From NCBI GenBank assembly GCA_030431975.1, contig JAUIHP010000008.1, positions 1 to 44,317 of the forward strand: DNA of 44,317 nt, written 5' to 3'. Positions 1-44,317 of this stretch are shown here, one piece after another. The DNA comes from a bacterium. GTDB taxonomy: Bacteria > Eisenbacteria > RBG-16-71-46 > CAIMUX01. The translations under genes were made by a program, and so were the position numbers. Every line of letters begins with the position of its first letter. Position 1 is the first letter of the stretch. Below the pieces are notes generated by a model. It was given only the letters and a program-made list of their open reading frames with translations, had not been told where the DNA came from and ran no database searches.

Positions 1-2
1 AG

Positions 3-125
3 CAGACCGCCCTGAGTGCCGCCCGCGCGATCCTGGAGCACGCAACGCGCCTTCGGGAGCTGCTGGAGATCGACGTGCGCCTGGCCGCCCTGGAGAAGGC
101 CCTCGCGACGCAGGAAGAGCAATGA
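3..125 (+). CDS. C-terminal end of an unidentified protein (cut by window edge)
   Basis: An open frame enters from the left edge and runs 40 codons to a TGA at 123-125. The visible residues are Leu/Ala/Glu/Arg-rich and look like an amphipathic helix or coiled coil (for example LRELLEIDVRLAALEKAL). The stop overlaps the ATG of the next small gene in an ATGA arrangement, which supports both frames as real. The family cannot be recognised from this fragment. Confidence 0.55.
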   Translation, partial: QTALSAARAILEHATRLRELLEIDVRLAALEKALATQEEQ

Positions 126-274
126 CGTTGGCCGAGTCCGTGACGAACTGGAGCTTCATTCCGGTGCTGGATGACATGACGCCCGATCAACTGATCTTCG
201 TGGAGCTTGCGTCCATGGGATTCCTGGACAGTGACGCACATTTTGACGCACACACCGGCACGGATGCCGACTGA
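122..274 (+). CDS. Small acidic protein of unknown function, translationally coupled
   Basis: A 50-residue frame starts at ATG 122, whose ATGA overlaps the upstream stop. An AGGAAG ribosome-binding motif lies about 7 nt upstream, inside the end of the preceding gene. The predicted protein is acidic (many Asp, few basic residues) and ends in Asp/His/Thr-rich sequence. No signal peptide or membrane segment is visible. It resembles no family I know. The overlap and spacing argue for translation; the short length keeps confidence moderate. Confidence 0.45.
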   Translation: MTLAESVTNWSFIPVLDDMTPDQLIFVELASMGFLDSDAHFDAHTGTDAD

Positions 275-324
275 GAAGGGGAACTGAGAGAGGAAACGTC
301 AAGGCGAGCAGAGGGTTAGAGATG

Positions 325-398
325 TGCCCCCGACAGGGATCGAACCTGTGGCCTACGGTTTAGGAAACCGTCGCTCTATCCAACTGAGCTACGGGGGC
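325..398 (-). tRNA. tRNA-Arg (anticodon CCT)
   Basis: On the minus strand the sequence folds as a full cloverleaf: 7-bp acceptor stem GCCCCCG/CGGGGGC with discriminator A, D-arm with GTTGGATAGAGC, anticodon loop TTCCTAA on an ACGGT/ACCGT stem, and T-arm with GGTTCGATCCC. Anticodon CCT reads AGG, hence arginine. The three bases after the discriminator read CAT, so the CCA end is not encoded and must be added after transcription. Confidence 0.96.
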
Positions 399-512
399 AA
401 GTCGTTGCTTGGGGGCAGGGTAAGGGTACGAATCATCAGGGCCAACCCTGAAAGCGCTGCCCAGACCAGCACGTTTGCGGTGCCCCCTCGGGGGTTCTCG
501 CATGCCCAAGGT

Positions 513-1487
513 CTAGACACCCCGAAGGAACAGCGCGCTCAGATACACTCCGTAGCCGACGAGGAGCAAGGAACCCTCTACGCGGGAGATCGCGCCGCCG
601 GTTCGAATTGCAGGAACGAGCGCGAGGGTGGCGACCAGCATTACAGGGATGTCGAGAGTCAGAGTCTGATGGCTGATCTCTTGGGGCCGAATCACGGCCG
701 ACGCGCCGAGGATCCCAAACACGTTGAAGATGTTCGAACCGATGATGTTTCCGACAGCGATGTCGGGGTTGCGCCTTGCTCCTGCGACAATGGAGGTCAC
801 GAGTTCCGGCATCGAGGTTCCGGCAGAGACGATCGTCAGCCCGATCAGAAGTTCCGACAGACCGGCCGCGCGTGCCATGGCCAGTGCAGAGCCGACAAAC
901 ACTCGGGAACCGAGGATGAGCAGGGCCAGTCCAGCCACGACAAGGACGACATTGAACCAAGTTTGATCCAGCGCATGCCATTTCGGGGGGGCGACGGTGT
1001 CGATGAGTTCGTCCTTGGCCAGCCGCTCCTCCCGGGCGCTTGCTCGTCGATCAGATCGGTAGGCGAAGACCAGGTAGGCGAAGAGGACTCCCAACAGCAG
1101 CACGCCCGCGGCCCGCGGAAGGGACATCCCGAAGGCCAGACTGAGAAGAGGCGCGACCGACGCGAGGATGGCTACCGCCAAGTCGCGGCGGATTGCGCTC
1201 AGTTGCGCCCGAATCGGGTGAATGATTGCCGTGATCCCCACGATCACGCCGACATTGAAGATGTTCGATCCGACGACGTTTCCGACGCTGACGTCGCTTG
1301 AGCCCTTCAAGGTTGCCGTGATGCTGGCAGCCAGTTCCGGGCTGGAAGTGCCAAAACCAACGATCGTCAGACCGACGAAGAGTGGCGAGATTCCCCCGCG
1401 TAGAGCGAGCAAGGACGCGCCCCGAACGAGGGCCTCAGCCCCAAGAGTCACAACAACAAGGGAGATGACGAGTGTCATCCAGTCCAC
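513..1487 (-). CDS. CaCA-family sodium/calcium exchanger-type antiporter (YrbG-like)
   Basis: This is an inner-membrane cation antiporter of the Ca2+:cation exchanger family, very hydrophobic and with the internal duplication typical of the family. The alpha-1 repeat contains GFGTSSPELAAS and then GNVVGSNIFN. The alpha-2 repeat contains SAGTSMPELVTS and then GNIIGSNIFN. The acidic residue in each GTSxPE motif is the expected ion-binding Glu. About 324 residues is normal length for bacterial members. The frame stays open upstream to 1505, but a perfect AGGAGG lies 6 nt before the GTG at 1487, so that start is preferred; an ATG three codons later is possible. The transported ion (Ca2+ against Na+ or H+) is inferred from family only. 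Confidence 0.92.
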   Translation of the reverse strand: MDWMTLVISLVVVTLGAEALVRGASLLALRGGISPLFVGLTIVGFGTSSPELAASITATLKGSSDVSVGNVVGSNIFNVGVIVGITAIIHPIRAQLSAIRRDLAVAILASVAPLLSLAFGMSLPRAAGVLLLGVLFAYLVFAYRSDRRASAREERLAKDELIDTVAPPKWHALDQTWFNVVLVVAGLALLILGSRVFVGSALAMARAAGLSELLIGLTIVSAGTSMPELVTSIVAGARRNPDIAVGNIIGSNIFNVFGILGASAVIRPQEISHQTLTLDIPVMLVATLALVPAIRTGGAISRVEGSLLLVGYGVYLSALFLRGV

Positions 1488-1493
1488 GCTGAT

Positions 1494-1499
1494 CCTCCT
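1494..1499 (-). promoter_or_regulatory. Shine-Dalgarno AGGAGG deciding the antiporter start
   Basis: AGGAGG on the minus strand sits 6 nt before a GTG at 1485-1487. The furthest upstream start in this frame (GTG at 1503-1505) would place the Shine-Dalgarno sequence inside the coding region, so the shorter protein is more likely. Confidence 0.7.
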
Positions 1500-1567
1500 C
1501 GTCACCGGTTAGCGGTGCGCGGAGAGTTTCTCACAGGATGGGGGAGGGCGCGTTGAGAACTCGAGGC

Positions 1568-3394
1568 TCAGCCGGTGATTCGCCGGGGCCCGGCGCCTCT
1601 TGGCGAGGCGGTGGCCGAGCCGAGCCAACGGCTCAATTGGGCGTGAAGGGCCTTACGTTGAATCGGCTTCGAGAGATAGTCGTCCATTCCGGCCTGGAGA
1701 CAAAGGTCGCGGTATCCGGTGATGGCATGCGCCGTGAGTGCGATCACGGGTAGGCGTCCGAATCCATGTTCCCTCTCCCACTGACGGTGGCGTCGCGTCG
1801 CTTCGAAGCCGTCGAGAACCGGCATCTGTACGTCCATCAGGCAGAGGTCCACCCGGTCGCTGGATAGAATCGCCAGTGCTTCTTCGCCGTTGCAGGCCGT
1901 CACGACCTCCAGCCCCAGGCGTTCCAAGAGAGCCGTTGCGACCCGCAGGTTGACGGTGTTGTCCTCCACGAGGAGGACGCGCCCCTCCAGGGGTTCGGGA
2001 ACGGCGGCCGTCGATGTCTTACCTTCGGGGTTCTTCTGATCGAGCGAACTGGCGGGGAGCACGGTCAACGGAAGGCTAAGGCGGAAGCAGGACCCGTTGG
2101 AGTCACTGCGAAGTACCGACAGGTCTCCGTCCTGCAGGCGGGCCAGTTGGCGGGAGATGACGAGTCCGAGCCCGGTTCCCTGGACTCTCCGCGTCGTGGA
2201 ACTGTCCACCTGCTCAAACGGTTCGAAGATCCGCGTCCAGTCCTCCGCGGGAATTCCCGGGCCGGAATCCTCGATATCGACCTTCAGGTCGAAACGTCCG
2301 TTGGATTTGTCCACGTTTCCTCCGACGACGCAGCGGACCTCGCCGGTCTCCGTGAACTTGATGGCGTTTCCGACAACGTTCCAGAGGATCTGCTTCAGAC
2401 GCGCCGGGTCCGTCTGAACCGCTTTGGGAAGGTCCGTCTCGCACTGAAGGTCCAGACGGAGACTCTTGTCCGCAGCCGGTCGGCCCAGGACACGGACGAT
2501 CTCCCCGAACAAATTGTCCAAATCCACCGGCTCGGGTTTGATGTCGAGCTTCTTCGCGTCCAACTTTGACAGGTCGAGAATGTCGTTGATGACTCGAAGC
2601 AACGTGCGCGCCGAGCTGCGAGCATCGTTGAGCCGGTTTCGTTGCTCTGGGTCGAGTGGGGTGTCGAGAACGAGTTCGGTCATGCCGATGACGCCGTTCA
2701 TCGGGGTCCGGATTTCGTGGCTCATGTTGGCCAGGAACTCACTCTTGGCGCGGTTGGCTGCCTCCAACTGCGCCTGAGTCGCTTCCAGGTTGGCCGCGTG
2801 TTCGCGCAGCAGTTTTTCCCGCTCCCAGTTGCGCCAGAACTGCGCGCTGAGCAGGTTTCCCATCGTGAACTCGAAGATGAGCAGGATGACGTGCATGACG
2901 GCGAGCCCGATCGTGTCCCGACCGAGTGCGACCAGGTAGCAGGCAAAGACCGGAAACAATGCCAGCCCCATGAACCAGCGCTGTCGTGTCCGTTGCGGAG
3001 CGATGGATGCGGAGGCTGCCGTGCAGATGCCCATGATTGCGAGTGCCGCCATCAGGTACTCCGGGCTCAACCCATAGCGAGTGAAAACGTAGGCCGACAA
3101 ACCACCCCAGGCCGCCGCCGAGACCAGCGAATTCCAACCGATGTGGCGGTCGGCCACTTCCGGACTCGCAGCTCCGCTTCGGAACCTTCGCATGTAAACG
3201 ATCCGATGGACCGCCAAGACGAGAAACAGGGCCAGGTATGAACCTGTCAGTGCAGGCAATTCGTCGGCCAGGCGGGTGGTGAAAGCCAGGGCCAGCATGA
3301 CCGGCAGGTGCACGACGACTCCGCCCCCAGCGCGTAAGACGCTCTGGGTGGCTGCATAGACGGACTTGGATTCGTCGAAGTCGGTGCCGGGCAT
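1568..3394 (-). CDS. Hybrid sensor histidine kinase with C-terminal receiver domain
   Basis: A 608-residue membrane sensor kinase. Residues 1-185 hold several hydrophobic segments without a recognisable periplasmic sensor domain, so it may sense within the membrane. A short coiled coil (about 190-215) leads into HisKA with phospho-acceptor His226 in [11 protein letters not shown]. The HATPase domain has an N-box around N343, a G1 box DSGPG at 376-380 and a G2 box GTGLGL near 407-412. The receiver (about 472-592) has E477/D478, phospho-acceptor Asp521 in [11 protein letters not shown] and Lys576 in LSKP. No output domain follows, so phosphate probably passes to a separate Hpt protein or regulator, none of which is visible nearby. 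GGGAG at 3405-3409 (minus strand) precedes the ATG. The 255-bp divergent gap to the next gene must hold its promoter. Confidence 0.95.
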
Positions 3395-3649
3395 GGCGGC
3401 GCGTCTCCCGGTTCACTGTGAAAGGGCCCATGTCGGTTATCGGCCCCGGCGACGCAAGTTCTTAGGGTTTGCCGCCACGGCCCGCCACCGCCCGGCCCGA
3501 AGTTTTTTGGCGCATCCGTCCAGTCCCTGCGCATACGGGTTCGAACTCGCTGAGCCGATTTCGGACGTTTTGGGCGAGCGATGGCCCGAACCGAAGGCGG
3601 TTTCAGCCAACAATCAATGTCGAGTCGAGGTCAACGAAAGGACGACAGG

Positions 3650-5146
3650 ATGAAGTTCAAGTGGACGAGCGGGGTGAGATTAGGTGTTTTGGCCGTGGCC
3701 TTCTGCCTGGTCATGGCCGGCGGAGTTCGGGCCAACCTGGTTCCCAGTGGGGGGGAAACCCTTCTGAACATCACGACGGTGAGTGATCAGATCGATCCGG
3801 TGTTCGCCGTGTCCGGAAACGGGCTGTATAAGGCAGCAGCCTGGATGAGTTTGGACCAGGATGGGGATGCCTACGGCGTTTTTGCCCAGTTTGGAGGAGT
3901 CGCAACCGAAGTTCAGGTCAACCAGACGAGCGTCGGATCCCAGTCGCTGCCGGACGTTTCCATCGGAGCGAACGGCCGCACCGTACTCGTCTGGACGGGC
4001 GAAGATCCGGTCGAGACTTCCATCTTCGCCCGTGTCTTCGACGCGGCGGGATCGCCCCTCACTCCGGAATTCCGGGTCGAAGCACTGGCTGGATACCATC
4101 AGGCTCCGAAGGTGGATCACTTTCCGAACGGGAACTTTGCCGTTGTCTGGCAATCCTCCGGTCAAACCTACCTGAGGATGTTCGATGCGGCCGGCAGTCC
4201 CATCTCTTCCATCCAGCTTCCTTCCGTACTGCCCAATCAATCGGGTGTCGACGTGTCCGTGGGAGCCAATACTTTCGGAGTGATCACCTGGCGGGTCAAC
4301 CTGTCGAACGAGGGTGTCTACTACCGGACCTTTGCCTCGACCGGGAACTGGATCTCAGGCGTGACGAAGGCCAGTCAGTCGAGCGGGGACTTCTTCTACG
4401 GCACGGCGGCTTCCAGTGCCAACGGGTCGGCTTTCGTGTCCTGGATTCTTTGGAATACCGATGGCAGTCAGTCCATCCTCACGCGGGAGTTTGATTCCCT
4501 GGGAAACCCACTGACGCAGGAAAGGAAGGTTCATGATGTCGAGGTTCCGTTCCTTTCGGGGCTCGATATGTCGCACGACAACTCCGGACGGGGTGTGCTC
4601 GTCTGGGATGAAACGCCGGGAGGCTTGGACGGGGAGATCTATGGTCTGTGTTTGAATCGATCGGAACCGGTCGGCGATCCGGTCCAGGTCAATACGACGA
4701 TGACCCATCGCCAAAGAAACCCGAGCGTCGCTCTGAACGAGCTGGGTGGGATTGCGGTGGCCTGGTACACCGAGGATGGAACCAACGGTGACTGTCACCT
4801 TCAGGACTTCGAGTTCGGAGCGACGACTTCGACCGGCCAGCCGGAAGTTTCGGCGCTGACGACGTTGCGGGTCTCGGCCGTTCCGAATGTGTTCTCCGAA
4901 GGCACCGAACTGAGACTCGATTTGCCGAACCCGTCTTCGGTGGAAGCCCAGGTTTTCGATTCTTCGGGTCGTCGCGTTCGGTCCCTGCTCCGGTCTACGG
5001 CGCCGGCGGGGCGACTCGTTCACGAGTGGGACGGACGGGATGATCTCGGTCGAGCTGTGTCCGCGGGAGCGTACTGGGTTCGTTTCCTTACGTCATCCGA
5101 GAGCCGTGCGCAGATCGGCACCGTGCGTGTGGTCCGAGTTCGGTAG
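3650..5146 (+). CDS. Secreted repeat protein with FlgD-like C-terminal domain
   Basis: About 498 residues. The ATG at 3650 follows AAAGGA and begins a clear signal peptide (MKFKWTSGVRLGVLAVAFCL then an Ala-rich cleavage region GGVRA). An in-frame ATG at 3581 would bury this signal and is rejected. The body has repeating strands with Trp/Phe at regular spacing (WMSLDQDGDAYGVFAQ, VWTGEDPVETSIFARVFD, VWQSSGQTYLRMFD), typical of extracellular beta-propeller-like repeats. The last ~95 residues match the FlgD Ig-like fold used as a C-terminal tail in FCB-group exported proteins (VFDSSGRRVRSL, HEWDGRDDLGR, GAYWVRF). It is probably cell-surface or secreted; ligand unknown. Three other proteins in this window carry the same tail. 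Confidence 0.85.
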   Translation: MKFKWTSGVRLGVLAVAFCLVMAGGVRANLVPSGGETLLNITTVSDQIDPVFAVSGNGLYKAAAWMSLDQDGDAYGVFAQFGGVATEVQVNQTSVGSQSLPDVSIGANGRTVLVWTGEDPVETSIFARVFDAAGSPLTPEFRVEALAGYHQAPKVDHFPNGNFAVVWQSSGQTYLRMFDAAGSPISSIQLPSVLPNQSGVDVSVGANTFGVITWRVNLSNEGVYYRTFASTGNWISGVTKASQSSGDFFYGTAASSANGSAFVSWILWNTDGSQSILTREFDSLGNPLTQERKVHDVEVPFLSGLDMSHDNSGRGVLVWDETPGGLDGEIYGLCLNRSEPVGDPVQVNTTMTHRQRNPSVALNELGGIAVAWYTEDGTNGDCHLQDFEFGATTSTGQPEVSALTTLRVSAVPNVFSEGTELRLDLPNPSSVEAQVFDSSGRRVRSLLRSTAPAGRLVHEWDGRDDLGRAVSAGAYWVRFLTSSESRAQIGTVRVVRVR

Positions 5147-5156
5147 GCAGAACCAC

Positions 5157-5241
5157 GGTTAGGCAAGTTCCAGGCTAGGCTAACTTGAGGCAAGGCGAAC
5201 TCGAGTTTAGGCGAACTCGAGGTTAGGCAGGACCGAGGTTA
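5157..5241. repeat. Degenerate 16-bp tandem repeat between convergent genes
   Basis: Five 16-bp units stand head to tail from 5157 to 5236, with consensus close to GGTTAGGCGAACTCGA. Their starts are 5157, 5173, 5189, 5205 and 5221, and a partial sixth begins at 5237. A 15-bp variant (GGTAGGCAGAACCAC, one base short) immediately precedes them and contains the TAG stop of the upstream gene. The sixth copy contains the TAA stop of the convergent kinase gene on the other strand. The array thus fills the whole 3'-to-3' gap. No T-rich terminator is present. Confidence 0.85.
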
Positions 5242-8200
5242 GAGCGACGTCCGCCTCCGCTGCCGGTCCGCGTACTCGGTGGACGAACTCAGCTGCGCGG
5301 CCTCGCCGAGGGCCCAGTCGAAGCCGAAGATGGCCACATCCCGGCGAAGAATCTCGGCCCGGGAGTTCCGAAGGAGTTCCCGGGCTCTACCCATTTGTCC
5401 GGACATCTGCGCTTCGAGTGCACGCAGGAGTTCGATACGGGATTCGTAATGGCGCCGCGCCGCAGGCGGAACGTGGCGGCCGGCCTGATCCAAGTCGGCG
5501 AGGGCTTCACTTCGTCGTTTCGACCGCAGGTTTGCCACTGCAGAAAGCATTTCGATTTCGCAGAGTAGAAAGTCCGGAACGTGGTAGAGAGAGTCGGCGT
5601 GGCTGCGAAGACGTTCGACCTCCCGCCTTGCCAGCGGCCCTTCTTCCATCCGCCCTCCTTCCGCCGATGCAGCAGGCGGTTCACTCGCGAAGCCGGTATC
5701 CAACAAGCAGGCGACGAGTCGCGTTTCGATCTCGAGTCGTCGATGTCCCCGGATGGCGTCGGTGGCCAGCGCCGTCCGGTAGTGCTCCCGGGCGGCTGCG
5801 AAATCACCCTCCAAGTGTGCGGCCATTCCGAGAAACGCTCGCGGAAACCGCGAAGCCTCGGGTTGATCGACGAAAACGGCCAGGGCTTTCTCGGCCAGAG
5901 ATCTCGCGTTGGCCGCATCTCCCGTCAAACTGGCAGCGAGGGACTCTCTCATCCAGACCCGTGCCCGGGGAGGAAGGGGTGAGCCGATGCGCTCACGGAT
6001 GGCGTCCGCAGACTGAAGGACCTGCCGAGCCCGCGCGTTTTCGGCCGAGGCCAGATGAATGTCGGCCACAATGGTCAGGACGACGGCCGTGACGTGGTGG
6101 TCTTCGAGCCCGGCCTCCCGCCGTAGGCGAAGACAGTCCTCGGCGTCTTTGAGAGCCTGCTCGTACTGGCCCAGCCCGTAGAGAATGAACGCGGAGTTGG
6201 CCAGCCGAAAGGAGAGAAAGGTGCCGTCCCCGTCCAGATCACGCGCAACCTGAACCGACGCCGCCATGAGCGACTCTGCCGCGGCTTGCTCCTGCATGCG
6301 GTAACGCTCCCGAGCGAGGTTCTCCAGGATGACCGCGGTTCGGGAGTGAGTTTCGCCGAAGTGCTCGAGCTGTGTTTCCAGAACCCGTGTCATCGTTTCG
6401 ACGGCAAGTTCGTGCTTTCCCATCTCGCTTTGGAGAAACCCCAAATTGTGTTCGTCATGAACGACGATGGACACGTGATTCTGTCCCAACAGCCGCCTCT
6501 TGATTTCGATGGAACGCATGACGAGTTCGAGGGCTTCTTCGAGACGCCCCTGCTTTTGACGAATGAAAGCCAGATCAGACAGGGCCCGCACGTGCCGAAG
6601 ATCCTCGAGCGTGCCGGTCCTTTCGAAGATGTCGATGGCCCGGCGAATGTGCGACTCGGCTTCGTCCAGCTCTCCGCGTTTGGTCAGGGCCTCCCCGAGC
6701 AGGCGCTCGCCTCGTCCAACGACCTTGTGGTTCACCCCGAAGTTGTCGCGGCGAATGGCCAGGCTGGCCCGCGCCAGGCTGTCCGCAGTCAGAATCTTTT
6801 CCATGGAAAGGAGGGCGGAAGCCAGGCGCGCGATTCCCTCGGCCGATTCGGGCGACCGGGCTCCGAAGTGTCTTTCTGCCTGCTCGCCGGCCTGCTCGTA
6901 GTGGTGGACGGCCTCGTCCCAGTCTGAGAGGCCGAGATGGAAGTCGCCCAGCGTCCAGTGGAGCCGCATGTTGAGTTCGGGATCCGTCAGTTCTCCGGCC
7001 GGAAGGGAGGATGCGGCGAGGTCAATAGCATCGCGAACGGACAGATCGGGATCTCCCGTTTCCGGATCGGCTGCGGACAAAGTCTGCAGAAGAAAGTCCT
7101 GCGCCTGTTCGGCCCGCTGCAGCGCGCGTTCGGCCCGCAGTGTTTCCTGTCGTTGAAGCCGCAGCATGTGGGTCACCGTGACTCCAAAGGCTACCGCGAC
7201 CACGGCCGCGACCGCGATCCCCGCGGCAGCCAGCGGGTTTCGGGCGGTCCAGCGTCGGGCCGTGTATCGGTAACTTGCAGGCCGTGCGCGGATCGGCTCC
7301 ATGCGAAGCCAACGATCGAGATCTTCTGCCAATGCGTTCGGCGTTGGATAACGATCTTCAGGAGAGCGAGCCATCGACTTCTGCACGATGAGAAAGAGAT
7401 CGTGTTCGCCGTCGATGGCGGCGTTTCCGGGAATGCGGTTCGGGTGGACAACCGGGGCGCGCAGAGCCTTCCACTTCTCCTGAATGGACGCGTCCGGAGA
7501 GAAGAGAGGATGACGTCCGGTCAGGATCTCGAAGAGCGTGACCCCGAGTTGAAAGACGTCGCTTCGACCGTCGGCCTCGGTAGACCGCCCGTCCGCTTGT
7601 TCCGGGCTCATATACTCGAGCGTTCCGAGAAGTTGCCCTGCTCGCGTCACCGGCGGTGGTGTCGACCGCGAGGGGGAGAGATGGGTTGGAAGCTCGGCTC
7701 CGACCCGGCCCGCTTTCGCACCGTCTGTCGACGCTTCCAGCTTCGCGATTCCAAAGTCGATGACCTTGGGTGCGGGCTGACCATCCAACTCCTCGACGAG
7801 AATGTTGGACGGTTTGATGTCCCGGTGGATCACACCTTTGTGGTGGGCATGTTGCACGGCCCGACAGACGTCCAGAAAAAGCTGAACCCGTTTCTGCAAC
7901 CCAAGCTGTCGATCTTCGCAGAACTCGGTGATCGGCGTTCCGCGAACGAGATCCATGACGAGGTACGGTCGACCGGCCTCGTCTTCGCCCGCGTCGAGAA
8001 TACGAGCGATGTTGGGATGCTCCATCAAGGCCAGATTCTGACGCTCATGCTCGAACCGGGCGTGAAACGCCGGAGAGAAGGTGTCTCCCCGAAGAAGCTT
8101 CAGGGCGACCTCACGATCGACGGGCTCGGTCTGACGCGCACGAAAGACCTGACCCATTCCGCCCGCGCCGAGACGACCCAGAATGTCGTAACGGCCGATT

Positions 8201-8466
8201 CGCAGCGGGTCGGAACCGGAAGTTGTCGAGTCCGAACCCGAATCCACGTTCGGAACTGTGGCGGTCCGTGACATCCACCGGGAAGCGGCTGTGGCATCCA
8301 AAACATCCGGAGTCTCGCCACTGCCTTCGAGGAGCGCTCGAACTTCCGTGACCAGATCTCCGTCATCCTGCGCCAATCGGCTCAGGTACGCTTCACGCTC
8401 TGCCTCATCCATTTCCATTGCCTGGACGAGGACGTCTTTGATCCGTGCGAAGCGCGAAGGGTCCAC
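5239..8466 (-). CDS. Membrane Ser/Thr protein kinase with C-terminal TPR-like repeats
   Basis: A 1,075-residue PknB-like kinase. The catalytic domain spans about 93-390: glycine loop GRLGAGGMGQVF at 97-108, Lys123 in VALKLL, catalytic loop HRDIKPSN with Asp216, DFG at 237-239 and EYMSPEQADG near 284-293. One membrane segment follows (411-435). The remaining ~640 residues are helical TPR-type repeats, including a run resembling TPR_10/12 units. The start is GTG 8466, directly abutting the TGA of the sigma-factor gene, with GGAG about 8 nt upstream, so the two genes are translationally linked. Sigma factor/kinase pairs of this type are common in Planctomycetes- and FCB-like genomes; I infer that the kinase regulates or is controlled with that sigma factor. 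Confidence 0.95.
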   Translation of the reverse strand: MDPSRFARIKDVLVQAMEMDEAEREAYLSRLAQDDGDLVTEVRALLEGSGETPDVLDATAASRWMSRTATVPNVDSGSDSTTSGSDPLRIGRYDILGRLGAGGMGQVFRARQTEPVDREVALKLLRGDTFSPAFHARFEHERQNLALMEHPNIARILDAGEDEAGRPYLVMDLVRGTPITEFCEDRQLGLQKRVQLFLDVCRAVQHAHHKGVIHRDIKPSNILVEELDGQPAPKVIDFGIAKLEASTDGAKAGRVGAELPTHLSPSRSTPPPVTRAGQLLGTLEYMSPEQADGRSTEADGRSDVFQLGVTLFEILTGRHPLFSPDASIQEKWKALRAPVVHPNRIPGNAAIDGEHDLFLIVQKSMARSPEDRYPTPNALAEDLDRWLRMEPIRARPASYRYTARRWTARNPLAAAGIAVAAVVAVAFGVTVTHMLRLQRQETLRAERALQRAEQAQDFLLQTLSAADPETGDPDLSVRDAIDLAASSLPAGELTDPELNMRLHWTLGDFHLGLSDWDEAVHHYEQAGEQAERHFGARSPESAEGIARLASALLSMEKILTADSLARASLAIRRDNFGVNHKVVGRGERLLGEALTKRGELDEAESHIRRAIDIFERTGTLEDLRHVRALSDLAFIRQKQGRLEEALELVMRSIEIKRRLLGQNHVSIVVHDEHNLGFLQSEMGKHELAVETMTRVLETQLEHFGETHSRTAVILENLARERYRMQEQAAAESLMAASVQVARDLDGDGTFLSFRLANSAFILYGLGQYEQALKDAEDCLRLRREAGLEDHHVTAVVLTIVADIHLASAENARARQVLQSADAIRERIGSPLPPRARVWMRESLAASLTGDAANARSLAEKALAVFVDQPEASRFPRAFLGMAAHLEGDFAAAREHYRTALATDAIRGHRRLEIETRLVACLLDTGFASEPPAASAEGGRMEEGPLARREVERLRSHADSLYHVPDFLLCEIEMLSAVANLRSKRRSEALADLDQAGRHVPPAARRHYESRIELLRALEAQMSGQMGRARELLRNSRAEILRRDVAIFGFDWALGEAAQLSSSTEYADRQRRRTSL

Positions 8467-9054
8467 TCAGGTCTCCTGCCCCAGTTCCCGGACGAACCAC
8501 ATCTTCGCCACGTTCCAGTCGCGGTCGACAGTTCGTCTGGAGACTCCGAGTACTTCAGTGATCTCCTCGATGCTCAAACCACCGAAGACACGCAGTTCCA
8601 CGACTCTTGCCATCCGCTCGTCGAGGGTCGTGAGCTTGGTCAGGATCTCGTCCAGTCGAAGAATCTCGACTTCCGGAGCGGACCCGGGGAAAAGTGCCTC
8701 GTCGAACGTGACCTGTCCTCCCGCGGCGTTCCGCTTTTGTGCGGATCGCTTGCGCGCGTGGTCGATTAGGACCTGTCGCATGGCGCGTGCGGCGACTCCA
8801 AAGAAGTGGGCGCGGCCCGTCCAGCCCCGAGGCGTTTCGCCGGTCACGAGTTTGAAGTAGGCCTCGTGAACCAGGGCGGTGGGTTGAAGGGTGTGCCCAG
8901 CCCTCTCGGTCCTCATGAGCCGTTCCGCAATCTCACGCAGTTCACTGTAGACGACGGGGTAGAGACGTTCCTGTGCAGCTTCGGCATTCTCCGTTCCGAG
9001 CTCACCGAGGATGCGGGTCAAGGACTCCCGATTGGAATTCGAATCGTCCAACAC
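8467..9054 (-). CDS. ECF sigma factor, TIGR02999 (ECF-like, HYP) type
   Basis: A sigma-70 family extracytoplasmic-function factor of about 195 residues. Region 2 is visible as LYPVVYSELREIAERLMR, then HTLQPTALVHEAYFKLV and RAHFFGVAARAMRQVLIDHA, which are hallmarks of the TIGR02999 group. Region 4 is ELRVFGGLSIEEITEVLGVS with the recognition helix RRTVDRDWNVAKMWF. The frame is open to TTG 9084, but an AGGAG motif lies downstream of it, so translation more likely begins at GTG 9054 or the adjacent TTG 9051. It directly precedes the Ser/Thr kinase gene with no spacer. Target promoters are unknown. Confidence 0.93.
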   Translation of the reverse strand: MLDDSNSNRESLTRILGELGTENAEAAQERLYPVVYSELREIAERLMRTERAGHTLQPTALVHEAYFKLVTGETPRGWTGRAHFFGVAARAMRQVLIDHARKRSAQKRNAAGGQVTFDEALFPGSAPEVEILRLDEILTKLTTLDERMARVVELRVFGGLSIEEITEVLGVSRRTVDRDWNVAKMWFVRELGQET

Positions 9055-9150
9055 CTCTCTCCTGTCGTTCCCCAACGACCTCAACTCGACAGAGCCCGTG
9101 GCCGGGCTCAGTGCTCACGCCACACTCGATGAATCAGACGCCCCGGCCAT

Positions 9151-10962
9151 TCAGTCGAGCTTGACGATGCGGGCGGCGGCCCCGTCGGTCCCGGCCCGCC
9201 GCGCGAAGTAAACGCCGCCGGGAAGATCGTGTCCGTCCCGGTCCTTGCCGTCCCAAGTGCCTTCCCACGCGTCGCCGGACCAGCCGAGGTTCAACCTGCG
9301 CACCTGCCGCCCGCTTGCATCCACGATTTCGATCGATGTTTCGCTTGAAAGCGCGGAGCCATCCGACGTGGGGTCCGCCGTCAACGCCAAACGGACATCC
9401 GATCGAAACGGATTCGGTGTCACCGGGAGCCAACTCAGGAAGTTGGGTTCGGATGTACTCGGAACCGAGGTCGTCGAGTTGGGAACGAGTGCGACCCAAA
9501 CATCCTGGTTTCCTTCGCGCGAGTCCTGATAGAAGGGATAGATGCGCTCGGCCGTCGCTGCGATTCCGTTGTAGTCACCGATGAAGTCGACCGTCGTGTC
9601 CCAGGGAAGGATGGGTTGGAACGACTCGGCGGTGACGCGAGTGTTGGCCTCCCAAGTGGCTCCGCCGTCTTGGGAACGCGACAGGTAGACGTCGATGCCG
9701 AACCCGTCTTCGCGACGGTCGTACCAAACGACATGGGCGACTCCGTTCGGGTCGAAGTCGATCCAGGGAAAGAACTGCGCTGCCGTTCCAGGGTCATCGT
9801 TGACCCGAACCGGCTCGCTCCAGGTCTGGCCTCCGTCACTCGAACGAATGCAAAGAATATCCGGGTTGCCGAAGCGTTCGTCGTTCCAGACCACGACCAG
9901 GTCTCCGGTCACCGGGTCAGCGTCCGCGGACGGGAGGTTGACCATGCGGAATCCGCCCGGTTGCGGCGTGGCCAATGGATTCATCGCGACGATGCCGCGG
10001 TCTTCTGACCAGGACGCGCCCTGGTCGGTCGAGGTCGCGATCCAAAGGCTGTCCTGAAAGCTGTCGCGCCAGAACATATGGTAGGTCCCGTCGGGTGCGA
10101 TGACTGGGCAGGCGCCATTGCCTCCGACGGAGTTGTCGGCGAGCACGATGTCGTTGCCGAAGGTCGCCCCTCCGTCGGTCGAGCGTGTCGCCGAAACCTT
10201 GGCCGGACTAAATCGAAAGTCGGCGAAACCGACGAGTACTTCATCACCGTCGGCGTCGATGTACGGCTTGTCATCGAAGCCCGTGTTGTTCGTGGCGGCG
10301 ACGGGAGTTGCCCAGGTCTGGCCGTGGTCGGTCGATCGCTGTACATATATGTCGATGTCGTTGCCGCCGCTCCCCGGACTTGCCAGGTAGGCGTAGTACC
10401 AGTTGCCGTTGCCTCCTGCCCGGACGGCCGGATCGCTGTGGAGATCATGTCCGCCCCCGAGAAAACCGCCGTTCCAGGATTGGCCGCCGTTGCTGGACCA
10501 GGAGACTCCCATGAAGAGTCCGTCGTCGGTGTACGAGTTCCAGCCCGCCACCAAGTGGTCTCCGTCTGCGTCGATGCTCGTTTCGTTTTGCGTGTGACCG
10601 TCGTCCGGTCCGAGGTTGAACTCGGTGAACCCCGTGCCGCGCGGGGCGGCGCGCAGTGCTTCGATCTGGCCGCGACTCTGTGGGGACCCAAGCTCGCCGG
10701 TACGCGGACGCCGCACGTCGAGCGGCAGGGTGTAGCCGTCTTCATCGACCTGCCCTGGAAACATTTCTTCACCAGACGGGCTCCGTAGCGGTTTGTTGGG
10801 ATCCAGAGCGGGTTGCCCCCGGTCGTCAAAGTCGCCCTGGCCGACGTGGCCACTTAGTCCGGCGTGTCGGTCCCGATCACCGCGGGGCGAAAGAACGAAC
10901 ACTACGCACAAGAGGACAAGTACGGAGACAAGAGCGGCCAATGCGGGACGTTGCGTTCTCAT
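9151..10962 (-). CDS. Secreted sialidase/BNR-fold protein with FlgD-like tail
   Basis: About 603 residues from the ATG at 10962, chosen because it begins a signal anchor (MRTQRPALAALVSVLVLLCV); the longer frame upstream is only open sequence. The central part has repeated Asp-box-like motifs (STDHGQTWATP, STDGGATFGN, STDQGASWSE, SSDGGQTWSE, SQDGGATWEA), the signature of six-bladed sialidase/BNR propellers. The Arg triad and Tyr/Glu of true sialidases could not be assigned, so catalysis is uncertain. The C-terminus has PNPFRSDVRLAL, IEIVDASGRQVRRL, GTWDGKDRDGHDLPGGVYF, a FlgD-like tail. It lies 31 bp after the sulfatase-like gene and is probably co-transcribed. Confidence 0.88.
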   Translation of the reverse strand: MRTQRPALAALVSVLVLLCVVFVLSPRGDRDRHAGLSGHVGQGDFDDRGQPALDPNKPLRSPSGEEMFPGQVDEDGYTLPLDVRRPRTGELGSPQSRGQIEALRAAPRGTGFTEFNLGPDDGHTQNETSIDADGDHLVAGWNSYTDDGLFMGVSWSSNGGQSWNGGFLGGGHDLHSDPAVRAGGNGNWYYAYLASPGSGGNDIDIYVQRSTDHGQTWATPVAATNNTGFDDKPYIDADGDEVLVGFADFRFSPAKVSATRSTDGGATFGNDIVLADNSVGGNGACPVIAPDGTYHMFWRDSFQDSLWIATSTDQGASWSEDRGIVAMNPLATPQPGGFRMVNLPSADADPVTGDLVVVWNDERFGNPDILCIRSSDGGQTWSEPVRVNDDPGTAAQFFPWIDFDPNGVAHVVWYDRREDGFGIDVYLSRSQDGGATWEANTRVTAESFQPILPWDTTVDFIGDYNGIAATAERIYPFYQDSREGNQDVWVALVPNSTTSVPSTSEPNFLSWLPVTPNPFRSDVRLALTADPTSDGSALSSETSIEIVDASGRQVRRLNLGWSGDAWEGTWDGKDRDGHDLPGGVYFARRAGTDGAAARIVKLD

Positions 10963-10993
10963 GGCGTTTACCTTTGGAAGAATGCTGCCGGTG

Positions 10994-13102
10994 TTAGGGT
11001 GCTCCGAGCGATGCCAGTATGCTGCGGATCCGGTTCGACTCCGGCCGGTTCGGATGGAACCGGATGAAGGCTTCCAGCACGGCCTTGGTCGACGCATCGT
11101 CGCCCATCTTCTGGCAGATCTGCCCGAGCATCAGCAACGTTGTCGGATCCGAGTCGGAGGTGCGCAGAGCCTGCTCGAGGACGACGCGTGCTTTGGGAAG
11201 CTGTTCCAGCTGGATGTGCACTCTGGCCAGCTCCTGAAGTGTCGCGACGCTTTTCGGGTCGGCCAGGGCTGCCAGTTGATAGTGGGGAAGAGCCTGATCG
11301 AATTGTTGCTTGCGAACGAATTGAAGCCCGACGAAGAGGTTGGCTTTGCCGTGCTTCGGATCGATCTCCAAAGCCTTCTTGTACGCGTCGAGGGCAGCCT
11401 CCGGGTTGCCGGATTGATCGAGGATCGTACCCAGGGACTGCCAAAGGGCGGCGTCGTCCGGGGTCTCATCGAGTAAGGCCTGATAGCAGTCGATGGCGGA
11501 AGCGACCTGTCCCATTCCGGCCAAAGCGTGGCACCGCGTCGCCTGGGCGCCTTTCTTCTCGGGATCGAGTTCGAGGGACGTTTCGGCCCACTTCAACGCC
11601 TCGCCGAAGTTTTGTACTTCGAGCTGACTGGCTGCGAGGCGCAGGGCGGCTTGTGACTTTTGGCGTTGATTCCACTGGATCACCGCATCTTTCGGATCCT
11701 CGAGCCCCATTTCCCAACCGGGTTTGAGAACAGCGGATTCCGTGGGTGCTGTGCCGACGTAGCCCAGCGCTGCGAGCTGTTCGGCGGTCTCTTTGTTCGG
11801 TGCTGCAGTGCGAGCGTCCAGTCGGTAAAAGGAGTCCCGTTGCAGATAGACCTGAAGGGAACGTTCCATCTTCGTTGCGCGCTCCGCTTCGCTCTCGATG
11901 CGGTTCTGGGTTTCGGCCGGGTCCCGACGCAGGTCATAAAGCTCCGGTCGCGGAGACTTGAGGTACTTCCAGTTGCCCTCACGCCAACCCACGACCTCGC
12001 TCCAACGGTGAGCCATGCGCATGTAGTACGTCTCGAGATAGACCGGCTGATCTTCCAGGGTAACGAACCTCGGTTGCGCCGAGGCCGTACCACCGGCATC
12101 CGCGTCCGTCGTGTTTCCGCGGACGGCCGAATGGACCGGCTCCAGCAGATTCCTGCCTTGAAAGGAAGCGGGTGCGGCCTGACCACAGGCACCAAGAAGG
12201 GTGGGCGCAACATCGACGAGGGGGGCCGTCCCCTGAACGCGACACGCCGGAATTCCGGGCCCGGACAGGATCCAGGGTACGTGCTGCGTCGTCTGATAGA
12301 GGAACGCTCCGTGTCCGACCTCGTTGTGCTCTTCGAAGGACTCACCGTGATCGGCGACGACGCAGACCACGGTGTTCTCCCGACGTTTGGCCTGCGTCAG
12401 GGCGGAAAGCAGCTCCCCGATCATGGCGTCGGTCGACGCGACTTCCGCGGCGTAGGGATCGCCGGGGTAGTTCTCCATGTAGTCGGGAATCGGATCGTAG
12501 GGTTCATGCGGATCAAACAGGTGAACCGTGAGAAAGAAGGGAGTGTTTCCGTTTCTCCCATTCAACCAGTCGACGGCCCGACGGATGGTTTCCGCGCCGC
12601 GCCGCTGTGCGCCGATCAGACTGCCACTGACGGGAGCGTACTGTGGGTGATAGACGGCATACGGCATGGACAAATCATCGTCGTAGGTCGCGAACCCTTG
12701 CCCGATACCGGTGTCTTTCCGAAGCGGCACCGCCGAAACAAAGGCTGCCGTTTCGTACCCTGCATCGGTCATGACTTCGGCCAAGGTGGTGGCGTCCGCC
12801 GCGAGCGCGAACCCTGAGTGGCCCTTGATGCCGTGCAGGTCGGGTTGCAACGAGGTGAAAACCGTCGCCGTCGAGCCTAATGTGAACGGATTGTGGCTCG
12901 TCGCGTCCTCGAAAAGGACCCCCGCCTCGGCCAGTCGGTCCAGGTTCGGCATTTGCGCCCTTCCACCGTAGGGGGAGAGCACATCGGCGCGGGTCGTGTC
13001 GAGAATGACGAGCAGCAGGTTGGGGGAGCCCTGTTCCGCGCAGCCCACGGACCAGAGAAGGAGTACCGTGGCCAGCCCCAGCTTTCCGAGCGAATGCATC
13101 AT
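10994..13102 (-). CDS. Sulfatase-fold (alkaline phosphatase superfamily) lipoprotein with C-terminal TPRs
   Basis: A 702-residue protein. The N-terminal signal ends in a lipobox-like SVGC with Cys21. The sulfatase fold begins at PNLLLVILDTTRAD (metal ligand Asp35), with ADHGESFEEH and GHGAFLYQTTQHVPW further on. The position that carries the formylglycine Cys or Ser in sulfatases reads TLGSTATVFTS, with Thr74, so it is not a classical FGly sulfatase; a Thr nucleophile as in phosphoglycerol-transferase-type members is possible. Residues about 490-700 are TPR repeats (ALWQSLGTILDQSGNPEAAL, KANLFVGLQF). The ATG at 13102 overlaps the SGNH-hydrolase stop (ATGA), indicating coupling. The substrate may be a surface polysaccharide or lipid, by inference. 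Confidence 0.9.
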   Translation of the reverse strand: MMHSLGKLGLATVLLLWSVGCAEQGSPNLLLVILDTTRADVLSPYGGRAQMPNLDRLAEAGVLFEDATSHNPFTLGSTATVFTSLQPDLHGIKGHSGFALAADATTLAEVMTDAGYETAAFVSAVPLRKDTGIGQGFATYDDDLSMPYAVYHPQYAPVSGSLIGAQRRGAETIRRAVDWLNGRNGNTPFFLTVHLFDPHEPYDPIPDYMENYPGDPYAAEVASTDAMIGELLSALTQAKRRENTVVCVVADHGESFEEHNEVGHGAFLYQTTQHVPWILSGPGIPACRVQGTAPLVDVAPTLLGACGQAAPASFQGRNLLEPVHSAVRGNTTDADAGGTASAQPRFVTLEDQPVYLETYYMRMAHRWSEVVGWREGNWKYLKSPRPELYDLRRDPAETQNRIESEAERATKMERSLQVYLQRDSFYRLDARTAAPNKETAEQLAALGYVGTAPTESAVLKPGWEMGLEDPKDAVIQWNQRQKSQAALRLAASQLEVQNFGEALKWAETSLELDPEKKGAQATRCHALAGMGQVASAIDCYQALLDETPDDAALWQSLGTILDQSGNPEAALDAYKKALEIDPKHGKANLFVGLQFVRKQQFDQALPHYQLAALADPKSVATLQELARVHIQLEQLPKARVVLEQALRTSDSDPTTLLMLGQICQKMGDDASTKAVLEAFIRFHPNRPESNRIRSILASLGAP

Positions 13103-14139
13103 CGATCTAGTCTATCAAATCGAAGAAACGGGCGGAGGAACTCCGCGCTCTGTTCTGCGGCGATCGCGTGTCCCCGTGCCCGCCAATGTCCGTCGTGGAC
13201 GAAGAAAGTGTCGTCGCGCCGGGCCTCAATCTGCGGGTTCACGTTGAAGAAGGGAACTCCCAAACGCTCGCAGGTCTCCTGCAGCGCCTGATCCATGATC
13301 GGACCGCGAGTCGTGGCCTGGATGACGACAAAACGGGCGCCGGTGGATTCGACTTCGTTTCGGAACTCCCGCAGGACGATCGCCATGGTTTCCCATGCCC
13401 CTTCCGGAGGGATCAACTCCTTCGTGCCGGACTGCTCTCCACGCGCCTCGGCCTCTTCAAGTTCTTCCTTCTGCGTAAGCGACATGAGGCGGATCTTGAG
13501 GAAGTGGTACCCGTGAGATTGCTGCTTCAAGAAGTCGAGGACACTGCGGGCGATCCGCTTCGAGCCGGAAAGCGTCACGTCCTGTAGCGCCATGGTGTTG
13601 TTCTCGACTCGGTAGAGCCGTCGGTCGCCGGTCAACAGGTCCCAGGGATCGTTGGCCACGAAGAGGTAGACGACCAGGTCCGGATCGAAGGGCCGCGCCG
13701 TCCCGAGGTAGCGTTTCAAGGAAGAGACCGGACCGAAGCCGCTGACCCCGAAGTTCAGGACTTCGACTCCGGCAGGGTGTTCCCCCCGAAATCGGCCTTC
13801 GAGTTGTTGGGTGTAGGACTCGGTGAGTTCGACCTGCATGGCCTCGACGAAGGAATCTCCCACCACCGCGATTCGACGCATGCCATTCGGTTTCTCGACT
13901 GTCCGGGAGAGGTCCCGCATTCCGTGCTCGTTGTACTCGACGAGAGCGCGAAACTCGGATCTTTCGTGATGGAATCGGGCGCCGGGCACAGGCTCGTAGA
14001 AGGTCGCCTCGGAAAACCGGTAGCGAACCAGAGCCTGAGGTTCGAAGAAACGAACTGCGAGTTCGAAGACAGCCGCGCCGATCAGGGTCCCGACCGCAAC
14101 CAGGGTCAGGTTGAAGAGAATGGTACGAAAGCGGTGCAT
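13099..14139 (-). CDS. SGNH/GDSL-family hydrolase, membrane-anchored
   Basis: About 346 residues from ATG 14139, where an N-terminal hydrophobic anchor starts (MHRFRTILFNLTLVAVGTL). Block I is RRIAVVGDSFVEAMQV with the nucleophile Ser in GDS. A conserved Gly block is seen in LNFGVSGFGPVSS, an Asn in LFVANDPWDL, and the Asp/His block in HDGHWRARGHAIAA. These fit an SGNH hydrolase of the type that removes or transfers acyl groups on extracellular glycans. The 3' end overlaps the sulfatase-like gene by 4 nt. The start lies 103 bp from uvrC on the opposite strand. No strong Shine-Dalgarno is visible, so the exact start is less certain. Confidence 0.87.
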   Translation of the reverse strand: MHRFRTILFNLTLVAVGTLIGAAVFELAVRFFEPQALVRYRFSEATFYEPVPGARFHHERSEFRALVEYNEHGMRDLSRTVEKPNGMRRIAVVGDSFVEAMQVELTESYTQQLEGRFRGEHPAGVEVLNFGVSGFGPVSSLKRYLGTARPFDPDLVVYLFVANDPWDLLTGDRRLYRVENNTMALQDVTLSGSKRIARSVLDFLKQQSHGYHFLKIRLMSLTQKEELEEAEARGEQSGTKELIPPEGAWETMAIVLREFRNEVESTGARFVVIQATTRGPIMDQALQETCERLGVPFFNVNPQIEARRDDTFFVHDGHWRARGHAIAAEQSAEFLRPFLRFDRLDR

Positions 14140-14206
14140 GTCGGACGAGACTGCAGGCAAGAGTATCCCGGCGCAAGAGTGGAGAGAGCCGGCCGGTCCG
14201 CGACTG

Positions 14207-14235
14207 GGGACAGAACCGCCCGGCCCGGCTACAAT
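14207..14235 (+). promoter_or_regulatory. Predicted sigma-70 promoter for uvrC
   Basis: GGGACA (14207-14212) and TACAAT (14230-14235) are separated by 17 nt, a good fit to -35/-10 elements. The uvrC GTG begins only 7 nt after the -10 box, so the mRNA would start at or next to the start codon. No ribosome-binding motif is visible, consistent with leaderless translation. Confidence 0.5.
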
Positions 14236-14241
14236 GACCTC

Positions 14242-16221
14242 GTGAAAGGAAGACGACGAAGCAAACTCCCGCAGCCGGCCCACCGAAGGCCGGAAACCGA
14301 GGGACTCCCAGGGACGGGAGATGGAGTCGTCCAGGAGCTACCCGGCAGTTGGGCGCCGAGTGAGGAACTCGCGGACGACTGGAAGGAGCAGCTGGAGGCC
14401 AAGCTCGAACTGCTTCCGCGCAAACCCGGTGTCTACATCTTCCGGGACGGCCGCGGTCGCGTGCTCTATGTCGGCAAGGCCAAGAACCTGGTCAACCGGG
14501 TCCGGAACTACTTTCGCGGACCGGAGCCGGTCGACGATCGCCTGCGCCGGCTCCGTCGCGCGATCCGGAATCTCGACTACATCGCTTTGGCGACGGAAGC
14601 GGAAGCGCTCATCCTCGAGTCGCATCTCATCAAGCAGTACTACCCGCGTTTCAACATCCAGCTCAAAGACGACAAGAAGTATCCGTATCTCAAAATCACG
14701 GATCACAAGTTCCCCGCCATGTTCCTGACCCGCCACGTCGTCGCGGACGGATCGCGGTACTTCGGGCCCTTCATCAAGGTCAAGGATCTGCGAAAGACGC
14801 TTCGCGTTCTTCGGTCCGTCTTTCAGCTTCGCAACTGCACGGACCAACGACTGGAGCGCGGCGGCCGCGAGTGCCTGCAGTACTTCATCGGGAACTGCTC
14901 CGCTCCCTGTACGCAGCGGGTCGATCGCGAAGGCTACGAACAGCAGGTCCAACCGCTCATCAACTTCCTGACGGGTAAAGGCGAAATCGTGTTGGACTCG
15001 TTGCGAAAGAAAATGAGAGCGGCCGCAGCAGAGCACAAGTTTGAGGAGGCTGCTCGTCTCCGCGACGGTATCCAGACCCTGGATCTGCTCATGCTCGAGC
15101 AACGCATGACGCCGCCTCTGGAGAAGGACGCCGACGTCGTAGGTCTGGCCATGCGAGGGAACCAGGCATGCGCGGTCTTCTTTCACGTCCGTGAAGGCAA
15201 GGTACTGGGGAAGAGCCACCGCATCCTCAAACAGGTGGCGGGTCGGGATGAAGCCGAGACGTTGCGGGCGCTTCTTCTCGCGCTCTTTCTGGATGCCCCT
15301 TCCGTTCCCGGACGCATCATTGCCGCGCACGCTCCGGAAGATCATGAAAGCCTGGAGGCGTTGCTCAGTGAGAGGTGCGGACACCGGGTACGCATCGAGA
15401 CCCGGCAACGCGGCGACCTGGGTGAGCTGCTCGCGGGTGCGAAGGAAAACGCGCACCTGCTGCTCGAAGAGGAAGAGCTGCTGGCGGCGAGCAAACGTCG
15501 GCGCGTCGCCCGCGCCGTCTACGAGCTGCAGGAGGTTCTCGACCTTCCGCAGCCGCCCTACCAGATCGAGGGATTCGACATCAGCAACATCCAAGGGCGC
15601 TATCCGGTCGCGTCCGTGGCCTGTTTTCGCGACGGAAAGCCCTGGAAGGGTGGTTACCGCCGCATTAAGATGGATCACATAGAAGGGCCCGACGATTTCG
15701 CAATGATGGAGGAGGCCGTGCGGCGACGCCTCCAGCGGATCGAAACCCGGGGAGAGGTGCCTCCAGACCTCATCCTCATCGACGGGGGAATCGGCCAGGT
15801 CGGTCGGGCGCTTTCGGTCATGGAAGAAATGGGATACGCCCGTATTCCACTGCTGGGGTTGGCCAAGAAAGAGGAGGAGATCGTACTCCCCCGAGGCGGC
15901 CAGCCCGTGCGACTACCGCGAACCTCTCCAGCACTACAGCTCTTGCAACGGGTCCGGGATGAAGCCCATCGCTTTGCCGTGACGTATCACCGTCAGCGGC
16001 GGACGAAGGCGCAAAAGGAGTCGAAGTTGGACGCCGTGCCCGGAGTCGGAGCCGCGCGCCGGAGGCGCCTTCTCAAAGCATTTGGAAGCGTGGATGGAAT
16101 TCTCGCTGCGGGCGAGAGCCGGGTGTCGGAAGAACCTGGAATCGGTCCCAAGTTGGCCAAGGTCCTGATGGAGCATTTGAGTGAGCCGAGAAACGAAGGC
16201 AACGACGAATCCGCTTCTTGA
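14242..16221 (+). CDS. uvrC: UvrABC excinuclease subunit C
   Basis: About 659 residues from the only start codon close to the domain (GTG 14242). UvrC makes the 3' and 5' incisions around UvrB-marked DNA lesions in nucleotide excision repair. The GIY-YIG nuclease domain starts near residue 61 (KPGVYIFRDGRGRVLYVGKA). A UVR motif binding UvrB follows the middle (KFEEAARLRDGIQTL). The RNase H-like 5' nuclease domain is clear (IEGFDISNIQGRYPVAS, DLILIDGGIGQVGRAL). Tandem helix-hairpin-helix motifs close the protein (DAVPGVGAARRRRLLKAFGS, EEPGIGPKLAKVL). The next gene overlaps its last 41 nt. The frame is open well upstream, but that part runs antisense through the SGNH gene and is not UvrC-like. 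Confidence 0.97.
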   Translation: MKGRRRSKLPQPAHRRPETEGLPGTGDGVVQELPGSWAPSEELADDWKEQLEAKLELLPRKPGVYIFRDGRGRVLYVGKAKNLVNRVRNYFRGPEPVDDRLRRLRRAIRNLDYIALATEAEALILESHLIKQYYPRFNIQLKDDKKYPYLKITDHKFPAMFLTRHVVADGSRYFGPFIKVKDLRKTLRVLRSVFQLRNCTDQRLERGGRECLQYFIGNCSAPCTQRVDREGYEQQVQPLINFLTGKGEIVLDSLRKKMRAAAAEHKFEEAARLRDGIQTLDLLMLEQRMTPPLEKDADVVGLAMRGNQACAVFFHVREGKVLGKSHRILKQVAGRDEAETLRALLLALFLDAPSVPGRIIAAHAPEDHESLEALLSERCGHRVRIETRQRGDLGELLAGAKENAHLLLEEEELLAASKRRRVARAVYELQEVLDLPQPPYQIEGFDISNIQGRYPVASVACFRDGKPWKGGYRRIKMDHIEGPDDFAMMEEAVRRRLQRIETRGEVPPDLILIDGGIGQVGRALSVMEEMGYARIPLLGLAKKEEEIVLPRGGQPVRLPRTSPALQLLQRVRDEAHRFAVTYHRQRRTKAQKESKLDAVPGVGAARRRRLLKAFGSVDGILAAGESRVSEEPGIGPKLAKVLMEHLSEPRNEGNDESAS

Positions 16222-17098
16222 TTCGTTCGTCGATCATTTGACTTTCGAGCGTCGCCTTTCGCCGCGCACGGTGGACTCGTATGCCTCGGACATCCGGGGA
16301 CTCCTGGAGACCCTGGAGAAATGGGAAGTCGATCCTATCCGCGCGGTCGGACCGGACATCCTCCGCGAGTATCTGGCGCATCTTCACGATCTGGGTCGGG
16401 CCGCAAGCAGCCGCCAGCGGAGTCGCGCATCCATTCGAGCTTTCTACCGCCTGCTCGAGCGGGAGGGGCGGGTGCGTCCGAACCCGGCGACCGACCTGGA
16501 GGCGCCGGCACAGGGCAGGGATCTTCCGCACGTGATCGCGGTCGAGGATATCGAGTCCCTTCTGGCCGCCTGCGCCGGGCAGGAGCCGCTCCAGGTCCGT
16601 GATCGCGCCATGATCGAAACGGCCTACGGCGCGGGCCTGCGGGTTTCCGAGCTCATCGAGTTGGGCAATGAGGACGCCGACCTGCGAGACTGCTGGCTCC
16701 GCGTCCGCGGCAAAGGCAACAAGGAGAGGGTGGTCCCGATTGGTGGAGGAGCGGTCGAGGCTCTTCTCCGGTATCTGGAGGGCCCCCGAAGCATCCTACT
16801 GGGTGCCCGTTCCGATCCGGGCACGGTGTTTCTCAACGCGCGGGGACGGAGCCTCAGCCGGATGGGCTTCTGGAAGATTCTCCGGAAGCGGGCGGTCGAG
16901 GCGGGGCTTCCCGCCCACAGGATCCACCCGCACACGCTACGGCACAGCTACGCCACCCACCTGCTGCATGGGGGAGCATCACTTCGAGTCGTACAGGAGC
17001 TGTTGGGGCACAACCACCTGCAAACTACAGAGATATATACGGCCGTAGATCGCGACTATCTGCGTAAGGTTCATCGGGAGTACCACCCCCGGGGTTAA
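16181..17098 (+). CDS. xerD: Tyrosine recombinase XerC/XerD
   Basis: A 305-residue tyrosine recombinase, likely the cell's chromosome-dimer resolvase acting at dif before division. An N-terminal SAM-like core-binding domain (about 12-100) precedes the catalytic domain. All six catalytic residues are visible: Arg154 (GLRVSEL), Lys178 (RGKGNKER), His251 and Arg254 (HTLRHSYATHLL), His277 (LLGHNHLQTTEIYT) and Tyr286. Length is typical for XerC/D. The GTG start lies inside the end of uvrC (41-nt overlap) with GGAG 7 nt upstream, so the genes are co-transcribed. XerC versus XerD cannot be settled from sequence alone; the symbol is provisional. No flanking att sites suggest an integrase of a mobile element. 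Confidence 0.92.
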   Translation: MSRETKATTNPLLDSFVDHLTFERRLSPRTVDSYASDIRGLLETLEKWEVDPIRAVGPDILREYLAHLHDLGRAASSRQRSRASIRAFYRLLEREGRVRPNPATDLEAPAQGRDLPHVIAVEDIESLLAACAGQEPLQVRDRAMIETAYGAGLRVSELIELGNEDADLRDCWLRVRGKGNKERVVPIGGGAVEALLRYLEGPRSILLGARSDPGTVFLNARGRSLSRMGFWKILRKRAVEAGLPAHRIHPHTLRHSYATHLLHGGASLRVVQELLGHNHLQTTEIYTAVDRDYLRKVHREYHPRG

Positions 17099-17108
17099 GG
17101 AGGGACGG

Positions 17109-17780
17109 ATGGGTCGAGGAGTGGACGGAAAACACAGGGTGCAAGCGCGTCGACCAGGGTCGAGGCGGGTTCTGAGGATCCTCGGAATCCTGGCTTTTGG
17201 AGTCTTTCTCTCGTTGGCGGCCGGCGAAGCCAAGGCCTACGAGCAGCGTACCAGCACCCCGAGCGTCGGGATCATGGCCGGAATCGGCTTCATGAGCGGA
17301 TCGGACGAATTCGCGACCGAGGGCACCACACCGACGATCATCCCGTACGAGGCCTTCGACCTCGGTTTCGGGCTCGGAATCCATGTCCGCTACAGCCTGG
17401 ATCGGCGCAGCGCCATCGGCGTCTCCTTCGAGGATCTTCGCTTCGAGCGAAAGAGCGGGGAGGACACGGAGGCTGAGCAGTACCAGGTAAACAACTTCCT
17501 GGCACGGTACTACGTCTACTTCGCCCGCCGGGAACGTCTCAGCCGGTACATTGCGGCCGGCATCGGCTTCCACCGCCCCTCCTTCCGGCTCGATGATCAG
17601 GAGAACATCCTGCCCGGCGAGGGCTTAACGGCGAACCTGGGAGTCGGTTTGGAGTACTTCTTTACGAGGGCCGTCGCTCTGGACGGAGCGGTGGACGGCT
17701 ACCTGTTGCGACCCAAGGGAGGGTCGATCGTAGCTGCGGAGGCCAGGATCGGCCTTCAACTCTACTTCATCAGGCGATAA
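17109..17780 (+). CDS. Small outer-membrane beta-barrel protein
   Basis: A 223-residue exported protein, ten bases after the recombinase stop, with AGGGAC before the ATG. It has a long basic n-region and hydrophobic core (ILGILAFGVFLSLAAGEAKA) giving a signal peptide cleaved near residue 43. The mature part alternates polar and aromatic residues (VGIMAGIGFMSG, LGFGLGIHVRYSL, YYVYFARRERLSRYIAAGIG, LGVGLEYFFTRAVAL, IGLQLYFIRR), as in OmpA/OmpW-like eight-stranded barrels. It is likely co-transcribed with uvrC-xerD and the SNF2 gene. The transported or bound molecule is unknown. Confidence 0.8.
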   Translation: MGRGVDGKHRVQARRPGSRRVLRILGILAFGVFLSLAAGEAKAYEQRTSTPSVGIMAGIGFMSGSDEFATEGTTPTIIPYEAFDLGFGLGIHVRYSLDRRSAIGVSFEDLRFERKSGEDTEAEQYQVNNFLARYYVYFARRERLSRYIAAGIGFHRPSFRLDDQENILPGEGLTANLGVGLEYFFTRAVALDGAVDGYLLRPKGGSIVAAEARIGLQLYFIRR

Positions 17781-17802
17781 GAGGGGTGTAGAGGGAGACC
17801 GC

Positions 17803-19929
17803 GTGTCTACGGCGTATCAGAAGTTCGATGTTGGTAAGAAGGTCTATCACGAGGACTACGGCGAAGGGATGGTCGTCGAGGTTCGTCCTCGTCAGTTTTT
17901 CGACATTCTCGAGGTCGCTTTCGCCGACGGCGTGAAGCGGCTGAATTCCAATCATCCCAAGATTTCCGACCGGCCTCCGCACGCGGCGGCAGAACCCTCC
18001 AAGAAGAAGCGGCGCCGGTCTCGTCGGGAGAACGGATCGGCCCGCGCCCATCTGGTGGTCGACGGCGAGAAGCATTCGGGCAACGGAAATGGCGGCGACC
18101 CGGATGAGAACGCGCACGAGGTCAATGAGGAGTTGGCCGCGGATGGCTCGGAAGATGCTTCCGAAGATCTCCCGTTTGCGTTCAGCGACTCGACCGTGCT
18201 CATGCTCAAGCAACCGTCGATTCAGAGGATCCGGGACATCGATACGGTTCCGGAAGACGGGGGAGACGCCTTCCTCCGTCACCTACGAGCCGAGCGGATG
18301 GCTCTGACCCGGGGATTCGAGAAGCTTCTTTCGCTCTCGGCGGTTCGAGACCTGGAGCAGTACGACTTCCAGATCCAGGCCGTCCTTCGTGTCCTTCGAA
18401 ACTTCCGGGGTCGGGCCATCCTGGCTGACGAGGTTGGTCTCGGAAAGACCATCGAAGCCGGGCTCATCCTCAAAGAGTACGCGCTGAGAGGTCTCATCCG
18501 CCGGGCTCTCGTTCTGACTCCGGTCTCGCTCATGACCCAGTGGCGAGAAGAGCTGCGCCACAAGTTCGACCTTCCGTTCCAGGTGCACTCCCGCGGACAG
18601 CGCTGGGACGCCTATCCGTGGACGATCGCTTCCCTCGACACGGCCAAGACGGAAAAGAATCGGGAAGACATCGAGGCCGCGGGATTCGACATTCTGGTCG
18701 TCGACGAGGCCCACCGCCTGCGCAATCACCTGACCCAGGGTTGGAAGTTCGTCGATGCGCTGAGCCTCAAGTACCTTCTGCTCCTCACGGCCACGCCTGT
18801 TCAGAATGACCTGAGAGAGCTCTACAACCTGGTCACGCTGCTCAAACCCGGTTTGCTGGGCACGTACCGCGAATTTCGTCAGCACTTCATGGTGCGCGGC
18901 GACAAGCGCCTACCCAAGGATCCGACGAAGCTGGCGGCGACCCTCAGTGATGTCATGATCCGGACTTCGCGCAGCTCCACGTCTCTGACGTTTCCCAAGC
19001 GCGAGGTTCGGATTCGTGAATTCCAGATGTCGGACGAAGAGCGCAAGCTCTACGACCAGACATCGAAGTTCGTGCGCGAAGTCCTGGCCGATCCCGAACT
19101 CGAGGACCGTCCACGTTGGCATCTCCTGCTTCTTCTTCTGCAGAAGGAGATGGGGTCCTCCTCGGCTGCCGCCGTCCGGACGCTGGAGCGGGCCGGTCGC
19201 GTCTTCCGCAAGGGGCCGATCCACAAGAAGCTGACGAAACTCGTCGAACTCGGGCACGCCATCGAAACCCATACGAAGCGAGACGGACTCATCGAACTTC
19301 TCCGGGAGGAGAGCGACGAGAAGTTTCTCGTCTTCACGCAGTTCCGTCGCACTCTCGAGTTCCTGGAAGAAGGGCTACGCGAAGCCGGTTTCGAGCCCGA
19401 AGTCTTCCACGGCAATCTCTCGCTCGCGGACAAGGACAGAGCCATCGAGAGGTTCCGCGGTAAGAAGCGGATTCTTCTGTCAACCGAGGCGGGCGGGGAA
19501 GGGCGCAACCTTCAGTTCTGCCGAATGGTCGTGAACTACGACCTGCCCTGGAACCCGATGCGAATCGAACAGCGGATCGGACGTGTCCACCGGTTGGGAC
19601 AGACCCGGGACACGCTGATCTGGAACTTCACGGCCCGGGATACGGTCGAGGACTACGTCCTGGCCATCCTTCACCAGAAGATTCAGATGTTCGAGCTCGT
19701 CATCGGCGAGATGGACATGGTTCTGGGCCAGTGGAGCGATCGCGAAGGATTCGAACAGGAAGTCTTCCGCATCTGGTCCGAGCATCGAACCTCTCGCGAA
19801 CGTCGGAAGGCCTACGAGGAGTTGGCCGGCGATCTCCTTTTGGCCCGAACTCGCTACGAACGCATTCAGCAGTACGATGAGCGAGTTTTCTCCTCCATGG
19901 ACAAACCACACCTGGATCTCGCGAAATGA
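17803..19929 (+). CDS. RapA-like SNF2-family ATPase (Tudor-like N-terminus plus helicase core)
   Basis: A 708-residue SNF2/RapA-type ATPase. Residues 5-50 form a small barrel-like module (FDVGKKVYHEDYGEGMVVEV) resembling the Tudor/CarD-like N-terminus of RapA. An acidic and basic low-complexity linker follows (about 62-125). Helicase motifs: motif I DEVGLGKT (209-216), motif II DEAH (301-304), motif III LLTATPVQND, motif V/VI STEAGGEGRNLQF and EQRIGRVHRLGQ. The protein stops shortly after the helicase core; its 3' end overlaps the next gene by 4 nt (ATGA). RapA remodels stalled RNA polymerase; I infer a similar role here. A defence-type SNF2 protein is the alternative, but no defence partner genes are present. 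Confidence 0.9.
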   Translation: MSTAYQKFDVGKKVYHEDYGEGMVVEVRPRQFFDILEVAFADGVKRLNSNHPKISDRPPHAAAEPSKKKRRRSRRENGSARAHLVVDGEKHSGNGNGGDPDENAHEVNEELAADGSEDASEDLPFAFSDSTVLMLKQPSIQRIRDIDTVPEDGGDAFLRHLRAERMALTRGFEKLLSLSAVRDLEQYDFQIQAVLRVLRNFRGRAILADEVGLGKTIEAGLILKEYALRGLIRRALVLTPVSLMTQWREELRHKFDLPFQVHSRGQRWDAYPWTIASLDTAKTEKNREDIEAAGFDILVVDEAHRLRNHLTQGWKFVDALSLKYLLLLTATPVQNDLRELYNLVTLLKPGLLGTYREFRQHFMVRGDKRLPKDPTKLAATLSDVMIRTSRSSTSLTFPKREVRIREFQMSDEERKLYDQTSKFVREVLADPELEDRPRWHLLLLLLQKEMGSSSAAAVRTLERAGRVFRKGPIHKKLTKLVELGHAIETHTKRDGLIELLREESDEKFLVFTQFRRTLEFLEEGLREAGFEPEVFHGNLSLADKDRAIERFRGKKRILLSTEAGGEGRNLQFCRMVVNYDLPWNPMRIEQRIGRVHRLGQTRDTLIWNFTARDTVEDYVLAILHQKIQMFELVIGEMDMVLGQWSDREGFEQEVFRIWSEHRTSRERRKAYEELAGDLLLARTRYERIQQYDERVFSSMDKPHLDLAK

Positions 19930-20894
19930 AGACAGCCGAGATGAAATCGTTCCTCGAGGACGTCCTGGTCGCCGACGGCGCCGAGGTCGTCGAGTCACAG
20001 AACCATCTGCTTCGTGTCAAAGCAGACGAGGCTCTGACCGAGAAACTCGGAGTGGGTGAACTCTCCCTGGCCTTCAATTCGCGTGGCCTCGAGTCCGACC
20101 CGAACTCTGAACTGGCCACGGTCGGCAATCCGGTCTTCGATCGGATTCTCGAACTGGCGTCAGAACAGGGACGTGTCGGGGTGCGCTACGCACCGGTTCC
20201 CAAGAAGGCCGGCCAGCCGAACCTGGGAAAGACACTCGATCTCGCAGACAACGTAGACGTGGCCGATCCCAAGTCGACCTACCTTCCCACGGTCTATCAC
20301 CTCTTCAAGATTGAGTGGTCGGTCGAAGAAACGCCGGACTCGCTCGAGGTCGTGCCGGTGGACGGGGTGACGCTCGACGGGTCCCGTCCCGCACCTGACC
20401 TCGCGTCTCTTTGGGATGAAATGCTCCGGGAACCGGATACCGGGCGAGAGGTGCCGGGAATCCTTCCGGTCGCCGACGAGATCCTGGGCGCCGGACTTGC
20501 GGGGTTGGAGAAGCGTTTGCGCCGCCGGATCGGGCGCCTCAAGCGAAGCGCTGAACAGCACCTGGCCACGGAAGAGGAATCGATCGGGTCCTACTATCAG
20601 AACCTCATCGAGGAGACCCGGTCTTCCAAGCGCCGTTACGCCGGCGGCGCCGAGGCGAAGGAAGAGAAAATCCGGATCCTGCAGTTGGACTGGAAACGTC
20701 GGATGGAAGAAGCGCGCGAGTTCTGGCGTCCCAAGGTCGAGGTGGAGCTGACCGGCCTGGGCATCGTGCTTTATCCGACTCTCGAGTATTCAGTGCTGGA
20801 AAAGGGAAAGCCGGTTGGGTCGATTCATTACGATCTGACGAGCGGGCTTTTTCTCGTTCCCTCGGACGTAAGGGGTGTTACCCTCCTGGGCTGA
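19926..20894 (+). CDS. Partner protein of the SNF2 ATPase, resembling the RapA C-terminal region
   Basis: A 322-residue soluble protein coupled to the SNF2 gene through ATGA. Residues about 55-145 contain NPVFDRILELASEQGRVGVR and a beta-rich stretch; residues about 180-265 are a long charged coiled coil (LEKRLRRRIGRLKRSAEQHL, YYQNLIEETRSSKRR). E. coli RapA has, after its helicase core, a segment reading roughly FDHPLVRRLLDLLLSS, a beta domain and a charged helical region. The order here is the same, so the pair looks like RapA split into two genes. This rests on remembered similarity and topology, not on an alignment. A strong hairpin follows the stop. Confidence 0.8.
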   Translation: MKTAEMKSFLEDVLVADGAEVVESQNHLLRVKADEALTEKLGVGELSLAFNSRGLESDPNSELATVGNPVFDRILELASEQGRVGVRYAPVPKKAGQPNLGKTLDLADNVDVADPKSTYLPTVYHLFKIEWSVEETPDSLEVVPVDGVTLDGSRPAPDLASLWDEMLREPDTGREVPGILPVADEILGAGLAGLEKRLRRRIGRLKRSAEQHLATEEESIGSYYQNLIEETRSSKRRYAGGAEAKEEKIRILQLDWKRRMEEAREFWRPKVEVELTGLGIVLYPTLEYSVLEKGKPVGSIHYDLTSGLFLVPSDVRGVTLLG

Positions 20895-20899
20895 AATTG

Positions 20900-20929
20900 G
20901 ACCCCCGTTCGGCCATCCGAGCGGGGGTC
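20900..20929 (+). terminator. GC-rich hairpin after the SNF2 module
   Basis: GACCCCCGTTCGG and CCGAGCGGGGGTC pair over 13 bp (one G-U) around a CCAT loop, five bases after the upstream stop. No T-run follows, so it may be a rho-aided terminator or a 3'-end stabiliser. Confidence 0.6.
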
Positions 20930-21023
20930 ACGATCGTCTGATCGAAACACGGAGCGCGGCTCTCCGGATTGTGACTTTTCGCCACAACCGCGTGTCTCCA
21001 TTGCAAAAGGAGAACTTTGTCCC

Positions 21024-22565
21024 ATGATCAAACAGCGACAGTGGATCCTTGCCGGCGGACTGTTCCTGATCGCCGCTTTGGCGTCGTCCGCGACGGCCAA
21101 GGAAGAGGTGGATCGAATCCGCGAGAAGGCCGAGGAACTGGCGCAGAAGATCCAGTCCGAGCGCTTCTCGCGCCTCAGTGAGGGCAAAGAGTCGAACATC
21201 GACCGCGTTTACAAGGACTTCGACTATCTCCTCAAGGAGAGCAAGAACGAGATCGTCACAGAGTCCATGAACGCCGCCTCGGGCGACATGGCGGATCGCC
21301 ACCGCCGACTCAATGAGTTCCTGATGCACGGGCGCATCTTCGGCCCGGTCGCTCCCAGTTTCGACCAGGCCAACTCCTACGAAAGGGACGCCGTCATCGA
21401 CGCCGGCGTCGCCGAGGTTTCGCTCGAGACGTTCGAGGGCGTTCTGGCCTCGGAGGAAAGTCGCTCCAACCGGCGGATCACCTATCTGGCCTCCCGCGAC
21501 CTCCGCGAAAACTTCAATGTCTTCGAGGTCAATCTACTCATCGATCTCGACCGCCAGGCGACCGAGCTGGTCGGGTCCACCTACCAGGAGTTTCTGGCCA
21601 AGCACTGGGACATCGATCCCGCTGCGGTCAAAGCGGTCAGCGAAGAAGTCCTCACTGCCACGCAGGCGGAGTACACCTCTCTTCTGAGCGAAGTCGTCGC
21701 GGATGCGTTCGAGGATCTGTCGGTCGAAGACTTCCGCGAGTATGACGTTCCCTACCTGCTCGCCGGTCATCAGGTCTCGAAGACTTTCCGCGACGGAAAG
21801 GCCCTCGATACCGCGGACAAGTGGCTGAAGGACATGGGGCTCTCGCCGAAGAGCGCGAAGAAGCTCCGGATCAAGCTCGAGGACAAGGAAGGGATGGATG
21901 AGGACTTGGGCGTCTTTCCGGTCGCCAATTCCCGCGATACCCGAATCAGTCTTTATGAGTTCGGCGGCTTCTCGGACTACTGGCGCCTCTTCGAGTGCCT
22001 GGGTCGGGGAATGTTCTACTACAACATCAACAAGGACCTTCCCTTCGAGTACCAGCGGGTCGGATCTCCACTTCACGAACTGGTCTATGGTGAACTCTTC
22101 AAGGTCGTGATGGGCGACGAGGCTTGGCGCTCCAAGTATCTCAAGGTGGACGGTGATCCCGCCGCCGTCGCTCGGGCGGTTCGCTTCCGCCAGCTCTACG
22201 AACTGCGCAGGAACGCAGCACACTACATCTTTCAGCACATGCTTTACGAAGACTCCAAGACCCCGCCGTCGAAGTACGCCGAGTGGATGCAGGAATCCCT
22301 GGGATACCCGCACGGTGCGACCGAAGAAACCAACTACCTGATCAGCCAGGATCTGCACATGAGCGGTCTGCGTGTTTGGGCCACGGTGTTGGCGGCGCAG
22401 GTTGCCGACAAGTTGGCGGCGGACCACGGCGCAGAGTGGTGGTCCAAAGGGGAGGCCGGAACGTGGTTGAAGCAGCGTTGGGCGGACGGTTTCAAGGTCC
22501 GTTCGAGTGAGCTGGCTCCGTCACTTCAGGTCGGAGACACGAACGTCGCAGCGGTGGCTGAGTAG
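21024..22565 (+). CDS. Exported helical protein of unknown function
   Basis: A 513-residue protein with a clean signal peptide (MIKQRQWILAGGLFLIAALA, cleavage after SSATA near residue 25). The mature part is helical and charged. It includes SPLHELVYGELFKVVMG and RRNAAHYIFQHMLYED, whose helical pattern loosely resembles M3/M32-type peptidase folds, but there is no HExxH zinc motif, so peptidase activity is not supported. I do not recognise the family. A GGAG motif lies 12 nt upstream of the ATG. It stands alone between two hairpins and is likely monocistronic. Confidence 0.8.
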   Translation: MIKQRQWILAGGLFLIAALASSATAKEEVDRIREKAEELAQKIQSERFSRLSEGKESNIDRVYKDFDYLLKESKNEIVTESMNAASGDMADRHRRLNEFLMHGRIFGPVAPSFDQANSYERDAVIDAGVAEVSLETFEGVLASEESRSNRRITYLASRDLRENFNVFEVNLLIDLDRQATELVGSTYQEFLAKHWDIDPAAVKAVSEEVLTATQAEYTSLLSEVVADAFEDLSVEDFREYDVPYLLAGHQVSKTFRDGKALDTADKWLKDMGLSPKSAKKLRIKLEDKEGMDEDLGVFPVANSRDTRISLYEFGGFSDYWRLFECLGRGMFYYNINKDLPFEYQRVGSPLHELVYGELFKVVMGDEAWRSKYLKVDGDPAAVARAVRFRQLYELRRNAAHYIFQHMLYEDSKTPPSKYAEWMQESLGYPHGATEETNYLISQDLHMSGLRVWATVLAAQVADKLAADHGAEWWSKGEAGTWLKQRWADGFKVRSSELAPSLQVGDTNVAAVAE

Positions 22566-22630
22566 ATTGAGTCGGTAGTACGACCGGTTCGTTCGATCTT
22601 CACGGGTCAGGCCGCCGGAAACGGTGAGAT

Positions 22631-22663
22631 CGGAAGGGCGCTTCTTCGGGAGCGCCCTTTCCG
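22631..22663 (+). terminator. Rho-independent terminator
   Basis: CGGAAGGGCGCT pairs with AGCGCCCTTTCCG (one bulged base) around a TCTTCGGG loop, 66 bp after the preceding stop. A TTT lies within the 3' arm. It would end the transcript of the exported helical protein. Confidence 0.7.
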
Positions 22664-22696
22664 TTGGGTCGCGGTTTGGCCGGTTGGACCTTCGCC

Positions 22697-22752
22697 AGGC
22701 CAAGAGGCCAAGAGGTCAGGAGGTCAGGAGGTCACGAGGTCACGAGGTCACG
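22697..22752. repeat. 8-bp tandem repeat between convergent genes
   Basis: Seven 8-bp units are perfectly in phase: AGGCCAAG twice, AGGTCAGG twice, AGGTCACG three times. The array ends 5 bp before the stop of the convergent minus-strand gene. The ordered variants suggest stepwise slippage or duplication. Confidence 0.9.
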
Positions 22753-22757
22753 AGAGA

Positions 22758-23720
22758 TCATCGGATCCTTGGCAGCAGAAGGGTGACATCCTCGATCCGA
22801 ACGTCTTCCAAGTGACCGGTGAGGTCCCCGGCCAGTACGTGGAGATGGCTGGAGCGGTCATGGTGCGTCAGACGTCCCGCCGCGCCCTCGACGTAGAAAC
22901 CGATCAGTTCGACGTCAGCAGCGGGTCCATCGTAGTGCCAAGGCGCAGGCCCTTCCGGGTTGGCTATCGGGCAGGCGCCGGCAATGACGTGCAGACGTAG
23001 CCCGCGAGCCGCGCCTCGAACCCGAACCGGCTGGGGCTCCGTGAGTTCTCTACCGCGCTTCCGAAGCTGCGCCGCGATCCTGGCCTCCAGGGTCGAATAG
23101 TCCGGGCAGTCCCCAAGAGGAACTTCATCCCAATCCGAAACCTCGGCCGTGATGAGTAGAGCAGCAGAGTCTGCTGTCGACGCCCAACGCAGCCCTGGAT
23201 GACTCGGTTCCATGAGGTCTGCTGGACCCCCGTGGTCTGCGGGACCGGTGCGTCCGCTATTCGCGCGCGTTGCACGTCCAGGGCGTGTCAGGTCGATCGG
23301 AACCGTCGCTTCTTTCAACGCGGATCCGATGGCAACGTAGGCTTGGCCGTCGACGATCGTGATCTCGCCCTCCAGACCCGCCAGCGCCCCGACTCCGATA
23401 GTGGTCGGTTTCAAGATCGAGGTCAGGGCGACTCGACCTTGGCTTTGTCCCTGGCGAAGGACCTCCCGCATCGTCCCCCACATCGAAACATCGATCCCGG
23501 ACGCGCCCCGCTCCCGGGCGCCTGAGTCACCCGATCCCAGCATCGGCTGCAGGGAGGACGGTGGGTTTGGTTGTGGCTGCGGCTGCAGTTTCGGTGGGGA
23601 AGGGACGGCGCAGGAGATTGCGGTCCAAAGCAGCAGAGGAGCCCAGACTGTCATCCGCGGCCTGCCCAAGGCCCAGATCGGCAGGAAGTTACGGGCGCCC
23701 GGGGCCCAAGGTCTGAACAT
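22758..23720 (-). CDS. Alpha-acetolactate decarboxylase-like lipoprotein
   Basis: About 320 residues from ATG 23720, preceded by GGAGAGG. A signal with lipobox-like TAISC ends near residue 37, then a Pro/Gln-rich linker. The C-terminal ~220 residues resemble alpha-acetolactate decarboxylase (AlsD/BudA): GALAGLEGEITIVDGQAYVA, and near the end the zinc-type His motif HLHV followed by GHLEDV. In BudA the third His is two residues further from the HxH than here. BudA is normally cytosolic and makes acetoin; a lipoprotein version, with a large insert between the halves, is unusual. Catalysis is possible but unproven. Confidence 0.72.
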   Translation of the reverse strand: MFRPWAPGARNFLPIWALGRPRMTVWAPLLLWTAISCAVPSPPKLQPQPQPNPPSSLQPMLGSGDSGARERGASGIDVSMWGTMREVLRQGQSQGRVALTSILKPTTIGVGALAGLEGEITIVDGQAYVAIGSALKEATVPIDLTRPGRATRANSGRTGPADHGGPADLMEPSHPGLRWASTADSAALLITAEVSDWDEVPLGDCPDYSTLEARIAAQLRKRGRELTEPQPVRVRGAARGLRLHVIAGACPIANPEGPAPWHYDGPAADVELIGFYVEGAAGRLTHHDRSSHLHVLAGDLTGHLEDVRIEDVTLLLPRIR

Positions 23721-23882
23721 TTCGGAATCCTCTCCAGTCTCCCGCTGGGGTCCTGTGTCGAAGTCCGGCCCGAATGGCTCGACCGGCATGCTAGCGGCTT
23801 CGGAACGGATTGACGACCCTGCTAATGGGGCCCTAAACTCCCGGTTTGGAGTTTTTCCCGGTCTATTCAGGAGGATGAATTC

Positions 23883-24551
23883 GTGGCTGTCGCCAAGAGA
23901 ATGACGAAAGAAGAGCTGCGCGAAGACAAGGTCGTTACCGCGCTAAAGGAGCTCGGCGAGATCGCGCAAGAGAACGCGAAGACGCTGGTCGCTCTCGCCG
24001 TCATCCTGCTCGCCGCCATTGTTGGATGGATCTTCTTCCAGAACAGCCGGGCTCGGGCCGAGGAGAACGCGGCGCTCTCCCTCTACCAGGCCCAGAACCT
24101 CTATTTCAGCGGTCAGTACTCGCAGGCTCTGACCCAGCTCGAAGCCCTGACCTCGCAGTACGGATCGACCCAGGCCGGCAAGGTCGCTCCACTCTTTTTG
24201 GGCAACGCTCGTCTCGCCACCGGCAATCCGGCCGGGGCAGAGGACGCCTACCAGAATGTGGTGAAGTCTTCAGATCCGCTGCTCGAGGCGGCGGGTCATC
24301 GCGGTTTGGCCGGCGCCTACGCGGACCAGCAGAAGTTCGGCGAAGCGGCGGATGCTTACAAGAAAGCCGCTATGGTCGACGGCAATCCACTCGCGGATTC
24401 GGACTGGATGTCGGCCGCTTCCTGCCTGATGGAAGCGGGCCGGAAAGACGAAGCCATCCAGGCCTTCCAGACCGTGATCGACGACTTCAGTTCGTCGACC
24501 CGGGTGCAGGAAGCCAAGGTTCGGATCGCCGAAGCCAAGGCGCGCGGTTAG
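23883..24551 (+). CDS. Membrane-anchored tetratricopeptide repeat protein (YfgM-like)
   Basis: A 222-residue protein with a cytosolic N-tail (about 1-33), one membrane segment (TLVALAVILLAAIVGWIFF, about 34-52) and a periplasmic TPR domain of four to five repeats (NLYFSGQYSQALTQLEAL, GNARLATGNPAGAEDAYQNV, GAYADQQKFGEAADAYKKAA, SCLMEAGRKDEAIQAFQTVI). Topology and length match the YfgM family, which binds the SecYEG translocon and periplasmic chaperones; the match is by architecture. GTG start with GGAGG upstream. It stands alone. Confidence 0.85.
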   Translation: MAVAKRMTKEELREDKVVTALKELGEIAQENAKTLVALAVILLAAIVGWIFFQNSRARAEENAALSLYQAQNLYFSGQYSQALTQLEALTSQYGSTQAGKVAPLFLGNARLATGNPAGAEDAYQNVVKSSDPLLEAAGHRGLAGAYADQQKFGEAADAYKKAAMVDGNPLADSDWMSAASCLMEAGRKDEAIQAFQTVIDDFSSSTRVQEAKVRIAEAKARG

Positions 24552-24703
24552 CGACAGCGCACGATCGGACAATTCCGGGCGGGTGACTCCAACCGGGTTG
24601 AGCGAACGGCAGCACGATCATCCATCCAGAGGTGCAGCGGGTAGACGACGTCGCCTAACAGCTTCGTCAGCTTCGTCAGTCCCTTGACTCTTCCTCCCGA
24701 TGC

Positions 24704-27388
24704 CTACCGGGCGATGAAGACTCCCTCCGGTCCTTCCTGAAAGACCGTCGTCAAGAGGCGGCGGCACGTGGCGGCGTCGACCGCTTTCCTTCGCTCGTAG
24801 CCGGCCTCGTCATCCAGTGATCGGCCACTCAGTCTGCGAGCGCCCGCGTGGTACGCCCAGTTCAGCCGCGTCAGCCGACGCATGAGTGAGCGACCTTCCT
24901 GCCCGGCCACGATCGTTTCAACGGCATCTTCCTTCCAGTCCGCCTGCATTGCGATGGCGGCGGCATCACGCAGCCCTTCGACCATGCGCGGAAGATTCTC
25001 GGGCCGGGTTCCGGCCGATGCCGTCAGCAGCCAACGATCTTCATCGAGCGGAGTGATGGAGGCAGAAATCGAGTAGGCCAGGCCTTCGCGCTCTCGCAGC
25101 TGAAAGGCGAGTCGATCGGAAAGGAGAGAGGCCGTGACCCGCATTTCCTCGTCTGATACGCCCGGCGCGCTCAGCTCGCGTGTCACCGTGACGGAACTTT
25201 GGCTGCCACCAAAGTCGCGAAGTACGAAAGTTTCCGGCGGGCTGGCCTCGCCGAAGAGCTCGGTCCACTGTGCGGAGTTGTCGGTCGCCGCGTGGCCCGT
25301 TGCCTCAGACATCGACGTTCCCAATGTGGACGCGGATGGGGTTGCACTACCCGGTGCGGTGGTCCACTGGGAATCGAGGACCGTGTCACCGGCTCGCAGA
25401 GAACCCAAGGTGGATTCGAGCAGCTCTTTCAGTTCGGCCGGCGGGAGTCCGGACGCAACGACCGCATAGATTCCCCGCGGATCCAGGTAATCCTCGGTGA
25501 AGGCGCGGAAGGTCGCGAAGTCGAGGTTGGAGAGGTCCTCGGAAACGCCGAAGACATATGCGTTCGAGCGCGCCAGTCCGTAGTTGTCGCGAACGTCCCG
25601 ACGGACCTGGGTGCGGGGCGACGTTTCCTCCTTTTGTGCCCGGGCGACGGCGGATGCGCGGGCCGGAAGGTATCGTTCTTCGGTGACGGCAGGCTCTCCG
25701 AGAATCTCGGCCAGGATTCCGAACCCGTCTTCGGCGAACCGGTCAAGCGTCTGGAAGCGCAGGTAGGAGAACTCCGGTACTGAATAGAAGTCGTCGTAGG
25801 GAATGAAGGCGGAGTCATGTGTCTTGAGCTCCGCACCGATCGCAGAGAGGGCACTCGACATCTCCTCCGCCGATCGTTTCTTCGTCGGCCCGTCCAGGAG
25901 CGAGTGGAGAAGCTCTGCCGCACCCGGCACCGGCTCCCGGTCGGATCTTCCACGGACGAAGACGTGGGCCGCGAGAACCGGGCTTTCGGCTCCCGTACGC
26001 GTCATGACATGCATCCCGTTCGAGAGTTGGAACTCTTCGATGTTGGGTGTTGCGGTGCCCTCGGTATCCGCAGCGATGGCGGCGCGGGCTTCCCGCGAAA
26101 GGCTCGGCGGCGTCAGGATCGAAACCCGAACCGGAGCGGTTGCAAAAATCGTGGCGGGGGAGGGAACCGACCCGATCTTCATGTCCCGGATCTCCGTCAG
26201 CTCCGCAGCAAACGCAGGCAGTCCGCGGGCGACGATGCGTTCGCCCTGGAAAATGCCGTAGTAGTGCGGCTTCTCCCGCAGGAAGACCTCACCGGTTTCG
26301 CGGCCGATCTTCCACGAACTGAGCTGCTCGGCAGTGACCGGAGCGACCGACGGCAGCTGGGCCAGGAACGACGCGTGGAACGCTTCGGCATCCGTTCCCA
26401 ACGGCAAACCCACATCCATCTGAAGAAGTGACATGCCCGGAAAAAGGGAGAGACGGGTGCTCGCGCTGGCGGCGCCGACTTCTTGCGCCAAGGCCGGAAT
26501 CGGCGAGGAATCGGCTCCTCCCAAAGCCTCGACCGCGGCTTCGTAGGCCAGAAACTCCGGTGAGGCAGGCTGCGGTCCGACCCACGAGTAGCGGAGCGTC
26601 GGTGTGCTGACCGCCTCTGTCGTGTGACGCAAAACGCCGGGACCCGGTCGCAACGTCGGCACCTCGTCACGAGGAAGGTCACGGGCCGGAATGGATCCAA
26701 CCCGCGCCTGCAAAGAGTCGACGGCAACCGCGGGATCGACGTCGCCGACAAGAACCCACAGAAGGTTCTCGGGTCCATAGAAACGCTCATAGTAACCCAG
26801 GATGTCATCCCGGGTCAGGGCGAGGATCGAAGTTTCCGTGCCGAGCGTGGGAAGGCCGTAGCCGGAGGTGCCGAAGAGGTCGGCCTGCAGCATCCGCTCG
26901 ACGTCATAGGTCGGCTGCAGCCGATCTTTCGCAAGCTCCTCGAGAATGATTCCGCGTTCTTTGTCCAGTTTATCGGACGGAAGTGTAGACCCGAAAATCA
27001 TGTCCGTCTGAAGTTCGAACGCGTCCCAGAAATCACGCGTCGGCGACAGGATCATGTAGTTCACATGCGAAGAACGCGTTGACGCATTGGAATACGTTCC
27101 AAGCCGGTCGAACGCAGCGTAGAGATCTTCCTGAGAGCGTGTTTTCGTCCCGTTGAAAAGCAGGTGCTCCAGGAAGTGACTCGCGCCTTGAGTCTTTGGG
27201 GACTCGGATCCGGATCCGCCAAGCACGATGACCGAAGACCCGATCATGGGTCCGGATCGATTCGACAGGATCAGGTAGCCCGAACCATTGTCGAGATAGC
27301 CCCAACGGACCGAATCATCGGCGGAGGCCGCATTCGGAAGGATCGTTGTCAGGCTCAATGCGACGGCGATTGCGGCAAGACGCAACAC
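24704..27388 (-). CDS. M16-family zinc metallopeptidase (two-domain, exported)
   Basis: An 894-residue protein with a signal peptide (LRLAAIAVALSLTTILPNAA). The first M16 domain has the inverted zinc motif HFLEH (His71, Glu74, His75) and the distal Glu in ERGIILEELAKD (Glu150/151), about 75 residues on, as expected. The second half (from about 430) repeats the fold without a zinc motif and has the R/Y-type motif in GLAYSISASITPL, as in pitrilysin and processing-protease relatives. It probably degrades peptides in the periplasm. GTG start at 27388 with GGAGG 7 nt upstream. An AT-rich stretch at 27560-27580, unusual for this genome, lies upstream and may hold its promoter. Confidence 0.93.
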   Translation of the reverse strand: MLRLAAIAVALSLTTILPNAASADDSVRWGYLDNGSGYLILSNRSGPMIGSSVIVLGGSGSESPKTQGASHFLEHLLFNGTKTRSQEDLYAAFDRLGTYSNASTRSSHVNYMILSPTRDFWDAFELQTDMIFGSTLPSDKLDKERGIILEELAKDRLQPTYDVERMLQADLFGTSGYGLPTLGTETSILALTRDDILGYYERFYGPENLLWVLVGDVDPAVAVDSLQARVGSIPARDLPRDEVPTLRPGPGVLRHTTEAVSTPTLRYSWVGPQPASPEFLAYEAAVEALGGADSSPIPALAQEVGAASASTRLSLFPGMSLLQMDVGLPLGTDAEAFHASFLAQLPSVAPVTAEQLSSWKIGRETGEVFLREKPHYYGIFQGERIVARGLPAFAAELTEIRDMKIGSVPSPATIFATAPVRVSILTPPSLSREARAAIAADTEGTATPNIEEFQLSNGMHVMTRTGAESPVLAAHVFVRGRSDREPVPGAAELLHSLLDGPTKKRSAEEMSSALSAIGAELKTHDSAFIPYDDFYSVPEFSYLRFQTLDRFAEDGFGILAEILGEPAVTEERYLPARASAVARAQKEETSPRTQVRRDVRDNYGLARSNAYVFGVSEDLSNLDFATFRAFTEDYLDPRGIYAVVASGLPPAELKELLESTLGSLRAGDTVLDSQWTTAPGSATPSASTLGTSMSEATGHAATDNSAQWTELFGEASPPETFVLRDFGGSQSSVTVTRELSAPGVSDEEMRVTASLLSDRLAFQLREREGLAYSISASITPLDEDRWLLTASAGTRPENLPRMVEGLRDAAAIAMQADWKEDAVETIVAGQEGRSLMRRLTRLNWAYHAGARRLSGRSLDDEAGYERRKAVDAATCRRLLTTVFQEGPEGVFIAR

Positions 27389-27634
27389 GGGACACCTCCA
27401 AGGCGCGCGGAATCAGGATTAACGGAAAGCCCCAAGACGATATGAAGGCACGGACTTGAGTTCCGATCAAGGCGGAGTTCCACGGATCTGTTCGGATAGC
27501 ACAAGGAGCCGGAAGACGCGCCGATTTCGGAACCGGAAACCCAATGCCGTGTGTCGCATAAGATATATTATGTAAACTAGTGTGTGTTTGTTCGTGGGGC
27601 TCCCGTCCCCGCCGGGCTTTGCTGGCCCCGAATG

Positions 27635-29782
27635 CTACTTCACCCGCAGGACCGGAATGGCTTCTTCACGGTCGAGGAAGCGCGCAACGAGGACGTACCA
27701 ACCCGCCGGGAGCGATCGCTGTGTCTCGGCAAGGGCGTCCCACCGAAAGGTCCCGCTCCGGAGTTCCTGCGGCGGTGCAGAGGCCACGACTCGGCCCGAT
27801 ACGTCCACCAGTTCGATGGCGGACGGCGCCGGCGTCCCCGGTTCGAGGCGAAGGTGCAGTTCGTTTTGGAATGGATTCGGCCAGCACGACAATGACGAGT
27901 TCACTCTTTCCCTTACGGGCTCATGTTCGGAGGGCTCGAAGTCAACCTGGGTCGTCGCCCCGCACGGAATCGCGTATAACGACGTCGGACCATAGCTGGA
28001 GCAGGCGACAATTGAGTCCCCGAATCCGACGTACCCGTATCCCTCAGGAGTAGAAAAGGCGCCGAGAAGCGAGGGCTCTTGTGGATTTCGGATGTCGACG
28101 AGTCGCAATCCGCAACACGATGTCGCGTACACGAGAACGTCAGGTCCAAGTGCCATCTGACTAGCCGGGGGGCCGTCGAACTCTCCGACCAGTGCGGGTT
28201 CGTCGTTCAGTACTTCGAAAACGGAAACGCCTCCCCCGCTGCTTGCGAAGGCGCGCTCAGAATCGCAGACAATGGCCCCCGCGCCAGGCAACGGGATTGG
28301 ATCCAGGAGTTGCGGGCTCGCTGGATCTTCTATGACCGCGACGTGAAGAAAATCCCTCGTGGTATACCAAAGCCACCCGTCTTGCAGTGCGACGTCACGA
28401 ACGTCCGCTGGCTCTTCGATGACGCTCAGGGGTACCGGTGAGGCCGGGTCTGTGAGGTCGAGGAGATGGACGGTGGAATCCGAAGCCACCGCGAGGTAGT
28501 CGCCGCTCCGGGCGAGCTTCCCCGGGCGTGCAAAGTTGGTCTCACTGATTAGGATGGGCGCGTCCGGATCCGAAACGTCGAAACCGAGGATTCTCGCACT
28601 GTCGCCCCAGGTTCCGACAAAGAGCTGATCTCCTTGTAGGTCAAGGTCCGAGAACGATCCAACTTCCGTCTCGGACCGAATCAGGATGCTGTCCCCGGCG
28701 ATCGTACCTAGGTAAAGAGTGGATTCTCCCTGAAGAGCGACTGCGTCTCCCTCCACCGCGACGCGGGCAAACGGTTGTGGATCCTCGTAGGTCGATCCCT
28801 GCTGCTGGTAGCTGTAGATCTCGATTTCGTCATCCGTGCCTCGAAACACGAGATTGTGACTTAGTGCCACGGGGTACGCTCCCCAGAACTCGCCCAGGAC
28901 TGCGGGGTTCTCCGGATGTGTCACGTCTACCAATCGGTGGCTTCCCAGGACTCTTCGGTTGAGCGCACGAAAGTAGAAGCCGCCGAGGAACGCCTCCGCC
29001 CCCAGGGATATCGGTTGGGCAGGATCGCTGACGTCATAGGTGATGAGAAGATCCGATCCCGTGGACCACGACGTGAGGTAGAGCCGTCCCTGCTCGTACT
29101 CGATCCACTGGTGATCGATGAATTCGTCCTCGTCTGTCTTGACGGTGGCGATGAGTTCCGGCTGAGCCGGGGCCTTGAGGCTGTAGACAAGGAATGTGTT
29201 TGAATACTGTGAAGCATACAGGTTCCCATCCCCCGCCGTGATCAGGCCAGGGTACCCAGGGACGCCCTTCCGTCGTTTCGGTTCGAGCGGATCCGAGACG
29301 TCCCAGATCAGCAGAGAGTCCGAAGCGGATACGTAGGCGAAGCCGTTCTCCACGACGATGTCGAAGTGAAGGCAACAATCGTCGTACAACGATTCCAGGA
29401 CGGTCGGATGAGATGGGTCGGAGATGTCGATGATCGTTGCCACCGCGGTGTTGGCATTTTGGAACGTCAATAGATCTCCGTTGACTCTGACTGTATGCCA
29501 GACTGCGCGCCCGGCTTGTGCCCGGCCCACGACCTCCGGGTCGCCTACGTCCGTGAGGTCGATGACGAACAGCGAGTCATCTTCGCTTATTGCGTAGAGA
29601 AAAGGCTCGTCGAAGAAGAGTCCGCTGCTTGCGGCGACGGGGATCGTTGCGGTCAGCGTCGGAGGTTGGTAGTCGAAGCATTGGGAAGTCGCCCGGGACG
29701 GCTCCGCAATCATCCCAGTCAAGATTGAAGCCACCGCGAGTCCGGCGAACATTGAGTTCCTGGCCAGGATCCGAACGTTCAT
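27635..29782 (-). CDS. Secreted LVIVD-repeat beta-propeller protein with FlgD-like tail
   Basis: About 715 residues from ATG 29782, preceded by GGGGAGGAG; the frame is open further upstream but this start gives the signal peptide (MNVRILARNSMFAGLAVASI). The body is a series of LVIVD-type blades (LFVIDLTDVGDPEVVG, IIDISDPSHPTVLESL, LLIWDVSDPLEPKRR, VHLLDLTDPASPVPLS, LRLVDIRNPQEPSLLG). The C-terminal ~80 residues (CWPNPFQNELHLRL, IELVDVSGRVVAS, PAGWYVLVARF) are a FlgD-like tail. It is presumably surface-exposed or secreted; function unknown. Confidence 0.88.
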   Translation of the reverse strand: MNVRILARNSMFAGLAVASILTGMIAEPSRATSQCFDYQPPTLTATIPVAASSGLFFDEPFLYAISEDDSLFVIDLTDVGDPEVVGRAQAGRAVWHTVRVNGDLLTFQNANTAVATIIDISDPSHPTVLESLYDDCCLHFDIVVENGFAYVSASDSLLIWDVSDPLEPKRRKGVPGYPGLITAGDGNLYASQYSNTFLVYSLKAPAQPELIATVKTDEDEFIDHQWIEYEQGRLYLTSWSTGSDLLITYDVSDPAQPISLGAEAFLGGFYFRALNRRVLGSHRLVDVTHPENPAVLGEFWGAYPVALSHNLVFRGTDDEIEIYSYQQQGSTYEDPQPFARVAVEGDAVALQGESTLYLGTIAGDSILIRSETEVGSFSDLDLQGDQLFVGTWGDSARILGFDVSDPDAPILISETNFARPGKLARSGDYLAVASDSTVHLLDLTDPASPVPLSVIEEPADVRDVALQDGWLWYTTRDFLHVAVIEDPASPQLLDPIPLPGAGAIVCDSERAFASSGGGVSVFEVLNDEPALVGEFDGPPASQMALGPDVLVYATSCCGLRLVDIRNPQEPSLLGAFSTPEGYGYVGFGDSIVACSSYGPTSLYAIPCGATTQVDFEPSEHEPVRERVNSSLSCWPNPFQNELHLRLEPGTPAPSAIELVDVSGRVVASAPPQELRSGTFRWDALAETQRSLPAGWYVLVARFLDREEAIPVLRVK

Positions 29783-30171
29783 GTCTCCTCCCCTGTAGGA
29801 AGCCCAATTGCATTCTACATCAACCCGGTCACAGTCGAGGCGGACGGCCTTGGTGCGACGACGTCTGTCCTTTCCTTCTTGCGTCCGGCCACCCGAAGCA
29901 TCTACGGTCCCGGAATGAATGGCTACCGCCACTTTGCTCCGGTCGACTGGCCTACGGAGTTTGACCGATGACGCGTTTGTTCCGCCAAAGTTGCGGACGC
30001 CTCCCCTTCACCTGACCGGCTGCCCTCTAGCGGCAGCGTGTCTGCGTGCTTCGTCGAACCCGCGATTTCCCAGCAAATCCTTAGGTTCTCATCGCCGTCC
30101 CTGCCGCTCTGATCGTTCGGTCCGTCCGATCCCACTTTCAGAGTTCTCAAATGGCAAACAAGGGAGGTGCG
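29783..30171. other. Divergent gap upstream of the selenoprotein operon
   Basis: 389 bp with no supported gene. It must carry promoters for the LVIVD protein (minus) and the selenoprotein operon (plus). A hairpin GCTGCC-(7)-GGCAGC sits at 30019-30037 without a T-run, and the Shine-Dalgarno GGGAGGT of the operon's first gene lies at 30162-30168. No cobalamin, SAM or other riboswitch core was recognised. Confidence 0.5.
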
Positions 30172-31206
30172 ATGAAGTCGTCCTTTTTCCTGCTCATGCT
30201 TGCGGCCGTCGCCGGCACGCTTTCAACCAAAGTCGCCTACGCGGCAGGCTGTGGCTGAGTGCCCGTCTCGCTCCCCGTTGGGGAGACGTTCAAGCTCTAT
30301 TCACCCGGACAGTTGCGAGTCAGCTACGGCCTGACCTACTCCGACACGGATCACTACTACATCGGCACGGATCGAGATGACGGTCCTGGAGGGATCGAAG
30401 AGCGAGTGGCGCCGGCCACGCTTGGTCTCGAGAACGTTCTTGGCTTGGAATACGATCTGGCCCGTCGCTTCACGGTGGCTCTCGAGATTCCCTTCGTCCA
30501 TACGGAACAGTCGCGGGAGTTCGGCGGAGTCCAGGGTTCGATGGATGCGACCGGGTTGGGTGACATCCGGCTTCTCAGTCGCTACTGGTTCCAGGACGAA
30601 CCGAACGGAGTCCGACTCTTTGGCGGGGCGGGGCTCCGCCTCCCCACCGGTGAGTCGGACAAACAGTTTGAAGCACAGAACGGGATGATGGTCACCCAGG
30701 ATTTGGCGGCCCAGGCCGGAACCGGGAACGCAGCGGGAATCCTCGAGTTGGGTGCCTCAACGACGGTCGCCGAGCGCGTCGGTCTGGCGCTGACGGCGCG
30801 CTATTACTTCACGCCGTCTGCAACCACGGTCCCGAACTTCCGGCATGAACTGACCGGCAACGGCCCGGAGAACAACTCGGATTCCGATGCGTTGTCGACC
30901 CGTTTGACCGCCGCGACGCCTCTTGCCACTTCGGAAGGTTGGCTCAGTCGGATGTCGGCCTCGGCTCATCTCGACTTTGCCTGGGTTCCTTACGACGACC
31001 TCTTTGGCGACACCGAGGGATTTCGTCGTGCCGGCCCGATCGTCCTGTTGGGCCCCGGTCTCTCCTACATGGCGACGGACAGACTCAGTTTGTCTGCCGG
31101 CCTTCCCTTCACGGTCTACCGCGATGTTCAGCAAAACGGCGGCAACGTTCAGGCCTGGACACTGCAGTTCGGTCTCTCCTACGCCGCATTGACGTCATCG
31201 GAGTGA
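30172..31206 (+). CDS. Exported beta-barrel selenoprotein, Sec at residue 29 (in-frame TGA)
   Basis: Read through a TGA at 30256-30258, this is a 344-residue protein. GGGAGGT precedes ATG 30172. Residues 1-24 are a textbook signal peptide (MKSSFFLLMLAAVAGTLSTK then VAYA). The TGA falls five residues into the mature protein, giving A-G-C27-G-Sec29-V. The frame continues without interruption for 315 codons: a barrel-like protein with alternating strands (LRVSYGLTYSDTDHYYIG, LGLEYDLARRFTVALEIPF, GLALTARYYFTPS, LSYMATDRLSLSAGLPF). A hairpin starts 5 nt after the TGA. The true stop at 31204-31206 is also TGA. Calling the gene from GTG 30259 would lose the signal peptide. Cys-Gly-Sec is a plausible redox or metal site. 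First gene of a five-gene operon. Confidence 0.82.
30264..30288 (+). promoter_or_regulatory. Candidate bacterial SECIS hairpin of the barrel selenoprotein
   Basis: CTCCCC (30271-30276) pairs with GGGGAG (30280-30285) around a GTT loop; alternatively an outer stem CGTCTC/GAGACG (30264-30269 with 30283-30288) closes a bulged inner CCC/GGG. The apical loop begins with G, 18 nt after the TGA, within the known bacterial SECIS range. Confidence 0.65.
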
Positions 31207-31210
31207 ATTG

Positions 31211-31486
31211 ATGGACGCGAGAGACACCGGCTCCTCCGATCCCTGGGCCGACTGGCCTGAGGATTGGGATGTGGAGTCCCGGTTTGACGGCGGCGCAGAG
31301 CGCTGTGGCGACATGCTGGTCGACCTGCGCGACCACCTAAGGTCCGAGGCGCCTAAATGTCGCGTAGCCGTCCGTTCTTCCGGCGCCGGAGCTCCCATCG
31401 AGATTCCAGCCTGGTGTCGGATCACACGGCATCGTCTTCTCGCGTCCAAACACCCCTACTACTGGATTGAAGTTCGTACCCAATGA
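31211..31486 (+). CDS. TusA/SirA-like small sulfur-carrier protein
   Basis: A 91-residue protein 4 bp after the barrel gene, with GGAG upstream of ATG 31211. It shows a TusA-like layout: FDGGAERCGDMLVDLRDHL with Cys32 at the carrier-cysteine position, then a beta strand, then EIPAWCRITRHRLL with Cys69, ending in YYWIEVRT. Classical TusA has CPxP after the first Cys; that proline signature is missing. TusA-fold proteins carry sulfur as persulfide, and relatives (YedF) are linked to selenium use. Its N-terminal 25 residues are acidic and Trp-rich. A role in handing sulfur or selenium to the neighbouring proteins is inferred. Confidence 0.75.
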   Translation: MDARDTGSSDPWADWPEDWDVESRFDGGAERCGDMLVDLRDHLRSEAPKCRVAVRSSGAGAPIEIPAWCRITRHRLLASKHPYYWIEVRTQ

Positions 31487-31499
31487 AAGGAAGAAGGAA

Positions 31500-31865
31500 A
31501 TGAGTAACAAGTTTTGCGTCTCGATCACGGAAAGCAAGAAGGACGGAGACATGGCGACGGTCGGTTTCGTCGTCGCCAACGCAGCGCTCGGAAGTGAGAA
31601 GGAGACGATGGTCTTCCTTTCTGCGGACGGTGTGTGGGCGGCCGTCCAGGGCGAGTACGACAAGATCGACGAGGGTCAGCCGTTTGCTCCTCTCAAAGAG
31701 CTGGTCGACAAGTTCGTTGCCGGAGGCGGAACCATCCTTGCGTGCGCGCCTTGCCTGAAGAAGCGCGGAATCGAAGCGGAGAAGCTGATCAGCGGAGCCA
31801 CGCCGGCCGGAGGCGCTGCGCTTGTCGAGTTCCTGGGCGACGGAACTCCCTGCATTACCTACTAG
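31500..31865 (+). CDS. DsrE-family protein with CxxC motif
   Basis: 121 residues from ATG 31500, preceded by AAGGAAGAAGGAA; the frame is open to 31467 but that part lies in the preceding gene. The fold follows DsrE/TusD-like proteins: an N-terminal strand and helix with many small residues (VGFVVANAALGSEKETMVFL), DGVWAAVQG, and GGGTILACAPCLKKRGI with Cys82 and Cys85. These cysteines sit where DsrE-type proteins receive persulfide sulfur. It is 13 bp after the TusA-like gene, so a relay between the two is likely. Cytosolic, no signal peptide. An additional Cys118 lies near the C-terminus. Confidence 0.85.
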   Translation: MSNKFCVSITESKKDGDMATVGFVVANAALGSEKETMVFLSADGVWAAVQGEYDKIDEGQPFAPLKELVDKFVAGGGTILACAPCLKKRGIEAEKLISGATPAGGAALVEFLGDGTPCITY

Positions 31866-31964
31866 CCCGACCTATGATCCCGGCGCAACAGAAGAGGAGC
31901 GGAGTCATTCCAGTTCACAGGCTTTCGGTGGGGCGGAATCACTTTCGTGTAGGAGGAGAATCAC

Positions 31965-32726
31965 GTGGACGAGTCCATTGATCTGACGACTGTCGAGGCG
32001 GCGAAGGTCTTCGACGGCGGTGATCTCGATTGCGGTTCCGGGCTCGTTCTTCTCATTCGGGAGAACATGCTCGAGGTTCCCGAGGGTGACATTCTCGAAA
32101 TGCGCTCGCGGGAGCCGACGGTGGCCGATGACCTCCCTCCCTGGTGTCGAATGGTCGGTCACGACTTTCTCGGGTCGCTTCGTTTGGAGGACCCGGGACG
32201 TCGGGACACGGTTCGTTACTTTGTGCGTCGCGGCAGCGGCACCGTGAAGACGGAGTCCAAGGCTCTGGAAGATGACAAAGCGAGGGCGCAGAGCTACGAA
32301 TGGCGTCTGCGCGTTCGATCCACGGGTCATCTGGAGAGCACGGCCTACTTCCGCAACTTCTCGATTCAGGCGGGGCAACCCGCGAGTTTCGAGGAGAAGG
32401 ATGCGCATCCGTCCTCCGTGGAGCTTCTGTTGGGTGCTTTGGGAACCGCACTGACGACAGGTTTCGCCTCGGAAGTTTCGCGAGCCGGACTTGAAGTCGA
32501 CGACATCGAGCTCACCGTGCGCGGACGCCTGGGGAACCCTCTCGCCCACCTCGGATTGGGTACGGGAGATCCGGCACTGGAAGCGGTAGAGGTCAAGTGC
32601 TTCGCTTCGACGATGGCGGATGAGGGCTCCGTTCGAGACGCTTGGGCGCGGACGGTCGAACGATCCCCGGTCGCCGCGACGCTGGCGAAGGCGATGGACT
32701 TGCAACTGAAACTGGCGATTGTGTAG
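31965..32726 (+). CDS. TusA-like/OsmC-like fusion protein lacking the OsmC cysteines
   Basis: 253 residues from GTG 31965, with AGGAGGAG upstream. Residues 12-70 are TusA-like: FDGGDLDCGSGLVLLIREN with Cys23, and DLPPWCRMVGHDFLG with Cys61. Residues about 110-253 are OsmC-like: HPSSVELLLGALGTALTTGF, LEVDDIELTVRGRL, VKCFASTM, VERSPVAATLAKAM. In OsmC/Ohr peroxidases two Cys act: one in the ALxAC helix and one in a CPxS motif. Here these positions read GTAL (161-162) and RSP (Ser234), so peroxide reduction seems lost. The fused form may use the OsmC fold to bind a small molecule while the TusA part carries sulfur or selenium. Gaps are 99 bp upstream and 67 bp downstream. Confidence 0.82.
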   Translation: MDESIDLTTVEAAKVFDGGDLDCGSGLVLLIRENMLEVPEGDILEMRSREPTVADDLPPWCRMVGHDFLGSLRLEDPGRRDTVRYFVRRGSGTVKTESKALEDDKARAQSYEWRLRVRSTGHLESTAYFRNFSIQAGQPASFEEKDAHPSSVELLLGALGTALTTGFASEVSRAGLEVDDIELTVRGRLGNPLAHLGLGTGDPALEAVEVKCFASTMADEGSVRDAWARTVERSPVAATLAKAMDLQLKLAIV

Positions 32727-32793
32727 GGACTCACGTCTGCGGCCGAGATTCGCAGTTGGATCAACTCCCCTCCGGGGGCGATGGAGAATACCG

Positions 32794-33969
32794 ATGTTCG
32801 ACGTCACGCAGGTTGGAAGTTGGCCGCGGTCCCGTGAACTCCTCGCGGCACTGCGGGACCATCAGAAGGGACGCATTACCAACGAAGAGTTCGAGCGGGT
32901 GGCCGACCAGGAGGTCGACCAATGTGTCGATGCTCAGCTCGAAGTTGGCGCGGACATCATTGTCGACGGTGAGATGCGGCGGGACAGTTTCTATTCCTTC
33001 GTCACGAACAAGGTCGCGGGGACGCGCCTCATGTCGCTGGCGGAGATGCTCGATACCGTCGAGGACAAGGCGAGTTTCGAGGAGATGCTCGCCACCCTCG
33101 ATGTGCCCGCTTCTGCGATCAAGAATCCGACCTGTGTCGGAAAACTCGAGCGGAGAGAACCGCTCGCGGTCCATGAGCTGGAGTACGTCCGTAAGCGAAC
33201 GGACAAGCCGGTCAAGGTGCCGCTGCCGGGGCCTTACCTTCTGACGCGAGCCATGTGGGTGGGCCAGTTCTCCGGCGCAGGGTACAAAGACAAGGTCGAA
33301 ATGGGTGAGGACGTCGTTCGGCTTCTGCAGGACGAGCTGGTGGAGCTGACGGAAGCCGGCTGCGCCTTTGTGCAGTTCGACGAGCCCGTCCTGACCGAAA
33401 TCGTCATGTCCGAGGAAAACGATCGACGAACATTCATGTGAGCGACGCTCGCGACCCGCCGGGATGCGGGTTCAGAACTGGACTATGCTGCGGACCTGCT
33501 CAATCAAATCGTCGATGGCGCCCGCGAACGGGTAGCGGCTGCCGGACTCCGCCTTCCGCGGGTCGGACTGCACGTCTGTCGTGGAAACTGGAGTCGGGAT
33601 GAAAGCGTGCTCCTGACCGGAGACTACACTCCCCTCCTTCCTGCGTTTCAGAAGATGCACATCGATCAGTTCGTGCTCGAGCACTCGACGCCGCGCGCCG
33701 GGGATGTCGAAATCGTCGCGAGGGGACTGGCCGATCGCGAACTGGGTCTCGGCGTGGTCAACCCGAGAACCGCAGTGGCGGAATCGCCGGATGAGATTGT
33801 TCAAAGAGTGGACGAGGTCCTGGCGTTTCTTCCGCCGGAGAAGGTCTTTCTCAACCCGGATTGCGGATTCGGTTGCTTCGCCAATCGTTGTGTGAACGAC
33901 CACGAAACGGCAAAGGCGAAGACCCGTAGCATGGTCGAGGCTGCGAATGTACTACGGGATCGCTACTAG
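32794..33969 (+). CDS. MetE-like methyltransferase selenoprotein, Sec at residue 216 (in-frame TGA)
   Basis: A 391-residue protein when TGA 33439-33441 is read as selenocysteine. Before it: the MetE C-domain start VGSWPRSRELLAAL, IIVDGEMRRDSFYSFV and the FVQFDEPVLTEIV motif. After it, in the same frame: His260 and Cys262 (HVCRGNW), Glu296 (VLEHSTPRAG) and Cys357 (NPDCGFG), matching the zinc ligands of cobalamin-independent methionine synthase; the 61-residue Glu-Cys spacing equals that of E. coli MetE. Without readthrough every zinc ligand is lost. A hairpin starts 12 nt after the TGA. I recall Cys at this position in related proteins, to be verified. It probably transfers a methyl group to a thiol or selenol; acceptor unknown. 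GGAG precedes ATG 32794. Confidence 0.82.
33454..33471 (+). promoter_or_regulatory. Candidate bacterial SECIS hairpin of the MetE-like selenoprotein
   Basis: ACCCGC (33454-33459) pairs perfectly with GCGGGT (33466-33471) around the loop CGGGAT. The loop starts 18 nt after the TGA and has G as its second base, as in the minimal bacterial SECIS pattern. The distance equals that of the first hairpin in the operon. Confidence 0.68.
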
Positions 33970-33977
33970 CCAGTGGA

Positions 33978-34340
33978 CTACTGTTCTAGCGCCAGCATCA
34001 TGAGTCGACCTTCCGGATCCCGAAACGTGACGCATCCGATGGGATTGCCGTCATCGTCGGTGGGGCCGCTGTTTCGGATGTCCTGGGCGCCGCTCTTTCG
34101 CAGGTGATCCAAAGCTGCCGGGAAGTCATCGGTCAGAAAGGTGATCCACGGGCGGTCCCACATCTCGTTCCCGTCGTGCGGGACGACGGCGACTCCCCCA
34201 CGGCCGGCCTCATCCGCAATCGAGTACCAGAACTCGTGGTCCTGGATCCCGGCTTTGGGGCCGAGGAGGGCGGCATAGAACCCTTTCAGTCCGGCGACGT
34301 CCTGGGTGGCGATCGTAAAGTCCGCGATATGAATCCTCAT
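33978..34340 (-). CDS. VOC/glyoxalase-fold protein
   Basis: 120 residues from ATG 34340, with GGAGGAG 6 nt upstream; the longer open frame reaching 34517 has no domain and is not used. A single vicinal-oxygen-chelate domain with paired babbb modules is visible: DFTIATQDVAGLKGFYAALL, FWYSIADEAGRGGVAVVP, WITFLTDDFPAALDHLRKSG, GCVTFRDPEGRLMMLALEQ. The last motif, with Asp-Pro-Glu-Gly-Arg, is typical. It would act as a dimer. Possible roles are metal-dependent lyase, dioxygenase or resistance binding protein; sequence does not decide. It converges with the MetE-like gene across only 8 bp. Confidence 0.9.
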   Translation of the reverse strand: MRIHIADFTIATQDVAGLKGFYAALLGPKAGIQDHEFWYSIADEAGRGGVAVVPHDGNEMWDRPWITFLTDDFPAALDHLRKSGAQDIRNSGPTDDDGNPIGCVTFRDPEGRLMMLALEQ

Positions 34341-35036
34341 TCGTGCTCCTCCGAGTTTCGACCGACCGATGGATCGCCCGACCGCTTCCGTAACCCGCTT
34401 CCGTGACCCGCTTCCATTATCTCCATGTCCTGGTGGGTGACGCTCAAGTGTCTGGCGGACGACCCATTGCCGCGGCGGCCAGAGTAGCCGACGGCTGCGC
34501 GGGATGTGGATCCGCATCAGGCGCAGAGTTTACCGCCACTCCGTAGTTCCGCGCGAGCACACGCACTTGTTCGCGATCCCGCGCGTCGAGGGGGAACGTC
34601 TCAGACGCCGTCACCCGTGCCCCGGTTTTGCGTCTGTGGGAGACGAGTCTGCGCGATTTGCACGTTCCTCAGGCAAACCGCAAGGTCGGCCTCGGTGGGA
34701 AATGCCGGCTGCAGGTTCGAACGGATTTTCTGTTCGCTGCGTATCTGTCGATGGCGAGCGGTGTTAGGGATGAGCGCGGTCGTGATGGGGCCGTTTCTCG
34801 CTCTTTGGCACAGGCCTTTCTACATAGACACCAGAGTCACGAACGGGCCTGTTTTCGCATCCTTGTCTTTGCACCTTTCCGTTCGTGGCCGTCTCTGACA
34901 ACTTACTGGCGTGTTTGTGAACACTCCTGGGCTGCACGGGCCGAATCTTCGAGGGTTTTCCGTTTGTAGTTCGGGCACGGCTAACCGGTTTGAGGTCAAG
35001 AGGCTCTTGATTCTGCCGCCCCTGCGGCGGTAGAGG
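34341..35036. other. Long gene-free region ending at a strong terminator
   Basis: About 700 bp without a convincing protein. Open frames exist but overlap one another, lack ribosome-binding sites and match nothing I know. The 3' part (34850-35036) is less GC-rich and contains a hairpin CTGCCGCC/GGCGGTAG at about 35012-35032, directly before the terminator hairpin. A plus-strand non-coding RNA or a long 5' leader with attenuator is possible. I checked by eye for tmRNA, RNase P RNA, 6S, SRP and tRNA-Sec signatures and found none. Confidence 0.4.
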
Positions 35037-35079
35037 CCAGGTCCCCGGCTACGGCCCTTGGGACCTGGTTTTGTTTTTT
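35037..35079 (+). terminator. Strong rho-independent terminator
   Basis: CCAGGTCCC (35037-35045) pairs with GGGACCTGG (35060-35068) over 9 bp, followed at once by TTTTGTTTTTT. It lies 60 bp before the next gene's start and has no protein-coding gene upstream on its strand within 1 kb, so it ends either a non-coding transcript or acts as an attenuator. Confidence 0.88.
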
Positions 35080-35138
35080 GCACGATCCGAAGTGGTACTC
35101 TTGTCCGCGTGACAAGGACATCTACCGAGGAGCCCACC

Positions 35139-38100
35139 GTGCGCTATCCACGTCTATTCCAGTCTACGACGTCTCCCGCTCACTCCACCCGCAGCCTCGA
35201 GCGGCGTTTGACCGGTCGAATGGCTCCCGCAACGATGCCGATGGCTCTCGCTGCGCGGATGGCTCCTGCAACGATGTTGACCTTGGCCATCACGGCAACG
35301 CTGGCTCCGATCGCCGTGGCACAAACGATCGTCGACGTCCTTCCGACGACAAACGGAGCCTGGGGTCTGGAGTATCACGATGGCTTCCTCTGGGTCGGGG
35401 ACGACACCGACGGATTCATAAAGAAGGTCGACCCGGCGGATGGGACGATTCTGGAAACGCTGCCCACACCCTACGATGAGAACACCATCAGCTTCGGGGC
35501 CAATCACGGCGTGGCCTGGGACGGGTCTGGCTTCTGGGTTGCGGGTGACTTCGGGAAAGATTTTCTCTACAAGGTCAGTCCTGCAGGTGCATTCGTCGAC
35601 ACCATTCCGACGCCTACTGACGCGGTCGGCGGGCTTTCCTTCGACGGAACGAACCTCCTCGTCACGTCCTACTTTCCGAATGCGGAAGCCGGAATTCTCA
35701 TCGTCGATCCTGCGGACGGTTCGATCCTGGGCTCGACGATTCCGACGCAGGGTGACCAGCCTTTCGGAATCGACTACGACCCGATGGACGGCAACTACTG
35801 GAACGGGATGGACGACAACGACGGCGATGCCGAGCGGATCTACAACCTGAGTTCCGTCGACGGCAGCGTCATTTCATTCTTCGATTCTCCGAACCAGTCC
35901 CCCAAAGGGCTGGCTTTGGGCGACGGGTTCCTTTGGTTGATTGCCAACACGATCGAAGGCTCCGGAAGGAGCATCTTCAAGATTGATCTCTCCGGTGCGG
36001 GTACGCCGGACATCGATCCGGTTCCTTCGGAGCAGGACTTTGGAATCGTCGCCATTGGCTCGACGGGCTCAGTCAGCCAACGCCTGGTCAACGAAGGCGA
36101 CGGAGACCTCACGATCACGGACGTCTCGACGTTCAGTCCGTTCTCGACGGAGGCCCTTCTCCTCCCCGCCACCATCACTCCCGGACAGGAGTTGGTCTTC
36201 GACGTCTTCTTCGATCCGGCCACTGCCGGTAACTTCCAGGCCAACCTGAACGTGATCTCCAACGACGTCGATGAGGGAGATCTCGACATCGTCCTGACGG
36301 GCATCGGCGTTCCGGCCGATCAGACGATTCAAGTCAGCGGAAGCCTTGACTTCGTCGACACCGGAGTCGGTCTGCTGCGAAGCCGGACCGTGACCATTCA
36401 AAACCGGGGCTTCGCGGACCTGCAGGTTTCGTCCGTGACGAGTGATCTGCCGCAGTTCGAACTGGTCGATCTGCCCGAGATTCCGATTTCGCTTTCCACC
36501 TTCGAAAGCATCGAGGCCGAGGTGCTCTTCCGTCCGGATGGCGTCAGTTCCTTCGCCACCGACATCGAGATCACCTCCGACGACCCGGCGCAGCCGTTGG
36601 TGGCGGTGGCGGCAAGCGGTGACGGGTTCGACGCTGTCTTTGCACCGGGCGAGCCGATCTGGTCGGCGGAGGGAATCGAAAACGTCGTCACCCTTCTCGG
36701 CGGCGCGGACCTGGGTGGCGTCGACCTGACGGGAGACGGAGTTCCGGATGCGGTCATGGAAAGCTATGACGCCGGCGCGGACGGCGACCCTCTGCAGACG
36801 TTCTACGGCAACAGCCATGGTGACGGGATTGACTACTGGAAGCGCGCCGACGGTCGGAGCGGCGGTTGGGGCGATCAAGGTCTGGCCTATGGCTCCGATC
36901 TCGATGACGACGGCGTCCCGGAAATCATTCGCGGAACGGCTTGGGGCGGAAAGCGCGTCGAGGTCTGGAACGGCACGACCGGTCAGCTCATCTGGGACTA
37001 TGACACGCGCAACGAAGACAACGGTGGTTGGGTCTACTCGGTGGCAGCCATGCCGGATGTCAGCGGTGACGGGATCCGCGAAGTGTTGGCTGCGGCGGGC
37101 ACGGATGGGGAGCCCTTCTCCGGAGCCCGGCGCATCTACTGCTTCGACGGCGCGACCGGTGACATTCGATTCACCCGCGTCGGTCCGGACGGCTTCCTTA
37201 CGGTCTCCTGGATCGAAGACGTGAATATGGACGGCAACCCGGACGTCATCGGCGGAGGCGGCGGCAACAGTGCCGACGATCTCGTCTACTGTCTCTCCGG
37301 GGCGAGCACAGGGAACGCGACGACGCTTTGGACCTTCCCCACCGGCGGCTCCGTCTGGTCCGTCGCCCGTATCGCCGACGTGAATGGGGACGGGATCAAC
37401 GATGTCCTGGCGGGCTCGTGGTCGAACACCGTCTTCTGTTTGGACGGAACCGACGGCAGTGAGATCTGGTCGCACGTGACCGCAGGCGACGTCATCCGCG
37501 TCGAAGCGACACCCGACCTGACGGGGGACGGCGTCGAAGACGTCGTCGTTGCCGAGATCGGGAACTTCGTTCGAGTCCTCGACGGATCGGACGGAACCCT
37601 ACACTGGTTCTACGTAACCGGTGGCAACGTCTGGTCCGCCACCTCGATTCCGGATGTCGACGGGGACTCCGTTGCCGACATCATTGCAGGCGCGCAGAGC
37701 GACATCGTCTTCTGTATCAGCGGCGCCACCGGATCTCTGTTTTGGCAGACCAACGTCGGGGCGCTCGTCTACTCCGTTCGGGCCATCCCGGACGTCAACG
37801 GCAACGGTTCCTACGACGTCATCGCCGGAACTCAGGACCTCGGTGGCCCCGGAGAAGGCAAGATCTGGTGTCTGGAAGGAAGTGGCGCCGTCGTTTCCAT
37901 CCCGGAAATCCCCCAACAGATCGACGCCGACGCCTTTGACGTTTTGCGGGTCGCGCCAAACCCTGTGACGGACTGGGCGACCTTTCAGTTCCGGTCCGGA
38001 GACCGCGTTGAAGGGACGGTGGAGCTGGACATCTACGATGCCAATGGGCGTCGAGTCCGAAGTTATCGGCAGGCCGCGACTCCCGGGTTCGGCCAGATCG

Positions 38101-38213
38101 TATGGGACGGTCGCTTCGAGAACGGCGAGCGGGTTTCCAGCGGCGTTTACTTCTATCGTCTGCAGGGCCCGATGCTGAATGCGGTGGAAGGAAACATCAC
38201 GATCCTGCGGTAA
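35139..38213 (+). CDS. Large secreted protein: propeller, ASH-type Ig domains, FG-GAP/PQQ-like repeats, FlgD-like tail
   Basis: About 1,024 residues from GTG 35139, chosen because GAGGAG lies 6 nt upstream. A long basic n-region leads to a hydrophobic core (TLAITATLAPIAVAQ). Then comes a YVTN-like propeller (about 65-290: WGLEYHDGFLWVGDDTDG, GVAWDGSGFWVAGDFG), followed by two ASH/choice-of-anchor-D type Ig modules (FGIVAIGSTGSVSQRLVNEG, DFVDTGVGLLRSRTVTIQN). Next are about seven FG-GAP/PQQ-like repeats with Asp-rich loops (VARIADVNGDGINDVLAGSW, IPDVDGDSVADIIAGAQ). The FlgD-like tail (LDIYDANGRRVRSY, GQIVWDGRFENGERVSSG, VYFYRL) ends it. It is probably a surface or secreted adhesion-type protein. 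The signal-peptide region holds a 39-bp tandem duplication. Confidence 0.88.
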   Translation: MRYPRLFQSTTSPAHSTRSLERRLTGRMAPATMPMALAARMAPATMLTLAITATLAPIAVAQTIVDVLPTTNGAWGLEYHDGFLWVGDDTDGFIKKVDPADGTILETLPTPYDENTISFGANHGVAWDGSGFWVAGDFGKDFLYKVSPAGAFVDTIPTPTDAVGGLSFDGTNLLVTSYFPNAEAGILIVDPADGSILGSTIPTQGDQPFGIDYDPMDGNYWNGMDDNDGDAERIYNLSSVDGSVISFFDSPNQSPKGLALGDGFLWLIANTIEGSGRSIFKIDLSGAGTPDIDPVPSEQDFGIVAIGSTGSVSQRLVNEGDGDLTITDVSTFSPFSTEALLLPATITPGQELVFDVFFDPATAGNFQANLNVISNDVDEGDLDIVLTGIGVPADQTIQVSGSLDFVDTGVGLLRSRTVTIQNRGFADLQVSSVTSDLPQFELVDLPEIPISLSTFESIEAEVLFRPDGVSSFATDIEITSDDPAQPLVAVAASGDGFDAVFAPGEPIWSAEGIENVVTLLGGADLGGVDLTGDGVPDAVMESYDAGADGDPLQTFYGNSHGDGIDYWKRADGRSGGWGDQGLAYGSDLDDDGVPEIIRGTAWGGKRVEVWNGTTGQLIWDYDTRNEDNGGWVYSVAAMPDVSGDGIREVLAAAGTDGEPFSGARRIYCFDGATGDIRFTRVGPDGFLTVSWIEDVNMDGNPDVIGGGGGNSADDLVYCLSGASTGNATTLWTFPTGGSVWSVARIADVNGDGINDVLAGSWSNTVFCLDGTDGSEIWSHVTAGDVIRVEATPDLTGDGVEDVVVAEIGNFVRVLDGSDGTLHWFYVTGGNVWSATSIPDVDGDSVADIIAGAQSDIVFCISGATGSLFWQTNVGALVYSVRAIPDVNGNGSYDVIAGTQDLGGPGEGKIWCLEGSGAVVSIPEIPQQIDADAFDVLRVAPNPVTDWATFQFRSGDRVEGTVELDIYDANGRRVRSYRQAATPGFGQIVWDGRFENGERVSSGVYFYRLQGPMLNAVEGNITILR

Positions 38214-38252
38214 CGACCGGCGCACTTCTGTTGCGTCACAAACGCGCGTCGG

Positions 38253-39914
38253 TCAGCGGCGATTCTTGCGGCGCAGAGGAGTCGAGTCACCACCCTGTCC
38301 GGCGCGTTCGATCCCTAGAATCGCCCTCTCAGCCTGATCCCGCACCCGGCGATCGCCGTCGTTGAGGAGGGCGCGAAGCTGAGGAATGGCGAACGCGCCC
38401 CGGGCGCCAAGTTTGCCGAGTTCGTACGCTCCTGTTCTGCGAACCCAGTGGTCACGATCCTCGAGCGCATCGACGAGCACGTGAGTGCAATCGACGCCTT
38501 CTCGGGCGAGTTGGCCAGACCGCTGGACGGCCACAAGGCGGATCTTGTCGCTTCCTGTTCGCATCGCCCACTCCAGGTCTGAGACCACTTCTTCGTGAGG
38601 GCGGTCACGACTTGCCAATGCGAAGAGTGCATCCGTGGCGATCCTTTCCACTGGATCCGCAAGAAGCTCTCGAAGGACGGGACGAGACGTCGAATGATGG
38701 AGAAACGCTCCAAGAGAACGGGTGGCGGCTCTACGCACGTCTTCATTTGGGTCGGTAGCCGTCTCGCGCAGGACCTCGAGCAGTGCCTCTGATTCCGGAT
38801 GACTGGCTAGGTGGCTGACCCAGTGTGCGGCACTCGATCGCACCGCCTCGTTCTCGTCACGAAGGCGTCGGCGGAACGCGTCAGCGCTACCCTCGGCTGC
38901 GAGTTCGCCGAAGTTCGCGACCGCCTTCATCGCGTTGATACGGACCTCGGGAGAAGAATCGTCCATCGCCGCAACCAGCCATGGCAAGGCAGATGGATAC
39001 CTCTTGGCTGCCGTGTAGAGTGCAGAGGCTGCATGGGCTCGAACCGAAGGGTCTGGGTCCGCAAGGAGCCCGAGCACGCCCTCGGCAAAGGCAGTGTCCA
39101 TCCAAAAGTCGGAAAGATAGTGCCCGGCCGCAGCCGCCCGTACGGAGGGTTCCGGATCGGATTGGGCTTTGACGACGGCAGCGATGCGCTCCGGTCGTTT
39201 CTCCTGAAGTCGCAGCAACGCGCCCACAGAACTTCTCCGAACCTCGGCGTTTCCGGTGTTGAGGGTTCGGACGGCGAACTCGACGGCCGGTTCACCTGGA
39301 TCGAGTTTGGCAACCGCGTCGAGAATGTGGGAGCGGATCTCGGTACCTGCGTCCGAGTAGAGGTCGACGAGTGTCGGGAAGACGATGTCCGGCCTCGCCC
39401 CCATTCGTTGCAACTCCCATAGTTTGGTCTTCACGACCTCCGGCGCCGCATCGAGGCTGGCCAGGGTGAGTACGACGACGACACTGTCAAACGCTGTCGG
39501 CTCGGTCACCCCCACTTCAGAGAGCGCCAGGACGTCATCCTGGGCAACGGACAGAGGCTTGTTCCGAGAACAAAGCCCAGTTAGCAACTGTCCTTGGCTT
39601 TCTCTGGCATAGATCAGGTACGTCGATCCCGGCTTGAAGTCATAGCCGCATGACGCGCCCGAGCCGCTACTGAAGACGGAAACCGAATCGACCGTCGTGC
39701 CCTTCCATATCTGATCCACGTCGATCCGGTACTCGTCGAACCCTCTCGAACTGGAGGTAGAGTCCGGTCTGGAGCGGCTGAGTACGGTCCCGCTGAAGAC
39801 GGCATCGGACATCACGGCAGCCACATTTGCAGTTGGAGGGGTTGCGCAGGTACAGGCCCAGCTGCAGTTGTGATAAAGAGCGAAGAAGAGTAACGAAAAA
39901 AGGACAACCCGCAA
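38253..39914 (-). CDS. Exported protein with NTR/TIMP-like domain and HEAT repeats
   Basis: About 553 residues. The frame opens at ATG 39929, but GGGAGGT lies just inside it and 6 nt before TTG 39914, which gives a compact signal peptide (LRVVLFSLLFFALYHNCSWA) cut before CTCATPP. Residues about 20-130 resemble a netrin/TIMP-like module: the N-terminal CxC after the signal, SDAVFSGTVLS, YRIDVDQIWKG, CGYDFKPGSTYLIYA, LCSRNKPL. The rest is about ten HEAT-type helical pairs (PEVRINAMKAVANFGEL, ENEAVRSSAAHWVSHLA, EDVRRAATRSLGAFL, DHWVRRTGAYELGKLG). It probably scaffolds protein interactions in the envelope. Confidence 0.85.
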   Translation of the reverse strand: MRVVLFSLLFFALYHNCSWACTCATPPTANVAAVMSDAVFSGTVLSRSRPDSTSSSRGFDEYRIDVDQIWKGTTVDSVSVFSSGSGASCGYDFKPGSTYLIYARESQGQLLTGLCSRNKPLSVAQDDVLALSEVGVTEPTAFDSVVVVLTLASLDAAPEVVKTKLWELQRMGARPDIVFPTLVDLYSDAGTEIRSHILDAVAKLDPGEPAVEFAVRTLNTGNAEVRRSSVGALLRLQEKRPERIAAVVKAQSDPEPSVRAAAAGHYLSDFWMDTAFAEGVLGLLADPDPSVRAHAASALYTAAKRYPSALPWLVAAMDDSSPEVRINAMKAVANFGELAAEGSADAFRRRLRDENEAVRSSAAHWVSHLASHPESEALLEVLRETATDPNEDVRRAATRSLGAFLHHSTSRPVLRELLADPVERIATDALFALASRDRPHEEVVSDLEWAMRTGSDKIRLVAVQRSGQLAREGVDCTHVLVDALEDRDHWVRRTGAYELGKLGARGAFAIPQLRALLNDGDRRVRDQAERAILGIERAGQGGDSTPLRRKNRR

Positions 39915-39989
39915 GATGGTACCTCCCATCAGATGGGGACGGGTCTCGGTCTTGCTCCGTACCGGTGAACATTGCTACGCGTGACGGCG

Positions 39990-40901
39990 CTACCCGAGGT
40001 TCAACGTGTACCGGTAAGAACGCTTCGTTTGCATGGGTCCCAACGACTCGTACAGAAAGTTGGAGACGTTGGGCTCGGCCTCTGACGCGATCCAGGCACG
40101 CTCGGCGCCGGCTTCTGCCAGCCTTCGGAAACATTCCTTCGCGATCGCTTTTCCGAACCCGAGTTTTCGGTAGTCGGAGTGAACGCCCATCGGTTCTATG
40201 TAGCCGGACTTCGGGTTCGCCTCTTCCAGCCATCCCATGCAGTAGGCAACGGCTTTGCGCTCGTCATTCACGACGACAAGGTCCAGTTCCGGCCGATATC
40301 CGGGCGTCGACTGTGTGGAACGTAGGCGGGCTTCGGTGTACCCGGAATTCTCGAATGCATTCCGGACCAGATCGACCCGGCTCTCGTAGTTCCCATACTC
40401 AACGAAGCTCATGAGCTGGTACCCGGGCTTCAGCTCATAGGAGAAGTCATAGTTCGAGAGAGGGTAGATCCGGACGTTCTCGACGTGACCGGTCTTACAA
40501 AAGCCATCCGCCTCGAGAGCCGCAACCTTCCGTTCGCCGTACGAGTAGACGTCGGTGTGGATCGAGGGCTTGCCGTCGCCCCAGACGTCGCGCACCCATG
40601 ACAACACGGTCGGAAGAAAGTCCCAGTGGTCCGGATGGATGACGGCGAAGAAGTCGTTCTTGCCTCGCTCGGAAACGAACAGCCCAACGACCTGACCGCC
40701 GGTCGTTTGCCAGAAGTGCGCATTGCGTTCGAAGAACTCCCGCCCCTTACCCGAGTGGCTGTTGTAGCGCCACCAGTCCATACGGCCGGGATCCCAGTTG
40801 TTGTCGACCTCATCGAGGCGCGATTCGATCCCGAGAAGGAGATCCTTGATCCGCGCGTACTCGGCGTCGTCGTTCCGGAAGGGGTGATCCGTGATCTTCA
40901 A
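39990..40901 (-). CDS. GNAT-family N-acetyltransferase (two-domain)
   Basis: About 303 residues. The frame is open to 40949, but GGTGGAG lies 8 nt before TTG 40901, giving a normal start (LKITDHPFRNDDAEYARIKD). The C-terminal GNAT domain is clear: YIEPMGVHSDYRKLGFGKAI is motif A with the acetyl-CoA-binding R-K-L-G-F-G loop, followed by ANVSN-type motif B (AEPNVSNFLYESLG). The N-terminal half (VVGLFVSERGKNDFFAVIHP) looks like a second, degenerate GNAT fold without that loop. The acceptor is unknown. It sits 31 bp downstream of the thioredoxin-like gene and is probably co-transcribed. Confidence 0.88.
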   Translation of the reverse strand: MKITDHPFRNDDAEYARIKDLLLGIESRLDEVDNNWDPGRMDWWRYNSHSGKGREFFERNAHFWQTTGGQVVGLFVSERGKNDFFAVIHPDHWDFLPTVLSWVRDVWGDGKPSIHTDVYSYGERKVAALEADGFCKTGHVENVRIYPLSNYDFSYELKPGYQLMSFVEYGNYESRVDLVRNAFENSGYTEARLRSTQSTPGYRPELDLVVVNDERKAVAYCMGWLEEANPKSGYIEPMGVHSDYRKLGFGKAIAKECFRRLAEAGAERAWIASEAEPNVSNFLYESLGPMQTKRSYRYTLNLG

Positions 40902-40932
40902 TGATTGGACTCCACCGCGAACGCAGCCGAAC

Positions 40933-41799
40933 CTACATCGACCCGCCATTCAGCAGATCGTTGGCCTTGGTGCTGAACCAGGAATCGGGGGCGTCGATCG
41001 TCACCTGGCGCAGCATCGCTGCTGCGGCTTCCGGCTTGCCCGCACGCATCCAAGCCTGGCCGAGATAGAGTAGAGCCTCGCTACGACGGGAGTGCTTGGC
41101 ATTGCGATCGAGCCACACCTTGAGATCGCGATCGACCTCACTCCCTCCGCGATGCTGAAGGATCAGGCTCTCGAGAAGAAGGTCTTCTTTCTCGTCCGCG
41201 TCCACACCCATCTGCGCCAGAGTGTCGATGTGCGCCGCAGCCTTCAGGTGTTCGCCGCCCAGGGTGAGCACGTGCGCAAGCTCACGCCGGATCTCCTTGT
41301 TGTCAGGGTGATCGTAAGCCCGAATGCCCAATGCATACGCCTGGGCCGTAACCCGGGTGCCCTTCTCGACGAGCGGGATGAACTTGTCCGGCGCCTGGAA
41401 ACCGCGGATGGTCTTTCGCACCGAGCCGTCGGGGTTGAGGATCAGGATGGTGGGAAACGCCTGGACCTCGTACTTCTGGGCCAGCTCCCGACGCTTCTCG
41501 GCGTGGACCTTTACGTTGACCATGTTGGCACAGGCTTCCGCCACGTTTGCCTGAGAGTAGGTCTTCTTGTCGAGAACTTTGCACCAGTGGCACCAGTCGG
41601 TATAGAAGTCGACCATGACGAACTTCTTCTCGATCGTCGCCTGTTCCATGGCATCCTCGAACGTTGACGCCCAAACGATGCCCTCCTCCGCCTCCGCCTC
41701 TGCCGTGGATGGAATCGACAAGCCGACCCAGAAGGCAAAGAGAAAGAAAGCGGCGGATAGAAAACCGCGACAAGATGAGTCGTTCCGTAGATGCGTCAT
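40933..41799 (-). CDS. Exported thioredoxin-fold protein (WCHWC) with helical C-terminus
   Basis: About 288 residues from ATG 41799 (AGAGGA 8 nt upstream). A signal peptide or anchor (about 11-36) precedes a thioredoxin domain with WCHWC (Cys70, Cys73), preceded by FVMVDFYTD, and cis-Pro116 in AFPTILILNPDG. A WCxWC active site preceded by FYTD is typical of DsbD-gamma/thioredoxin_7-like periplasmic reductants. Residues about 160-288 are helical, TPR-like (HVLTLGGEHLKAAAHIDTL, EALLYLGQAWMRAGKPEAAA). It probably reduces or repairs disulfides in the periplasm. Both Cys are ordinary codons, not TGA. Confidence 0.9.
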   Translation of the reverse strand: MTHLRNDSSCRGFLSAAFFLFAFWVGLSIPSTAEAEAEEGIVWASTFEDAMEQATIEKKFVMVDFYTDWCHWCKVLDKKTYSQANVAEACANMVNVKVHAEKRRELAQKYEVQAFPTILILNPDGSVRKTIRGFQAPDKFIPLVEKGTRVTAQAYALGIRAYDHPDNKEIRRELAHVLTLGGEHLKAAAHIDTLAQMGVDADEKEDLLLESLILQHRGGSEVDRDLKVWLDRNAKHSRRSEALLYLGQAWMRAGKPEAAAAMLRQVTIDAPDSWFSTKANDLLNGGSM

Positions 41800-41824
41800 T
41801 CTGCGTTTCCTCTGCTCCAACTCA

Positions 41825-42781
41825 CTAACTGGATCTTGTGTCCGTGATCAAAATTTCCAGAGCCATACCGTCACGGCCGGAGCGGACCTGGCCCGACTTG
41901 ATTCCAAACTCCAGGTCGCAAAGTCCGGTCAGAAGTCGCTCCAAACGGGCCGCCTCGGGACCGGGCCGTGTCTTGAGCAGGCCCTCACGAGTCTTCTGCT
42001 GCAACATCCAGATAAGCCGGGGAACGGGCTCCTGAGTCTGAATGGCGTCCCAGTTCCGAAGCGCATCCGCGGCGTGCCCGGCGACAACCGCATCACAGAA
42101 CTCCCAGGTATCGCCCAGGTTTCCACTTCGGATCATTTCGCGAAGAATCTCGACGTCGATGGTGTCTCCGGGCGCAGCCCACAGGGCTATCTTTTCCATC
42201 TCGCGGGAGAGCTCGGCCAAATGCGGGCCCACTTTCGAAAGGAGGAACTCCCCCGCTTCCGGCGTCAGCTTGACCTTCTGCTCGGCCGAGGCTCCCAGAA
42301 TCCAGTTCATGGCTTCGGCGGGACGGGGATGCGAGAACTCGACGACCATTCCCCTCGCAGACACTCCCTTGCAGAACTCGTTCTTTCGCACAAACTCGTA
42401 GGGTAGAAGTGGACTCGTCGCGACGACACAACAGCCGTCTGGAAGGGACTCCAGAGCCGCATAGAACGCCTCCTTGTCCTTCTTGCCCGCTCGGCCGCAA
42501 CGGTCGGCCTCCCGAAGGATGACCAAGCGACGCGGATTAAAAAGACCGACCGTGAGCGCAGCGTTGGCAACCTGGGAAAGGTTTGCCTCCCCCCCGTTGA
42601 ACCGGTCCACCTCGACGCCGGACCCTTGGCCGACAAAGGCCTCGAGTTCCTTCAGCGCCTGATCCCGCAGAAGAGATTCGGGTCCGCAGAATACGTGGAC
42701 CCGCGATTCCCCCATCCTTGCGGCCCAGTCTGCATGACGGATGACCTGGGGCCTCGGTGCGGCTCGGCGTGATCTCACCAC
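41825..42781 (-). CDS. holA: DNA polymerase III subunit delta
   Basis: 318 residues. Delta opens the beta sliding clamp within the clamp loader. Visible family features: VHVFCGPESLLRDQALKELE at the start, DRFNGGEANLSQVANAALTVG, LFNPRRLVILREADR, PEAGEFLLSKVGPHLAELS with REMEKIALWA, and the C-terminal helical collar (AADALRNWDAIQTQEPVPRL, WMLQQKTREGLLKTRPG). The GTG at 42781 overlaps the end of lptE by 7 nt, suggesting coupling; ATG 42715, six residues before the first strand, is an equally possible start. The lptE-holA order is common in Gram-negative genomes. Confidence 0.92.
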   Translation of the reverse strand: MVRSRRAAPRPQVIRHADWAARMGESRVHVFCGPESLLRDQALKELEAFVGQGSGVEVDRFNGGEANLSQVANAALTVGLFNPRRLVILREADRCGRAGKKDKEAFYAALESLPDGCCVVATSPLLPYEFVRKNEFCKGVSARGMVVEFSHPRPAEAMNWILGASAEQKVKLTPEAGEFLLSKVGPHLAELSREMEKIALWAAPGDTIDVEILREMIRSGNLGDTWEFCDAVVAGHAADALRNWDAIQTQEPVPRLIWMLQQKTREGLLKTRPGPEAARLERLLTGLCDLEFGIKSGQVRSGRDGMALEILITDTRSS

Positions 42782-43326
42782 TGTTCGAGTGTCCTTCCTA
42801 CGATATCGCTGGCCAGTGTTTGCAGTGCCGTGGCTCGGGCCTCTTCCTCGGTTTCGCCCTCCCCCGGATCATAGACGGCCGTCGCGACCATCTTGTCCTC
42901 CCGCCAAAGATCCTGATTCTTGACCTGGTCCCGCATTTGCACCGAGAGGGTGACGACGACGATGTAGTCGCGAGGCTGATCCCCATCGTAATTGTTGACC
43001 TTGTTCTCATAGCCGGAAAGCTTGCCGATGAGGCGGGCGTCCGAAGCCGATGGCGATGCGATCCGCAACCGCCCGTCCGAGATGAACTGATCGGTGATCG
43101 TCGATGTCGCTTCCTGTTCTACACCCGGCTCAAGGGTCGAGTTCTCGAAGGTCGGAACCCCCAGTGACTTGATGTGGCCGGGCAGGTTGCTACCAGTGAA
43201 GGAGTAGCAGCCGGTTATCAGGGTCAGAAGCGGGACCAGGAGTACGAACTGGGCCAGGGCCAGGAGCGGAACTGGGGCCAGGACCATATTCGCTGGGAAG
43301 CCGAGGAGTCTTCTTTGGCATTGCAT
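42775..43326 (-). CDS. lptE: LPS-assembly lipoprotein LptE
   Basis: 183 residues. A hydrophobic signal ends in LLTLITGC, a good lipobox with Cys40. The mature part matches the LptE family: CYSFTGSNLPGHIKSLGVP, FENSTLEPGVEQEATSTITD, FISDGRLRI, then an amphipathic strand IVVVTLSVQMRD and a C-terminal helix. LptE plugs the LptD barrel that places lipopolysaccharide in the outer membrane, so this is evidence for an LPS-bearing diderm. The ATG at 43326 lacks a clear Shine-Dalgarno; ATG 43287 would also give a complete signal. First gene of the lptE-holA-thioredoxin group. Confidence 0.9.
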   Translation of the reverse strand: MQCQRRLLGFPANMVLAPVPLLALAQFVLLVPLLTLITGCYSFTGSNLPGHIKSLGVPTFENSTLEPGVEQEATSTITDQFISDGRLRIASPSASDARLIGKLSGYENKVNNYDGDQPRDYIVVVTLSVQMRDQVKNQDLWREDKMVATAVYDPGEGETEEEARATALQTLASDIVGRTLEQW

Positions 43327-43478
43327 GGCAACAGGCTAGCAGAGCCCCAGGTCGGCTCCCAGAGGGACCTGCGCCGCTTTTGGGAGCGCTGCGTGGGGCT
43401 CGGTCCCGACAGATCGGGGTCTTAGGCCGCGGACAAGCGAAGTTTTCGTCTCACAGGACCGATAAGGAGTACGATATG

Positions 43479-43493
43479 TCTAGATGGTCTAGA
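43479..43493. promoter_or_regulatory. Duplicated TCTAGA palindrome, likely toxin-antitoxin operator
   Basis: TCTAGATGGTCTAGA holds two 6-bp palindromes around TGG, 31 bp upstream of the preferred antitoxin start. Phd/YefM-type antitoxins bind such paired palindromes to repress their own operon. The motif overlaps an alternative ATG (43476) that has its own AAGGAG. Confidence 0.6.
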
Positions 43494-43523
43494 TTGCTTC
43501 ACGTTGTAGGAAGGAACTCCTTC

Positions 43524-43763
43524 ATGGAATGGAAACTAGCGGAAGCGAAGAACCGGCTCAGCGAGGTGGTTCGGCGTGCCCTCACCGAAGGACCTCAGCG
43601 CATTTCCCGGCGGGGTGACTCTGTCGTGATTCTGTCCAGCGATGAGTACGACCAGTTGGTCGGAAGGAAACCGAGCTTCAAGGCGTTCCTGCTCGGCGGA
43701 CCGGACATGGCGAGTCTGGATCTCTCCCGTGACAAGAGCCCGATGCGGGACGTGAACCTGTGA
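43524..43763 (+). CDS. Phd/YefM-type antitoxin
   Basis: 79 residues from ATG 43524, with AGGAAGGAA upstream. The N-terminal DNA-binding part is typical of Phd/YefM: MEWKLAEAKNRLSEVVRRAL, then GPQRISRRGDSVVILSSDEY. The short charged C-terminus would wrap and neutralise the toxin. A second in-frame ATG at 43476, with AAGGAG 6 nt before it, would add 16 residues; the family usually begins near the first helix, so 43524 is preferred. The stop overlaps the toxin start by 4 nt (GTGA). Confidence 0.92.
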   Translation: MEWKLAEAKNRLSEVVRRALTEGPQRISRRGDSVVILSSDEYDQLVGRKPSFKAFLLGGPDMASLDLSRDKSPMRDVNL

Positions 43764-44182
43764 GGTCTCTACTTGATACGTGTGTCGTCTCGGAGCTTGT
43801 CAAACCCAGGTGCGACCCTGGGGTCCGAGGCTGCGTCGAGGCGATTCGAGATGAAGACCTGTTCCTGAGCGTCTTGACCATCGGCGAGATCACCAAAGGG
43901 ATCCAATTGTTGAGGGCAAGTCGTCGCAAGGATGATCTTTCCCGTTGGCTGCTTGACCTGCAGCAGAGCTACCGGAGCCGCATCCTCCCGATCGACACCG
44001 AGGCGGCCCACATCTGGGGCGAACTCACGGCCGCAGCCCAGAAGCGCGGGAAGGTGGTTTCAGCAACGGACGGACTGATTGCGGCGACTGCGATTCGTCA
44101 CGGGCTACGTCTCCTGACGCGCAACGAGGCCGACTTCAGCGAAACGGGCGCTATGGTGACGAACCCGTGGTCGGACACTTGA
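43760..44182 (+). CDS. PIN-domain ribonuclease toxin (VapC/FitB-like)
   Basis: 140 residues from GTG 43760 within a GTGA overlap with the antitoxin. The acidic PIN active site is complete: Asp6 (LLDTCVVSEL), Glu43 (TIGEITKG), Asp104 (SATDGLIAATA) and Asp125 (TRNEADF). Such enzymes cut tRNA or rRNA when the antitoxin is degraded. The FitB-like spacing (DTCVVSEL, ITKGIQLL) and Phd-type partner fit a FitAB/VapBC-like system. A strong terminator follows 44 bp after the stop. Confidence 0.95.
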   Translation: MRSLLDTCVVSELVKPRCDPGVRGCVEAIRDEDLFLSVLTIGEITKGIQLLRASRRKDDLSRWLLDLQQSYRSRILPIDTEAAHIWGELTAAAQKRGKVVSATDGLIAATAIRHGLRLLTRNEADFSETGAMVTNPWSDT

Positions 44183-44226
44183 CCGGCTCCGTCCCTCATT
44201 TCCTGTGACCCAACGTGACCCAAAGA

Positions 44227-44258
44227 AAACGGCACCCCCACAGTCGAGGGTGCCGTTT
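44227..44258. terminator. Terminator hairpin after the toxin gene
   Basis: AAACGGCACCC and GGGTGCCGTTT pair over 11 bp around a 10-nt loop. The A-run on one arm and T-run on the other could work in both directions, for the toxin-antitoxin operon and for any minus-strand gene entering from the right. Confidence 0.8.
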
Positions 44259-44317
44259 CCGGAGGTTCGAAACCGCAGGAAAGTGCGCCTACGGATCGAC
44301 TGTGGCTGCCTCATGCA

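Follow-up and report, generated by a model that had tools for sequence, protein, structure and literature searches.

Gene organization of the operon

The window analyzed in this study is a 44,317-nucleotide stretch of an Eisenbacteria genome (GenBank assembly GCA_030431975.1, contig JAUIHP010000008.1, positions 1 to 44,317). A plus-strand operon at positions 30172-33969 consists of five genes encoding a COG4313-type barrel, a TusA-like protein, a DsrE protein, a TusA-OsmC fusion, and a core MetE-like protein. The five genes were found at the positions given in the initial annotation. Its further observations, namely one in-frame TGA with signature residues on both sides in each of genes 1 and 5, and a G+C-rich hairpin with its loop 18 nt after each TGA, were also borne out. 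The features are as follows.

30172..31206, plus strand: gene 1, outer-membrane beta-barrel channel, PF13557/COG4313-like, putative selenoprotein
30256..30258, plus strand: in-frame TGA of gene 1, read as Sec29; the domain continues on both sides
30271..30285, plus strand: SECIS-like hairpin of gene 1, CUCCCC-GUU-GGGGAG
31211..31487, plus strand: gene 2, TusA-like carrier; Pfam TusA match weak, under the gathering threshold
31500..31865, plus strand: gene 3, DsrE-family protein; PF02635, 47.9 bits
31965..32726, plus strand: gene 4, TusA-like domain fused to an OsmC-like domain; PF02566, 38.4 bits; PF01206 weak
32794..33969, plus strand: gene 5, core MetE-like zinc methyltransferase, putative selenoprotein; PF01717, 120 bits
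33439..33441, plus strand: in-frame TGA of gene 5, read as Sec216; the domain continues on both sides
33454..33471, plus strand: SECIS hairpin of gene 5, ACCCGC-CGGGAT-GCGGGT

Decoding of the in-frame TGA codons

The genome encodes tRNA-Sec (selC), selA, selB, and selD, and selD itself contains a TGA; the objection that Sec machinery might be missing, which the initial annotation had raised against its own proposal, therefore fails. A SelB-like match adjoining the tRNA-Sec gene was found to be LepA by sequence and was discarded. Genome-wide recoding of TGA was ruled out, because TGA is the ordinary stop codon of genes 1 and 2 of the same operon. No SECIS family match was found in Rfam. Taken singly, the two hairpins were weak when compared with dinucleotide shuffles (z of -1.5 and -0.5), and hairpin energies computed on single sequences did not stand out; the case for selenoproteins rests on comparison among homologs.

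Gene 5 encodes a probable MetE-like selenoprotein

Every one of the 68 aligned homologs of gene 5 has Sec or Cys at the column corresponding to residue 216, as had been anticipated for a genuine Sec position. UGA occurs in 27 copies of the gene, from at least ten phyla, and the hairpin ACCCGC-CGKGAY-GCGGGT was invariant across all 27. Its codons ACC, CGC, and GCG were fixed in every UGA-type copy, while flanking synonymous codons varied. In the gene 5 tree, the Sec forms constitute a single clade spanning at least nine phyla with one reversion to Cys, and the codon freezing was gone in the revertants on that branch (L047 and L053). This pattern indicates that the SECIS hairpin of gene 5 is under selection.

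An alternative is that the TGAs are true stops or sequencing errors in split or decayed genes. The unexceptional shuffling scores of the single hairpins would agree with this, but the same UGA with a frozen hairpin in 27 independent copies, together with Cys at the same column in other homologs, speaks against it; for gene 5, comparison of the homologous sequences already refutes it. Sequencing error in particular, which the initial annotation had also named as a possible refutation, fails to explain TGAs that recur in independent genomes.

The AF2 model of the gene 5 protein (pLDDT 90.7) matched the fold of MetE and 3RPD, and the loop carrying Sec216 was its least confident part (pLDDT 58-80). 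The zinc ligands H260, C262, E296, and C357 and the homocysteine residues S9, E60, and D196 were kept in 68 of 68 homologs; this residue set was taken from PMC7857596, with the homocysteine positions mapped via a MetE alignment.

Gene 1 encodes a barrel with a probable Sec near its mature N-terminus

Sec29 of gene 1 is positioned shortly past the signal peptide, which ends in AYA and is followed by AGCGU. The protein passed Pfam PF13557 (27.2 bits against a gathering threshold of 22), a profile that missed L113 and L123, two distant Sec barrels. The best fold matches of its AF2 model were FapF and the COG4313 channel 4rl8 (TM 0.72-0.76 by target for the latter), in a model with a pLDDT of 62.9 and a poorly modelled N-terminus. 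In COG4313 channels, 12-stranded barrels which are regarded as uptake channels, the mature N-terminus lies inside the lumen and non-polar substrates are favoured.

Just after the signal peptide, Sec and Cys alternate among the barrels: five have UGA (three phyla) and three have Cys (L114, L073, and L090). Besides gene 1, TGA was found in G005, in a paralog in the same genome (C55), in a gammaproteobacterial barrel (L041), and in an acidobacterial one (L123). The G005 barrel carries the gene 1 hairpin with the loop GUC instead of GUU, and a covarying SECIS with a common CGUG loop was observed in three of the five UGA instances, conservation and covariation being judged here from few sequences. 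MAFFT aligned Cys27, not Sec29, to the Sec/Cys of the other barrels; in our judgement, an ungapped G-x-G-[U/C] alignment of Sec29 appears to fit better. In several loci, the barrel gene has TlpA/redoxin or DsbC genes as neighbours.

Five barrel UGAs at one and the same place likewise argue against stops or errors, an explanation that we consider scarcely credible for the operon. Taken together, these comparisons indicate that the gene 1 and gene 5 proteins are very probably selenoproteins.

Conserved cysteines of the putative carriers

The gene 2 protein, which has operonic homologs in about 60 loci, contains the invariant Cys32 and Cys69 (98%). The DsrE redox motif CxxC of gene 3, C82-x-P-C85, was present in 61 of 61 homologs. 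In gene 4, the TusA-like domain has Cys23 and Cys61, and no conserved Cys was found in the OsmC domain among 60 homologs, in contrast to the catalytic Cys pair of OsmC/Ohr peroxidases. No match to YedF (TIGR03527) was found in the operon, where TusA and DsrE are separate genes; the TusA-like protein has CG where YedF has CP.

Distribution and association with selenium genes

Both TGAs and the full five-gene order were kept at 54-83% protein identity in G005/L031, a genome from the same order but a different family. The four-gene unit TusA-DsrE-TusA/OsmC-MetE recurs in many phyla. A close association of the barrel with the operon was seen only in two Eisenbacteria genomes, and barrel relatives occur close by at three further loci. 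What is conserved is the block of four genes that starts with TusA and ends with MetE; most operon copies lack the barrel.

The operon lies near SelD-SelA-SelB-YedE/FdhT in Siminovitchia fortis, and the order in Paenibacillus thalictri is YedE/FdhT-LysR-operon-LysR-SelB-SelA. SelD in L066 and SelA in L059 are further neighbours, and LysR_Sec_metab scored above its cut-off in nine operon loci. In some genomes, Cys-form operons also adjoin selA, selB, selD, YedE/FdhT, or a selenium LysR regulator. Since even the Cys form has such neighbours, the operon probably serves selenium metabolism and does not merely use Sec.

Co-occurrence with selA was rejected as evidence. Although 45 of 50 operon carriers have selA, the control genomes were nearly as rich (172/193 in the Neobacillus family, 41/47 in the phylum of the window), and within the Neobacillus family the gene was present in at least 48 of 51 carriers versus about 123 of 142 others; it therefore says little. 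Gallionella and Bacillus methanolicus have a Cys-form operon and no clear selA.

The operon is also present in cultured Bacillales, where it adjoins Sec synthesis genes. A literature search found no published paper on Rv1679/Rv1680.

Proposed function

We consider it somewhat probable (about 0.55) that this is a selenium-metabolism operon combining channel uptake, methyl transfer by the MetE-like enzyme, and a carrier relay toward SelD, of which we infer the chemistry and direction. In the initial annotation, two selenoproteins, a link to selenium, and a relay or methyl-chalcogen pathway had been proposed; the first two are upheld, the link by the neighbouring genes, while the pathway is a proposal that agrees with residues and gene order. 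A small chalcogen compound of rather non-polar character would enter through the barrel, passing the Sec of the N-terminal plug. The MetE-like enzyme, in the cytosol, would bind a homocysteine-type amino-acid thiol or selenol at its zinc and move a methyl group between this and the chalcogen compound, with Sec216 as a nucleophile or selenium holder. The cysteines of the TusA, DsrE, and TusA-OsmC proteins could then hand selenium to SelD as perselenide protected from loss. We favour the direction in which a methylated selenium compound is demethylated to supply Sec synthesis. Loss of methyl from a neutral selenoether that has not been activated is energetically unfavourable, and this counts against that direction. 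Further points against the proposal are the rarity of the barrel among operon copies, the Cys-form operons of Gallionella and Bacillus methanolicus with no clear selA, and the low model confidence of the Sec216 loop. A more specific version, dedicated acquisition of methylated organoselenium through a Sec-plugged channel, a Sec methyltransferase with a homocysteine-type acceptor, and perselenide carriers to SelD, is offered tentatively.

The invariant zinc and homocysteine-binding residues of MetE/Mes proteins and the predicted core MetE fold would also suit a methionine synthesis module, in which gene 5 is a methionine synthase sped by Sec, the Sec being a catalytic gain only, and the TusA/DsrE proteins supply sulfur for making homocysteine. 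However, the genome has a full-length MetH, 25 of 35 operon carriers pass the metH cut-off, and gene 5 scored below every NCBIfam methionine-synthase cut-off (best 174 bits against 406). A plain methionine module needs no selA, selB, selD, YedE, or selenium LysR, yet the Cys form adjoins them, and we regard this explanation as unlikely.

Selenium detoxification would use the same parts in reverse: excess selenide borne by TusA/DsrE would be methylated by gene 5 and the volatile product would leave via the barrel. The regulator family is selenium-linked, and an export role has been suggested for YedE (PMC5322559). On the other hand, the operon is found among Sec synthesis genes and not among detoxification genes, the uptake role ascribed to COG4313 proteins runs the other way, and the operon is without a SAM-dependent methyltransferase; detoxification seems improbable to us.

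Multi-selenoprotein operons for organometals, such as the Sec-assisted organometallic (SAO) operon, have been described (reviewed in PMC13188914), and by analogy Sec might bind a methylated metal, the zinc site demethylate it, and the carriers hold the metal, the C-x-U of the barrel plug being a conceivable ligand. We consider this very doubtful, as no Sao or Hgc family matches were found in the operon, the carriers belong to sulfur-relay families, and the neighbouring genes are for Sec synthesis.

Returning to selenium acquisition, the spread of relatives over at least ten phyla, in some cases beside selenium genes, suggests an undescribed bacterial route of selenium acquisition or processing. 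According to a 2026 review (PMC13188914), the in vivo route of selenium to SelD is incompletely elucidated, and the operon offers concrete, testable candidate carriers for this delivery. For Sec chemistry, the plug of an outer-membrane channel and the surroundings of a zinc methyl-transfer site would both be new settings. If organoselenium acquisition is correct, the system would be self-reinforcing, with selenoproteins helping to make selenoproteins.

Comparison with known systems

Neither the barrel family nor the MetE-like family is listed among the 119 prokaryotic selenoprotein families catalogued in 2026, and both gain strong evidence for Sec here. NCBIfam (June 2026) had no matching family; an earlier mention in Haft's 2023/2025 papers is possible. 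Among the signature families of SAO, Tso, and other catalogued selenoprotein operons, only a sub-cut-off OsmC_like_Se match was found in the operon. The SAO and Tso operons of Haft and co-workers, cited in PMC13188914, likewise have several selenoprotein genes per operon, and no protein families in common with this operon were found.

Gene 1 resembles the COG4313/PF13557 channels (Pput2725, 4RL8) and FapF in its predicted barrel and in the N-terminal segment ahead of strand 1. Unlike them, it has Sec/Cys a few positions past the mature N-terminus, and barrels of its type sit by the thioredoxin-like or DsbC genes noted above. Gene 5 has the same fold as the core methionine synthases MesA-MesD and the MetE C-terminal domain (PMC7857596), and shares their four zinc ligands and three homocysteine residues. 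It differs from them in an extra loop with the invariant Sec/Cys 20 residues past the substrate-binding Asp, in its location among selenium genes, and in scoring under the curated cut-offs.

TusA and DsrE domains are common to the operon and the YedE/YedF (FdhT/FdhU) module with LysR_Se (Lin et al. 2015, PMC5322559). Unlike in YedF, they are separate proteins without the CPxP motif, and the operon adds a TusA-OsmC fusion and a Sec/Cys MetE-like enzyme, neither of which is mentioned in PMC5322559. The selenium LysR regulator and YedE/FdhT of that module are neighbours of the operon in L067 and L069.

Operon layout and selenocysteine machinery

The window (C41:1-44317, C41 being its contig in the 6.19 Mb genome) carries the operon with the following features, the domains being Pfam matches.

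30172-33969, plus strand: five-gene operon, intergenic gaps of 4, 12, 99 and 67 bases
Gene 1, plus strand: barrel; PF13557 at 27.2 bits, above cut-off
Gene 2, plus strand: TusA-like; weak TusA match, below cut-off
Gene 3, plus strand: DsrE
Gene 4, plus strand: TusA-OsmC; OsmC above cut-off and a weak TusA domain
Gene 5, plus strand: MetE-like; Meth_synt_2 at 120 bits
30256, plus strand: single in-frame TGA of gene 1
33439, plus strand: single in-frame TGA of gene 5

Genes 1 and 2 terminate with TGA; hence TGA is also an ordinary stop in this operon. Directly after gene 5, a small glyoxalase/VOC-like protein appears to be encoded on the minus strand (33978-34517). At 43380-44182, two genes that overlap by four bases resemble an antitoxin of the Phd/YefM type and a PIN toxin of the VapC type.

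The initial annotation had read both in-frame TGAs as selenocysteine (Sec, U) and called for a search of the genome for the Sec machinery. Indeed, tRNA-Sec (anticodon TCA) was found on the same contig as the operon, and selA, selB and selD, the last with an in-frame TGA, are also encoded. Judged from these genes, the genome is capable of selenocysteine synthesis. The SelD genes at L017 (C52:182266-183189 of this genome) and L067:8333-9256 each contain an in-frame TGA, making SelD a putative selenoprotein too.

Gene 5 as a selenoprotein

When 84,980 genomes were scanned, 80 loci were obtained. At the gene-5 codon, 27 genes including that of the window had UGA and the remaining genes examined all had Cys, a pattern that the initial annotation had named as supportive, and the column held only Sec or Cys throughout a 68-sequence alignment. 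Within the phylum of the window, the ortholog of G005, the nearest operon-bearing relative (matching L031, a Candidatus Eisenbacteria record), was 76% identical with TGA at the identical codon, and two more distant orthologs had Cys there.

The hairpin ACCCGC-CGKGAY-GCGGGT started 12 nt past the UGA in every UGA-type gene, with the last base varying in two. Its codons ACC (Thr), CGC (Arg) and GCG (Ala) were the same in 27/27 UGA-type genes and GGT in 25/27; for the flanking codons (Ala, Thr, Leu), four or five synonyms were in use. In the gene-5 tree, from which the Acidobacteria fragment L092 of a UGA-type gene was left out, all UGA-type genes formed a single clade (support 99/96) spanning Eisenbacteria, Planctomycetota, Chloroflexota, Armatimonadota, Pseudomonadota, Latescibacterota, Verrucomicrobiota, Myxococcota and Krumholzibacteriota. 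Two Verrucomicrobia inside this clade (L047 and L053) had reverted to Cys. Exactly these two kept the ATRRD peptide with changed codons, so that the RNA constraint had gone together with the UGA. Taken together, UGA conservation, frozen hairpin codons and their release in the revertants make a nearly conclusive case, surpassed only by mass spectrometry, that gene 5 encodes a selenoprotein (probability about 0.97).

Gene 1 barrel

In G005, whose gene 1 is 66% identical to that of the window, all five genes stand in the same order and both TGAs are retained. Furthermore, in-frame TGAs just past the signal peptide were found in three other barrels, listed here with related genes.

L113 (this genome, C55:108340-109305): paralog, SGQG-U
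L041 (gammaproteobacterium, adjoining the operon): YAQG-U
L123 (acidobacterium): NAQG-U
L114 (this genome, C55:7109-8260): second paralog, Cys form, AQGC
L127:8291-8854 and L129:4154-4729: TlpA/redoxin-type thioredoxin genes directly 3' of Sec barrels (Acidobacteria and Gammaproteobacteria)

QGC occupies the Sec position in the second paralog, Gallionella and Nitrospinota. Three barrel UGAs are followed by hairpins, ungapped in frame, that differ by compensatory changes and share a CGUG loop whose start is identical to that of gene 5. Gene 1 is thus very likely a selenoprotein as well, a strong case with fewer sequences behind it than gene 5.

The gene-1 model (pLDDT 62.9, only fair) matched FapF and the COG4313 channel 4RL8. 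The lumen of 4RL8 is filled by its 14 N-terminal residues, and its family is believed to transport non-polar molecules (PMC4493636). The motif AGCGU of the window forms C-x-U (Cys27 and Sec29); Sec29 lies some five residues from the start of the mature protein and, by analogy with 4RL8, would be located within the channel. In L041 and L127 a TlpA/redoxin gene comes after the Sec barrel, and DsbC adjoins Cys barrels in L073 and L090, which fits a redox-active plug.

Carrier proteins and probable link to selenium metabolism

Most loci combined TusA, DsrE, TusA-OsmC and MetE, among them loci of Bacillales, where the enzyme is of the Cys form. The homolog alignments showed invariant or nearly invariant C32 and C69 in gene 2, C82-x-P-C85 in gene 3, and C23 and C61 in gene 4. 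No conserved cysteine was found in the OsmC domain of gene 4, making an Ohr-type peroxidase unlikely.

A second arrangement was seen in L026, L045, L047, L057, L058, L061-L063, L066, L074, L076, L084 and L087; L045 carries both arrangements. It combines a Cys MetE-like enzyme with an OsmC-only protein, an acyl-CoA dehydrogenase resembling Rv1679/FadE16 and a phosphonate-type binding protein resembling Rv1680, for which TIGR04553 (putative selenate binding protein) was the next-best match. Two conserved proteins of about 500 and 180 aa, with no Pfam match, adjoin the operon at L069:2021-4151, L073:108-4237 and L090:8191-12110; they are accompanied by YedE in Paenibacillus, and in Gallionella and Nitrospinota by DsbC together with a Cys barrel.

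Downstream of the operon, Siminovitchia fortis has selD, selA, selB and YedE/FdhT; in Paenibacillus thalictri, the operon is flanked on one side by YedE/FdhT with LysR and on the other by LysR with selB and selA. selD adjoins it in L066 and selA in L059; the LysR neighbour is the selenium-metabolism type NF040786, above cut-off in nine scanned loci. Such neighbours also occur in loci with the Cys enzyme, and the operon therefore probably has a role in selenium metabolism itself, beyond simply containing Sec. Co-occurrence with selA, impressive at first, was dropped as evidence because almost all genomes of the control groups have selA as well. No clear selA was found in the genomes of L073 (Gallionella) and L107 (Bacillus methanolicus), which have the Cys-form operon.

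Predicted function and proposed pathway

The gene-5 model (pLDDT 90.7) matched MetE and the core methionine synthase 3RPD, solved with selenomethionine. The four zinc ligands and three homocysteine-binding residues of MetE/Mes enzymes (PMC7857596) were all invariant in the 68 sequences; hence the zinc site of gene 5 is expected to bind an amino acid of homocysteine type. A Sec-enhanced methionine module is one rival reading; full MetH is encoded in this genome and in most carriers, so gene 5 cannot be the sole methionine synthase of the cell. The Sec/Cys lies 20 residues past the substrate-binding Asp, between it and the zinc HxC. Tyr226 of MesD, which comes from an insertion specific to that family, contacts the substrate carboxylate (PMC7857596), and a similar lid role for the Sec/Cys stretch is plausible.

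Beside the observed decoding signals, conserved residues and gene neighbourhoods, we infer a substrate, a direction and an order of carriers. As a best guess, the barrel would take up a small methylated chalcogen compound, the methyl group would be transferred at the zinc/Sec site of gene 5, and selenium would be passed via TusA, DsrE and TusA-OsmC toward SelD. The demethylation direction is itself doubtful. Further rival readings of the operon are selenium methylation as detoxification and organometal handling.

Comparison with known families

Neither a MetE-type nor a PF13557-type protein is listed among the 119 selenoprotein families of a 2026 inventory (PMC13188914), and NCBIfam 2026 contains no matching family. 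Lin et al. (2015) described YedE, YedF and LysR_Se but not the present genes. Operons with several selenoproteins are a kind already known, as are TusA-DsrE selenium proteins; against these three sources, the MetE-type and PF13557-type selenoproteins appear to be new.
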